40,115 nucleotides of DNA from Clostridiales bacterium (lineage in GTDB: Bacteria > Bacillota > Clostridia > Oscillospirales > Oscillospiraceae): NCBI GenBank assembly GCA_012729975.1, contig JAAYBW010000205.1:1-40115 (forward strand), written 5' to 3'. Position numbers and translations under genes: made by a program. Below, piece by piece: positions 1-40,115 of this stretch. The notes beneath the pieces are model-generated. The model was not told the DNA's origin, made no database searches, and was given only the letters and a program-made list of their open reading frames with translations. Numbering within the stretch: the first letter of the stretch is position 1; each line of letters opens with the position of its first letter.

Positions 1-19
1 GATGGATACCTTCCTTCAT
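1..19 (-). CDS. rpmE: 50S ribosomal protein bL31, 5' end only (partial)
   Basis: Only six codons lie inside the window, read leftward from an ATG at 19-17. They give M-K-E-G-I-H, the characteristic N-terminus of bacterial ribosomal protein bL31. A purine-rich ribosome site (AAAGAGGTG on the minus strand) lies just upstream, and a good promoter is found at 74-102. The identification rests on this short N-terminus plus the position of the signals; the remainder of the gene lies outside the window. bL31 is a component of the large ribosomal subunit. Confidence 0.7.
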
Positions 20-73
20 GCGTTTCACCTCTTTCTGCCCGAATATCACATATGCCGTAATGCGGCAAAGGGT

Positions 74-102
74 ATAATAGCACATAGACGCTCGGATTGC
101 AA
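74..102 (-). promoter_or_regulatory. Promoter for rpmE
   Basis: On the minus strand a -35 box TTGCAA (102-97) and a -10 box TATTAT (79-74) are separated by exactly 17 bp. Transcription would start about 50 bases before the rpmE ATG. Both boxes are close to the vegetative sigma consensus. Confidence 0.65.
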
Positions 103-206
103 CAGTTTTTTGCCCTATTTTTTAAGCCCGGCGGCCGGCCGCCTGCGCAGCGCACCGCGGGGTGCCGGGACTGTGCCGCGGGTCGGCGTTTCGGGCTCTG
201 AAAGTA

Positions 207-236
207 TTGCAAAGGTTATTATAGAAAGTATATATT
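207..236 (+). promoter_or_regulatory. Promoter for the nitroreductase gene
   Basis: A -35 box TTGCAA (207-212) and a -10 box TATATT (231-236) with an 18-bp spacer lie about 45 bases before the TTG start at 283. The preceding stretch 129-190 is very GC-rich and includes the 14-base palindrome GGCGGCCGGCCGCC at 130-143, whose role is unknown. Confidence 0.5.
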
Positions 237-282
237 AATTTCTGATAACTCGAACTCGAATAATCGCGGGGGAGGAAACAAC

Positions 283-816
283 TTGGAGTTCAGCAAACTT
301 ATCGAAGTGCGGCAGAGCTGCCGCAAATTCAGCGCGGAGAAAGTGGAAAACGAAGACATTCTCGCCTGCCTTGAAGCGTTCAGGTTGTCGCCGAGTGCCT
401 GTAATGCCCAGCCGTATCACATAAGCGTATGTACAGGCGAAAAAGCGGCGGCTGTGTCGGAATGCGTCAATTCCATGGGAATGAATCCGTTCGCGAAAAA
501 TGTTCCGTGTTTTTTTGTTATCCGGGAAGACAGCTACAGCGCGGCCGCGGCGCTGGGGGGACTGATTAAGGGGCAGGATTACAGGAGCATCGATATCGGC
601 ATCGCGGCGGCTCACCTTGTTTTGTGCGCGGCCGACAGGGGTCTTAACACCTGCATTTTGGGCTGGTTCGACGAGAAGAAGCTGAAAAAGCTGCTGGGTA
701 CGTCCGACCGGATTCGATTGGTAATAGCTCTCGGTCGGGCTGCCGAGGGATATCCGATTCGCCCGAAAGTCCGAAAGAGCATTAAGCAAATTTCTGATTT
801 TGATAACGGAAAATAA
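283..816 (+). CDS. Nitroreductase family protein
   Basis: This 177-residue protein has the compact nitroreductase fold signature. The N-terminal motif R-Q-S-C-R-K-F followed by a short helix and S-A-C-N-A-Q-P (residues 38-44) contacts FMN, and the central G-I-A-A-A-H segment and the C-terminal I-A-L-G-R-A-A-E-G-Y-P complete the flavin site. Family members are FMN-dependent NAD(P)H oxidoreductases acting on nitroaromatics, quinones or unknown substrates; the substrate cannot be read from the sequence. It starts with TTG, chosen because GGGGAGG lies at the right distance upstream (about 269-276). It has its own promoter and ends in the hairpin at 815-861, so it is probably monocistronic. Confidence 0.8.
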   Translation: MEFSKLIEVRQSCRKFSAEKVENEDILACLEAFRLSPSACNAQPYHISVCTGEKAAAVSECVNSMGMNPFAKNVPCFFVIREDSYSAAAALGGLIKGQDYRSIDIGIAAAHLVLCAADRGLNTCILGWFDEKKLKKLLGTSDRIRLVIALGRAAEGYPIRPKVRKSIKQISDFDNGK

Positions 817-861
817 ACCGAGCGCGCCCGCCGGCACAATCCCGGCGGGCGCGCTCGGTTT
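815..861. terminator. Bidirectional intrinsic terminator between convergent genes
   Basis: A perfect 20-bp stem (815-834 with 842-861) encloses a 7-base loop. The stem ends are AAACC/GGTTT, so a run of U is produced on either strand. It overlaps the stop of the nitroreductase gene and lies 36 bases beyond the stop of the leftward radical SAM gene, so it can serve both. Confidence 0.8.
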
Positions 862-896
862 AAAGTGCGTGTGTTCTCAATCGATGCGGTATACCG

Positions 897-2003
897 TTAT
901 CCCGCGGGCGGCTGAGGGTATCTGAAGATGTCTCCCCTGAAATTTTCCATTACGACCTCCCGGTCGTCTTTGGATATTATGTAGTTATATCCGACGGGTA
1001 TTTTGCCGCCGCCTCCCGGCGCGTCTATAACGAATTTCGGTACCGCGTATCCGGAGATGTTTCCCGTCAGACCGTGCATAATTTCGATGCCCTTATCAAC
1101 GGCGGTGCGAAAATGCGATATGCCGCGGCTCAGGTCACACTGATAAAGATAATAAGGCCGCACTCTCATATGAACCAGTTTTAAAAGAAGCTCCCGCATG
1201 GTTGATAAGCTGTCGTTTACGCCCTTGAGCAGGACGCTTTGATTTCCCAGCGGTATGCCCGCGTTTACAATGGCGGCGCACGCGCGCTCTGAGTCCGGTG
1301 TGATTTCGCGGGGGTGATTGAAGTGTGTGTTTATCCAGATCGGCTGGTACTTTTTAAGCATTTCCAACAGCTCGTCCGTTATGCGCATGGGCAAAACAAC
1401 GGGAACCCGGGTTCCGATGCGTATGATGTCGACATGCGGTATCATGCGCAGAGCGGAAATGATCTTCTCGAGTCTTTCCGTGCCCATGACCAGAGGATCG
1501 CCGCCGGATATGAGCACGTCACGGATCTGCGTGTGGCCGCGGATGTATCCGAGAGCGGAGCGAAGCTCCTTTTCGGATATTACCCTATCCTCCTCCCCGA
1601 CAACGCGCCGCCGCGTGCAATGACGGCAGTATGTCGAGCACTTTAACGTAACCAGAAACAGCACACGATCCGGGTAGCGGTGCACGATATGCGCGACGGG
1701 GCTGTCGCGCTCCTCGCAGAGCGGATCCGTCATGTCGTCGGTACAGGAAAAGGTCTCCTCAATGGAAGGCACGCATTGCATCCTCACGGGATCTTCGGGA
1801 TCTCCGGGACGAATAAGCGATGCGTAGTAAGGGGTAATCGCCATCCTGAAATGTTCAAGGCATTTGTGTATATCCGCCTTTTCCGGTTCGGAAAGGCGCA
1901 GCAGCTTTGAAAGCTTATCAACGGAGGTAATGCGGTTTGCCAGCTGCCATTTCCAATCATTCCAGTTAGGGTATCGGGCGGTGTAATCAGAGCCGTTTAT
2001 CAA
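897..2003 (-). CDS. Lysine 2,3-aminomutase family radical SAM/PLP enzyme
   Basis: The 368-residue protein carries the radical SAM cluster motif C-S-T-Y-C-R-H-C (Cys122, Cys126, Cys129), the S-G-G-D motif at about 167-169, and the PLP-binding P-G-G-G-G-K (Lys334). Lysine 2,3-aminomutase moves the alpha-amino group of L-lysine to the beta carbon, giving beta-lysine. The two acidic residues that hold the lysine side chain in the clostridial enzyme have counterparts here, Asp290 (Y-Q-C-D-L-S) and Asp327 (V-I-D-A-P-G-G), which favours lysine over glutamate as substrate. It is about 50 residues shorter than the classical KamA. It is the second gene of a leftward operon, overlapping the ATP-grasp gene by ATGA. 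No other lysine-fermentation gene (kamDE, kdd, kce) is present, so a biosynthetic use of the beta-amino acid seems more likely. Confidence 0.82.
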   Translation of the reverse strand: MINGSDYTARYPNWNDWKWQLANRITSVDKLSKLLRLSEPEKADIHKCLEHFRMAITPYYASLIRPGDPEDPVRMQCVPSIEETFSCTDDMTDPLCEERDSPVAHIVHRYPDRVLFLVTLKCSTYCRHCTRRRVVGEEDRVISEKELRSALGYIRGHTQIRDVLISGGDPLVMGTERLEKIISALRMIPHVDIIRIGTRVPVVLPMRITDELLEMLKKYQPIWINTHFNHPREITPDSERACAAIVNAGIPLGNQSVLLKGVNDSLSTMRELLLKLVHMRVRPYYLYQCDLSRGISHFRTAVDKGIEIMHGLTGNISGYAVPKFVIDAPGGGGKIPVGYNYIISKDDREVVMENFRGDIFRYPQPPAG

Positions 2004-3052
2004 GCTTCCGCCTCCGGCCTTAAGGCGAGGCCGCAGCGTATCGCCGCGGCGCGGAGGATGCCGACAATGAGTTCTCCGTATGATATTCCGGAAAACTCCG
2101 CTAGCATCGGGTAATCACTGTAGCCCGGAGCAAGCCCCGGAAGCGGATTTATTTCGATGAAGTAAATAAGGCCGTCGTCGGCCATTCTGAAATCAACGCG
2201 GGCGCAGTCACGACAGCCGAGCGCGTTAAAAATGCGAAGCGCGGTCTGTTTCATCTCGCGCTCGGCAGCTTGGGTAAGCTCGGCCGGGCAGCGGTAGTCG
2301 ATATAGTTTTTGTAATCCTGCTTAACGCCGTAATCGTAAACGCGGTAATTTTTTTGCGTATCGCGCTTGAATATAATTTCCATCGGCGCGAAAACGCGGA
2401 CATCAAACCCGTTGCCGAGCAAACCGACGGTGAATTCTCTGCCGCCTATGTACTCTTCGGCAAGGACGGTTCCCCGATACAGCTCGGCGGTTCTTGACAC
2501 AAGCGCCTTGAACTGTTTTTTGTCCTCGGCGATGCTGATATCCGAGATTCCCTTGCTGGAGCCCTCGGTGTTCGGCTTTATGATAACGGGAAAACGCAAA
2601 CCGTCCGCACCGGCGGCCGAGTGCCCGTCGAGCACTCTGTATTTCGGAGTTCTTACGCGGTATGCGGCAAGCAGCCGCTTTGTCAGAGCCTTATCCAAAG
2701 CAAGGCACAGCGTTGTCTCGTCCGAGCCCGTGAACGGTATTCCGAAAAAATTCAGCAGGGCGGGCACCTGAGCCTCTCTTCCGCGGCCGTAAGAGCCTTC
2801 CGCGATATTGAATACCATGTCCACCCGCGAGTTTTTCAGCTTTTCCGGCAGCGTTTCGTCGGCTTCCAGAAGAAGTGTTTTAAATCCGACGGCTTCCAAA
2901 GCGTCCCGTATGGCATACACGGTATCGATATTGTCGTATTCTGCTTCAATGTCCGGAATATCCGAAGATACTCCTTTTTTTAAGTTATAGGAGATGCCGA
3001 TTGTCGTCGGGGCAGGAGGCTGGAGCGGGACGTCATCAGACCGTTCTTCCAT
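2000..3052 (-). CDS. ATP-grasp ligase related to D-Ala-D-Ala ligase
   Basis: ATP-grasp enzymes join a carboxylate to an amine through an acyl phosphate. Visible features, numbered from the chosen start, are F-N-I-A-E-G (81-86), I-P-F-T-G-S-D (105-111), the ATP-binding I-I-K-P-N-T-E-G-S-S-K-G (157-168), and the Mg-binding F-I-E-I-N-P-L-P-G-L (298-307). True Ddl enzymes open with a GG-S-EH motif; here the first strand is I-G-I-S-Y-N-L-K-K-G, and the C-terminal P-G-M-T loop is P-G-L-A-P-G-Y-S. A peptidoglycan Ddl role is therefore doubtful. The start is uncertain: an in-frame ATG at 3103 lies at the expected transcription start of the promoter at 3108-3136, so the ATG at 3052 was chosen (350 residues), although its ribosome site is weak. 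Its 4-base overlap with the aminomutase gene suggests a shared pathway. Confidence 0.75.
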   Translation of the reverse strand: MEERSDDVPLQPPAPTTIGISYNLKKGVSSDIPDIEAEYDNIDTVYAIRDALEAVGFKTLLLEADETLPEKLKNSRVDMVFNIAEGSYGRGREAQVPALLNFFGIPFTGSDETTLCLALDKALTKRLLAAYRVRTPKYRVLDGHSAAGADGLRFPVIIKPNTEGSSKGISDISIAEDKKQFKALVSRTAELYRGTVLAEEYIGGREFTVGLLGNGFDVRVFAPMEIIFKRDTQKNYRVYDYGVKQDYKNYIDYRCPAELTQAAEREMKQTALRIFNALGCRDCARVDFRMADDGLIYFIEINPLPGLAPGYSDYPMLAEFSGISYGELIVGILRAAAIRCGLALRPEAEA

Positions 3053-3107
3053 TAAAATAACACCGCTTTCATGTTTAAAATATGACGTGTTCGTCATTGT
3101 CACGATT

Positions 3108-3136
3108 GGTATACAACTTTTCTATTATGGAGTCAA
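3108..3136 (-). promoter_or_regulatory. Promoter of the ATP-grasp/aminomutase operon
   Basis: On the minus strand TTGACT (3136-3131) and TATACC (3113-3108) are separated by 17 bp. The predicted transcription start falls near 3102, which argues against translation from the ATG at 3103. Confidence 0.5.
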
Positions 3137-3378
3137 CAAGAAGTTTATGCGATAATATCGGCCGGTTCGACAGGTTCCCCGACGGGTCTTTTCCGAGCGT
3201 CGCGGAGCGGGCGAAAGTGTTCATACATAAGCAATGAATTAAGCCGCGGGGTGTGATATATTCGGCTTATAAAAGGAAAGAATATGAGACGCCGGGGGAT
3301 GCCTCCGGTGCTCCGAAAGGTTTTAGACTGCTGCTCAGGGCGCTGCTTTGAGCGTATGACGATATGAAGGGAGGAACA

Positions 3379-4374
3379 ATGGGAAAGCTGTATTTAGTCA
3401 CCGGGGCGGCCGGTCATCTGGGAAGTACCGTTGTCCGCACTCTCTGTGAGCGGGGAGAACGGATACGCGCGCTCGTGCTGCCGGAGGAAAAGTGTTTGCC
3501 GGACGCCGAAATGGAGATTTTTCGCGGCGATGTCTGCGACAAAGCCGGTCTGAATGATTTTTTCGGTAATCCCGGGGGTGACGAACTGGTGGTTATTCAC
3601 TGCGCGGGAGTTGTGTCAATAGCCACCGGATATAATAAGAACGTATATGACGTAAACGTGACGGGCACGAAAAACATCGTGGATATGTGTCTGGAAAATA
3701 ACGTATCCAGATTGGTCTATGTCAGCTCCGTACACGCTATACCCGAAAAGCCGGACGGCGAGTGCATAACGGAAGTGACTGAATTTGATCCGGGTTCGGT
3801 TATGGGACAGTACGCGAAGACGAAAACAGAGGCTACCGCCTATGTGCTGGATGCCGTTAAAAGAGGACTTAACGCAAGCGTTGTTCATCCGTCGGGAATT
3901 TCCGGCCCCTATGACAGCGGACGGGGCCATCTTACCACGCTCGTAACCGACTTCTGCCGCAAAAGACTTACCGCGGCGGTCAACGGCGGATATGATTTCG
4001 TCGATGTCAGAGACGTCGCGCAGGGTATTATCTCCTGCTGCGAAAAAGGCCGTGCAGGTGAGTGCTATATATTATCAAACAGGTATCTCACGGTAAGAGA
4101 ACTTCTTAACCTTCTTCATGAGATAACGGGCCTGAGGGCGATAAAAACGTATCTTCCGCTATGGTTTGCCAAGCTGACCGCGCCGCTGGCCGAGATGTAC
4201 TATAAACTTCGCAGGCAGCCGCCGCTTTTCACGCCCTATTCGCTGTATACTTTAGGCTCCAACGCCAATTTCTCGCATGCAAAAGCAACCGCTGAGCTGG
4301 GCTACAAAACGACCGATATACGAAAGACTCTGTCCGATACTTTTGAGTGGCTTAAAAAGAATAAAAGGGTATGA
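3379..4374 (+). CDS. NAD-dependent epimerase/dehydratase family protein (dihydroflavonol reductase-like)
   Basis: This is an extended short-chain dehydrogenase of 331 residues. The nucleotide-binding motif T-G-A-A-G-H-L-G lies at residues 8-15, a conserved H-C-A-G-V-V near 75, Y-V-S-S-V-H near 115, and the catalytic Y-A-K-T-K (YxxxK) near 150. The C-terminal half resembles dihydroflavonol-4-reductase and 3-beta-hydroxysteroid dehydrogenase-like bacterial proteins; the substrate is not predictable. The ATG at 3379 was preferred to the in-frame ATG at 3364 because AAGGGAGG (3367-3374) lies between them and because the dinucleotide-binding motif then sits at the normal distance from the N-terminus. 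It appears to stand alone. Confidence 0.8.
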   Translation: MGKLYLVTGAAGHLGSTVVRTLCERGERIRALVLPEEKCLPDAEMEIFRGDVCDKAGLNDFFGNPGGDELVVIHCAGVVSIATGYNKNVYDVNVTGTKNIVDMCLENNVSRLVYVSSVHAIPEKPDGECITEVTEFDPGSVMGQYAKTKTEATAYVLDAVKRGLNASVVHPSGISGPYDSGRGHLTTLVTDFCRKRLTAAVNGGYDFVDVRDVAQGIISCCEKGRAGECYILSNRYLTVRELLNLLHEITGLRAIKTYLPLWFAKLTAPLAEMYYKLRRQPPLFTPYSLYTLGSNANFSHAKATAELGYKTTDIRKTLSDTFEWLKKNKRV

Positions 4375-4448
4375 TTTTTTTCTCTCCGCCCGTATCGCGG
4401 GCGGCACCGCCATATAGCCCCGTTATCGAAATATAGCCTCAGCCAAAC

Positions 4449-4480
4449 GGCCGCCGCCTCAATATTATTGGGTGGCGGCC
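4449..4480 (+). terminator. Hairpin downstream of the epimerase gene, possible terminator
   Basis: A 10-bp GC-rich stem (4449-4458 with 4471-4480, one G-U pair) closes an inner CAAT/ATTG pairing. A smaller hairpin CCGCCCG/CGGGCGG lies just before it at 4386-4404, directly after a T-run that follows the stop codon. Neither is followed by a strong U-tract, so termination is only likely. A weak promoter-like pair, TTGCGA (4570-4575) and GATAAT (4592-4597), lies before the next gene. Confidence 0.4.
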
Positions 4481-4664
4481 CTTCCTATTGCCGACCGGCT
4501 TGAAAAATTTGGATAAATATGTGTTATTTAGTGCAGCTACACTTATTTACATGGCAAAGAAGCGGATTATTGCGAAAAATACAAAGGATTCGATAATCGG
4601 CAGCGCTTGTCATATATGGAGCGGGCCGTTAACAAACGTTTTTTAAGCGAAGAAAGGAATAAAG

Positions 4665-5744
4665 ATGAAAATAAAGAAGTTATTTGCCGCTGTACTGGCA
4701 ATCGTGCTGACTTTATCGGTCACGACTGCGGCGGATGCGGTGTTCGGCGATGTACCCGAAACCCACATTTACAGAGCGGCCATTGATTACTGCGAGGCGA
4801 AAGGTATCGTAAAGGGGACGGGAACAAACGCTTTCATGCCCGAGGCGAGCCTTTCGCGCGCGCAATTAGCCGTTATATGGTGTCGATACCGCAATATAAA
4901 AGATATAAATCACCGCTTTAAGGATATTACCGGTTTAAAGAAATATTATGACAATGCCGTCATCGTGATGAACAGCCTTGGGGTACTCAGGGGTATAAGC
5001 GACACGATGTTTTCGCCGGAATCGATTATCACTCGCGAGCAGCTCGCAGTCATAATAATGCGGACTCTTCTCCTCGGCGCTGCCGACCCGGAGGCATATA
5101 AACAGTATTCGGATTATGCGCTAATCTCCGAATGGGCACGCGACGGGATATCCTCATGCATAAACGCCGGGGTATTTGAGGGATTGTATGATGAAGAATA
5201 TTTTCAGCCGCAAAAAGCGGTTACGCGCGCCGAGGTATGTAAACTCATATACAATGTATCGCTGCCGGCTTATACGGTGACGATAGGCACCCTAAACGGC
5301 GGAACGATCACAGCCGACCCTTCCTCGGCACGGCCCGGCACGCTTATCACTTTAACCGTAACACCCGACGCGGGCATGCGCCTTAAGGCCGGTACGCTTA
5401 AATACAACGATATCGGGATATCGGGAACAACATTCACCATGCCTGAAGAGGATGTCCTGATCACCGCCGAATTTGAAGCGGAACCCGTCCTTGAATCAAT
5501 AGCGGTTACGGGCGGACCGAACAAAACCGTTTATGAAGCAGGACAAGCACTTGACCTGAACGGCCTGGAAATAACTGCGTCCTACAGCGACTTATCTGCT
5601 TCGGTCGTAACCGGATACACGACTGCTCCCGCCGAAGGCAGTGTACTCGATACCGAGGGCACGATAACGGTTACCGTGAGCTATACCGAAGGGTCAAATA
5701 CAAAGACGACTGACTTCAGCGTGCAGGTTAACGCAGCGCAATAA
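4665..5744 (+). CDS. Secreted S-layer homology (SLH) domain protein with Ig-like C-terminus
   Basis: The 359-residue protein begins with a signal peptide (basic MKIKK, hydrophobic core, likely cleavage near A-D-A about residue 25). Three SLH domains follow, roughly at 26-75, 83-133 and 145-198; each has the F-x-D/Y-x-D opening and ends in a TRAE-like motif (SRAQ, TREQ, TRAE). SLH triplets bind pyruvylated secondary cell wall polymer and hold proteins on the cell surface. After them come a beta-rich repeat (about 201-270) and a bacterial Ig-like domain (about 275-357) with the usual Y-x-x-G-x-x-L-D-L-N-G-L-x-I-T-A pattern. No catalytic domain is present, so it is probably a structural or adhesive surface protein. 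AAGAAAGG precedes the ATG. Its presence points to a Gram-positive-type wall. Confidence 0.88.
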   Translation: MKIKKLFAAVLAIVLTLSVTTAADAVFGDVPETHIYRAAIDYCEAKGIVKGTGTNAFMPEASLSRAQLAVIWCRYRNIKDINHRFKDITGLKKYYDNAVIVMNSLGVLRGISDTMFSPESIITREQLAVIIMRTLLLGAADPEAYKQYSDYALISEWARDGISSCINAGVFEGLYDEEYFQPQKAVTRAEVCKLIYNVSLPAYTVTIGTLNGGTITADPSSARPGTLITLTVTPDAGMRLKAGTLKYNDIGISGTTFTMPEEDVLITAEFEAEPVLESIAVTGGPNKTVYEAGQALDLNGLEITASYSDLSASVVTGYTTAPAEGSVLDTEGTITVTVSYTEGSNTKTTDFSVQVNAAQ

Positions 5745-5757
5745 TACGTCGCTGTCA

Positions 5758-5797
5758 ATATGTCCATCCCGCGGCATATACGTCGGGATGGACATAT
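5758..5797 (+). terminator. Strong hairpin after the SLH gene, probable terminator
   Basis: A perfect 14-bp stem (5758-5771 with 5784-5797) closes a 12-base loop starting 13 bases after the stop codon. The bases after it (CCTCATGTTCTTTTTG) contain a T-run only about 10 bases away, so it could be a terminator or a 3' stabilising structure. Confidence 0.5.
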
Positions 5798-5907
5798 CCT
5801 CATGTTCTTTTTGTCGAGGGGCGGACAGTGTGCCCGCAGACAAGCCCTCCCGCAATCGCGTTTATCCGTACGCATCGCATTTTGCGTCCCCCGCGCGGCC
5901 GTAAGCG

Positions 5908-5935
5908 TTGATAAATATCGGCTTTGTGATAGAAT
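5908..5935 (+). promoter_or_regulatory. Promoter for the J-domain gene
   Basis: TTGATA (5908-5913) and TAGAAT (5930-5935) are separated by 16 bp, about 45 bases before the GTG start at 5979. Confidence 0.5.
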
Positions 5936-5978
5936 ATTATGAAAAAGCGGCCCCGGGCCTGCGGAGGGGGAACGTACT

Positions 5979-6434
5979 GTGGATTCCCGCTTGAACGATA
6001 TGAAACGTAAAATACGCGATTTGAAAAAGTCGGAGCTCCGCATCCGATTCGGCAGCGAAGAAGCGCCGAAAGGAGCATATATCGTGTGGAACGGTTTTTT
6101 CGGAACCGGCAGCGAAAAAGGCCCCGGATATACGCTCGAACGCCTGTTATGTATGGACAGAGAAGAGTTCAGACAGGCGGTAAGCCTCTTTTTCTGCGCG
6201 GTGTATTTTGAATATTACCGGGAAAACGGTCTGCTGAACCGGCAGGCCTTTGACCCGGCCCTGCTTCGCCGTATGGATCTTCCCGCCGATGCCGATGCGG
6301 AGCAGGTGAAAAAGCAGTTTCGGAGTCTTGCGAAGAAGTATCACCCGGATACCGGGGGAGAAGCCGGAAAATTTATAGAGCTTATCGATAATTACCGTAA
6401 GCTGATCGAAAAAGGAGAGCATACAGGGGAATAG
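5979..6434 (+). CDS. Small protein with C-terminal J domain (DnaJ-like)
   Basis: The 151-residue protein has an N-terminal part (1-95) that is not recognised and a C-terminal J domain (about 98-145). The HPD motif that stimulates Hsp70 ATPase is at 122-124, preceded by the basic helix Q-V-K-K-Q-F-R-S-L-A-K-K. There are no G/F, zinc or substrate-binding domains, so it is not canonical DnaJ but a specialised type III J protein that would bring DnaK to a particular client. The GTG start was chosen because GGAGGGGG lies 8 bases upstream. The M20 peptidase gene follows after 58 bases and may be co-transcribed. Confidence 0.75.
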   Translation: MDSRLNDMKRKIRDLKKSELRIRFGSEEAPKGAYIVWNGFFGTGSEKGPGYTLERLLCMDREEFRQAVSLFFCAVYFEYYRENGLLNRQAFDPALLRRMDLPADADAEQVKKQFRSLAKKYHPDTGGEAGKFIELIDNYRKLIEKGEHTGE

Positions 6435-6492
6435 TTACACAGCGGAGCGGCCGGTCTGACATACATACGAACGAGCGCAGAAGGGGATATTG

Positions 6493-7608
6493 ATGATTAA
6501 TAAAACGCGGCTTATAAATGACTTTATGCGGATGGTATCCATAGACAGCCCGTCCTTCGGAGAAAGGAGGATGGGTGATTATATAAAAGAACGCCTCTCC
6601 CGTCTGGGCCTGTCTTTCCGCGAAGACGGAGCAGCCTCTCTCGTTGACGGCAGCTGCGGGAATATATACGGCTTTCTTGACGGCAATGCCCCGGCTGAAC
6701 CGATATTGCTCTGCGCTCATATGGACACCGTTGAACCTTCATCGGGAAAGCTGGCGGTCATTGAGGAAAACGGAATCATAAGAAGCGGGAGTCCCGCCGT
6801 GCTGGGGGCGGACGACTTCGCCGGCATAGCCGCTATCCTTGAAGCGCTGACCGCTGTCATCGAAAACAGTATCCCGCATCGACCGGTTGAAGTGCTGTTT
6901 ACGGTTGCCGAGGAAGCCTACGGAAAGGGCGCCGCTGTTTTCGACTATTCGAATGTACGCTCGAAGGAGGCGTATGTCCTTGATCTGGCCGGGCAGGTGG
7001 GTACGGCAGCGTATAAGGCACCGAGCATTCTGGCTTTTGAAATCGCGGTTTATGGGAAAGCCTCCCACGCGGGTTTTGCTCCCGGGGAGGGCATCCACGC
7101 GATAGCCGCCGCCGCTAAGGCGATAGACAGCCTGAAAATGGGACAGAATGACGGTGAAACGACACTGAATATCGGCCGTATTGAAGGCGGGACCGCCACG
7201 AATATCGTGCCCGACAAATGCGTGATAAGAGGAGAGATCCGCGGTTTTACGCATTCGGGAGCTATGGCTCTTGCGCAGACGGTCAGAGAACGGTTTGAGC
7301 TTTTTGCCGCACAGGCGGGTGCCGCGGTCGAGTTCAGGCTGAGCATATGCTGCACCGCGTACTCGACGCCGGTCGACCACCCGGTTGTCAGACGCTTTGA
7401 AAGCGCGTGCCGGGCGCTTGAACTTCCTTTTGAGCTTGTTTCAACTTTCGGAGGAAGCGATAATAACGTATTGGCCGAGCGGGGTATATGCGGCATAGTT
7501 CCGGCGAGCGCCATGAACAATGTGCATTCAACCGCCGAGTATACCGATTGTGACGAGCTTTTTAAGCTTGCCCGGCTCGCAGCGCGTTTGATAACGGACT
7601 TAACTTAA
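6493..7608 (+). CDS. M20 family metallopeptidase (PepT-like)
   Basis: This 372-residue protein (371 from the ATG chosen) has the di-zinc pattern of M20 aminopeptidases: C-A-H-M-D-T-V (His ligand), L-G-A-D-D-F-A-G (bridging Asp), V-A-E-E-A (catalytic Glu and ligand Glu), V-L-D-L-A (Asp ligand) and N-V-H-S-T (C-terminal His ligand). A dimerisation lid with the typical A-S-H-A-G-F-A-P motif lies in the middle. Family members such as PepT remove N-terminal residues from tripeptides in the cytoplasm; the precise substrate here is not certain. The ATG at 6493 follows AGAAGGGG at a good distance; a TTG three bases earlier is less likely. There is no signal peptide. Confidence 0.85.
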   Translation: MINKTRLINDFMRMVSIDSPSFGERRMGDYIKERLSRLGLSFREDGAASLVDGSCGNIYGFLDGNAPAEPILLCAHMDTVEPSSGKLAVIEENGIIRSGSPAVLGADDFAGIAAILEALTAVIENSIPHRPVEVLFTVAEEAYGKGAAVFDYSNVRSKEAYVLDLAGQVGTAAYKAPSILAFEIAVYGKASHAGFAPGEGIHAIAAAAKAIDSLKMGQNDGETTLNIGRIEGGTATNIVPDKCVIRGEIRGFTHSGAMALAQTVRERFELFAAQAGAAVEFRLSICCTAYSTPVDHPVVRRFESACRALELPFELVSTFGGSDNNVLAERGICGIVPASAMNNVHSTAEYTDCDELFKLARLAARLITDLT

Positions 7609-7703
7609 GCTCAACCCGACAAGACGCGTTTGCTGTTCGAGCGGGCATCGGCCGCCCGGCGTGCCGTGTGAAATAATTTAATTCGATTTTGTCGAAATAA
7701 TTC

Positions 7704-7734
7704 TTGCTTTTACGATTTTTTGAGTTATTATAAT
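7704..7734 (+). promoter_or_regulatory. Promoter of the pyrR operon
   Basis: A consensus -10 box TATAAT lies at 7729-7734, with a weak -35 box TTGCTT at 7704-7709 (19-bp spacer). An inverted repeat TTCGA-N5-TCGAA at 7682-7696 just upstream might be an operator. The expected start near 7741 would cut off the first bases of the PyrR-binding stem described for the leader, so either the start is slightly upstream or the lower stem is shorter. Confidence 0.5.
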
Positions 7735-7735
7735 A

Positions 7736-7844
7736 AACAGAATCTTTAAATACGGTACAGAGATGCCGGCAAGGTTTGTTAATTCAATGCTGTATAACGC
7801 AGTAGCTTTTTAACCTTGTCCGCCGATCCGGACAAGGTTTTTTT
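7736..7844 (+). promoter_or_regulatory. PyrR-responsive transcription attenuator leader
   Basis: The leader contains the PyrR binding hairpin: stem CGGTA/TGCCG (7753-7757 with 7764-7768) around the loop CAGAGA (7758-7763), which is the conserved PyrR loop. The lower stem can be formed by 7736-7746 and 7771-7780. The segment CAAGGTT (7770-7776) can instead pair with AACCTTG (7812-7818), forming an antiterminator that breaks the terminator at 7812-7844. In known systems UMP-bound PyrR stabilises the first hairpin, releasing the terminator and shutting off the operon when pyrimidines are plentiful. Here it controls pyrR and the uracil permease. Confidence 0.8.
7812..7844 (+). terminator. Intrinsic terminator of the pyr attenuator
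   Basis: A perfect 11-bp stem (7812-7822 with 7829-7839) and a 6-base loop are followed by a T-run at 7838-7844. It lies 36 bases before the pyrR start, in the position expected for a regulated terminator. Confidence 0.85.
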
Positions 7845-7864
7845 GTGCGCGCAAACAACTGTAA

Positions 7865-8416
<552 letters not shown>

Positions 8417-8440
8417 TATATGTGGAATGAAGGAGAAAAA

Positions 8441-9850
8441 ATGAGAAAGCAAAATGAGGCTGTCCTGGGATACCTGCCGGATGAACGACCGACTTTCTGG
8501 AAGCTGCTGCTCTATGCGATCCAGCAGGTCATCGTAATGTTCCCCGCTACCATAACGGTAGCGCTGATCACCGGCTTTCAGGTGTCAACAACAATCTTCG
8601 CCAGCGGTCTGGCAACCATCTGCTTCGTATTCATAACGGGCAAAAAGATACCCATGTATTACGGCTCAAGTTTCTCGTATCTGTCCGCGATCGCGGGACT
8701 TGTAGCGGCTCAGGGCTACGCAAAGATAAACGGCATTCTTCCGGTCGAAGCCATTAAGATCGCCCAGTTCGGCATCATCGCTTCGGGTCTTGTTTCCATT
8801 GCGGCGGGCGTCATTGTTAAGTTCGCGGGCCGAAACGTGATCGAGAAGATCCTGCCCGCAACGATCACGGGCTCAATAGCAATGGTCATCGGTCTGACGC
8901 TTGCAGGAAACGCGCTGTCAGACGCGGCGCCGGTTTTCACAGCTCCGGCGAATTACGCGCTGGGTTCGGGCTGGGTCTGGGTCGTTTCGCTTGTGACTCT
9001 CCTGTCGACAATCTTCTTCTCCAAGTATCTCAAGGGCTTCCTCGGTCAGCTGCCGCTTCTTCTGGGCGCTGCCGTAGGCTGCCTCGCAGCCGCTGTCATA
9101 TATTGGGTCGGGGGCGCCGACTACAATCTTTTCCGCGCTCTTCCGCCCGAAGCGCTCGCCGCCTCGGCCTGGAAGCTCGGCGAGGGCAGCATATTCGCTT
9201 TGCCTGCGTTTTCTATGCCCAAAGTCTCCTGGGTCGCTGTTGCCGCTATAATGCCTATTGCCATCGCGACCATTCCGGAATCCACCGCGCATATATATCA
9301 GCTTGACGTATATGTCAACGATCTTTCCGAGAAAAAGGGCAGAGGCGATTTCGGCCTTGCAAATCTGCTTCACCGCAACCTTATCGGCGACGGCCTGTGC
9401 GATATGATAACGGGCGTTATCGGAGGACCGGCCGGCACCAACTACGGGGAAAACATCAGTACCATGGCTATAACCAAGGTATTTTCGATACCGGTTATGA
9501 TAGCCGCCGCAATCATCGCCATGCTTGTCTCATGCTTCACTCCTCTCATTCAGGTTATATACGGCATCCCGACAGCGGTTATCGGCGGCCTTGAGATGTA
9601 CCTGTTCGGAGCTATTGCCGCTCAGGGAATCGCGATAATGATAGACAAGAAGGTGGACATGTTCAGCGCAAAGAACATCGCCGTCATAGCTACCATAATA
9701 GTCATCGGCGTCGGCGGTCAGTATGCCTTCGGCGGAAGTATACCTTTCTTCGGTATCAACGTTCCCTGCATCGCGGGCGCGGCGATATTCGGTATTGTTA
9801 TAAACCTGCTCCTGAGCATCGGCAAAAAGGGCGCTCCGGTATCGGAGTAA
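8441..9850 (+). CDS. Uracil permease, NCS2 family (UraA/PyrP-like)
   Basis: This 469-residue protein is very hydrophobic throughout, with about 12-14 membrane segments. The NCS2 features are an early Q-Q-V-I-V-M-F-P-A-T helix, the M-Y-Y-G-S-S-F-S-Y half-helix, I-A-T-I-P-E-S-T-A-H with the conserved Glu, and G-G-P-A-G-T-N-Y-G-E-N. Such carriers import uracil (or xanthine) with protons. The position next to pyrR and behind a PyrR attenuator supports uracil. The ATG at 8441 was chosen over an in-frame ATG at 8420 because AAGGAG lies at 8430-8435. Confidence 0.9.
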   Translation: MRKQNEAVLGYLPDERPTFWKLLLYAIQQVIVMFPATITVALITGFQVSTTIFASGLATICFVFITGKKIPMYYGSSFSYLSAIAGLVAAQGYAKINGILPVEAIKIAQFGIIASGLVSIAAGVIVKFAGRNVIEKILPATITGSIAMVIGLTLAGNALSDAAPVFTAPANYALGSGWVWVVSLVTLLSTIFFSKYLKGFLGQLPLLLGAAVGCLAAAVIYWVGGADYNLFRALPPEALAASAWKLGEGSIFALPAFSMPKVSWVAVAAIMPIAIATIPESTAHIYQLDVYVNDLSEKKGRGDFGLANLLHRNLIGDGLCDMITGVIGGPAGTNYGENISTMAITKVFSIPVMIAAAIIAMLVSCFTPLIQVIYGIPTAVIGGLEMYLFGAIAAQGIAIMIDKKVDMFSAKNIAVIATIIVIGVGGQYAFGGSIPFFGINVPCIAGAAIFGIVINLLLSIGKKGAPVSE

Positions 9851-9901
9851 TACTGTAAAACCAAGCTAAAACGCGCTCACGGCCGAATAACACGATTGCC
9901 G

Positions 9902-9939
9902 GCACAGACGGTATTTTTACATGTATATACCGTCTGTGC
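9902..9939 (+). terminator. Hairpin after the uracil permease, possible terminator
   Basis: A perfect 13-bp stem (9902-9914 with 9927-9939) closes a 12-base loop about 50 bases after the stop codon. It is followed by TGATAATTTCG, a poor U-tract, so it may end the pyrR operon only partly. Confidence 0.45.
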
Positions 9940-9955
9940 TGATAATTTCGTATCG

Positions 9956-10052
9956 GTCGGCGCTGCGACAGACTGTTATCTTCGAAGAATCCCTGCTTTA
10001 TATGCCGAAATAATCTTAAGACGAAGTACGAAAAGCCGACGCAGCGGGGATT
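9956..10052 (+). other. Candidate structured leader of the second permease operon
   Basis: Several complementary segments compete with each other: GTCGGC (9956-9961) with GCCGAC (10035-10040), CGCTGCG (9961-9967) with CGCAGCG (10040-10046), and AATCCCTGC (9988-9996) with GCA plus GGGATT (10041-10052, with a bulge). They cannot all form in one nested fold. No purine, PreQ1 or other known riboswitch consensus was recognised. An AT-rich stretch and a GAAGGG ribosome site follow before the GTG at 10111. This may be an unrecognised regulatory RNA or simply chance pairing. Confidence 0.25.
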
Positions 10053-10110
10053 ATCACGGTCTCTTATATATTTTTAATAAAGATATTTTAATAAAGAAGG
10101 GTGTTATAAC

Positions 10111-11256
10111 GTGGAATTTCTAAGTTCACTCGGTCCGTTTATTCTGGCCGTAATCGCCGTAATCATCAACGGTATTCCGCAGCTTCTTTATGCCGAAGCC
10201 CGGGGATTCGCGCTCAAACCCGCGGGGTTTGCGTATCTAATCGGGGCATTCGGAAATCTTTTTACCGGCTCGGTAACGCCGATCTCGTCCCAGGCCGAAA
10301 CCATAACGGTCGCGAGCATTAAGAAAAACCTCAGAAACAATGTCAGCTCCATCCTCCTTGCCGCCGTTATTATGATAATACTCGCCGCTTTCGGCGGGGT
10401 TTCGAAAATCGCGGATTTTGCCGGTCCGGCTATCGTATCCGGTATGATGAGCGGCGTAGGCCTGATTCTCGCGGGAGTTTCCTGGGACATGTACGGCCAG
10501 GAGAAGCGCACGACTCTTATATCCGTTATAACGGCTATTGCGGCTTATGCGATTTTTCAAAACAGCGCCAATAAGGTCGTATGGACTATTTTCATCTCGG
10601 TCGTTCTGTCTACGGCAGACTATCTGTTTATCCAGAAGCGCCGCGTTAACCTCTCCGAGGTGATGGAGGAAGGGCGGGAGCAGTATAAGATGAGCAGCGA
10701 ATGGCGGTTTTGGAAAAAGGAATACTGGAGCGATTTCAAGTTTATCAAACCCGCCTTTAATCTTACCGTCATATTCGGCGCGCTCAGTCTTGTAATGCTC
10801 AACATAGGCGCTAATATTTCTTTCGGAAATATAACGGCGAGCATCGCGAATACAACCCAGAACGTCGATCATCTGTCGATAATAAATTCACTGGCGGACT
10901 TCCCGAGCGCCGTGTTCGGAGGCCCTCCCATCGAGGCGATCATTTCCGGTACCGCCGGCGCCCCCTGGCCGGTTGCCTGCGGCATTGTCTTTATGTTTAT
11001 AACCGGTATTCTCCTGCTCGTCGGACTTATCGGTAAGCTCGGAAAATACCTTCCTGCGCAAAGCATTTCGGGATTCCTTCTGGTCATTGGAATCGCGCTT
11101 ACATTTGTGCCGAATCTCTCCGCGGTGACGCAGTCCGAAAATTCGGTCAGCGGCTATATTGCTCTGGGCGTTACGGCCTGGTCCAAAAACCCCTTCCTCG
11201 GCATGGTCGTCGGCGTATTGGTGAGGTATCTCGGGGCTTATGTAGGTCTTGTTTAG
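10111..11256 (+). CDS. NCS2-like solute carrier family 23 permease (nucleobase transporter)
   Basis: This 381-residue membrane protein has about 11-12 hydrophobic segments and a charged cytoplasmic loop near residues 175-210. Features shared with NCS2/AzgA-type carriers include the early N-G-I-P-Q-L-L-Y-A-E-A-R-G-F segment and the late F-G-G-P-P-I-E-A-I-I-S-G-T-A. The direct neighbour is a purine-type phosphoribosyltransferase (9 bases downstream), so the likely cargo is a purine base that is trapped as its nucleotide after uptake. The cargo itself is inference. It starts with GTG after AAGAAGGG. The gene ends a few bases before the next ribosome site, so the two are translated together. Confidence 0.78.
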   Translation: MEFLSSLGPFILAVIAVIINGIPQLLYAEARGFALKPAGFAYLIGAFGNLFTGSVTPISSQAETITVASIKKNLRNNVSSILLAAVIMIILAAFGGVSKIADFAGPAIVSGMMSGVGLILAGVSWDMYGQEKRTTLISVITAIAAYAIFQNSANKVVWTIFISVVLSTADYLFIQKRRVNLSEVMEEGREQYKMSSEWRFWKKEYWSDFKFIKPAFNLTVIFGALSLVMLNIGANISFGNITASIANTTQNVDHLSIINSLADFPSAVFGGPPIEAIISGTAGAPWPVACGIVFMFITGILLLVGLIGKLGKYLPAQSISGFLLVIGIALTFVPNLSAVTQSENSVSGYIALGVTAWSKNPFLGMVVGVLVRYLGAYVGLV

Positions 11257-11265
11257 GAGGCTGAC

Positions 11266-11841
11266 GTGAGTAATAATAAATGGCCCGAGCAGTGGACGGT
11301 GCGGCTCGGACCCGGGTATGAAATCGGTTTGCCGCTCACGGACATAGGCGGCGGGTTTTTCATATACTCGTTTGATATGACGGGCGAAGCCGAGTGGAAC
11401 AGGGTGGCTGCCCGATCTCTGTCCGAAAAACTGGCGGGCCGCGATTTCAGTTCGTTTATAACGGTGCAGACCAAATCGTCGGGGCTTACGCAGGCAATCG
11501 CGGATCCGTACAAATATTACCTGGAGCTTCGCAAGAGCTATAAGGGCTTTATGAGTGAACCCAGGCACATCTCGGTTCAGTCAATAACTACGCAGGAGCG
11601 CCAGGAGCTCTGGATAGGAAAAGAAAAATACGGCCGATTCCGGGGAAAAAAGCTGTGTTTTATAGACGACGTAGTCTCTACCGGCGGCACGATTGACGCC
11701 GTATTGGAAATGGCAAAGGAAATAGACATCGAAATCTCCGTTATAGCCTGCGTGCTTACCGAAGGCATAAGAAGAGAAGAGTATAAGGGAATACCTCTGA
11801 TTTCGCTGGATCACATTCCTCTTCCGGGGAAGATCGGTTAA
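11266..11841 (+). CDS. Purine-type phosphoribosyltransferase (Apt-like)
   Basis: The 191-residue protein has a type I phosphoribosyltransferase core. The PRPP-binding motif C-F-I-D-D-V-V-S-T-G-G-T lies at about residues 130-141, preceded by the flexible-loop region. The overall length and motif match adenine phosphoribosyltransferase-like enzymes, which convert a free base plus PRPP to its nucleotide in the cytoplasm. A long N-terminal extension without clear homology (1-60) sets it apart from housekeeping Apt, so the base is uncertain. GTG start, with AGGAGG at 11255-11260. It ends the permease operon, followed by an intrinsic terminator. Confidence 0.75.
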   Translation: MSNNKWPEQWTVRLGPGYEIGLPLTDIGGGFFIYSFDMTGEAEWNRVAARSLSEKLAGRDFSSFITVQTKSSGLTQAIADPYKYYLELRKSYKGFMSEPRHISVQSITTQERQELWIGKEKYGRFRGKKLCFIDDVVSTGGTIDAVLEMAKEIDIEISVIACVLTEGIRREEYKGIPLISLDHIPLPGKIG

Positions 11842-11847
11842 ACAGCA

Positions 11848-11887
11848 AGCAGCAGATACGCAATAAAACGTGTCTGCTGCTTTTTTT
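11848..11887 (+). terminator. Intrinsic terminator of the permease/phosphoribosyltransferase operon
   Basis: A 13-bp stem with one G-U pair (11848-11860 with 11869-11881) and an 8-base loop is followed by seven T (11881-11887). Confidence 0.88.
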
Positions 11888-11913
11888 CCCCCGCGCGCGC
11901 AGGTAAAAAATCT

Positions 11914-12867
11914 TCAGCCCGTCAGCGCGCGCTTGAGAGCCTGAATAATTTCGTTTTCAGCCCGGCGTCCGATTTCGTTGTTCAGGTTCATATCAAAACC
12001 GTGATAACAGCCGGGATAGATGTGCAGCTCGACAGGCACACCGGCCCTGAGAAGACGAGAACAATACTCGATTGTCTCATCCCGGAAAAGATCGAGCTCT
12101 CCTACCAGAGTAAAAGTCGGGGGCAGACCCGAAAGATCGGCGGCGCGGGCAGGGGCCGCATATTCGGGAACATCGCCCTTATACAGCTCGCCCAGGTACA
12201 TTTCCCAGCCGAATTCATTCTTAGTTCTGTTCCAGAATCTTTTGTCCGTAAATTCATAGCTGGACGGGGTTATGTTTCTGTCGTCGAGCATCGGATAAAG
12301 CGGTGCCTGGAATGCGATCGCGGGGCCTTTGCGATCTCTGGCCAGAAGAGCCAGCGCGGCGGCGAGCCCGCCTCCGGCGCTGCCTCCGGCAACAGCGATG
12401 CGGTCAGCGTCAACTCCTGTTTCTTCCGCGCTTGAGGCAAACCAGCGCAGCGCGGCGTAACAGTCCTCGAGCGGCCCCGGATAAGTCGTTTCGGGCGAGA
12501 GTCTGTAATCAACGGAAACAACAACGCAGCCGATCTCCTGTACCATATGTATGCAGGTAAAATCGGTCATCTCGGGGCTTCCCACTATATATCCGCCCCC
12601 GTGTATGTATAGTATGCCCGGTCGTTTCCCGGACTTGACGACCGGTTCGTAGATGCGAATCCGTACGTCCGGTGATCCCTCGGGCCCGGGTACGGTTTTG
12701 TTATAGACATTGACCGAAGGATCGGGAGCCGCCGCTTGTATCATCATCTGGCCCATCGCTTTTCGCATCGTCGGAAGCCCTTCTTTTGTGAAAACTCCGG
12801 CGGGCATCATGCTCAGCCCTTTCCGCAGCTCCGGGTGCACCCTGTTAATATCGACTGTTGTCTCCAT
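11914..12867 (-). CDS. Alpha/beta hydrolase, HSL family esterase/lipase
   Basis: The 317-residue protein has the hormone-sensitive lipase family signature: oxyanion-hole motif Y-I-H-G-G-G-Y (about 105-111), nucleophile elbow G-G-S-A-G-G (Ser about 179), acid E-L-D-L-F (Asp about 263) and catalytic His in C-Y-H-G-F. These enzymes hydrolyse short acyl esters. No signal peptide is seen, so it should be cytoplasmic. AAGGAGG precedes the ATG, and a consensus promoter lies at 12955-12983. It is convergent with the phosphoribosyltransferase operon and divergent from the redox cassette at 13091, and it stands alone. Confidence 0.85.
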   Translation of the reverse strand: METTVDINRVHPELRKGLSMMPAGVFTKEGLPTMRKAMGQMMIQAAAPDPSVNVYNKTVPGPEGSPDVRIRIYEPVVKSGKRPGILYIHGGGYIVGSPEMTDFTCIHMVQEIGCVVVSVDYRLSPETTYPGPLEDCYAALRWFASSAEETGVDADRIAVAGGSAGGGLAAALALLARDRKGPAIAFQAPLYPMLDDRNITPSSYEFTDKRFWNRTKNEFGWEMYLGELYKGDVPEYAAPARAADLSGLPPTFTLVGELDLFRDETIEYCSRLLRAGVPVELHIYPGCYHGFDMNLNNEIGRRAENEIIQALKRALTG

Positions 12868-12954
12868 ATTGACCTCCTTAAATTTAGTTTCTGTCTAACA
12901 TGCGGCGTATAGCCGCGTGCGCCTGACCGGCAGGCTGTTTACTGTTTATTACAT

Positions 12955-12983
12955 ATCATAATACTGCCGGCACGGACTATCAA
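12955..12983 (-). promoter_or_regulatory. Promoter of the HSL-family esterase
   Basis: On the minus strand TTGATA (12983-12978) and TATGAT (12960-12955) are separated by 17 bp. The 5' untranslated region contains small inverted repeats (for example GCGGC-GTAT-AGCCGC at about 12902-12915). Confidence 0.6.
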
Positions 12984-13032
12984 GGACTACATGAGAAAAC
13001 CGGTGTAAAGTAGTAGGGGGGGAACGGATTTA

Positions 13033-13061
13033 TTGACAGGTTTTTCGGCAGATGATATAGT
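13033..13061 (+). promoter_or_regulatory. Promoter of the redox cassette
   Basis: A perfect -35 box TTGACA (13033-13038), a 17-bp spacer and TATAGT (13056-13061) lie about 30 bases before the ATG at 13091. Confidence 0.75.
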
Positions 13062-13090
13062 GCCTGCACATACAGCTTGGGAGGTTTAAC

Positions 13091-13687
13091 ATGCCTGGAA
13101 AATACGGTGTTCTCGCCTTTTTTATTGCCGTTTTAATGCTCTTTTGCGCCGCGTGCGAGATAACGGCGAAAGAAGACGCTCAGGACAGCCCGAGCGCGCG
13201 CCCTTCGGCAGATGAGCAGCCCGCGGGTACCGCGCGGCCGGAGCCGACAGCGATCGTTGAAAGAGGCTTCGGCATCGGAGAATCATTGCCCGTCTTTTAC
13301 GTGCCGACAGTTGAGGGAGGGACCTTCACCCTGTCGGAAAACACCGGGAAACCGGTATTCATAAATCTTTTTGCCACATGGTGCGGCCCCTGCGTATATG
13401 AGATGCCCGATATCAACCGCCTTTACGGCGAGCTCGGCGATGAGGTGACGTTTATCATAGTCGATATCGGCGAGGACTCCGCTGCGGCGCAGGCTTTCGC
13501 GGAAGGCAACGGATATTCGCTTCCGTTCGCGTATTCCCCGGACGGCGCGCTGTTTTCGGATTATGACATCGAATATATCCCACAAACATTTATTCTCGAC
13601 GCCGACGGAACGATCGTTGAATTCTTCGGCGGGGCATCGGATTATGAACGTTTCCTTGAAGCGGTTCGGAAGGCTATGAAACAATGA
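13091..13687 (+). CDS. TlpA-like thiol-disulfide oxidoreductase, probable lipoprotein
   Basis: The 198-residue protein has a hydrophobic N-terminus ending in F-C-A-A-C (Cys22), a plausible though imperfect lipobox, then a Pro/Ala-rich linker (about 30-60) and a thioredoxin fold. The active site is W-C-G-P-C at about 98-102, and the cis-proline loop is I-P-Q-T-F near 165. TlpA/ResA-type proteins reduce or exchange disulfides outside the membrane. The gene overlaps by 4 bases (ATGA) the next small gene, which also encodes a CXXC motif, and a 4Fe-4S membrane protein follows. The three are likely one electron-transfer unit carrying reducing power to extracytoplasmic thiols. GGGAGG lies upstream, with a consensus promoter. 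Confidence 0.85.
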   Translation: MPGKYGVLAFFIAVLMLFCAACEITAKEDAQDSPSARPSADEQPAGTARPEPTAIVERGFGIGESLPVFYVPTVEGGTFTLSENTGKPVFINLFATWCGPCVYEMPDINRLYGELGDEVTFIIVDIGEDSAAAQAFAEGNGYSLPFAYSPDGALFSDYDIEYIPQTFILDADGTIVEFFGGASDYERFLEAVRKAMKQ

Positions 13688-13830
13688 TGCGATCACGAAG
13701 GGTATTTTTCACAATCATTCTCATGTGCGCAGGCGCGCTTATGCTGTTTGCGGGAATCGTAAGCGGGGAGCCGTCCTCGGTAATGCGCAAGGCGGTCTAT
13801 ATATGCCTGGAGTGTATCGGAATTGGCTAG
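13684..13830 (+). CDS. CD1871A-like CXXC-motif small membrane protein
   Basis: This 48-residue gene starts at an ATG overlapping the stop of the TlpA-like gene (ATGA) and ends 8 bases inside the next gene. The peptide has a short basic N-terminus, one hydrophobic segment (about residues 7-24) and a C-terminal C-L-E-C motif (Cys42 and Cys45) in Y-I-C-L-E-C-I-G-I-G. Size, single membrane span and the C-terminal CXXC closely match the clostridial CD1871A family of CXXC-motif proteins, which I recall as commonly located beside a 4Fe-4S protein and a thioredoxin-like protein. Its function is not established; it may relay electrons or act as a small redox partner. The overlaps on both sides argue for translational coupling. 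Confidence 0.8.
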   Translation: MMRSRRVFFTIILMCAGALMLFAGIVSGEPSSVMRKAVYICLECIGIG

Positions 13831-14689
13831 AAGATTGGTTCAGCTGCTGACCGCACTGATATATAATATAAACATAAAGGGATTTTTCGCCGGCGGTATT
13901 TATAAGGGCAGGCTGAAGTCTGTCTGCGTACCCGGGCTTAACTGCTATTCATGCCCCGGCGCCGTCGGCTCCTGCCCGGTCGGTGCGCTGCAGTCGTCTG
14001 TCGGTGCCGTCCGTAACGGGATCAGCTTTTATGTGATAGGATTTCTGATACTTACGGGATCGATTTTCGGACGCTTTATCTGCGGCTGGGCTTGCCCGTT
14101 CGGTTTTTTGCAGGAACTCCTGCACAAGATCCCTTCCCCCAAGCTTCGAAAAAAGCGCGCTTTCGGAGTGCTCAAATATATCAAGTACGTCGTTCTCGCG
14201 GTTTTTGTGCTGCTGCTGCCCGCTTATTTTTTCATAAGGGACGGTGTAACCGTACCGGCTTTCTGCAAATATATCTGTCCCGCGGGGACGCTCGAAGCGG
14301 GAGTGCCGCTGGTGTTGCTAAACGAGAGTTTGTATCAGAGCATCGGCCGGCTTTTTTCGTGGAAGCTTCTTGTGCTTGCTGCCGCGATTGTGCTTTCCGT
14401 ATTTATATACCGGCCGTTTTGCAGGTTCGTCTGCCCGCTCGGAGCTGTATACGCGCTTTTTAACCGGGTATCCGTATTCGGAATAAAATCGGAGGAGGAC
14501 AAATGCACGCTATGCGGCGCCTGCGCGCGGGCCTGCAAATCGGATATCGACCCCTCTGTAAATCCGAACAGCGGCGAATGCATCCGCTGCGGCGACTGCG
14601 TCAGAGTCTGCCCGACGGGCGCGATCCGCTTAGGTGCGATGTACTTTAATAAGCCCGGGGATTCCCCGAAGCGTCGGGATGCCCGATAG
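13823..14689 (+). CDS. 4Fe-4S membrane protein, NapH/CcdA-unrelated quinol-dehydrogenase type
   Basis: The 288-residue protein has about five membrane helices and many cysteines. Two inner motifs of the NapH/RnfX type, C-G-W-A-C-P-F-G and C-R-F-V-C-P-L-G, lie at helix ends, with further C-Y-S-C-P and C-K-Y-I-C-P-A-G. At the C-terminus are two ferredoxin-type clusters (C-T-L-C-G-A-C and C-I-R-C-G-D-C, each closed by a further Cys-Pro or Cys). Such proteins move electrons through the membrane or between quinol or ferredoxin and a partner. The TTG start overlaps the stop of the CXXC peptide gene by 8 bases. The preceding genes suggest that the acceptor is an external disulfide, which is inference. 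Confidence 0.82.
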   Translation: MARRLVQLLTALIYNINIKGFFAGGIYKGRLKSVCVPGLNCYSCPGAVGSCPVGALQSSVGAVRNGISFYVIGFLILTGSIFGRFICGWACPFGFLQELLHKIPSPKLRKKRAFGVLKYIKYVVLAVFVLLLPAYFFIRDGVTVPAFCKYICPAGTLEAGVPLVLLNESLYQSIGRLFSWKLLVLAAAIVLSVFIYRPFCRFVCPLGAVYALFNRVSVFGIKSEEDKCTLCGACARACKSDIDPSVNPNSGECIRCGDCVRVCPTGAIRLGAMYFNKPGDSPKRRDAR

Positions 14690-14810
14690 CAGACGGATCG
14701 TCGGCCGCCTCGGTTATTTCCGATATCGGCAAGGCGCGCGGCTTTCGCCGCATGCCTCCCGCTTTTACACGCGGCGTAAATCACGGATACAAAAGAAAGG
14801 GCGGTGCGGT

Positions 14811-15611
14811 ATGGATTTCGGTATGCCAAGCTTAGCGGAACTGAAAAATCTTGAGGCCTGCGCCGCGCTGTGCAAAGAACTCGGCCTGCGGTTTATAGAG
14901 CTCAACATGAATCTGCCGGAGTACCAGGCAGACAGGATTGACGCCGGGGTATTTGCCGAAGTCGCGGAGCGATTCGGGCTTTATTATACCGTGCATTTTG
15001 ATGAGAACCTAAACCCCTTTGATTTTAACGATTTAGTGGCCGATGCGTACAAGGAAACGGTTTTACGGACAATTGATCTGGCGAAGCGTCTTCGCATTCC
15101 GGTTTTAAATATGCATCTTTCAAAGGGAGTGTATTTCACTCTGCCGGATAGGAAGGTCTTTTTATTCGATGAATATTCGGAAAACTATATGTCAAAAGTC
15201 GCTGACTTCCGTGATATTTGCCAGAAGGCGATAAACGGAGCGGATATAAAAATATGCATTGAAAACGCCGACGGGTACTGGTCGCTTACGCATATATCGA
15301 AAAGCACGGATCTCCTAATCGGCAGCGACGCTTTTGCTCTGACATTCGATACGGGGCATAATGCTTTTTCCGACGGCGCGGACGAAGCGTTTATTCAAAA
15401 ACGGGCCGATAAACTGTTTCATATGCACTTACACGACGCTGTGGGACACCGCTCTCATCTGCCGCTCGGAACCGGCGCATTGGAGCTGACGAAGTATTTG
15501 CATCTGGCGGACAGGCATAACTGCAGGGTAGTGCTGGAAACAAAAACAGTATCGGGATTAAGTGAGTCGGTGCGCTGGATAAGGGAAAACGGCCGGCAGC
15601 GGTATGGATGA
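14811..15611 (+). CDS. Sugar phosphate isomerase/epimerase-like TIM barrel protein (AP endonuclease 2 fold)
   Basis: The 266-residue protein has the xylose-isomerase-like TIM barrel pattern. Metal-binding type residues appear in C-I-E-N (strand 5), L-T-F-D-T-G-H-N (strand 6), M-H-L-H-D (strand 7) and V-V-L-E-T-K (strand 8). Members include sugar isomerases, endonuclease IV and inosose-like dehydratases; the substrate cannot be told. The ATG at 14811 was preferred to an earlier in-frame start because GAAAGGGCGG precedes it and the first barrel strand begins there. The stretch 14690-14810 after the 4Fe-4S gene shows no gene. Confidence 0.72.
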   Translation: MDFGMPSLAELKNLEACAALCKELGLRFIELNMNLPEYQADRIDAGVFAEVAERFGLYYTVHFDENLNPFDFNDLVADAYKETVLRTIDLAKRLRIPVLNMHLSKGVYFTLPDRKVFLFDEYSENYMSKVADFRDICQKAINGADIKICIENADGYWSLTHISKSTDLLIGSDAFALTFDTGHNAFSDGADEAFIQKRADKLFHMHLHDAVGHRSHLPLGTGALELTKYLHLADRHNCRVVLETKTVSGLSESVRWIRENGRQRYG

Positions 15612-15678
15612 CCTGCTGTGCGGACGCGGTTTGTAAGGCTTTTGTTTGTCGGTATTTATTAAGGAGAGTGGAAGTCCC

Positions 15679-16524
15679 GTGCGCGGCAAGAAAGAAATAA
15701 CAGATTTGATTATCGGCGCGGCACATGCGGATGATCGTATCCGGGCGGTGCTGCTGGTCGGATCGCGCGCAAATCCCGCCGTTCCCGAGGATATATATCA
15801 GGACTACGATATTATTTTCTTTGTCAGCGATATGTCCCCGTTCTATAACAATCCCGAATGGGTCATTTCCCGTTTCGGCAATCCTCTGATCATGCAGATG
15901 CCGGAAGCGATGCGCGATCCGGCCGGAGACGGAAGCTTCGTTTATTTAATGCTTTTCCCGGACGGAATACGAATAGACCTGAGCTTTCGGTTTTCAAAGT
16001 ATATCGATAACGGCGAGCCCGCCGTTATTTTGCTCGACAAAGACAACGGCAGCGGGTTCCTGCCGGTTTTGCCCGCTCCGAGTGACGCGTGCTGGCACAT
16101 CAGGCCGCCGACGCCCCTCTTTTATTATTCCTGCTGCAATAACTTCTGGTGGTGCCTGAACAATGCGGCGAAAGGTATCGCGCGAGACGAGCTTCCTTAT
16201 GTTATGCACATGCTCAACTGTGTGGTCCGGAAAGAATTACACGATATGATCGGCTATTATATCGGCACGCGGCACGGATTTGATATTTCCGTCGGCAAGA
16301 ACGGGAAATACTTTAAAAAATATCTTCCCCCGCAGCTTTATAACCGGTATACCGCCACCTTTTCAGGCGGTGAATATTCTGATATCCGGAAGGCACTTGA
16401 CGTGATGTGCGATTTGTTTCACACGCTGGCGCTGAAGGTGGCCGATCACTTTGGCTTCACCTACAGACAAGACGAGGAGAACGGGATCCGTGAATATTTG
16501 GCGATGGTTAAAAAAGCACTGTGA
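15679..16524 (+). CDS. Aminoglycoside 6-adenylyltransferase-like nucleotidyltransferase (ANT(6) family)
   Basis: The 281-residue protein has the streptomycin adenylyltransferase pattern: L-L-V-G-S-R-A-N-P near residues 25-33, I-Y-Q-D-Y-D-I-I-F (Asp42 and Asp44 of the nucleotide and metal site) and a later R-I-D-L-S-F acid. ANT(6) enzymes transfer AMP from ATP to streptomycin; many chromosomal homologues have no proven resistance role. The GTG start at 15679 was chosen because AAGGAGAG (15661-15668) lies ten bases upstream. No mobile element signatures are seen nearby, so a chromosomal relative is more likely than a recently gained resistance gene. Confidence 0.82.
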   Translation: MRGKKEITDLIIGAAHADDRIRAVLLVGSRANPAVPEDIYQDYDIIFFVSDMSPFYNNPEWVISRFGNPLIMQMPEAMRDPAGDGSFVYLMLFPDGIRIDLSFRFSKYIDNGEPAVILLDKDNGSGFLPVLPAPSDACWHIRPPTPLFYYSCCNNFWWCLNNAAKGIARDELPYVMHMLNCVVRKELHDMIGYYIGTRHGFDISVGKNGKYFKKYLPPQLYNRYTATFSGGEYSDIRKALDVMCDLFHTLALKVADHFGFTYRQDEENGIREYLAMVKKAL

Positions 16525-16561
16525 TATAATCCGGCCGCTGATTCGCGGTACGGATAAAGCG

Positions 16562-16592
16562 ATGCCCTCTCCCTTTATCCGGAAGAGGGCAT
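16562..16592. terminator. Hairpin between convergent genes
   Basis: ATGCCCTCT (16562-16570) pairs perfectly with AGAGGGCAT (16584-16592) around a 13-base loop. It lies between the rightward adenylyltransferase gene and the leftward SDR gene. Neither side has a clear U-tract, so termination is uncertain. Confidence 0.4.
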
Positions 16593-16622
16593 ACCTGCGC
16601 GTTTATTAAGCTGAACCCCGGG

Positions 16623-17552
16623 TTATTTCTTAAATGCGGGCACCTGTGTCTGCGTGTCGTAGATGGGGTTGGCTACATTGCGGCTGAAAACCTGCATAAA
16701 GACTTCGTTTGGCACTTCGTCGGGGAACGCTCTTGTGACAGCGGCGGCGTGGGCTTCCCATCCCTTTTTCCATTCCGCGTGCGTAAGTATGAACAGGTCT
16801 CCGCGCTTTATGCCGCGAACAACGCGCTCACCGGCCTCATCGGGCGACCGCTCAAGCGAGCCGGGCTCGAATTTCGGCATATTTTCGCGCATTTTCCTCA
16901 TTCTTGACATATCGGCGGGAGGATACGGAGAACCCAGATGCTTTTTGCGAAGCTCGTCCGTTGTTTTTCCGAGGTTTGTCTGGAACGGGCCCGGGCAGAA
17001 TACGCTGGCTCCTACTCCCGTGCCCTCAAGGTCGATCGCCAGAGTTTCCATTATTGCCATAACGGCACGCTTCGTAGAATTGTAAAGCACCATTCCGCTC
17101 AGAGGAATCAGGCCGTTCTTTGACGAAGTGCTTACTACGTGGCCGCCCTCGCCGTGTTTGAGGATCCGCGGCAGGATTGTTTTAATACCATTCAGTATGC
17201 TCGTATAATTGATGTTGATAAAAAAGTCAATGTCTTCATAGCCGGTCTCCCAGATCTTTCCCTCGGTATGGCCGATTCCGGCGTTGTTTACCAGTAAATG
17301 AATATTTCCGAAAACTGCCTCGGCTTCGTCCGCCGCCCTCACATAAGCTTCGCGATCGGTAACGTCAAGACGTATACCGTGAACGGGCCAGCCGTTTTCT
17401 TTGAAAAGAGGCAGGACCTCGTCGATGGCTTCCTGGCGGAAATCGGCGATGATAATATTCATGCCCTCTTTTGCACAGGCTTTGGCAATACCTAATCCCA
17501 GACCGCTCGCTGCGCCCGTAATAAACGCGGTTTTGTTTTTCAGATCTTTCAT
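16623..17552 (-). CDS. Short-chain dehydrogenase/reductase (SDR)
   Basis: The 309-residue protein is a classical SDR: T-G-A-A-S-G-L-G-L-G (residues 11-20) binds the dinucleotide, N-N-A-G lies at about 90, a catalytic Ser is in S-T-S-S-K, and Y-N-S-T-K (about 157-161) is the YxxxK pair. Asp37 in I-I-A-D-F at the end of the second strand favours NAD(H). A C-terminal extension of about 60 residues is longer than in minimal SDRs. Substrate unknown. AGGGGG precedes the ATG. An array of short repeats just upstream of the gene (17580-17625) suggests a dedicated repressor. Confidence 0.83.
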   Translation of the reverse strand: MKDLKNKTAFITGAASGLGLGIAKACAKEGMNIIIADFRQEAIDEVLPLFKENGWPVHGIRLDVTDREAYVRAADEAEAVFGNIHLLVNNAGIGHTEGKIWETGYEDIDFFININYTSILNGIKTILPRILKHGEGGHVVSTSSKNGLIPLSGMVLYNSTKRAVMAIMETLAIDLEGTGVGASVFCPGPFQTNLGKTTDELRKKHLGSPYPPADMSRMRKMRENMPKFEPGSLERSPDEAGERVVRGIKRGDLFILTHAEWKKGWEAHAAAVTRAFPDEVPNEVFMQVFSRNVANPIYDTQTQVPAFKK

Positions 17553-17579
17553 ACGTATCCCCCTATCACATTTTAGTGC

Positions 17580-17625
17580 TGATTAATTGATTAATCATGA
17601 TTAAATACTATAGCATACTATAGCA
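17580..17625 (-). promoter_or_regulatory. Repeat-rich operator/promoter of the SDR gene
   Basis: Three TGATTAA elements (17580-17586, 17588-17594, 17598-17604) lie in tandem, and the middle one forms the palindrome TGATTAATCA (17588-17597). They are followed by a perfect 10-bp tandem repeat TACTATAGCA (17606-17615 and 17616-17625). On the minus strand the latter supplies two TATAGT -10-like boxes. The TGATTAA sites would lie at or just after the transcription start, a usual repressor position. No -35 box close to consensus is seen. Confidence 0.45.
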
Positions 17626-17707
17626 TTTTTCTCCGTGATTTGCATTAAAAAATTATTCCGCTCATGATATTGCCCGAAATCGGGCAGGAATACCCTTTAG
17701 AGCAGGA

Positions 17708-17736
17708 TTGACCGGTTACCGGGATAATGTTAGAAT
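17708..17736 (+). promoter_or_regulatory. Promoter of the MFS transporter gene
   Basis: TTGACC (17708-17713), a 17-bp spacer and TAGAAT (17731-17736) lie about 30 bases before the ATG. Confidence 0.6.
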
Positions 17737-17766
17737 ACATTGATTGCTATGCAAGGGTGATGCGGT

Positions 17767-19011
17767 ATGAAGGGAAAAACAGGGACGGCGACCATTTGGA
17801 ATAAAAATTTTATATGCGTATTGCTTGCCAATATGTTCCTTGGCTTTTCCAATTCATCGGTTAATACCCTTGTTTCCACATTTGCCGATTTCCTGGGTGC
17901 CGGCGCTGTGCTTGTAGGCGCGCTCACCGGCATGTATTTCGGAGTGTCGTTTTTAATGCGTCCGGTTGCGGGACCGGTGACAACAAGGTTTGATAAGCGA
18001 AACCTGATGATTTTGGCGTTTGCTCTGGGTATGCTGGCGAATTTGGGATACGCTTTTACAAGAAGTGTCGGACTTTTTGTGGTTTTTCGCATTCTCACCG
18101 GGATGCAGTTCAGTATAATCGGGCCTCTCGCGATGACTGTCGCAAGCGACAGCCTGCCCCCGGAAAAGCTCGGCTCGGGGCTCGGGTTCTATGGTGTGGC
18201 CATGGCGATTTCCTCGGCTCTCGGGCCGTCAATCGGCATATGGCTGAAAGACTCGGGAACGGCTTTGAAAGGCGAGAGCTTCGGATTTTTGCTTGTTTTC
18301 CTTTTCGCCTCATTATGTCTCGGTATAGCGGTAATCCCGAGCTTACTGATATGTATACCGAAAAAAACAAAAGCGGAGCTCGCGGATATAGGAGTCTGGT
18401 ACAAAAATATCGTGGCGGTACCCGCGCTTCCTCCCGCACTTATTATCCTGTTTGTGTCAACGGCACATTCCATGTTCAGCGCTTATATGTATCCGTACGC
18501 AAAGGAACTGGGCGTTGCCGGAATCGGTTCTTTTTTTACCGTATACGCGGTTGTGCTCCTGGCCGCAAGACCTCTGAGCGGGCGGATGATTGATAAATAC
18601 GGCGCTTTCAAACTGATATTTATCGGTTCGGTTATATTTGCGCTGTCGTTTGTTTTCGTAGGCATAAGCCGCTCTCTTGCCTCGCTTTTATGCGCCGCCT
18701 TCGTTGCGGCTGTCGGTTACGGCACCGCGCAGCCCGCGATACAGACAATGTGCATGCAGTCTGTAGCGCCGGTTAAGCGGGCGGTGGCCAGCAATACGAT
18801 ATATGTGGGTATGGATCTGGGTTTATTTGCAGGCCCTCTCATCGGCGGGGTTATTTATTCGCTGGCAGGCAGTTACTCTGTTACGTATTTAGCTATGGTA
18901 ATACCGTTATGCGCGGCTATGCTGGTTCTTAAATTATCGTGGAAATACTATGAGAAAAGCAAAAGGAGAGCCGACGGGGAACAGACAGTGAATAAGGACT
19001 GCGCCGAATAA
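17767..19011 (+). CDS. Major facilitator superfamily (MFS) transporter
   Basis: The 414-residue protein has 12 predicted membrane helices in two halves. The MFS loop 2-3 motif is present as a variant (M-Y-F-G-V-S-F-L-M-R-P-V-A-G-P-V-T-T-R-F), with a matching motif in the second half (A-A-R-P-L-S-G-R-M-I-D-K-Y-G). The type resembles drug or metabolite efflux carriers; the substrate is unknown. It is divergent from the SDR gene with about 210 bases between them, so the two could share regulation. AAGGGTG lies before the ATG. Confidence 0.82.
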   Translation: MKGKTGTATIWNKNFICVLLANMFLGFSNSSVNTLVSTFADFLGAGAVLVGALTGMYFGVSFLMRPVAGPVTTRFDKRNLMILAFALGMLANLGYAFTRSVGLFVVFRILTGMQFSIIGPLAMTVASDSLPPEKLGSGLGFYGVAMAISSALGPSIGIWLKDSGTALKGESFGFLLVFLFASLCLGIAVIPSLLICIPKKTKAELADIGVWYKNIVAVPALPPALIILFVSTAHSMFSAYMYPYAKELGVAGIGSFFTVYAVVLLAARPLSGRMIDKYGAFKLIFIGSVIFALSFVFVGISRSLASLLCAAFVAAVGYGTAQPAIQTMCMQSVAPVKRAVASNTIYVGMDLGLFAGPLIGGVIYSLAGSYSVTYLAMVIPLCAAMLVLKLSWKYYEKSKRRADGEQTVNKDCAE

Positions 19012-19203
19012 ATTTTACGGCCTGCCGCGTCAGGCGCGTATTAGTACCGGCGCAGCGAAAAAAGATCAAATAGTCCTTGAACATAATGCCCGATAGATGT
19101 AAGATATTTTTTACTAAAACTCAACGTATGATCAGCGGCCATATATGTTCTGCAACGCACGGTAATGTAAATATCGATTAAACATAAGGGAGGTATGCTA
19201 GAA

Positions 19204-20205
19204 ATGAACGTAAAAGAAATGTTTCTGTCCGCGCTGCGAAACGAAAAGCCGATCAAATGGATGGGTTATGCCTTTGAGGCTTTCCCGAAAAGCCAGTTTC
19301 ACGTTGTGGTTGACCCTATATCAATATGGGACATCCTTTATTTGTCCGGTGAATCCGTAGTCGATCACTGGGGCGTAGTACATCGCTATCTGCCCGGCGA
19401 TCCCGGCATAATTCCCATGGTAAATGACAGCAACAAGGTGATTAAGGATATCACGCGCTGGCGCGACTATGTCAATTTCCCGGATATACCCGAGCTCGAC
19501 TGGAGCGACGCGAAAAAGACAATCGACGGCATGGACAGGGACACAACGATGGTCATGGTTCCGACCTTCCGGGGACTGTTTGAACGCGCGCACTGCCTTA
19601 TGACTTTTGAAGACACGCTGGTTAATATGTATGAAGAACCGGAGGCGATGAATGAACTTTTCGGAGCATATACGGACTGGAAGCTGAAGGCCTGCGAGCA
19701 GATCATTGACAATCTTCATCCCGACATCATTCATTCTCACGATGACTGGGGTTCCAAGACGAGTCTGTTCTTCTCTCCCGCTAAATTCCGTGAGCTTTTA
19801 AAGCCGCATTATGAACGCCTGTACGGATATATCAAAAAGCGCGGCGTGATGGTTCAGCATCACGCAGACTGCTATTGCCAGGGCATAGAAACCGATCTTG
19901 TCGATCTCGGCGTCGATATGTGGCAGGGAGTTCTCCCCACTAACGATATTATTAAAATTCGGGAAAACACGAAGGGTAAACTGCTTTTGATGGGAGGTAT
20001 CGAGCAGGCGGTAATAGATCGGGAAGAGGCGACTGAGGATGAGATCCGCGCCGAGGTGCGAAGGGCTATAGACACATACGCCCCGGGCGGCGCATTTTTG
20101 CCGTGTATCGGGAGCCTGGAATGTGTAAACTCCTTTGTGACTCCGATCGTTATAGACGAATGCAACCGCTACGGCGCGCAGTGGCTTGCCAAACAAAATC
20201 AGTAG
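19204..20205 (+). CDS. Uroporphyrinogen decarboxylase-fold protein (methyltransferase MtaA-like)
   Basis: The 333-residue protein has the URO-D fold seen in both HemE and corrinoid/coenzyme M methyltransferases. Marks are H-D-D-W-G-S-K-T-S near residue 180, Q-H-H-A-D-C-Y-C near 220, and L-M-G-G-I-E-Q near 262. The His-Ala-Asp-Cys motif replaces the usual H-x-D-G and offers a thiol for zinc, as in methyltransferases; no heme pathway gene is nearby. Function is therefore probably methyl transfer or an unknown reaction. The ATG at 19204 was preferred to 19195 because GGGAGG at 19188-19193 is too close to the first. Why it sits next to the glutaconyl-CoA cluster is unclear. Confidence 0.72.
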   Translation: MNVKEMFLSALRNEKPIKWMGYAFEAFPKSQFHVVVDPISIWDILYLSGESVVDHWGVVHRYLPGDPGIIPMVNDSNKVIKDITRWRDYVNFPDIPELDWSDAKKTIDGMDRDTTMVMVPTFRGLFERAHCLMTFEDTLVNMYEEPEAMNELFGAYTDWKLKACEQIIDNLHPDIIHSHDDWGSKTSLFFSPAKFRELLKPHYERLYGYIKKRGVMVQHHADCYCQGIETDLVDLGVDMWQGVLPTNDIIKIRENTKGKLLLMGGIEQAVIDREEATEDEIRAEVRRAIDTYAPGGAFLPCIGSLECVNSFVTPIVIDECNRYGAQWLAKQNQ

Positions 20206-20504
20206 CTCAAAGTATATTTCACGGATAGTGTCAATCCGCGGGAGGCATGATACAAAAAAATAATGACCTTCGGCATAACCCGGTTTAATAATCTCGGTTT
20301 AAAAGCGTTTACCGCCCCCTCCGCGTGTTTTTTCGGACACGGCGCCGCATCGGGTGCCTTTGCCGGACGAACGGCGAATAAAGCGTTCGGCTGCGCATCT
20401 CATATCGTCTGTTCATCTGTTAAAAGTGCGTTTTATTTATATATCGGAGGGCAATGTGTTTAGTTAAAATGTTCAGTTTTTGAAGCATTTCGTTGAAATT
20501 ACTA
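20206..20504. other. Gene-free stretch before the glutaconyl-CoA cluster
   Basis: About 300 bases hold no convincing gene. A 66-codon open frame at 20263-20463 has no ribosome site and no recognisable protein. No known riboswitch, tRNA or terminator was recognised; the last hundred bases are AT-rich and run into the promoter at 20505. Confidence 0.5.
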
Positions 20505-20533
20505 TATACATTTCTACGGCAATCATTTATAAT
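20505..20533 (+). promoter_or_regulatory. Promoter of the glutaconyl-CoA/butyrate cluster
   Basis: A perfect -10 box TATAAT (20528-20533) is spaced 17 bp from TATACA (20505-20510), 4 of 6 matches to the -35 consensus. The start of gcdA lies about 50 bases downstream after AGGAGG (20573-20578). Confidence 0.6.
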
Positions 20534-20585
20534 ATTAACGAATTCTATATGATCATTCAAATTATCGATGTGAGGAGGGAAATGC

Positions 20586-22349
20586 ATGAGTACATTTGGT
20601 TACTCAATGCCTGATTATTTCCAAAACATGTCAGCTATCGGCTCGCCGCTTGATAAGCATAACGACGAGAACGAGGCTGAACTGAAAAAGATTGAGGATG
20701 AACTGCAAAAACAGTTATCCGAAGTTCTGGCTTCCGGCCGCACCGACGAATCGCTTAATAAGTCGGGACAGATGACGGCTATGCAGCGTCTTGAGATTCT
20801 GGTAGATAAGGGCTCCTGGTTTCCGCTCAACAGCCTTTATAATCCCGGCGACAACGCCGACGGAAGCACCGGAGTCATTACCGGTCTGGGCAAGATTCAC
20901 GACAAGTGGGCGGTCATAATCGCATCGGATAACAAAAAGCTTGCCGGAGCCTGGGTAGCCGGACAGGCCTTGAAGCTGACGCGCGCGACAGATATCGCAA
21001 AGCAGCTTCATATCCCGCTTGTCTATGTCCTCAACTGCAGCGGCGTCAAGCTCGACGAGCAGGAGAAGGTCTATGCGGGCCGCGTTACGGGCGGCACGCC
21101 GTTTTTCCGCCACGCCGAACTGATGCAGCTCGGAGTCCCGGTTCTTGTCGGCATCTACGGCACGAACCCCGCCGGCGGCGGATATCACGCCATCAGCCCC
21201 ACCATCCTGATTGCCCATGAGAAAGCAAATATGGCGGTCGGCGGCGCCGGCATCGTCGGCGGAATGAACCCCAAGGGGTATGTGGACAAGGAGACCGCGC
21301 AAGCTCTCATCGACGCCACCAGAAACGCCGTTGAAGAAGATCCTCCCGGAGCGGTTGCGATTCATTACGGCGAGACGGGATTCTTCCGCGAGGTATATAC
21401 CGAGGAAGAGGGCGTTCTGGAAGCCATTAAAAAATATATGGATGCAATTCCCGCCTACAACGAAAACTTCTTCCGTGTCGACGACCCGAAGGAACCTGCT
21501 TACCCGGGCGCCGACCTCTATACGCATGTGCCCTTCAACCAGAAGCGCGCCTATGACATGAAGAAGGTCCTCGCCTGCCTGTTCGACGGCAGCGAGTTCA
21601 TGGAATTCAAAAAAGGCTACGGCCCCGAGATTATTGCGGGTCTTGCAAAAGTCAACGGTCTGCTTTGCGGCGTTGTCGCTAACGCGCAGGGCATGTTCCC
21701 GAATTATCCCGAGTACCGCGAAGGCAGCGTAGGCATCGGCGGTAAGCTGTATCGCCAGGGTCTTATTAAAATGAGCGAGTTTATAACGCTGTGCGCCAGA
21801 GACCGCATCCCGGTGATCTGGATCCAGGATACCACCGGCATCGACGTGGGCGACCCCGCCGAGAAGGCCGAGCTCCTTGGCCTTGGGCAGTCTCTCATCT
21901 TCAGCATAGAGAACGCGAAGATACCGCAGATGGAGATCACGCTCCGCAAGGGAACCGCGGCCGCGCACTACGTCATCGGCGGCCCGCAGGGCAACAACAC
22001 AAACGTTTTCAGCCTCGGCACCGCCGCGACGGAGATCTACGTCATGCACGGCGAGACAGCCGCTGCCGCGCTGTCTGCCCGCCGCCTTGTCAAGGATCAG
22101 GACGCCGGCAAGGACATCCAGCCCACCATTGACAAGATGAACGAGGTCATCAAGGCCTACTACGATAAATCCCGTCCCGGCTACTGCGCCAAGGTCGGCT
22201 TTGTCGATGAGATCGTTAAAATGGACGCACTGCGCAACTATATCTGCGCTTTTATCGGAGCCGCTTATCAGAATCCGACCGGACTCTGCGCATTCCATCA
22301 GATGCTGACTCCGAGGGTAATCCGTGACTGGGACAATCTTAATAAGTGA
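20586..22349 (+). CDS. gcdA: Glutaconyl-CoA decarboxylase alpha subunit (carboxyltransferase)
   Basis: This 587-residue protein equals the length I recall for GcdA of Acidaminococcus and shares its special N-terminus (Y-S-M-P-D-Y-F-Q-N-M near 6-15). Crotonase-fold carboxyltransferase motifs are present: L-N-C-S-G-V-K, G-T-N-P-A-G-G-G-Y-H (about 195-204), I-W-I-Q-D-T-T-G-I-D-V-G (about 414-425), and R-K-G-T-A-A-A-H-Y-V-I-G-G-P. GcdA moves the carboxyl group from glutaconyl-CoA to biotin, giving crotonyl-CoA. In the known enzyme the membrane subunit GcdB then decarboxylates carboxybiotin and pumps Na+; no GcdB is found in this window. It is the first gene of the cluster, 24 bases before the 5S-like gene. 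A related specificity (methylmalonyl-CoA) is possible but less likely given the N-terminus. Confidence 0.9.
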   Translation: MSTFGYSMPDYFQNMSAIGSPLDKHNDENEAELKKIEDELQKQLSEVLASGRTDESLNKSGQMTAMQRLEILVDKGSWFPLNSLYNPGDNADGSTGVITGLGKIHDKWAVIIASDNKKLAGAWVAGQALKLTRATDIAKQLHIPLVYVLNCSGVKLDEQEKVYAGRVTGGTPFFRHAELMQLGVPVLVGIYGTNPAGGGYHAISPTILIAHEKANMAVGGAGIVGGMNPKGYVDKETAQALIDATRNAVEEDPPGAVAIHYGETGFFREVYTEEEGVLEAIKKYMDAIPAYNENFFRVDDPKEPAYPGADLYTHVPFNQKRAYDMKKVLACLFDGSEFMEFKKGYGPEIIAGLAKVNGLLCGVVANAQGMFPNYPEYREGSVGIGGKLYRQGLIKMSEFITLCARDRIPVIWIQDTTGIDVGDPAEKAELLGLGQSLIFSIENAKIPQMEITLRKGTAAAHYVIGGPQGNNTNVFSLGTAATEIYVMHGETAAAALSARRLVKDQDAGKDIQPTIDKMNEVIKAYYDKSRPGYCAKVGFVDEIVKMDALRNYICAFIGAAYQNPTGLCAFHQMLTPRVIRDWDNLNK

Positions 22350-22373
22350 CAACACAATCTGTGAGGTGACAAT

Positions 22374-23909
22374 ATGTCAATAGGTGCAAATGTCTTTGGA
22401 GCAGACATGAAACCGCTGCTTATAACAGACACGATTCTGCGCGACGCGCACCAGTCACAGGCCGCTACGCGCATGAGGACTGAAGATATGCTGCCCGCCT
22501 GTCCGATTCTGGACAGCATCGGGTACTGGTCGCTGGAATGCTGGGGCGGCGCTACCTTCGACACATGCATGCGGTACTTGGACGAGGATCCCTGGGAGCG
22601 GCTTCGCACACTGAAAAAGGCGCTTCCGAATACAAAACTGCAAATGCTTCTGCGCGGACAGAATATACTCGGATATCGGAATTATTCGGATGATGTGCTG
22701 GACAGATTCTGCAAAAAGTCTATTGAAAACGGAATCGATGTCGTCAGGATTTTCGATGCGCTCAATGACACGAGAAACGTACAAAGAGCAATGCAAAGCG
22801 TTAAGGAGTACGGCGGTCTTTGCGAGCCGGCGATGTCATATACGATAAGCCCGATCCACAGTGAACAGTATTTCATCGACCTGGCCCTGAAGCTTGAGGA
22901 TATGGGCGCAGATGTTATATGCATCAAAGATATGGCAAATCTGCTTTTGCCCATCGCCGCGTACAGCCTCGTGGAAAAGCTGAAAAAGCGTATCAAGGTT
23001 CCTATCCATCTGCATACACACAACACAACCGGAACCGGCGATATGGTTTACCTTATGGCTGCCCTGGCCGGAGTGGATATAGTGGATACCGCGCTCTCTC
23101 CGCTCGGCAACGGAACCGCTCAGCCTGCTACCGAGCCTCTGGTGGCCACCTTAAAGGGGAGCGAGCGCGACACAAAGCTTGACCTTGAAAAGCTCAGCGA
23201 GGCTGCAAAGCATTTTCGTGCCGTAGCCGACAAACTCATCGCCGAGAAGGTCATTGATCCGAAGGTGCTGCAGGTCGATACGAACACGCTCATATACCAG
23301 GTTCCCGGAGGTATGCTCTCAAACCTTATCTCTCAGCTCAAGGAAGCGAAGGCGGAGAGTAAATACTACGATGTTTTAAATGAGACCGCGGAAGTCCGCA
23401 GGGAGTTTGGCTATCCGCCTCTGGTGACCCCGACAAGCCAGATTGTAGGCACTCAGGCCGTTATGAACGTAATTGCCGGAGAGCGCTACAAAATGGTTAC
23501 CAAAGAATCCAAGGCGCTGCTGCGCGGCGAATACGGACAGCTTCCCGGCCCCGTAGATCCCAAGGTTCAAAAAAAGGTCATCGGCGATGACGAGGTAATA
23601 ACCTGCAGGCCCGCCGACCTTCTAAAGCCCGAATTTGATAATCTCAAGCAGGAAATCGGAGACCTTGCGCGTTCCGAAGAAGATGTTTTAAGTTACGCTC
23701 TTTTCCCGGCGGTAGCAAGAGCCTTCTTCGAGCGCCGTCTTGAAAAAGAAAACGGAATAAGCGACGAGATTCTGGCCGTGATTGCCGCCGCCGTACAGGG
23801 TATGGACGATGAAGAGCCGCATCCGCTTATTCGAAATTACGGAAAAACATATTTAAGCAATGCCGATATTCCGGCGGTAAATCCCACAATACGCAGCTGC
23901 GGAAATTGA
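22374..23909 (+). CDS. Transcarboxylase 5S-like / pyruvate carboxylase subunit B-like carboxyltransferase
   Basis: The 511-residue protein matches the 5S subunit of propionibacterial methylmalonyl-CoA:pyruvate transcarboxylase in length and along most of its sequence (E-C-W-G-G-A-T, L-L-R-G-Q-N, V-T-P-T-S-Q-I-V-G-T-Q-A). Metal ligands of the TIM barrel are present: Asp24 in L-R-D-A-H-Q-S, Lys185 (carbamylated lysine) in I-K-D-M-A, and His214 and His216 in H-T-H. It exchanges carboxyl between biotin and pyruvate/oxaloacetate. It lacks a fused biotinyl domain, which the next gene supplies. OadA or PycB function is the alternative, but no OadB or biotin carboxylase is present. The ATG at 22374 follows GTGAGGTGA. 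Confidence 0.87.
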   Translation: MSIGANVFGADMKPLLITDTILRDAHQSQAATRMRTEDMLPACPILDSIGYWSLECWGGATFDTCMRYLDEDPWERLRTLKKALPNTKLQMLLRGQNILGYRNYSDDVLDRFCKKSIENGIDVVRIFDALNDTRNVQRAMQSVKEYGGLCEPAMSYTISPIHSEQYFIDLALKLEDMGADVICIKDMANLLLPIAAYSLVEKLKKRIKVPIHLHTHNTTGTGDMVYLMAALAGVDIVDTALSPLGNGTAQPATEPLVATLKGSERDTKLDLEKLSEAAKHFRAVADKLIAEKVIDPKVLQVDTNTLIYQVPGGMLSNLISQLKEAKAESKYYDVLNETAEVRREFGYPPLVTPTSQIVGTQAVMNVIAGERYKMVTKESKALLRGEYGQLPGPVDPKVQKKVIGDDEVITCRPADLLKPEFDNLKQEIGDLARSEEDVLSYALFPAVARAFFERRLEKENGISDEILAVIAAAVQGMDDEEPHPLIRNYGKTYLSNADIPAVNPTIRSCGN

Positions 23910-23931
23910 ATACCGAGAGGAGATATATACA

Positions 23932-24330
23932 ATGAAAAATTATAAGATAACGATCAACGGCAAAACCTATGACGTGGGTGTGGAAGAGACCGGTGCGGTT
24001 AAGGAAGTAAAAAGCGTTCAGATGCAGGCCCCCGCACCGAAAGCAGCTCCGGCCCCCGCCCCCAAGCCCGCCCCCGCTCCGGCTCCCGCGGCCCCGGCCG
24101 CGAAGGCTTCCGGTAATTCCGCAGACGTATTGGCGCCCTTGGCCGGGACGGTGCTTTCGGTATCGGTATCGGAAGGACAGCAGGTCAAAGAAGGCCAGGT
24201 CCTTGTCATTTTTGAAGCCATGAAGATGGAAAACGAGCTTGTGGCTCCTGTATCCGGCACGGTAAAAAAGGTAAATGTAGCCAAGGGTACGGTTATGGAA
24301 ACCGGCATGCTTGTTGTTTCCATAGCCTGA
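23932..24330 (+). CDS. Biotin carrier protein (GcdC / 1.3S-like)
   Basis: The 132-residue protein has a short N-terminal segment (1-30), a long flexible Ala/Pro linker (about 33-60) and a biotinyl domain (about 65-132). The biotin attachment motif E-A-M-K-M-E-N puts biotin on Lys98. The linker resembles that of GcdC in glutaconyl-CoA decarboxylase and allows biotin to swing between two active sites. Being placed directly after gcdA and the 5S-like gene (22-base gap), it should carry carboxyl groups between these two proteins. A strong ribosome site (GAGAGGAG) suggests high expression. A hairpin follows the gene. Confidence 0.92.
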   Translation: MKNYKITINGKTYDVGVEETGAVKEVKSVQMQAPAPKAAPAPAPKPAPAPAPAAPAAKASGNSADVLAPLAGTVLSVSVSEGQQVKEGQVLVIFEAMKMENELVAPVSGTVKKVNVAKGTVMETGMLVVSIA

Positions 24331-24365
24331 CAAACCTGCATTATTACAGCGTAAAACAAAATACC

Positions 24366-24391
24366 AAGCCGTGAGCGGCAGCTCACGGCTT
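24366..24391 (+). other. Intercistronic hairpin after the biotin carrier gene
   Basis: A perfect 11-bp stem (24366-24376 with 24381-24391) with the tetraloop GGCA lies in the 165-base gap between the biotin carrier and the acyl-CoA dehydrogenase genes. No U-run follows at once, so it is more likely an RNA stability or processing element, or a weak attenuator, than a full terminator. Confidence 0.5.
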
Positions 24392-24495
24392 CGGGCCCGG
24401 ACGGGGCGATTCCCGGAAGTTTTTCTTGCGCATACAACAGCCGGAAGAGGACGAGCCGGAAACAAACACTTATAATATCAAGGAGGAAACGCAAA

Positions 24496-25656
24496 ATGGA
24501 TTTCGCTTACACAGAAGATCAGAAAATGATAGCAGAGCTGGCAAAGGATTTCGCCGAAAAAGAAATAGCCCCGTATGTTGAAGAGGACGAAGAAAACCAT
24601 TATTACCGCCGTGAGATCCTCACTCAGATGGGAGAGCTCGGGCTTCTGGGCTTTAACATTCCGGAAGAATACGGCGGAAACGGCCTTGGCTGGATGGAAG
24701 CGGTTGCGGCGCTTTATGAAATTGCGAAAGTTCACACCTCCTGGAGACTGAGCATCAGCGGCAATATCTGGGGTCCCGCGCTGACCATACTGGAATACGG
24801 CACGGAAGAACAAAAGCAGCTGTATATTCCGGGTCTTTGCAGCGGTGAATATGCCGGCAGCTTCGCAATCACCGAAGCAAACTCGGGTTCGGATGTTGCC
24901 AGCATGAAAATGACGGCGAAAGATATGGGCGACCACTGGCTGCTCAACGGCAGCAAAATGTGGATCTCCGGCGGACATACCAGCGATATCGGACTAGTCT
25001 TTGCAAAAACGGATCCCGCAGCCAGCGGCTCAAAAGGAATCTCCTGCTTTATAATCGACTATAACAACACCGAAGGAATTACCAGAATACCCATTAATAA
25101 GAAGGTCGGCATGTGGTCCGCGCCTACTTCCGAGCTCGTGTTTGAAGACGCGAGGATACCCAAGCAGAACCTTCTCGGACCGCTCAACAAAGGCTTCCAG
25201 ATCTGCATGTGGATGCTCAACAACACACGCATGGGTTGTGCGACAGGCTCAGCGGCCCTGTCCGCGGCTTGCCTTGAAGGCGCTGCCAAATATGCTAACG
25301 AACGCACGCAGTTCGGCCAGCCCATCGGTAAGTTCCAGATGATCCAGCAGCAGATAGCCGAGATGAAGCTGGAGGATGAAGCCGCTAAGTATTTGCTTTT
25401 CAAAGCCGCCTGGCTTAAGGAAAACAAACTGCCGAGCCAGCAGGCGACTTCCATGGCGAAACTTGCCGGATGCAACGCAGCCGTTCACGGCGCTAACCTG
25501 GCTATGAAAATATACGGCTCATACGGCTATTCGGATGAATATCCCTGCGGCAGATGGCTTCGCGATGCCAAGCAGTTTGAAACTCTGGAGGGGACGTCAA
25601 ATATCCACATGACAATTGTCGCGGGCATAGAGCTCGGTTACCAGCCGGACAGGTAA
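24496..25656 (+). CDS. Acyl-CoA dehydrogenase, glutaryl-CoA dehydrogenase-like
   Basis: The 386-residue flavoprotein has the ACAD motifs: F-A-I-T-E-A-N-S-G-S-D (123-133), W-I-S-G-G (156-160), and the C-terminal L-E-G-T-S-N with catalytic base Glu365. Arg84 in T-S-W-R-L-S lines up with human glutaryl-CoA dehydrogenase Arg94, which holds the gamma-carboxylate, and N-S-G-S-D is also glutaryl-type. The residues at human Glu87 and Tyr369, which I recall as differing in the non-decarboxylating enzyme, are Ala77 and Leu364 here. It probably oxidises glutaryl-CoA to glutaconyl-CoA, feeding GcdA, with EtfBA as electron acceptor. The substrate assignment is inference from alignment by eye. AGGAGG precedes the ATG. 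Confidence 0.8.
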   Translation: MDFAYTEDQKMIAELAKDFAEKEIAPYVEEDEENHYYRREILTQMGELGLLGFNIPEEYGGNGLGWMEAVAALYEIAKVHTSWRLSISGNIWGPALTILEYGTEEQKQLYIPGLCSGEYAGSFAITEANSGSDVASMKMTAKDMGDHWLLNGSKMWISGGHTSDIGLVFAKTDPAASGSKGISCFIIDYNNTEGITRIPINKKVGMWSAPTSELVFEDARIPKQNLLGPLNKGFQICMWMLNNTRMGCATGSAALSAACLEGAAKYANERTQFGQPIGKFQMIQQQIAEMKLEDEAAKYLLFKAAWLKENKLPSQQATSMAKLAGCNAAVHGANLAMKIYGSYGYSDEYPCGRWLRDAKQFETLEGTSNIHMTIVAGIELGYQPDR

Positions 25657-25701
25657 TATCTCTAGGCCGGGCATTAAGACTATTGAAGGGAATGCAGGAT
25701 T

Positions 25702-26475
25702 ATGAATGTTTCATACGAGGTTAAAGAGCATGTCGCAGTATTGACAATCAACAGACCTGAAGCATTAAACGCGTTAAACACGGCAGTTCTGCAGGATCTT
25801 TCACTGGCAGCGGCGCAAGCGGAGGCTGACAGCGATGTCTATGTCCTGGTTATAACAGGTTCGGGCAGAGCGTTCGTGGCCGGAGCGGACATTGTCCAGA
25901 TGAAAGACTTAAACGCGGTTGAGGCTAAATCATTCGCGGAAGTCGCCAACAATATATTCAGTAAAATCGAGGGCATGTCCAAACCGGTCATAGCAGCCGT
26001 AAACGGTTATGCGCTGGGCGGAGGATGTGAGCTGGCGATGGCCTGCGATATCAGGATCGCCGGAGCGAAAGCGAAATTCGGTCAGCCGGAAGTCGGTCTC
26101 GGTATTACTCCGGGCTTCGGGGGAACGCAGAGACTGCCGAGGATAGTAGGCTCCTCGAAGGCCAAGGAGCTTATATTTACCGCGGAGACCATTAATGCGG
26201 AAGAAGCGCTCCGGATCGGGCTGGTCAGCAAAGTGGTTGCGGATGACGAGCTTATGAGCACCGCGATGGAAATGGCAAACAAGATCGCGAAGAATGCGCA
26301 GATCGCGGTACGGCAGAGCAAGGATGCAATTAATAAGGGAATGCAATGCGACATTAACACGGGCTTGGCTTACGAAACTCAGGCATTTTCCCTGTGCTTT
26401 TCCACGGAAGACCAAAAGGACGCGATGACGGCGTACGTAAATAAAAGCAAACTGTCTGAATTTAAAAACAGATAG
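25702..26475 (+). CDS. Enoyl-CoA hydratase (crotonase)
   Basis: The 257-residue protein has the crotonase fold. The oxyanion-hole and acid/base motifs are A-F-V-A-G-A-D-I (about 57-64), G-G-G-C-E-L-A-M (catalytic Glu about 112), and G-Q-P-E-V-G-L-G (second Glu about 132), followed by P-G-F-G-G-T-Q-R-L. Both glutamates needed for hydration are kept, so it should hydrate crotonyl-CoA to (S)-3-hydroxybutyryl-CoA in the cytoplasm, or the reverse. Its neighbours on both sides act on the same C4 acyl-CoAs. Confidence 0.9.
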
Positions 26476-26501
26476 CCGATATTGCGGGAAAGGACCAAAA
26501 T

Positions 26502-27347
26502 ATGCAAAGTATTTGTATTATCGGCGCCGGAACGATGGGGACCGATATAGCTCAGGTTTTTGCCCAGAACGGCTTTAGAGTTTTGGTTCGCGATATTACC
26601 GATGAAATAATCAGCAAGTCTTCCGCCAAACTCGAAAAGACCATATCGCGGCTCGTTGAAAAGGGCAAGATAAGCGCAGAAGAGAAATCAGACATATTGT
26701 CGCACGTCACTTTTACAACCGATTTAAATAAGTCGGCTGACGCAGATGTCGTTATTGAAGCGATCATTGAGGATGTAAAAATTAAAAAAGATTTGTTCAG
26801 GCAGCTGGACAGCATCTGTAAACCCGAAACCATCCTGGTGACCAACACATCTTCATTATCCATCACAGAGCTCTCGTCCGCGGTCGCCCGCAAGGGTAAG
26901 TTCATCGGCATGCACTTTTTTAATCCCGTTCCGGTTATGAAGCTGGTTGAGATTATCAGGGGCATGTCAACTTCCGAAGATACCTTCAAGGAAATATACG
27001 GGTTATCCAAGTCAATAGGGAAAGAGCCCGTTGAGGTCAACGACGGTCCCGGTTTTATAGTAAATAAAATACTGATACCGATGATAAACGAAGCGATTTG
27101 CGTATTACAGGACGGAATCGCAAGCATTGAGGATATTGACAAAGCTATGCGGTTGGGAGCAAATCATCCGATGGGGCCGCTCGCGCTGGCTGACCTTATA
27201 GGTAACGATGTGGTTCTCCATATCATGAATATTCTCTATGAAGAAACGGGAGACTCAAAGTACAGGCCGAATACTCTGCTGAAAAAAATGGTCCGGGGCG
27301 GCCTGCTCGGCAAAAAAACAGGAAAAGGTTTTTACGACTACACATAG
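26502..27347 (+). CDS. hbd: 3-hydroxybutyryl-CoA dehydrogenase
   Basis: The 281-residue length is typical of the clostridial enzyme. The NAD-binding motif G-A-G-T-M-G lies at 7-12; N-T-S-S-L-S-I-T and the catalytic H-F-F-N-P-V-P-V-M (His about 139) follow, then the C-terminal helical domain with N-H-P-M-G-P-L-A-L. It interconverts 3-hydroxybutyryl-CoA and acetoacetyl-CoA. With the crotonase it links crotonyl-CoA to acetoacetyl-CoA. No thiolase is encoded in the window, so cleavage to acetyl-CoA would need a gene elsewhere. GGGAAAGGA precedes the ATG. Confidence 0.9.
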
Positions 27348-27403
27348 CCGGCCATATTGCTCTTTCAAACCTGAATATGGCAACAGGCAAGAGGAGAATC
27401 ACA

Positions 27404-28063
27404 TTGGGCAAAATTACGACCGCGGCGGAAGCGGTCAGAAACATTAAAGACGGAGATGTCATTCTTGTCGGCGGTTTTTTAATGGCGGGAAGTCCGGAAA
27501 CGCTGATAAAAGCGCTGCTTGAGACAAGCGGGGCAAAAGACCTGACAGTCGTATCAAATGATACCGGAACAGCAGACTCAAACATGATCAAGGTCATGAA
27601 GACGGGAAGAGTCATTAAAGTTCACGCTTCGTATATCGGAGCGAATCCGATGACCGGGCAGATGCTGATTGACGACCCGAACAGCGTTACCCTTTATCCT
27701 CAGGGGACTCTTGCGGAGAAGCTTCGCTGCGGCGGAGCCGGAATCGCCGGCTTTTACACGCCGGTAGGAGTGGGAACCGTCATTGCGGAGGGAAAAGAAT
27801 CGCGCATATTTGACGGCCGCGAATATCTGCTTGAAACGGCCCTGCGCGGCAATGTCGCTTTTGTAAAGGCTACGATAGCCGACAAATTCGGCAACTGCTT
27901 TTTAAGGGGATCAACGAAAAATTTCGGCGCTATTATGGCGCGGGCGGCCGACTATGTAGTAGCGGAGGCGCAAAAAATAGTTGAAGTCGGCGAGCTCGAT
28001 CCGGAACTTGTGACAATACCGGGTATATTCATTGATGCGCTCGTACAATCGGAGGATGCATAA
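27404..28063 (+). CDS. CoA-transferase subunit A (acetoacetate/butyrate type)
   Basis: The family I CoA-transferase alpha subunit shows I-K-D-G-D-V-I-L-V-G-G-F near its N-terminus and the P-Q-G-T-L-A-E-K-L-R-C-G-G-A-G-I segment in the middle. It pairs with subunit B to move CoA between an acyl-CoA and a free acid, such as butyryl-CoA with acetoacetate or acetate. A longer frame begins at an ATG at 27377 with no ribosome site before it; the TTG at 27404 follows GAGGAG (27391-27396) by 7 bases and gives 219 residues, the usual family length, so it was chosen. The stop shares one base with the start of subunit B (TAATG). Confidence 0.87.
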   Translation: MGKITTAAEAVRNIKDGDVILVGGFLMAGSPETLIKALLETSGAKDLTVVSNDTGTADSNMIKVMKTGRVIKVHASYIGANPMTGQMLIDDPNSVTLYPQGTLAEKLRCGGAGIAGFYTPVGVGTVIAEGKESRIFDGREYLLETALRGNVAFVKATIADKFGNCFLRGSTKNFGAIMARAADYVVAEAQKIVEVGELDPELVTIPGIFIDALVQSEDA

Positions 28064-28713
28064 TGGATATAAAGAATTTTATCGCCCGGCGCGTAGCGCG
28101 GGAACTTAAAGACGGCGATGTTGTCAATCTCGGGATAGGGCTTCCGACTCTGGTGGCCAACCATGTACCCGAAGGCGTGCAGATCACACTGCAGGCCGAG
28201 CACGGGATATTGGGTGCCGGGCCTACGCCCGAGCCCGGAAAAGAGGATCCGGATATTACAAACGCGGGCGGTTTCCCGATCACCGTGATACCCGGAGCAA
28301 GCTTTTTCGACAGTGCCACATCATTTGCGGTTATCCGCGGCGGCCACGTAGACGTTACTGTTCTCGGGGCCTTGCAGGTCGATGAAAAAGGCAACATTGC
28401 AAACTGGATGGTGCCCGGAAAACGCGTTCCCGGAATGGGCGGCGCGATGGATCTGGTTGTCGGCGCCAAAGAAGTAATCGTTGCGATGGAGCATTCCCTG
28501 AAAGGCTCGCCGAAAATATTTAAAGAATGCACTTATCCGCTTACCGCGGTCGGTGTTGTCAAGAAAATTATCACGGAAATGGGCGTTATGGATATAACAA
28601 CCGAAGGGATCGTGCTAAAGGAGATCGCGCCGGGTGTTACGATTGATGACATTCAGGCTCTGACAGACGCACAGCTTATTATTTCGGCTGAACTCAAAGT
28701 GATGGATTGCTGA
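28063..28713 (+). CDS. CoA-transferase subunit B (acetoacetate/butyrate type)
   Basis: The 216-residue protein resembles clostridial CtfB and AtoA along its whole length, with V-N-L-G-I-G-L-P-T (about 22-30), R-G-G-H-V-D-V-T-V-L-G-A-L-Q-V-D and P-G-M-G-G-A-M-D-L. The catalytic glutamate that forms the glutamyl-CoA intermediate lies in Q-A-E-H-G-I-L-G; CtfB has S-E-N-G at this place, so the residues on both sides of the glutamate differ. That may mark a different acid specificity, for example a dicarboxylate such as glutarate, but this is speculation. It is translationally coupled to subunit A. Confidence 0.88.
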   Translation: MDIKNFIARRVARELKDGDVVNLGIGLPTLVANHVPEGVQITLQAEHGILGAGPTPEPGKEDPDITNAGGFPITVIPGASFFDSATSFAVIRGGHVDVTVLGALQVDEKGNIANWMVPGKRVPGMGGAMDLVVGAKEVIVAMEHSLKGSPKIFKECTYPLTAVGVVKKIITEMGVMDITTEGIVLKEIAPGVTIDDIQALTDAQLIISAELKVMDC

Positions 28714-28805
28714 ATAAGCTTCTGCCCGGCATGCGCACAGTGAAAGCCGAACGGAGAATCCGGCAGCTTCAAAGTGATTAATACTTGGATACTGGAGGTT
28801 AACAA

Positions 28806-29939
28806 ATGTTTTTTAACGAGGATCATGAGTATATTCGCGACCTGGCAAGAGAATTCGCGGAAAAAGAGCTGGCGCCCATTGCCAACGAAATTGATCAGAA
28901 TGATGAAGTGCCGCAGCATATCTATGATACGATGGCGGAGATGGGCTTTTTCGGCATAAAGATTCCCGAGGAGTACGGCGGCCAGGGTATGGATACGCGT
29001 ACCTATGTATGCGTTATGGAAGAGATCTGTAAAAAATGCATTGCGGCAAGCCTTATTATGTCCTCGGCCAACTCCCTGTCGACTGCGCCGATGCTTCTTG
29101 CGGGCACGGAGGAACAAAAGCAGAAGTATATTCCCGGAATAGCCAGCGGCAAGGACTTTATGGCTTTCGGTCTGACCGAGCCGGGCGCGGGCAGTGACGC
29201 GGGTTCCATGACCACAAAGGCTGTGGAGGACGGAGACTACTACATTCTCAACGGGCGCAAGACATTCATCACAGGCGCTCCCTTTGCCAAAAATGCGGTC
29301 ATCTTCGCTAAAACCAGCCCCGAAAAAGGTTCTAAGGGGATAACGAGCTTCATTGTTGACATGAGTTTGCCGGGTGTTTCGGTAGGCAAGCACGAGGACA
29401 AAATGGGGCTGCGCGGAGTAGCGACAAGCGACATCGTTCTCGAAGACGTTCGGGTTCATAAGAGCGAAATACTCGGTGAAATCGACAGAGGCTTCATAAC
29501 CGCCATGAAGACACTTTCCGTCGGACGCATAGGTGTGGCTTGCCAGGGCATCGGCGTATCACAGGGCGCGATGGACGAAGCGGTTAAATTTATCAAGGAA
29601 AGAAAGCAGTTCGGCAAAAGGCTCGCCGATTTCCAGGGGCTGCAGTTCATGATAGCGGATATGGAGGCAAAACTGAACGCGGCACGCCTTTTAACTTACA
29701 ACGCGGCGTATGAGATGGATATGGGTAAAGACGTGACAAAAGCTGCGTCGATGGCAAAGTATTATGCTACCGAGATGTCGCTGGAAATCGTCAGCAAAGC
29801 CTTACAGATGCACGGCGGTTACGGATATATAAAGGATTATCCCATCGAGCGCATGTATCGCGACGCCCGTGTGCTTACAATATTTGAAGGTACTTCCCAG
29901 GTACAGCAGATGGTTATCTCGGGAATAGTATTAAAATAA
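28806..29939 (+). CDS. Acyl-CoA dehydrogenase, butyryl-CoA dehydrogenase-like
   Basis: The 377-residue flavoprotein has F-G-L-T-E-P-G-A-G-S-D (121-131), F-I-T-G-A (154-158), and I-F-E-G-T-S-Q with catalytic base Glu361, as in short-chain acyl-CoA dehydrogenases of clostridia. The position of glutaryl-CoA dehydrogenase Arg94 is not an Arg here (K-C-I-A-A-S-L-I near 78-84), which separates it from the other dehydrogenase of the cluster. It lies directly before etfB and etfA, the usual order in bcd-etfBA groups, where crotonyl-CoA is reduced to butyryl-CoA with NADH and ferredoxin is reduced in the same step. A 92-base gap with a GGAGG site precedes it. Confidence 0.86.
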   Translation: MFFNEDHEYIRDLAREFAEKELAPIANEIDQNDEVPQHIYDTMAEMGFFGIKIPEEYGGQGMDTRTYVCVMEEICKKCIAASLIMSSANSLSTAPMLLAGTEEQKQKYIPGIASGKDFMAFGLTEPGAGSDAGSMTTKAVEDGDYYILNGRKTFITGAPFAKNAVIFAKTSPEKGSKGITSFIVDMSLPGVSVGKHEDKMGLRGVATSDIVLEDVRVHKSEILGEIDRGFITAMKTLSVGRIGVACQGIGVSQGAMDEAVKFIKERKQFGKRLADFQGLQFMIADMEAKLNAARLLTYNAAYEMDMGKDVTKAASMAKYYATEMSLEIVSKALQMHGGYGYIKDYPIERMYRDARVLTIFEGTSQVQQMVISGIVLK

Positions 29940-29954
29940 CAAAGGAGAACATGG

Positions 29955-30758
29955 ATGAACATACTGGTATGCATTAAACAGGTACCTGATATCGAACAAA
30001 TCAAAATCGATACCTCGAAAAATGTTATGTTGATTGAGGGTGTACCGACCATCGTCAATACCTTTGACACCTACGCTCTGGAAACAGCCGTAAAGGTCAA
30101 GGATGCCGATCCGGCTACAAAGGTATATGTCGTGACAATGGGCCCGGAGAAGGCTAAGGAAGCGCTCAAGAGCTGTCTTTCCGTAGGCGCGGACAAGGCT
30201 TATCTGGTTTCCGACAGTGTGCTTGCCGATTCCGACACGCTTGCAACAAGCTATGTGCTCGGCAGCGCCGTAAAGGCGATCGAGGCAAGTGAGGCGTTGT
30301 CTTTTGACCTCATCCTTTGCGGTAAGCAGGCAGTAGACGGCGACACCGCTCAGGTGGGCTCCCAATTGGCGGAGTATCTGAACTACCCGCAGATAACCTC
30401 TGCGCTTGAGATTGCTCTTGACGGCGGCAAGGTTCGCGCAAAGCGCGAGACCGAAGAAGGCAATGAGGTTATGGAAGCGGCGCTTCCCGCTGTAGTCACC
30501 ATTACCAAGACGGCTTATGAGCCGCGGTATGCCTCGGTAAAAACAAAGATGGCCGCAAACCGCGCTCAGATTCCGCTTCTGACCGCGGCCGATCTGGCGC
30601 TGGATACGGCCCTGGTCGGTTTAAACGGTTCGGCTGCGAAGGTCGTCAAGACCTTTGTACCCGAAAGGAAAAAAGGCGGAGTCAAGATTCAGGAAGAAAC
30701 CGGCGAGCTGGCCGCAGATAAACTGACGGCGCTCCTCAGTAACGCCGGCGTTATATAA
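29955..30758 (+). CDS. etfB: Electron transfer flavoprotein beta subunit
   Basis: The 267-residue protein begins with I-L-V-C-I-K-Q-V-P-D, typical of EtfB. The segments S-D-T-L-A-T-S and G-K-Q-A-V-D-G-D-T-A-Q-V-G resemble those of the bifurcating EtfB of Acidaminococcus, in which a second FAD in this subunit accepts hydride from NADH. With EtfA it would serve both acyl-CoA dehydrogenases of the cluster. AAGGAG lies shortly before the ATG, 15 bases after the dehydrogenase stop. Bifurcation is inferred from motif similarity and gene context. Confidence 0.92.
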   Translation: MNILVCIKQVPDIEQIKIDTSKNVMLIEGVPTIVNTFDTYALETAVKVKDADPATKVYVVTMGPEKAKEALKSCLSVGADKAYLVSDSVLADSDTLATSYVLGSAVKAIEASEALSFDLILCGKQAVDGDTAQVGSQLAEYLNYPQITSALEIALDGGKVRAKRETEEGNEVMEAALPAVVTITKTAYEPRYASVKTKMAANRAQIPLLTAADLALDTALVGLNGSAAKVVKTFVPERKKGGVKIQEETGELAADKLTALLSNAGVI

Positions 30759-30772
30759 GGGGGGAGCGTAAC

Positions 30773-31774
30773 ATGAGCGAATATAAAAACTTCTGGGTAT
30801 TTATAGAATCCCAAAACGGTGAAGCGAAGAATGCGAGTCTGGAACTGCTGAGTCCCGGAAAGAAGCTGGCAGACGCGGCAGGCGAAAAGCTTGTTGCCGT
30901 TGTTTTAGGCAGCCAGGTTGAAGCGGCCGTCAAAGCGGCGATTTCCTACGGCGCGGACGAGGTTATAAAGGTTGACAGCGCCGAATATGCCGATTACAGT
31001 ACCGAAGGCTACACATATGCTCTCGAGCAGCTGGTAAATAAGTATAAGCCCGCGACGATCCTTATAGGCGCTACGGGCAAGGGCCGCGATCTTGCTCCCA
31101 GGCTTGCCGGCCGTCTTAAGACCGGCCTTGTGGCCGATTGTACGGGTCTTGACATAGACGCGTCGACCGGCACCGTTCTGTGGACACGTCCGGTATACGG
31201 CGGCAAGAGCATGGCTTCGATCGAAATACCCTCAGCCCGTCCGCAGATCGGCACGGTGCGCCAGGGCGTATTTAAGCGCGGTGAGCCCGATACCGGGCGA
31301 AGCGCCGATATTATCGGTGAAAACATATCAATCCCCGCGGGAACTATCCGCACATCGGTTGTCGAGAAGATAGCGGAAGCAGCCGAAGGCGCGGTTAAGC
31401 TTGAAGAGGCTGATGTCATAGTCTCCGGCGGACGCGGACTGGGAAAGCCCGAGAACTTCTCTTTGGTAAAGGATTTGGCGGATGTGCTCGGCGGAGTCGT
31501 AGGTGCCTCGCGCGCGGCGGTAGACGCCGGATGGATTTCACATGTCCATCAGGTCGGACAGACCGGAAAGACCGTCGGGCCGAAGCTTTATATCGCTTGC
31601 GGAATTTCGGGGGCGATCCAGCACCTTGCCGGCATGTCCGGTTCGGATGTTATCATAGCTATCAACCGCGACTGCGATGCGCCGATATTTGACATCGCCG
31701 ATTACGGCATCGTCGGAGACATAAAGGAAGTTCTTCCCGCTCTCACCGAGGCCATAAAGAAGCTTAAAGCATAA
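30773..31774 (+). CDS. etfA: Electron transfer flavoprotein alpha subunit
   Basis: The 333-residue protein has the EtfA FAD domain in its C-terminal half: S-G-G-R-G-L-G (about 222-228), G-A-S-R-A-A-V-D-A-G-W (about 246-256), Q-V-G-Q-T-G-K-T-V-G-P and C-G-I-S-G-A-I-Q-H. The N-terminal half is the adenine-nucleotide alpha hydrolase-like domain. It has no extra N-terminal ferredoxin domain, unlike some clostridial EtfA proteins. It is the last gene of the cluster, 14 bases after etfB, with a strong terminator 26 bases after its stop. Confidence 0.93.
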   Translation: MSEYKNFWVFIESQNGEAKNASLELLSPGKKLADAAGEKLVAVVLGSQVEAAVKAAISYGADEVIKVDSAEYADYSTEGYTYALEQLVNKYKPATILIGATGKGRDLAPRLAGRLKTGLVADCTGLDIDASTGTVLWTRPVYGGKSMASIEIPSARPQIGTVRQGVFKRGEPDTGRSADIIGENISIPAGTIRTSVVEKIAEAAEGAVKLEEADVIVSGGRGLGKPENFSLVKDLADVLGGVVGASRAAVDAGWISHVHQVGQTGKTVGPKLYIACGISGAIQHLAGMSGSDVIIAINRDCDAPIFDIADYGIVGDIKEVLPALTEAIKKLKA

Positions 31775-31799
31775 GATAGAAACCCATAACGCACAAATG

Positions 31800-31857
31800 A
31801 AAACAGGGCGCGGGAAGTATTCTTCTGCACGGGAAGTATTCTTCGCGCCCTGTTTTA
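31800..31857 (+). terminator. Terminator of the cluster, containing two 15-bp direct repeats
   Basis: The outer stem AAAACAGGGCGCG (31800-31812) pairs perfectly with CGCGCCCTGTTTT (31844-31856), followed by a T-rich end. The loop holds the same 15 bases twice, CGGGAAGTATTCTTC at 31811-31825 and 31830-31844, each of which can form a small GAAG-TATT-CTTC hairpin. The whole could fold as a cruciform-like three-way structure. Confidence 0.82.
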
Positions 31858-31960
31858 TTGTGCCCGGTTATTGATTCGCGTTAATCCAGCCGGGGACCGG
31901 GCATAATCGCTTATGATGAACATGTTTTTTCGGATACGATAAGGAGAAAGAAAACAATAA

Positions 31961-33298
31961 ATGACATTTGAACAACTGAATATAATTGAGCCGATACTAA
32001 GGGCTTTGAAAAAAGAAGGGTATGTAAAGCCTACTCCCATTCAGGCAGAGTCGATCCCGCCGCTGCTTGAGCGCAGGGATCTGCTGGGGTGCGCTCAAAC
32101 CGGTACCGGGAAGACGTGTGCCTTCGCCGTTCCGATCCTGCAGCATATATACGATGAAAAAATCGCGGCCGCGGCAGCACCGAGAAAGATAAGAGCTCTT
32201 GTGCTGACGCCGACACGCGAGCTTGCGGCTCAAAACGGAGCCTTTTTTGAACAATACGGAAAATATCTCGGCTTAAAAAACGCTGTTATTTTCGGCGGCG
32301 TTTCGCAAAATCCGCAGTTACAGAGCCTAAAAGCCGGTGTTGATATATTAGTGGCAACGCCGGGCAGGCTTATAGATCTTATAAATCAAAAATACGTCAG
32401 TCTTGAAAATATAGGCTATTTTGTCCTTGACGAGGCAGATCGCATGCTCGACATGGGTTTTGTTCATGATGTGGACAGGATCATATCCGAGCTGCCCGCA
32501 AAAAGGCAGACGATGATGTTTACGGCGACGCTGCCCGATGGGGTTAACAAGCTTATCGACAATATCCTTGATAACCCCGTAAGGGTTGCGGTAACTCCTG
32601 TCTCATCCGCGGTCAGCGTTATAGAGCAGTCCGTATACATGGTAAACAAAGCAAACAAAACGAAGCTGCTTATACATCTGCTGGATAACGAAGGCATCAG
32701 TTCCGCTCTGGTTTTTTCACGGACAAAGCACGGAGCGAATAAAATAACCGCCGATCTTACGGCGGCCGGAATAAGCTGCGGAGTCATACACGCCAACAAG
32801 GCGCAGACCGCGCGCCAGCAGGCACTCGCGAAATTTAAGTCGGGGGAATACAGGGTTCTGGTTGCCACAGACATCGTGTCAAGAGGAATCGATATACTCG
32901 AGCTCTCACACGTTATCAATTACGATCTTCCCGAGATACCGGAAGACTATGTTCACAGGATCGGCAGAACCGGCAGAGCCGGGCTCGGCGGCACAGCGAT
33001 ATCATTTTGCACCGAACCCGAGATGAGGTTTCTAAAAGAGATCGAAAAACTGACCGATAAGAATGTATCTGTCGTTTCGGATCATCCTTATCCGCTCGTT
33101 AAGGGCATAGACTTTCCGGAAACAAGATCCGGAAACAAAGGAAAACGAGACGGAGGCTTTTCTTATGCGGGGCGCAAAACGGGTAAAAGCAGCGGTAAAA
33201 AGCTCTCGATAGGGGAGCTGACCGGCACGAGACCGTTTGATGCGCAAAGACCGCGCTCAAAATCGTCGGGCCGCAGACCGCCTGATAAGCACGGTTGA
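31961..33298 (+). CDS. DEAD-box ATP-dependent RNA helicase (RhlE/CshA-like)
   Basis: The 445-residue protein carries all DEAD-box motifs in order: Q motif (P-T-P-I-Q), A-Q-T-G-T-G-K-T (about 46-53), P-T-R-E-L-A, T-P-G-R-L, V-L-D-E-A-D-R-M-L, T-A-T, V-F-S-R-T, T-D-I-V-S-R-G-I-D, and H-R-I-G-R-T-G-R-A-G. The C-terminal 50 residues are rich in Lys, Arg, Gly and Ser, an RNA-binding tail. These enzymes unwind short RNA helices in ribosome assembly or RNA turnover. Motif III is TAT instead of SAT, a minor variation. The ATG follows AAGGAGA. It stands alone and is convergent with the following leftward gene. Confidence 0.92.
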   Translation: MTFEQLNIIEPILRALKKEGYVKPTPIQAESIPPLLERRDLLGCAQTGTGKTCAFAVPILQHIYDEKIAAAAAPRKIRALVLTPTRELAAQNGAFFEQYGKYLGLKNAVIFGGVSQNPQLQSLKAGVDILVATPGRLIDLINQKYVSLENIGYFVLDEADRMLDMGFVHDVDRIISELPAKRQTMMFTATLPDGVNKLIDNILDNPVRVAVTPVSSAVSVIEQSVYMVNKANKTKLLIHLLDNEGISSALVFSRTKHGANKITADLTAAGISCGVIHANKAQTARQQALAKFKSGEYRVLVATDIVSRGIDILELSHVINYDLPEIPEDYVHRIGRTGRAGLGGTAISFCTEPEMRFLKEIEKLTDKNVSVVSDHPYPLVKGIDFPETRSGNKGKRDGGFSYAGRKTGKSSGKKLSIGELTGTRPFDAQRPRSKSSGRRPPDKHG

Positions 33299-33309
33299 GA
33301 GGTTCATTG

Positions 33310-33756
33310 TCATAAGCGCTTGCGTGTGCCGCACAGTAATTCCCCGAGCTTTTGCTCAAACGCTGTGTCCTGTTCGGGCCTGCGCTTTGCGGGTCCTTTA
33401 AGCCGGCCTCCCCCTCTTCGGATTTTTCCGGCAGTTTGCCGCGCCAGTAAAAGAGCGTCAATATTATCGTCCGTATATTCCATCCCGTCCTGGCTGACTG
33501 CCGCGGCGCCCCGAGCAAGGCACATGGCCGCAAGCCCGTAGTCCTGCGTCACGACAATGTCTCCGGGCACAAGCATATTGACAAGAGCGAAATCCACACT
33601 GTCGGCGCCTTTTGAAAAGGTCATGGTTACCGCGCCGGCTTTTTCAAAATGGTGGGAGGTGTCACATAGTATCAGACACTCGACCGAATGACTTACAGCC
33701 AGCCGCACACAGATGTCAACTACCGGACAGCCGTCCGCGTCAATCAAAAGTCTCAT
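33310..33756 (-). CDS. YaiI/YqxD family (DUF188) protein
   Basis: The 148-residue protein begins with M-R-L-L-I-D-A-D-G-C-P-V, the signature of the YaiI/YqxD family, which has a PIN-like fold with conserved acids. V-V-T-Q-D-Y-G-L-A-A-M-C-L-A-R-G-A, a second family hallmark, lies in the middle (about 77-93). The function is unknown; a nuclease has been suggested from fold similarity. The start at 33756 was chosen because AAGGAG lies just before it and the family begins here; a longer in-frame start at 33816 would add 20 residues. The 3' end lies 11 bases from the stop of the convergent helicase gene. Confidence 0.88.
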   Translation of the reverse strand: MRLLIDADGCPVVDICVRLAVSHSVECLILCDTSHHFEKAGAVTMTFSKGADSVDFALVNMLVPGDIVVTQDYGLAAMCLARGAAAVSQDGMEYTDDNIDALLLARQTAGKIRRGGGRLKGPAKRRPEQDTAFEQKLGELLCGTRKRL

Positions 33757-33909
33757 ATTTTGCTCCTTGTTTATTATGGCCGCTGCTTTTCCCAAAATAA
33801 TCATAAGTACGAACACCGGGAGCCGGCGCGCTCAAGTTCAATATATCGGCGGCACAGCAATCATACAACATGTAGCTGCACCGAAGCAAGCAGAGGAGGA
33901 ACGGATTCC

Positions 33910-36096
33910 ATGGCAAAAACGCTGGTCTTAACAGAAAAACCATCCGTCGCACGCGATATCGCCGGAGTTTTAAACTGTCACCAAAAAGGTACCGGATGTA
34001 TTTTCGGTGATAAATATATTGTTACCTGGGCGCTTGGACATCTGGTTACACTTGCGGATCCGGAGGCCTACAATGACAGCTATAAATCATGGAATATGGA
34101 TGATCTGCCGATACTGCCGGAAAAAATGAAGCTCGTTGTTATAAAAGAAACCGCCGGACAATTCAGGTCGGTGCAGGCATTGATGAAAAGGAATGAAATC
34201 TCCGAGCTTGTAATAGCCACGGATTCCGGCAGGGAGGGAGAACTCGTAGCTCGATGGATCATGCAAAAAGCCGGCTGGAACAAGCCCGCAAAGCGCCTTT
34301 GGATCTCCTCGCAGACCGATAAGGCGATCAAAGAGGGATTCGCTGCTCTGCGTCCGTCCGGCGAATATGACAACTTATACAAAAGCGCCGAGGCCAGGGC
34401 CGAGGCGGATTGGCTGGTGGGTTTTAACGTCACTCGAGCGCTTACCTGCAGGTACAATGCTCAGCTGTCCGCCGGGCGTGTCCAAACGCCGACGCTTGCG
34501 ATGCTCGTTGATCGTGAACGTGAAATAAGAGATTTTAAACCTGTTGACTATTGGACCGTTCAGGTTAATGCCGGCGCTTTTACCGCGACATGGAAAGACT
34601 CTAAAAGCCGGTCGATGATTTTTTCCAAGGAAAAAGCGGATAGTATTGTTGCCGGAGTTTCGGGCGGCGAAGGCGTGTTAACCTCGGTGAGACGGGAATA
34701 TAAAAATCAGGCGCCTCCGGCTGCCTATGATTTAACGGAGCTGCAGCGCGATGCCAACAAAAAATACGCGTATACGGCAAAACAGACTTTATCATATATG
34801 CAAAGCCTTTATGAGACCCACAAGGCGCTGACTTATCCCCGAACGGACTCACGTTATATAACCGATGACGTGGCGGCGACACTGGCGGACAGACTCGGGA
34901 GTATCGCCGTCGGGAGCTATAAGGAGCCGGCTCAGGAGCTTTTGCGCAAACGTCCGCTCCGGACAAAATATATTGTGAACAATTCCAAGGTTACGGATCA
35001 TCACGCGATAATCCCAACCGATGAGCAGATAGATTTACGACGCTTCAGCCCGGAGGAACGCAACATTTTTGATCTGGTGGTCCGGCGGTTTATTGCGGTG
35101 CTTTCACCGGATTTTGAATATGAGGAAACGAGGCTCACTCTGACAGTCAATAGGCATGAATTTTACGCTAAAGGTAAAATCGTTAAAAATCCGGGATGGA
35201 AAGCTGCTTACGGCAGTATTCTTTCCTCAGAAGACGAAGACAATGAGGATGAGCGGGATCAGTCGCTGCCGCCTTTAAGACAGGGCGACCGGATAAAAAT
35301 AATCGCCGTTAAAGCATTGAGCGGAAAAACAAAGCCGCCTGCCAGGTACAATGAAGCGACACTGCTGACCGCGATGGAGAATCCGGCCAGATATATGGAG
35401 AACAAAGAGCTGCGCGAGGTAATGGAAACCACAAGCGGGCTCGGCACCCCGGCTACGCGCGCGGATATCATTGAAAAGCTTCTTTCAAGCTTCTGCGTTG
35501 AACGCAGAGGCAAGGAACTTGTGCCGACAGCAAAGGGAATTCAGCTTATAGATATAGTTCCGGCAGAGCTGCGCTCCGCGGAACTGACAGCCAGATGGGA
35601 ACAGACGCTTTCTCTTATCAGCAAAGGCAAAGCGCGCGACCGCGCTTTCATAGAAGAGATGCGCGATTACGCCGCTAAGCTGGTTGCATCCGTTAAATCC
35701 GGCGATATGAAATTTGTCCACGACAATATGACTCGCGAGAAATGCCCGAATTGCGGTAAATTTCTGTTAGATGTAAAAGGCAAAAAGGGGAAGCTGCTGG
35801 TGTGCCCCGACAGAGAATGCGGATACCGTAAAAATGTTTATATCGAAACGAATGCGCGTTGTCCGAACTGTCATAAAAAGCTTGAGCTGCGCGGAGAAGG
35901 TGATAAGAAAATCTTTGCCTGCATTTGCGGTTACAGGGAGAAGCTGTCTGACTTTGAAAAGCGCAGGAGCGAGGCGGGGGCAAGTAAAACGGATATCAGA
36001 AATTACCTGAACAGCCGGACGGAAACCGACAGCGCAAACCCGGCGCTGGCACAACAGCTGGCAAAATGGATGGAAAGTCAAAACAATAAGTCCTGA
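33910..36096 (+). CDS. topB: DNA topoisomerase III (type IA)
   Basis: The 728-residue protein matches Bacillus TopB in length. The Toprim domain opens with L-V-L-T-E-K-P-S-V-A (about 5-14), with D-S-G-R-E-G-E (about 104-110). The catalytic tyrosine is Tyr309 in T-Y-P-R-T-D-S-R-Y, and S-A-G-R-V-Q-T-P-T occurs near 190. At the C-terminus are two zinc-ribbon-like segments (C-P-N-C...C-P-D-R-E-C-G and C-P-N-C...C-I-C-G). It relaxes and decatenates single-stranded regions of DNA. The ATG at 33910 follows GAGGAGGAA; an upstream in-frame extension to 33688 has no homology and overlaps the divergent gene. The ABC-F gene follows after 34 bases and may be co-transcribed. Confidence 0.93.
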   Translation: MAKTLVLTEKPSVARDIAGVLNCHQKGTGCIFGDKYIVTWALGHLVTLADPEAYNDSYKSWNMDDLPILPEKMKLVVIKETAGQFRSVQALMKRNEISELVIATDSGREGELVARWIMQKAGWNKPAKRLWISSQTDKAIKEGFAALRPSGEYDNLYKSAEARAEADWLVGFNVTRALTCRYNAQLSAGRVQTPTLAMLVDREREIRDFKPVDYWTVQVNAGAFTATWKDSKSRSMIFSKEKADSIVAGVSGGEGVLTSVRREYKNQAPPAAYDLTELQRDANKKYAYTAKQTLSYMQSLYETHKALTYPRTDSRYITDDVAATLADRLGSIAVGSYKEPAQELLRKRPLRTKYIVNNSKVTDHHAIIPTDEQIDLRRFSPEERNIFDLVVRRFIAVLSPDFEYEETRLTLTVNRHEFYAKGKIVKNPGWKAAYGSILSSEDEDNEDERDQSLPPLRQGDRIKIIAVKALSGKTKPPARYNEATLLTAMENPARYMENKELREVMETTSGLGTPATRADIIEKLLSSFCVERRGKELVPTAKGIQLIDIVPAELRSAELTARWEQTLSLISKGKARDRAFIEEMRDYAAKLVASVKSGDMKFVHDNMTREKCPNCGKFLLDVKGKKGKLLVCPDRECGYRKNVYIETNARCPNCHKKLELRGEGDKKIFACICGYREKLSDFEKRRSEAGASKTDIRNYLNSRTETDSANPALAQQLAKWMESQNNKS

Positions 36097-36130
36097 ACAC
36101 GAATTGTTTATCGGAGAGGTATCAGCTCAT

Positions 36131-37906
36131 ATGTTGCTTTCAGCGGAGAATATATCAAAAAGCTATAGTGAAAAATCGCTGTTGAAGGACGTCTCGCTTT
36201 ACATAGACAAGGGAGATAAAATCGGCGTAATCGGAGTTAACGGTGCGGGTAAATCTACCTTCCTGCGAATTCTCGCGCAGATTGAGGATCCGGACCGCGG
36301 CACCGTAACGAAATATTCGGGAGTACGCCTTGAATATCTGCCGCAGAATCCGATATGGAATGAAAAACTGACCGTAATGGAGCATATATTTTCCGACATC
36401 CCGGAGCTTAAGGATATAATGGAATTCGAAGCGAGAAAAATATTAACGCAGCTTGGTATAACAGACTTCGATATGCTGATCGGCAGTTTATCCGGCGGCC
36501 GGAGAAAGTGCATTGCAATTGCCGCGGCTTTGATACATCCCTGTGATATACTTATCCTTGACGAACCCACAAACCACCTTGACGTGAATATGATACAATG
36601 GCTCGAGGAATACCTCCTTAAGTTCGCGGGCGCTATTGTCATGGTAACGCATGACCGCTACTTTTTAGACAGGGTCGCAAATAAAATCGCCGAGATAGAC
36701 GGCGGGCGCTTATACAATTATCCGGCGAACTATACGGTATATCTGGAACTAAAGGAACAAAGAGAGGAAAGGGAGCTCGGCACCGAGCGAAAAAGACAGA
36801 GTATACTGCGAAAAGAGCTTGAATGGATAAGGCGCGGGCCACGCGCGCGAGGCACAAAAAGCAAGGACAGAATAGCCCGGTTTGAGGAGCTCAGTGAAAA
36901 GAGCGCTCCGACTGAAGCTTTAAAGCCGGAGCTTTCATCGCCTTCGTCAAGGCTGGGGAAAAAGACAATAGAGCTTCGCGACATTTCCGTTAATCTGGGC
37001 GGGAAACAGCTGATAAGCCATTTCGACCATATGTTCATGCGCGATGCCAGGGTGGGCATAGTCGGGAAAAGCGGCATCGGGAAATCGACACTGCTTAATA
37101 TAATAAGCGGCAGGCTTAAACCCGACTCCGGAGAGGTTATCGTCGGTGATACCGTGAAAATCGGATATTTTTCGCAGAACGCTCAAGAGCTTGATCTGAA
37201 CTGCCGGGTAATCGATTACATTAAAGATTGCTCCGGCGCTGCCGCAGCCGACGGGACTCTGCGGGTTTCACAAATGTTGGAGCAATACCTGTTCACGCCT
37301 GATCTTCAGCGCAGCATGATAAGCAGAATATCCGGCGGTGAGCGCAGAAGGCTCTTTTTGCTCGGCGTTATGATGCAGGCCCCGAATTTTCTGCTGCTCG
37401 ACGAACCGACAAACGATCTTGATATTCATACGCTTGCCGTACTGGAAGAACATCTGATAAATTTCAAAGGCGCCGTTATCGTCGTCTCACACGATCGCTA
37501 CTTTCTGGACAAGGTGACAGATACTGTTTTTGATTTTTCCGGCAACGGTGATATAAAAAAATACCTCGGTTCTTATTCGGAATACAGAGAAAGCGCCAAC
37601 GTCGTACAGACGGCGGACAGATCTTCTCGAGTGCCCGAAAGAGCCGGAAGCGGCGGCAATGAAAAAAAGCTCAGGTTTACATTTAAAGAACAGCGTGAAT
37701 TTGAGAACATAGACTCAGATATCGCTGAGCTGGAAAAAGAAGCGGTCGTCCTGGATTTGCAGATGGAGGAATCGGCAAGCGATTATATCAGGCTGCAGGA
37801 GCTTATGAGCCGGAAAGAAGAGCTGGATAAAAAGCTTGAAGCCAAACTGGAAAGATGGATCTATCTAAACGACCTTGCCGAAAAAATAGCCCGCGGCGAA
37901 AAATAA
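36131..37906 (+). CDS. ABC-F family ATP-binding protein
   Basis: The 591-residue protein has two ABC domains and no membrane segments. Domain 1: G-V-N-G-A-G-K-S-T (about 36-44), L-S-G-G-R-R-K and D-E-P-T-N-H-L-D. Domain 2: G-K-S-G-I-G-K-S-T, I-S-G-G-E-R-R-R and D-E-P-T-N-D-L-D. A charged linker (about 200-265) joins them and a coiled-coil C-terminal tail (about 515-591) follows, as in Uup-like ABC-F proteins. These act on the ribosome or on DNA, some protecting against antibiotics; resistance cannot be inferred. The ATG at 36131 follows GGAGAGG; the frame also opens at a TTG at 36104. Confidence 0.88.
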   Translation: MLLSAENISKSYSEKSLLKDVSLYIDKGDKIGVIGVNGAGKSTFLRILAQIEDPDRGTVTKYSGVRLEYLPQNPIWNEKLTVMEHIFSDIPELKDIMEFEARKILTQLGITDFDMLIGSLSGGRRKCIAIAAALIHPCDILILDEPTNHLDVNMIQWLEEYLLKFAGAIVMVTHDRYFLDRVANKIAEIDGGRLYNYPANYTVYLELKEQREERELGTERKRQSILRKELEWIRRGPRARGTKSKDRIARFEELSEKSAPTEALKPELSSPSSRLGKKTIELRDISVNLGGKQLISHFDHMFMRDARVGIVGKSGIGKSTLLNIISGRLKPDSGEVIVGDTVKIGYFSQNAQELDLNCRVIDYIKDCSGAAAADGTLRVSQMLEQYLFTPDLQRSMISRISGGERRRLFLLGVMMQAPNFLLLDEPTNDLDIHTLAVLEEHLINFKGAVIVVSHDRYFLDKVTDTVFDFSGNGDIKKYLGSYSEYRESANVVQTADRSSRVPERAGSGGNEKKLRFTFKEQREFENIDSDIAELEKEAVVLDLQMEESASDYIRLQELMSRKEELDKKLEAKLERWIYLNDLAEKIARGEK

Positions 37907-37963
37907 CAGGAGCCCCCGCACTAACCCAACCGAATGATTGGGGCGGGGACTCCTGTTATTTTA
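37901..37963. terminator. Bidirectional terminator between ABC-F and prfC genes
   Basis: AAATAACAGGAG (37901-37912) pairs perfectly with CTCCTGTTATTT (37950-37961), extended by CCCCGC with GCGGGG inside. The stem ends in A/T runs on both strands. It contains the ABC-F stop codon and lies 15 bases beyond the stop of the leftward prfC gene. Confidence 0.85.
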
Positions 37964-37977
37964 TTTACACGCCGCGC

Positions 37978-39582
37978 TTATGATACCGGCGGCGCTATGT
38001 CCAGAAACCGGGCGTCTTTGTTTTTCCCGGCAATGCTGTTGAGAGTCCACTGGTTCTTTACCAGGACCACGGTCCTTCCGTATTGATCCTCGACTATAAC
38101 GGCTTCGCTGAAACCGAGCATTTCTTTTGTAAAGTTATCCGCGATAACCCAGCGCGCCAGTGTGTAGGGTAAATTTCTGATAAAAAGATCCACGTTATAC
38201 TCGCTTTTCATTCTGTACTCGAGAACCTCAAGCTGAAGTATGCCCGCGACTCCGACAGTGAACATTTCTATGCCGAGGTTCGGCGTCTTAAACACCTGTA
38301 TGGCGCCTTCTTCCGATATCTGCTGAATTCCTTTTAAAAACTGCTTTCTCTTTGAGGAATCCCTGGCGGATACTTCGGCGAAATGCTCCGCAGGGAACAT
38401 GGGAATTCCCTCATACCTGAAAGGCTTTTGGCCTGTACATATCGTATCTCCGATTAAAAAGGTGCCCGGGTCAAACACTCCGACAATGTCCCCGGCATAC
38501 GCGTTTTCGGCAGCGGTGCGTTCCTGCGCCATAAACTGCTGCGCCTGAGACAGGCGGATTTTCCTTCCGGTTCTTTCGTGTGTGACCTCCATGCCTTTTT
38601 CATACTTGCCCGAGCATATCCTGATGAAGGCGAGCCTGTCACGGTGCGCCGGATCCATATTCGCCTGAATCTTAAAAACAAAGCCCGAAAAATCGCTGTC
38701 CCAGGGTGACATGATTCCCTCGCTGTGGATTCGTTCGGCCGGAGGGGGAGCCATGCTGATAAATGCTTCGAGAAATTGACTGACACCGAAATTAGTCATG
38801 GCGCTCCCGAAGAAAACCGGGGTCAGTTCTCCCGCTCTGATTTTTTCCATGTCAAACTCATCTCCGGCAATATCGAGCAGGGATATATCCTCGCACAGAC
38901 GGCCGTATAGGTGATCTCCCAACAATTCTTTAAAGCGCGGGTCGTTTACGCTTCCGCTCCGCGAGGCGACGATGCTCTGACCGTGGCTGCCTCCCGATTC
39001 AAAAAGTTCGATCCTTGACTGACCGCGGTCAAAGACACCCTTGAAATCTCCGTCGATTCCGATAGGCCAGTTCATCGGGTATGATTTTATACCCAGTGTT
39101 TCTTCTATTTCCGCCATAAGGTCCAAAGGGTTTTTGCACGCCCGGTCCAGCTTGTTTACAAATGTAAATATCGGGATCCCTCTCATCCTGCAGACATGAA
39201 AGAGTTTTTTGGTCTGTGCCTCCACGCCTTTTGCGCCGTCAATGAGCATAACGGCGCTGTCGGCCGCTACCAGGGTACGGTAAGTGTCCTCACTGAAATC
39301 CTGATGGCCGGGCGTATCCAATATATTGATGCGATAGCCGTTATAGTCGAAATTAAGAGCGCTGGAGGTAACCGAGATGCCTCGCTGTTTTTCGATATCC
39401 ATCCAGTCCGAAACGGCATATTGCTTTGCCTTCCTGGCTTTTACGGTTCCCGCCAGACGTATCGCTCCGCCGTAAAGCAGCAGCTTTTCGGTCATGGTGG
39501 TTTTTCCGGCGTCAGGATGGGAGATTATAGCGAACGTCCTTCTGCGCTGAACCTCTGCTTGTATTTCATCGCTGATTTTCAT
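37978..39582 (-). CDS. prfC: Peptide chain release factor 3
   Basis: The 534-residue GTPase begins with R-R-T-F-A-I-I-S-H-P-D-A-G-K-T-T (G1, about 14-29), followed by R-G-I-S-V-T (G2), D-T-P-G-H-Q-D-F (G3) and N-K-L-D-R (G4). The length and the D-W-M-D-I-E-K-Q-R-G-I-S-V block are typical of RF3, distinct from elongation factor G and ribosome protection proteins. RF3 removes RF1/RF2 from the ribosome after termination. AAGGATG lies before the ATG, and a near-consensus promoter is found at 39635-39664. Confidence 0.94.
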   Translation of the reverse strand: MKISDEIQAEVQRRRTFAIISHPDAGKTTMTEKLLLYGGAIRLAGTVKARKAKQYAVSDWMDIEKQRGISVTSSALNFDYNGYRINILDTPGHQDFSEDTYRTLVAADSAVMLIDGAKGVEAQTKKLFHVCRMRGIPIFTFVNKLDRACKNPLDLMAEIEETLGIKSYPMNWPIGIDGDFKGVFDRGQSRIELFESGGSHGQSIVASRSGSVNDPRFKELLGDHLYGRLCEDISLLDIAGDEFDMEKIRAGELTPVFFGSAMTNFGVSQFLEAFISMAPPPAERIHSEGIMSPWDSDFSGFVFKIQANMDPAHRDRLAFIRICSGKYEKGMEVTHERTGRKIRLSQAQQFMAQERTAAENAYAGDIVGVFDPGTFLIGDTICTGQKPFRYEGIPMFPAEHFAEVSARDSSKRKQFLKGIQQISEEGAIQVFKTPNLGIEMFTVGVAGILQLEVLEYRMKSEYNVDLFIRNLPYTLARWVIADNFTKEMLGFSEAVIVEDQYGRTVVLVKNQWTLNSIAGKNKDARFLDIAPPVS

Positions 39583-39634
39583 TGTTTGTACATCCTTAAA
39601 CAGACTTGCTTAAGCCCATAGGCCGCAATTTTAT

Positions 39635-39664
39635 ATACTACAATAAATGCAGTCGGAATGTCAA
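39635..39664 (-). promoter_or_regulatory. Promoter of prfC
   Basis: On the minus strand a perfect TTGACA (39664-39659) and TAGTAT (39640-39635) are separated by 18 bp, about 50 bases before the prfC start. Confidence 0.65.
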
Positions 39665-39833
39665 ACAGTTTTGAGAATAAACGCTTATTTTGTGTTTGAG
39701 GCCGCCGGAAACCCCGTGAGGTTTTGCTATGGCATTAAGTATGTAACTTATGTCAGGCATACACGCGCTTGAACAGGCACATCGGCAGACCGTATAAAGA
39801 CGGCGAAACGGGATCCTTCCAGAAGGTATTAAA
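39665..39833. other. Gene-free stretch between prfC and the edge gene
   Basis: Together with the flanking signals this gives about 350 bases without a convincing gene between 39583 and 39930. A 76-codon leftward open frame (39638-39868) overlaps the prfC promoter and a terminator-like hairpin, has no ribosome site and resembles no known protein. Confidence 0.5.
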
Positions 39834-39874
39834 CGCTCATTTGAAGGCGGCCTGAGGCCGCCCTTCAATGAGCG
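39834..39874 (-). terminator. Hairpin downstream of the leftward edge gene, probable terminator
   Basis: A long GC-rich stem with two single-base bulges (39834-39852 with 39856-39874) and a 3-base loop lies 56 bases beyond the stop of the leftward frame ending at 39931. On the minus strand it is followed by TTTAATACC, a short U-tract. A smaller hairpin AGCGGTA-CGTA-TACCGCT lies at about 39898-39915. Confidence 0.5.
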
Positions 39875-39930
39875 CTGATGATTTATCCCGAAAGAAGCGG
39901 TACGTATACCGCTGATTTATCCGCGGCAGT

Positions 39931-40115
39931 TCAGACATCGTCTCTTTTTGCGGACTGCTTTTTCGTGTTCCTGGTATGATTTTGATTTTCGCGTGTGATA
40001 GGCGTTTTTCCGCCGCATTTTTCTAAGCGGGCTTTTTTATTATCCGGCTGGCTGTCTTTTGGCAAGTTTTTCTCTCCCGTCAGAGTTACCGTGTTTATCC
40101 GGGAACCGCGGCAGA
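39931..40115 (-). CDS. 3' end of an unidentified leftward gene (partial)
   Basis: A reading frame is open from the window edge to a TGA at 39933-39931, giving the last 60 residues of a protein that begins outside the window. The visible tail is hydrophilic and very rich in Lys, Arg, Asn and Gln (for example T-R-E-N-Q-N-H-T-R-N-T-K-K), like the disordered basic tails of RNA-binding or membrane-associated proteins. No family can be named. A terminator-like hairpin at the expected place downstream supports a real gene end, but 60 open codons alone are weak evidence. Confidence 0.4.
   Translation of the reverse strand, partial: CRGSRINTVTLTGEKNLPKDSQPDNKKARLEKCGGKTPITRENQNHTRNTKKQSAKRDDV

Follow-up and report, generated by a model that had tools for sequence, protein, structure and literature searches.

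A Leu-type glutaryl-CoA dehydrogenase, predicted to be non-decarboxylating, encoded with GcdA, a 5S-type carboxyltransferase and a biotin carrier in an Oscillospiraceae bacterium

Does the acyl-CoA dehydrogenase encoded in an eleven-gene operon of an Oscillospiraceae bacterium oxidize glutaryl-CoA without decarboxylating it and, if so, where does the retained carboxyl group go? The question was raised by a DNA stretch of 40,115 nucleotides (hereafter the window), in which positions 24496–25656 of the forward strand hold one intact open reading frame of 386 residues, assigned to the acyl-CoA dehydrogenases through Pfam ACD domains, NCBIfam, and PDB sequence and fold matches. It is part of a series of eleven co-directional genes running on the forward strand from GcdA (20586–22349) to EtfA (30773–31774), in the order GcdA, 5S, biotin carrier, dehydrogenase, crotonase, 3-hydroxybutyryl-CoA dehydrogenase, CoA-transferase subunits A and B, second dehydrogenase, EtfB and EtfA. 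The first two intergenic gaps measure 24 bases (GcdA-5S) and 22 bases (5S-carrier). The 150-base gap between the carrier and the dehydrogenase harbors a strong stem-loop at 24366–24391 (fold z of −4.75, computed for the whole gap), and a similar hairpin, with a G-U variant, occurs in two related loci (L007 and L010) and is absent from the more distant relatives examined. Elsewhere in the window, a gene at 15646–16524 matches the Pfam streptomycin adenylyltransferase family with 313 bits.

Residues were compared in a MAFFT alignment, for which PDB 1SIQ served to verify the sequence of human GCDH and 3MPI supplied that of the Desulfococcus multivorans enzyme (Des). The first-pass annotation, which had proposed a non-decarboxylating glutaryl-CoA dehydrogenase from a comparison by eye, placed the key residues correctly. 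Indeed, Arg84 (codon at 24745–24747), the predicted ligand of the substrate gamma-carboxylate, aligns with human Arg94 and Des Arg87; Ala77 (24724–24726) lies opposite human Glu87 and Des Ala80; and Leu364 lies opposite human Tyr369 and Des Val366, directly before the catalytic base Glu365 (human Glu370, Des Glu367; both codons at 25585–25590). Arg84 was not displaced from Arg94 and neither neighborhood was gapped. The catalytic Glu of the JK loop and the gamma-carboxylate Arg expected of a GDH_Des-type enzyme are hence present as Glu365 and Arg84. Arg84, Leu364 and Glu365 are found in every full-length orthologue listed, with Ala, Ser or Gly in the column of Ala77. Among ten control dehydrogenases other than glutaryl-CoA dehydrogenases (alignment A1), column 84 contains Gly, Ser or Ala in nine and column 364 contains Tyr or Phe in all ten, L055 being the single control that combines Arg84 with Tyr364. 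The second dehydrogenase of the operon (28806–29939), of the butyryl-CoA dehydrogenase/enoyl-CoA reductase type, has Ser and Phe in these two columns. Ala77, put forward as a discriminating position, does argue against a human-type enzyme, but Ala or Ser is the ordinary acyl-CoA dehydrogenase state, as seen in the controls; the replacement of Glu87 by Ala was discarded as a weak mark of non-decarboxylation.

In decarboxylating enzymes, the Tyr preceding the catalytic Glu hydrogen-bonds the substrate-binding Arg and contacts the carboxylate that is lost as CO2 (PMC3169403). This Tyr is lost in the window enzyme, as first noticed, but it is replaced by Leu and not by the Val of the characterized enzyme. 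Wischgoll et al. (2010) reportedly described the Tyr-to-Val exchange as a strictly conserved mark and its role in the Desulfococcus enzyme, and measured against this mark Leu364 counts against the absence of decarboxylation. To our knowledge, no enzyme with Leu at this position has been characterized, and we know of no enzyme assay for the Leu-type clade. The best NCBIfam model, GlutCoADH_Des (NF045552), gives 395 bits, under its curated cut-off of 470 bits, which also counts against. This cut-off is however unreliable as an arbiter, since a glutaryl-CoA dehydrogenase-like protein with Thr instead of the substrate Arg (L131, 9127–10281, genome G493), encoded beside MmdA, passes it with 496 bits; that protein may be an annotation trap or may have changed its substrate.

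The relatives of the window enzyme nevertheless place it on the side of the Desulfococcus enzyme. A scan of the genome collection returned 47 loci at 74–90% identity, the next match being at ~42%. The dehydrogenase of Sporobacter termitidis DSM 10068 is 90% identical, and its gene order agrees with that of the window operon over the part covered by its contig. A phylum-wide search added further Bacillota enzymes at 50–61% identity, of which three (L122–L124) are Leu-type and the remainder Val-type. The substrate Arg is present in all of these added enzymes save L131, and those linked to GcdA or MmdA (50–58% identity) have Val in the 364 column, versus Leu in the window family. In the maximum-likelihood tree, the Leu-type Bacillota enzymes form one clade (100/98) beside the Val types and 3MPI, and this whole group stands apart from the human/Burkholderia GCDH and the butyryl-CoA dehydrogenases (100/100), while L054 carries an independent Leu. 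By its sequence, the window enzyme is a member of a distinct Leu-type clade next to the Val-type enzymes. In two clusters of the collection, L017 (10001 and 17043) and L025 (3984 and 11459), two (nearly) identical dehydrogenase copies lie ~7 kb apart. The best PDB sequence match is 3MPI with 335 bits, followed by 295 bits for the next entry and 164 bits for human GCDH. With the AlphaFold2 model (pLDDT 92.5), the top five PDB matches of Foldseek all correspond to the Desulfococcus enzyme (3MPI/3MPJ), with other acyl-CoA dehydrogenases close behind, so that the fold alone is not decisive.

Compared with the Desulfococcus multivorans enzyme (3MPI/3MPJ), the window enzyme thus shares the carboxylate Arg, the catalytic Glu, the Ala at the human Glu87 site and a small aliphatic side chain where human GCDH has Tyr369, whereas it differs by Leu for Val, the NCBIfam score below the cut-off, the gene context and an identity of just 45%. 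This distance is a further objection, because ThnO, likewise 45% identical to GDH_Des, acts on a different substrate, a cyclic dicarboxylyl-CoA (PMC11659651). ThnO gives some ground for supposing that another carboxyl-bearing acyl-CoA, or a short one, is the substrate instead of glutaryl-CoA, as does Pelotomaculum terephthalicicum (L051), which has a window-type enzyme plus a Val-type enzyme beside MmdA. Such a substrate appears quite unlikely given that Arg84 is conserved throughout the family and that the solved relatives of the partner GcdA are glutaconyl-CoA decarboxylase subunits. With the decarboxylating human/Burkholderia GCDH, the window enzyme has the substrate Arg and the catalytic Glu in common, but both Tyr369 and Glu87 are replaced, identity is 31–33% and the branch is a separate one.

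The strongest support for oxidation without decarboxylation is the genetic linkage to GcdA, the glutaconyl-CoA:biotin carboxyltransferase subunit (587 residues, 20586–22349), which lies three genes upstream of the dehydrogenase as initially annotated. It is a true GcdA, scoring 908 bits to 1PIX over residues 6–584 versus at most 144 bits to other acyl-CoA carboxyltransferases, including 90 bits to the 12S structure 1ON3. The linkage to the carboxyltransferase of glutaconyl-CoA decarboxylase that is expected of GDH_Des-type enzymes is therefore found within the operon itself. When only loci of 12 kb or more are counted, 29 of 31 family members have GcdA or MmdA nearby, versus none of 26 control acyl-CoA dehydrogenases (Fisher p = 3e-14, the loci being taken as independent though many are closely related). 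In the wider set of enzymes with Arg plus Val or Leu, the proportion is 13/20 versus 0/26 (Fisher p = 8e-7, kinship ignored). Were the dehydrogenase decarboxylating, GcdA would be redundant and would receive no substrate from this pathway. One could still imagine that Leu364 permits CO2 release and that GcdA serves another route, e.g., from 2-hydroxyglutarate: Leu at 364 has no known characterization, and the three 2-hydroxyacyl-CoA dehydratase-like pairs of the genome make another source of glutaconyl-CoA conceivable. This is very unlikely, however, as the GcdA/MmdA linkage recurs across Bacillota lineages, the tree groups the clade with the Val-type enzymes, a long way from the GCDH of human and Burkholderia, and the best dehydratase pair is closest to 2-hydroxyisocaproyl-CoA dehydratase models, under their cut-offs.

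The nearest relative, the Arg kept and the Tyr lost, the true GcdA and its recurrent linkage all support the original proposal, and the co-directional CoA-transferase, Bcd-like dehydrogenase and EtfAB were also counted in its favor. With high confidence, the dehydrogenase is predicted to oxidize glutaryl-CoA without decarboxylation and to release glutaconyl-CoA. Acyl-CoA dehydrogenases remove an alpha proton and a beta hydride from their substrates; here, Glu365 would remove the proton and FAD would accept the hydride. Arg84 would grip the gamma-carboxylate. Since position 364 is occupied by Leu and not by Tyr, the carboxylate would be retained, as the analogous Desulfococcus enzyme suggests, and glutaconyl-CoA would leave. 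As its family membership suggests, GcdA would then shift the carboxyl group onto the biotin of the carrier, yielding crotonyl-CoA.

The fate of this carboxyl group depends on the two genes between GcdA and the dehydrogenase. The first encodes a 5S/OadA/PycB-type pyruvate-oxaloacetate carboxyltransferase of 511 residues (22374–23909, Pfam PYC_OADA) without a biotin domain of its own, and the second a biotin carrier of the GcdC/1.3S type (23932–24330, Pfam Biotin_lipoyl) with an Ala-Pro linker and an EAMKM biotin motif (motif at residues 96–99). In the window copy of 5S, Asp24, Lys185, His214 and His216 occupy the positions of the conserved metal/carbamyl-Lys motif, presumably in these roles. 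Its matches include PycB 5KS8 (best solved match, 510 bits), OadA 2NX9 and transcarboxylase 5S 1RQB, and the scores did not place it among the three. The first-pass annotation was right in treating GcdA as a glutaconyl-CoA carboxyltransferase but had missed 5S, and the decarboxylase set is not a standard sodium pump. Like the Na+-translocating glutaconyl-CoA decarboxylases of Acidaminococcus fermentans and Clostridium symbiosum, the operon encodes GcdA and a carrier with an Ala-Pro linker; unlike them, it has the 5S pyruvate carboxyltransferase instead of GcdB and a membrane GcdD. It resembles the methylmalonyl-CoA:pyruvate transcarboxylase of Propionibacterium (12S/5S/1.3S) in its three predicted soluble parts, a 5S and a free biotin carrier being encoded with an acyl-CoA carboxyltransferase, but its 5S has a gamma/delta-like tail and its acyl-CoA subunit is GcdA and not a member of the 12S family. 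With GcdA as this subunit, the complex may work like a transcarboxylase without belonging to the 12S/5S/1.3S family.

Most family clusters carry a Na+-pump beta subunit. In ten loci of an Oscillospiraceae-like clade (the window, L007, L008, L010–L015 and L021), the gene that separates GcdA from the carrier instead encodes a 5S-type pyruvate carboxyltransferase, and the operon of each contains neither a beta nor a membrane delta subunit; L008 has a beta gene in an adjoining divergent cluster. On the dehydrogenase tree, the 5S label changes twice, which is most simply explained by one gain and one loss. The apparent loser, L009, has at this same place a stand-alone 83-residue open reading frame that matches the C-terminal tail of 5S (E 3e-20). 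This tail, common to the 5S orthologues and spanning residues 456–511 in the window copy (23739–23906), resembles the docking tails of gamma and delta subunits according to orthologue and OAD_gamma comparisons. The tail of the L015 5S, the L009 reading frame and a transmembrane delta subunit of L133 match the C-terminal end of Pfam OAD_gamma with sub-threshold E values of 0.005–0.03; the window tail alone had no match in Pfam, only longer or related tails matching OAD_gamma. Pattern (regex) searches for tailed delta subunits were empty, but direct reading of small open reading frames revealed that pump-type loci encode delta subunits with a single transmembrane segment and that L133 has one with a tail. 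The corresponding C-terminal segment of Na+ pumps connects their carboxyltransferase with the membrane portion (PMC7145394). From these weak but concordant scores, we infer that the tail may be a docking device tethering 5S to GcdA and the carrier.

The carboxybiotin that GcdA would form requires an acceptor. The set of GcdA, tailed 5S and biotin carrier is tentatively read, on balance, as a soluble glutaconyl-CoA:pyruvate transcarboxylase that would save the energy of glutaconyl-CoA decarboxylation as oxaloacetate and not as a sodium gradient, a switch that would have arisen about once, in the Oscillospiraceae clade, with 5S replacing the membrane subunits. The carboxyl group on biotin would be passed by 5S to pyruvate, giving oxaloacetate. 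The main rival is a Na+-pumping glutaconyl-CoA decarboxylase made of GcdA and the carrier with an orphan beta subunit, 5S being incidental or part of a second pump, an oxaloacetate decarboxylase. The genome has one orphan OAD_beta gene (contig C188) and an MmdA-delta-carrier set (contig C45), and beta is present in most orthologous clusters outside the 5S clade. But the operon contains neither beta nor delta, 5S lies between GcdA and the carrier, and the orphan beta could equally belong to the MmdA set of C45. Moreover, no beta gene was detected in two relatives sharing the GcdA-5S-carrier-GDH operon (G158 and G159, of unstated completeness), in which 5S/pyruvate is the only carboxybiotin acceptor found. 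This last point favors the transcarboxylase, and the pump is regarded as possible but doubtful. The carrier of the MmdA set (L005, 10922–11344, contig C45 of G000) has AMNKV instead of AMKM, with an AAT codon at the position of the lysine, and is possibly not biotinylated.

With the pyruvate carboxylase beta subunit 5KS8 as its best solved match, 5S could also be the PycB half of a two-subunit, ATP-dependent pyruvate carboxylase using the carrier of the operon. This was rejected as highly improbable, because a search of the 97%-complete genome for biotin carboxylase (PF02785) gave no match, and in G158 and G159 the sole biotin carboxylase adjoins matches to the acetyl-CoA carboxylase carboxyltransferase. 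In the same 97%-complete genome, neither PEP carboxylase nor ATP-type PEP carboxykinase nor an acetyl-CoA carboxylase carboxyltransferase was found. The 5S of the operon is the sole PYC_OADA protein of the genome, and no other pyruvate carboxylase was found there.

Taken together, the operon appears to encode a glutarate-to-butyrate pathway in which the carboxyl group is passed on. The second dehydrogenase, with EtfB (29955–30758; sequence closest to the electron-bifurcating CarD and to Acidaminococcus EtfB) and EtfA (Pfam ETF and ETF_alpha), would reduce crotonyl-CoA to butyryl-CoA, which the CoA-transferase would swap for glutarate (profile matches to subunit A, AtoD/ScoA type, 27377–28063, and subunit B, AtoA/ScoB type, 28063–28713). 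The crotonase-type enoyl-CoA hydratase (25702–26475, above the PRK05809 cut-off) and the 3-hydroxybutyryl-CoA dehydrogenase (26502–27347, above that of PRK05808) would offer an exit in the direction from crotonyl-CoA to acetoacetyl-CoA. The route could also run in reverse, with oxaloacetate carboxylating crotonyl-CoA to glutaconyl-CoA and the dehydrogenase reducing the latter to glutaryl-CoA. Indeed, the decarboxylation energy of oxaloacetate is similar to that of glutaconyl-CoA, so that transcarboxylation between them should be near equilibrium. The value for glutaconyl-CoA is about −30 kJ/mol (PMC7145394). The reverse direction nonetheless seems unlikely, as Bcd/Etf, Crt and Hbd, which consume crotonyl-CoA, are in the same operon and a clear need for glutaryl-CoA is not known. 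The benzoyl-CoA pathway was rejected as a source of glutaryl-CoA: in a search that covered the HGD-D pairs and left class II (BamB) aside, these pairs came closest to HadBC-type dehydratase models and fell well short of the cut-offs for benzoyl-CoA reductase.

The closest precedent is found in Geobacter bemidjiensis, in which Gbem_1452-1454 encode GDH, GcdA and an OadA that contains two biotin domains, and pump subunits are missing; that both decarboxylases may cooperate was suggested in 2010 and called worth investigating (PMC2996986). Both systems combine a GDH of the non-decarboxylating type with GcdA and a protein of the OadA type and lack pump subunits, whereas the Geobacter carrier is fused twice to OadA and the window, from another phylum, has a separate carrier and a 5S with a docking-like tail. 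In the literature searched, which covered few subscription papers, no description of a glutaconyl-CoA:pyruvate transcarboxylase was found. Taken singly, the non-decarboxylating dehydrogenase, the Na+ pump and the transcarboxylase are all known kinds of enzyme; the Leu-type dehydrogenase clade and the arrangement with a separate carrier and a tailed 5S, in a phylum other than that of Geobacter, are new here.

These results broaden the sequence signature of non-decarboxylating glutaryl-CoA dehydrogenases, adding Leu to Val on the strength of a well-supported Bacillota clade. This bears on the annotation of anaerobic aromatic, lysine and glutarate metabolism, in which the energy yield to be expected depends on which of the two enzyme types is present. 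Should the transcarboxylase prove true, it would supply oxaloacetate in a genome without detected PEP carboxylase, ATP-type PEP carboxykinase, other pyruvate carboxylase or biotin carboxylase, and would represent another anaerobic way of banking the energy of decarboxylation.
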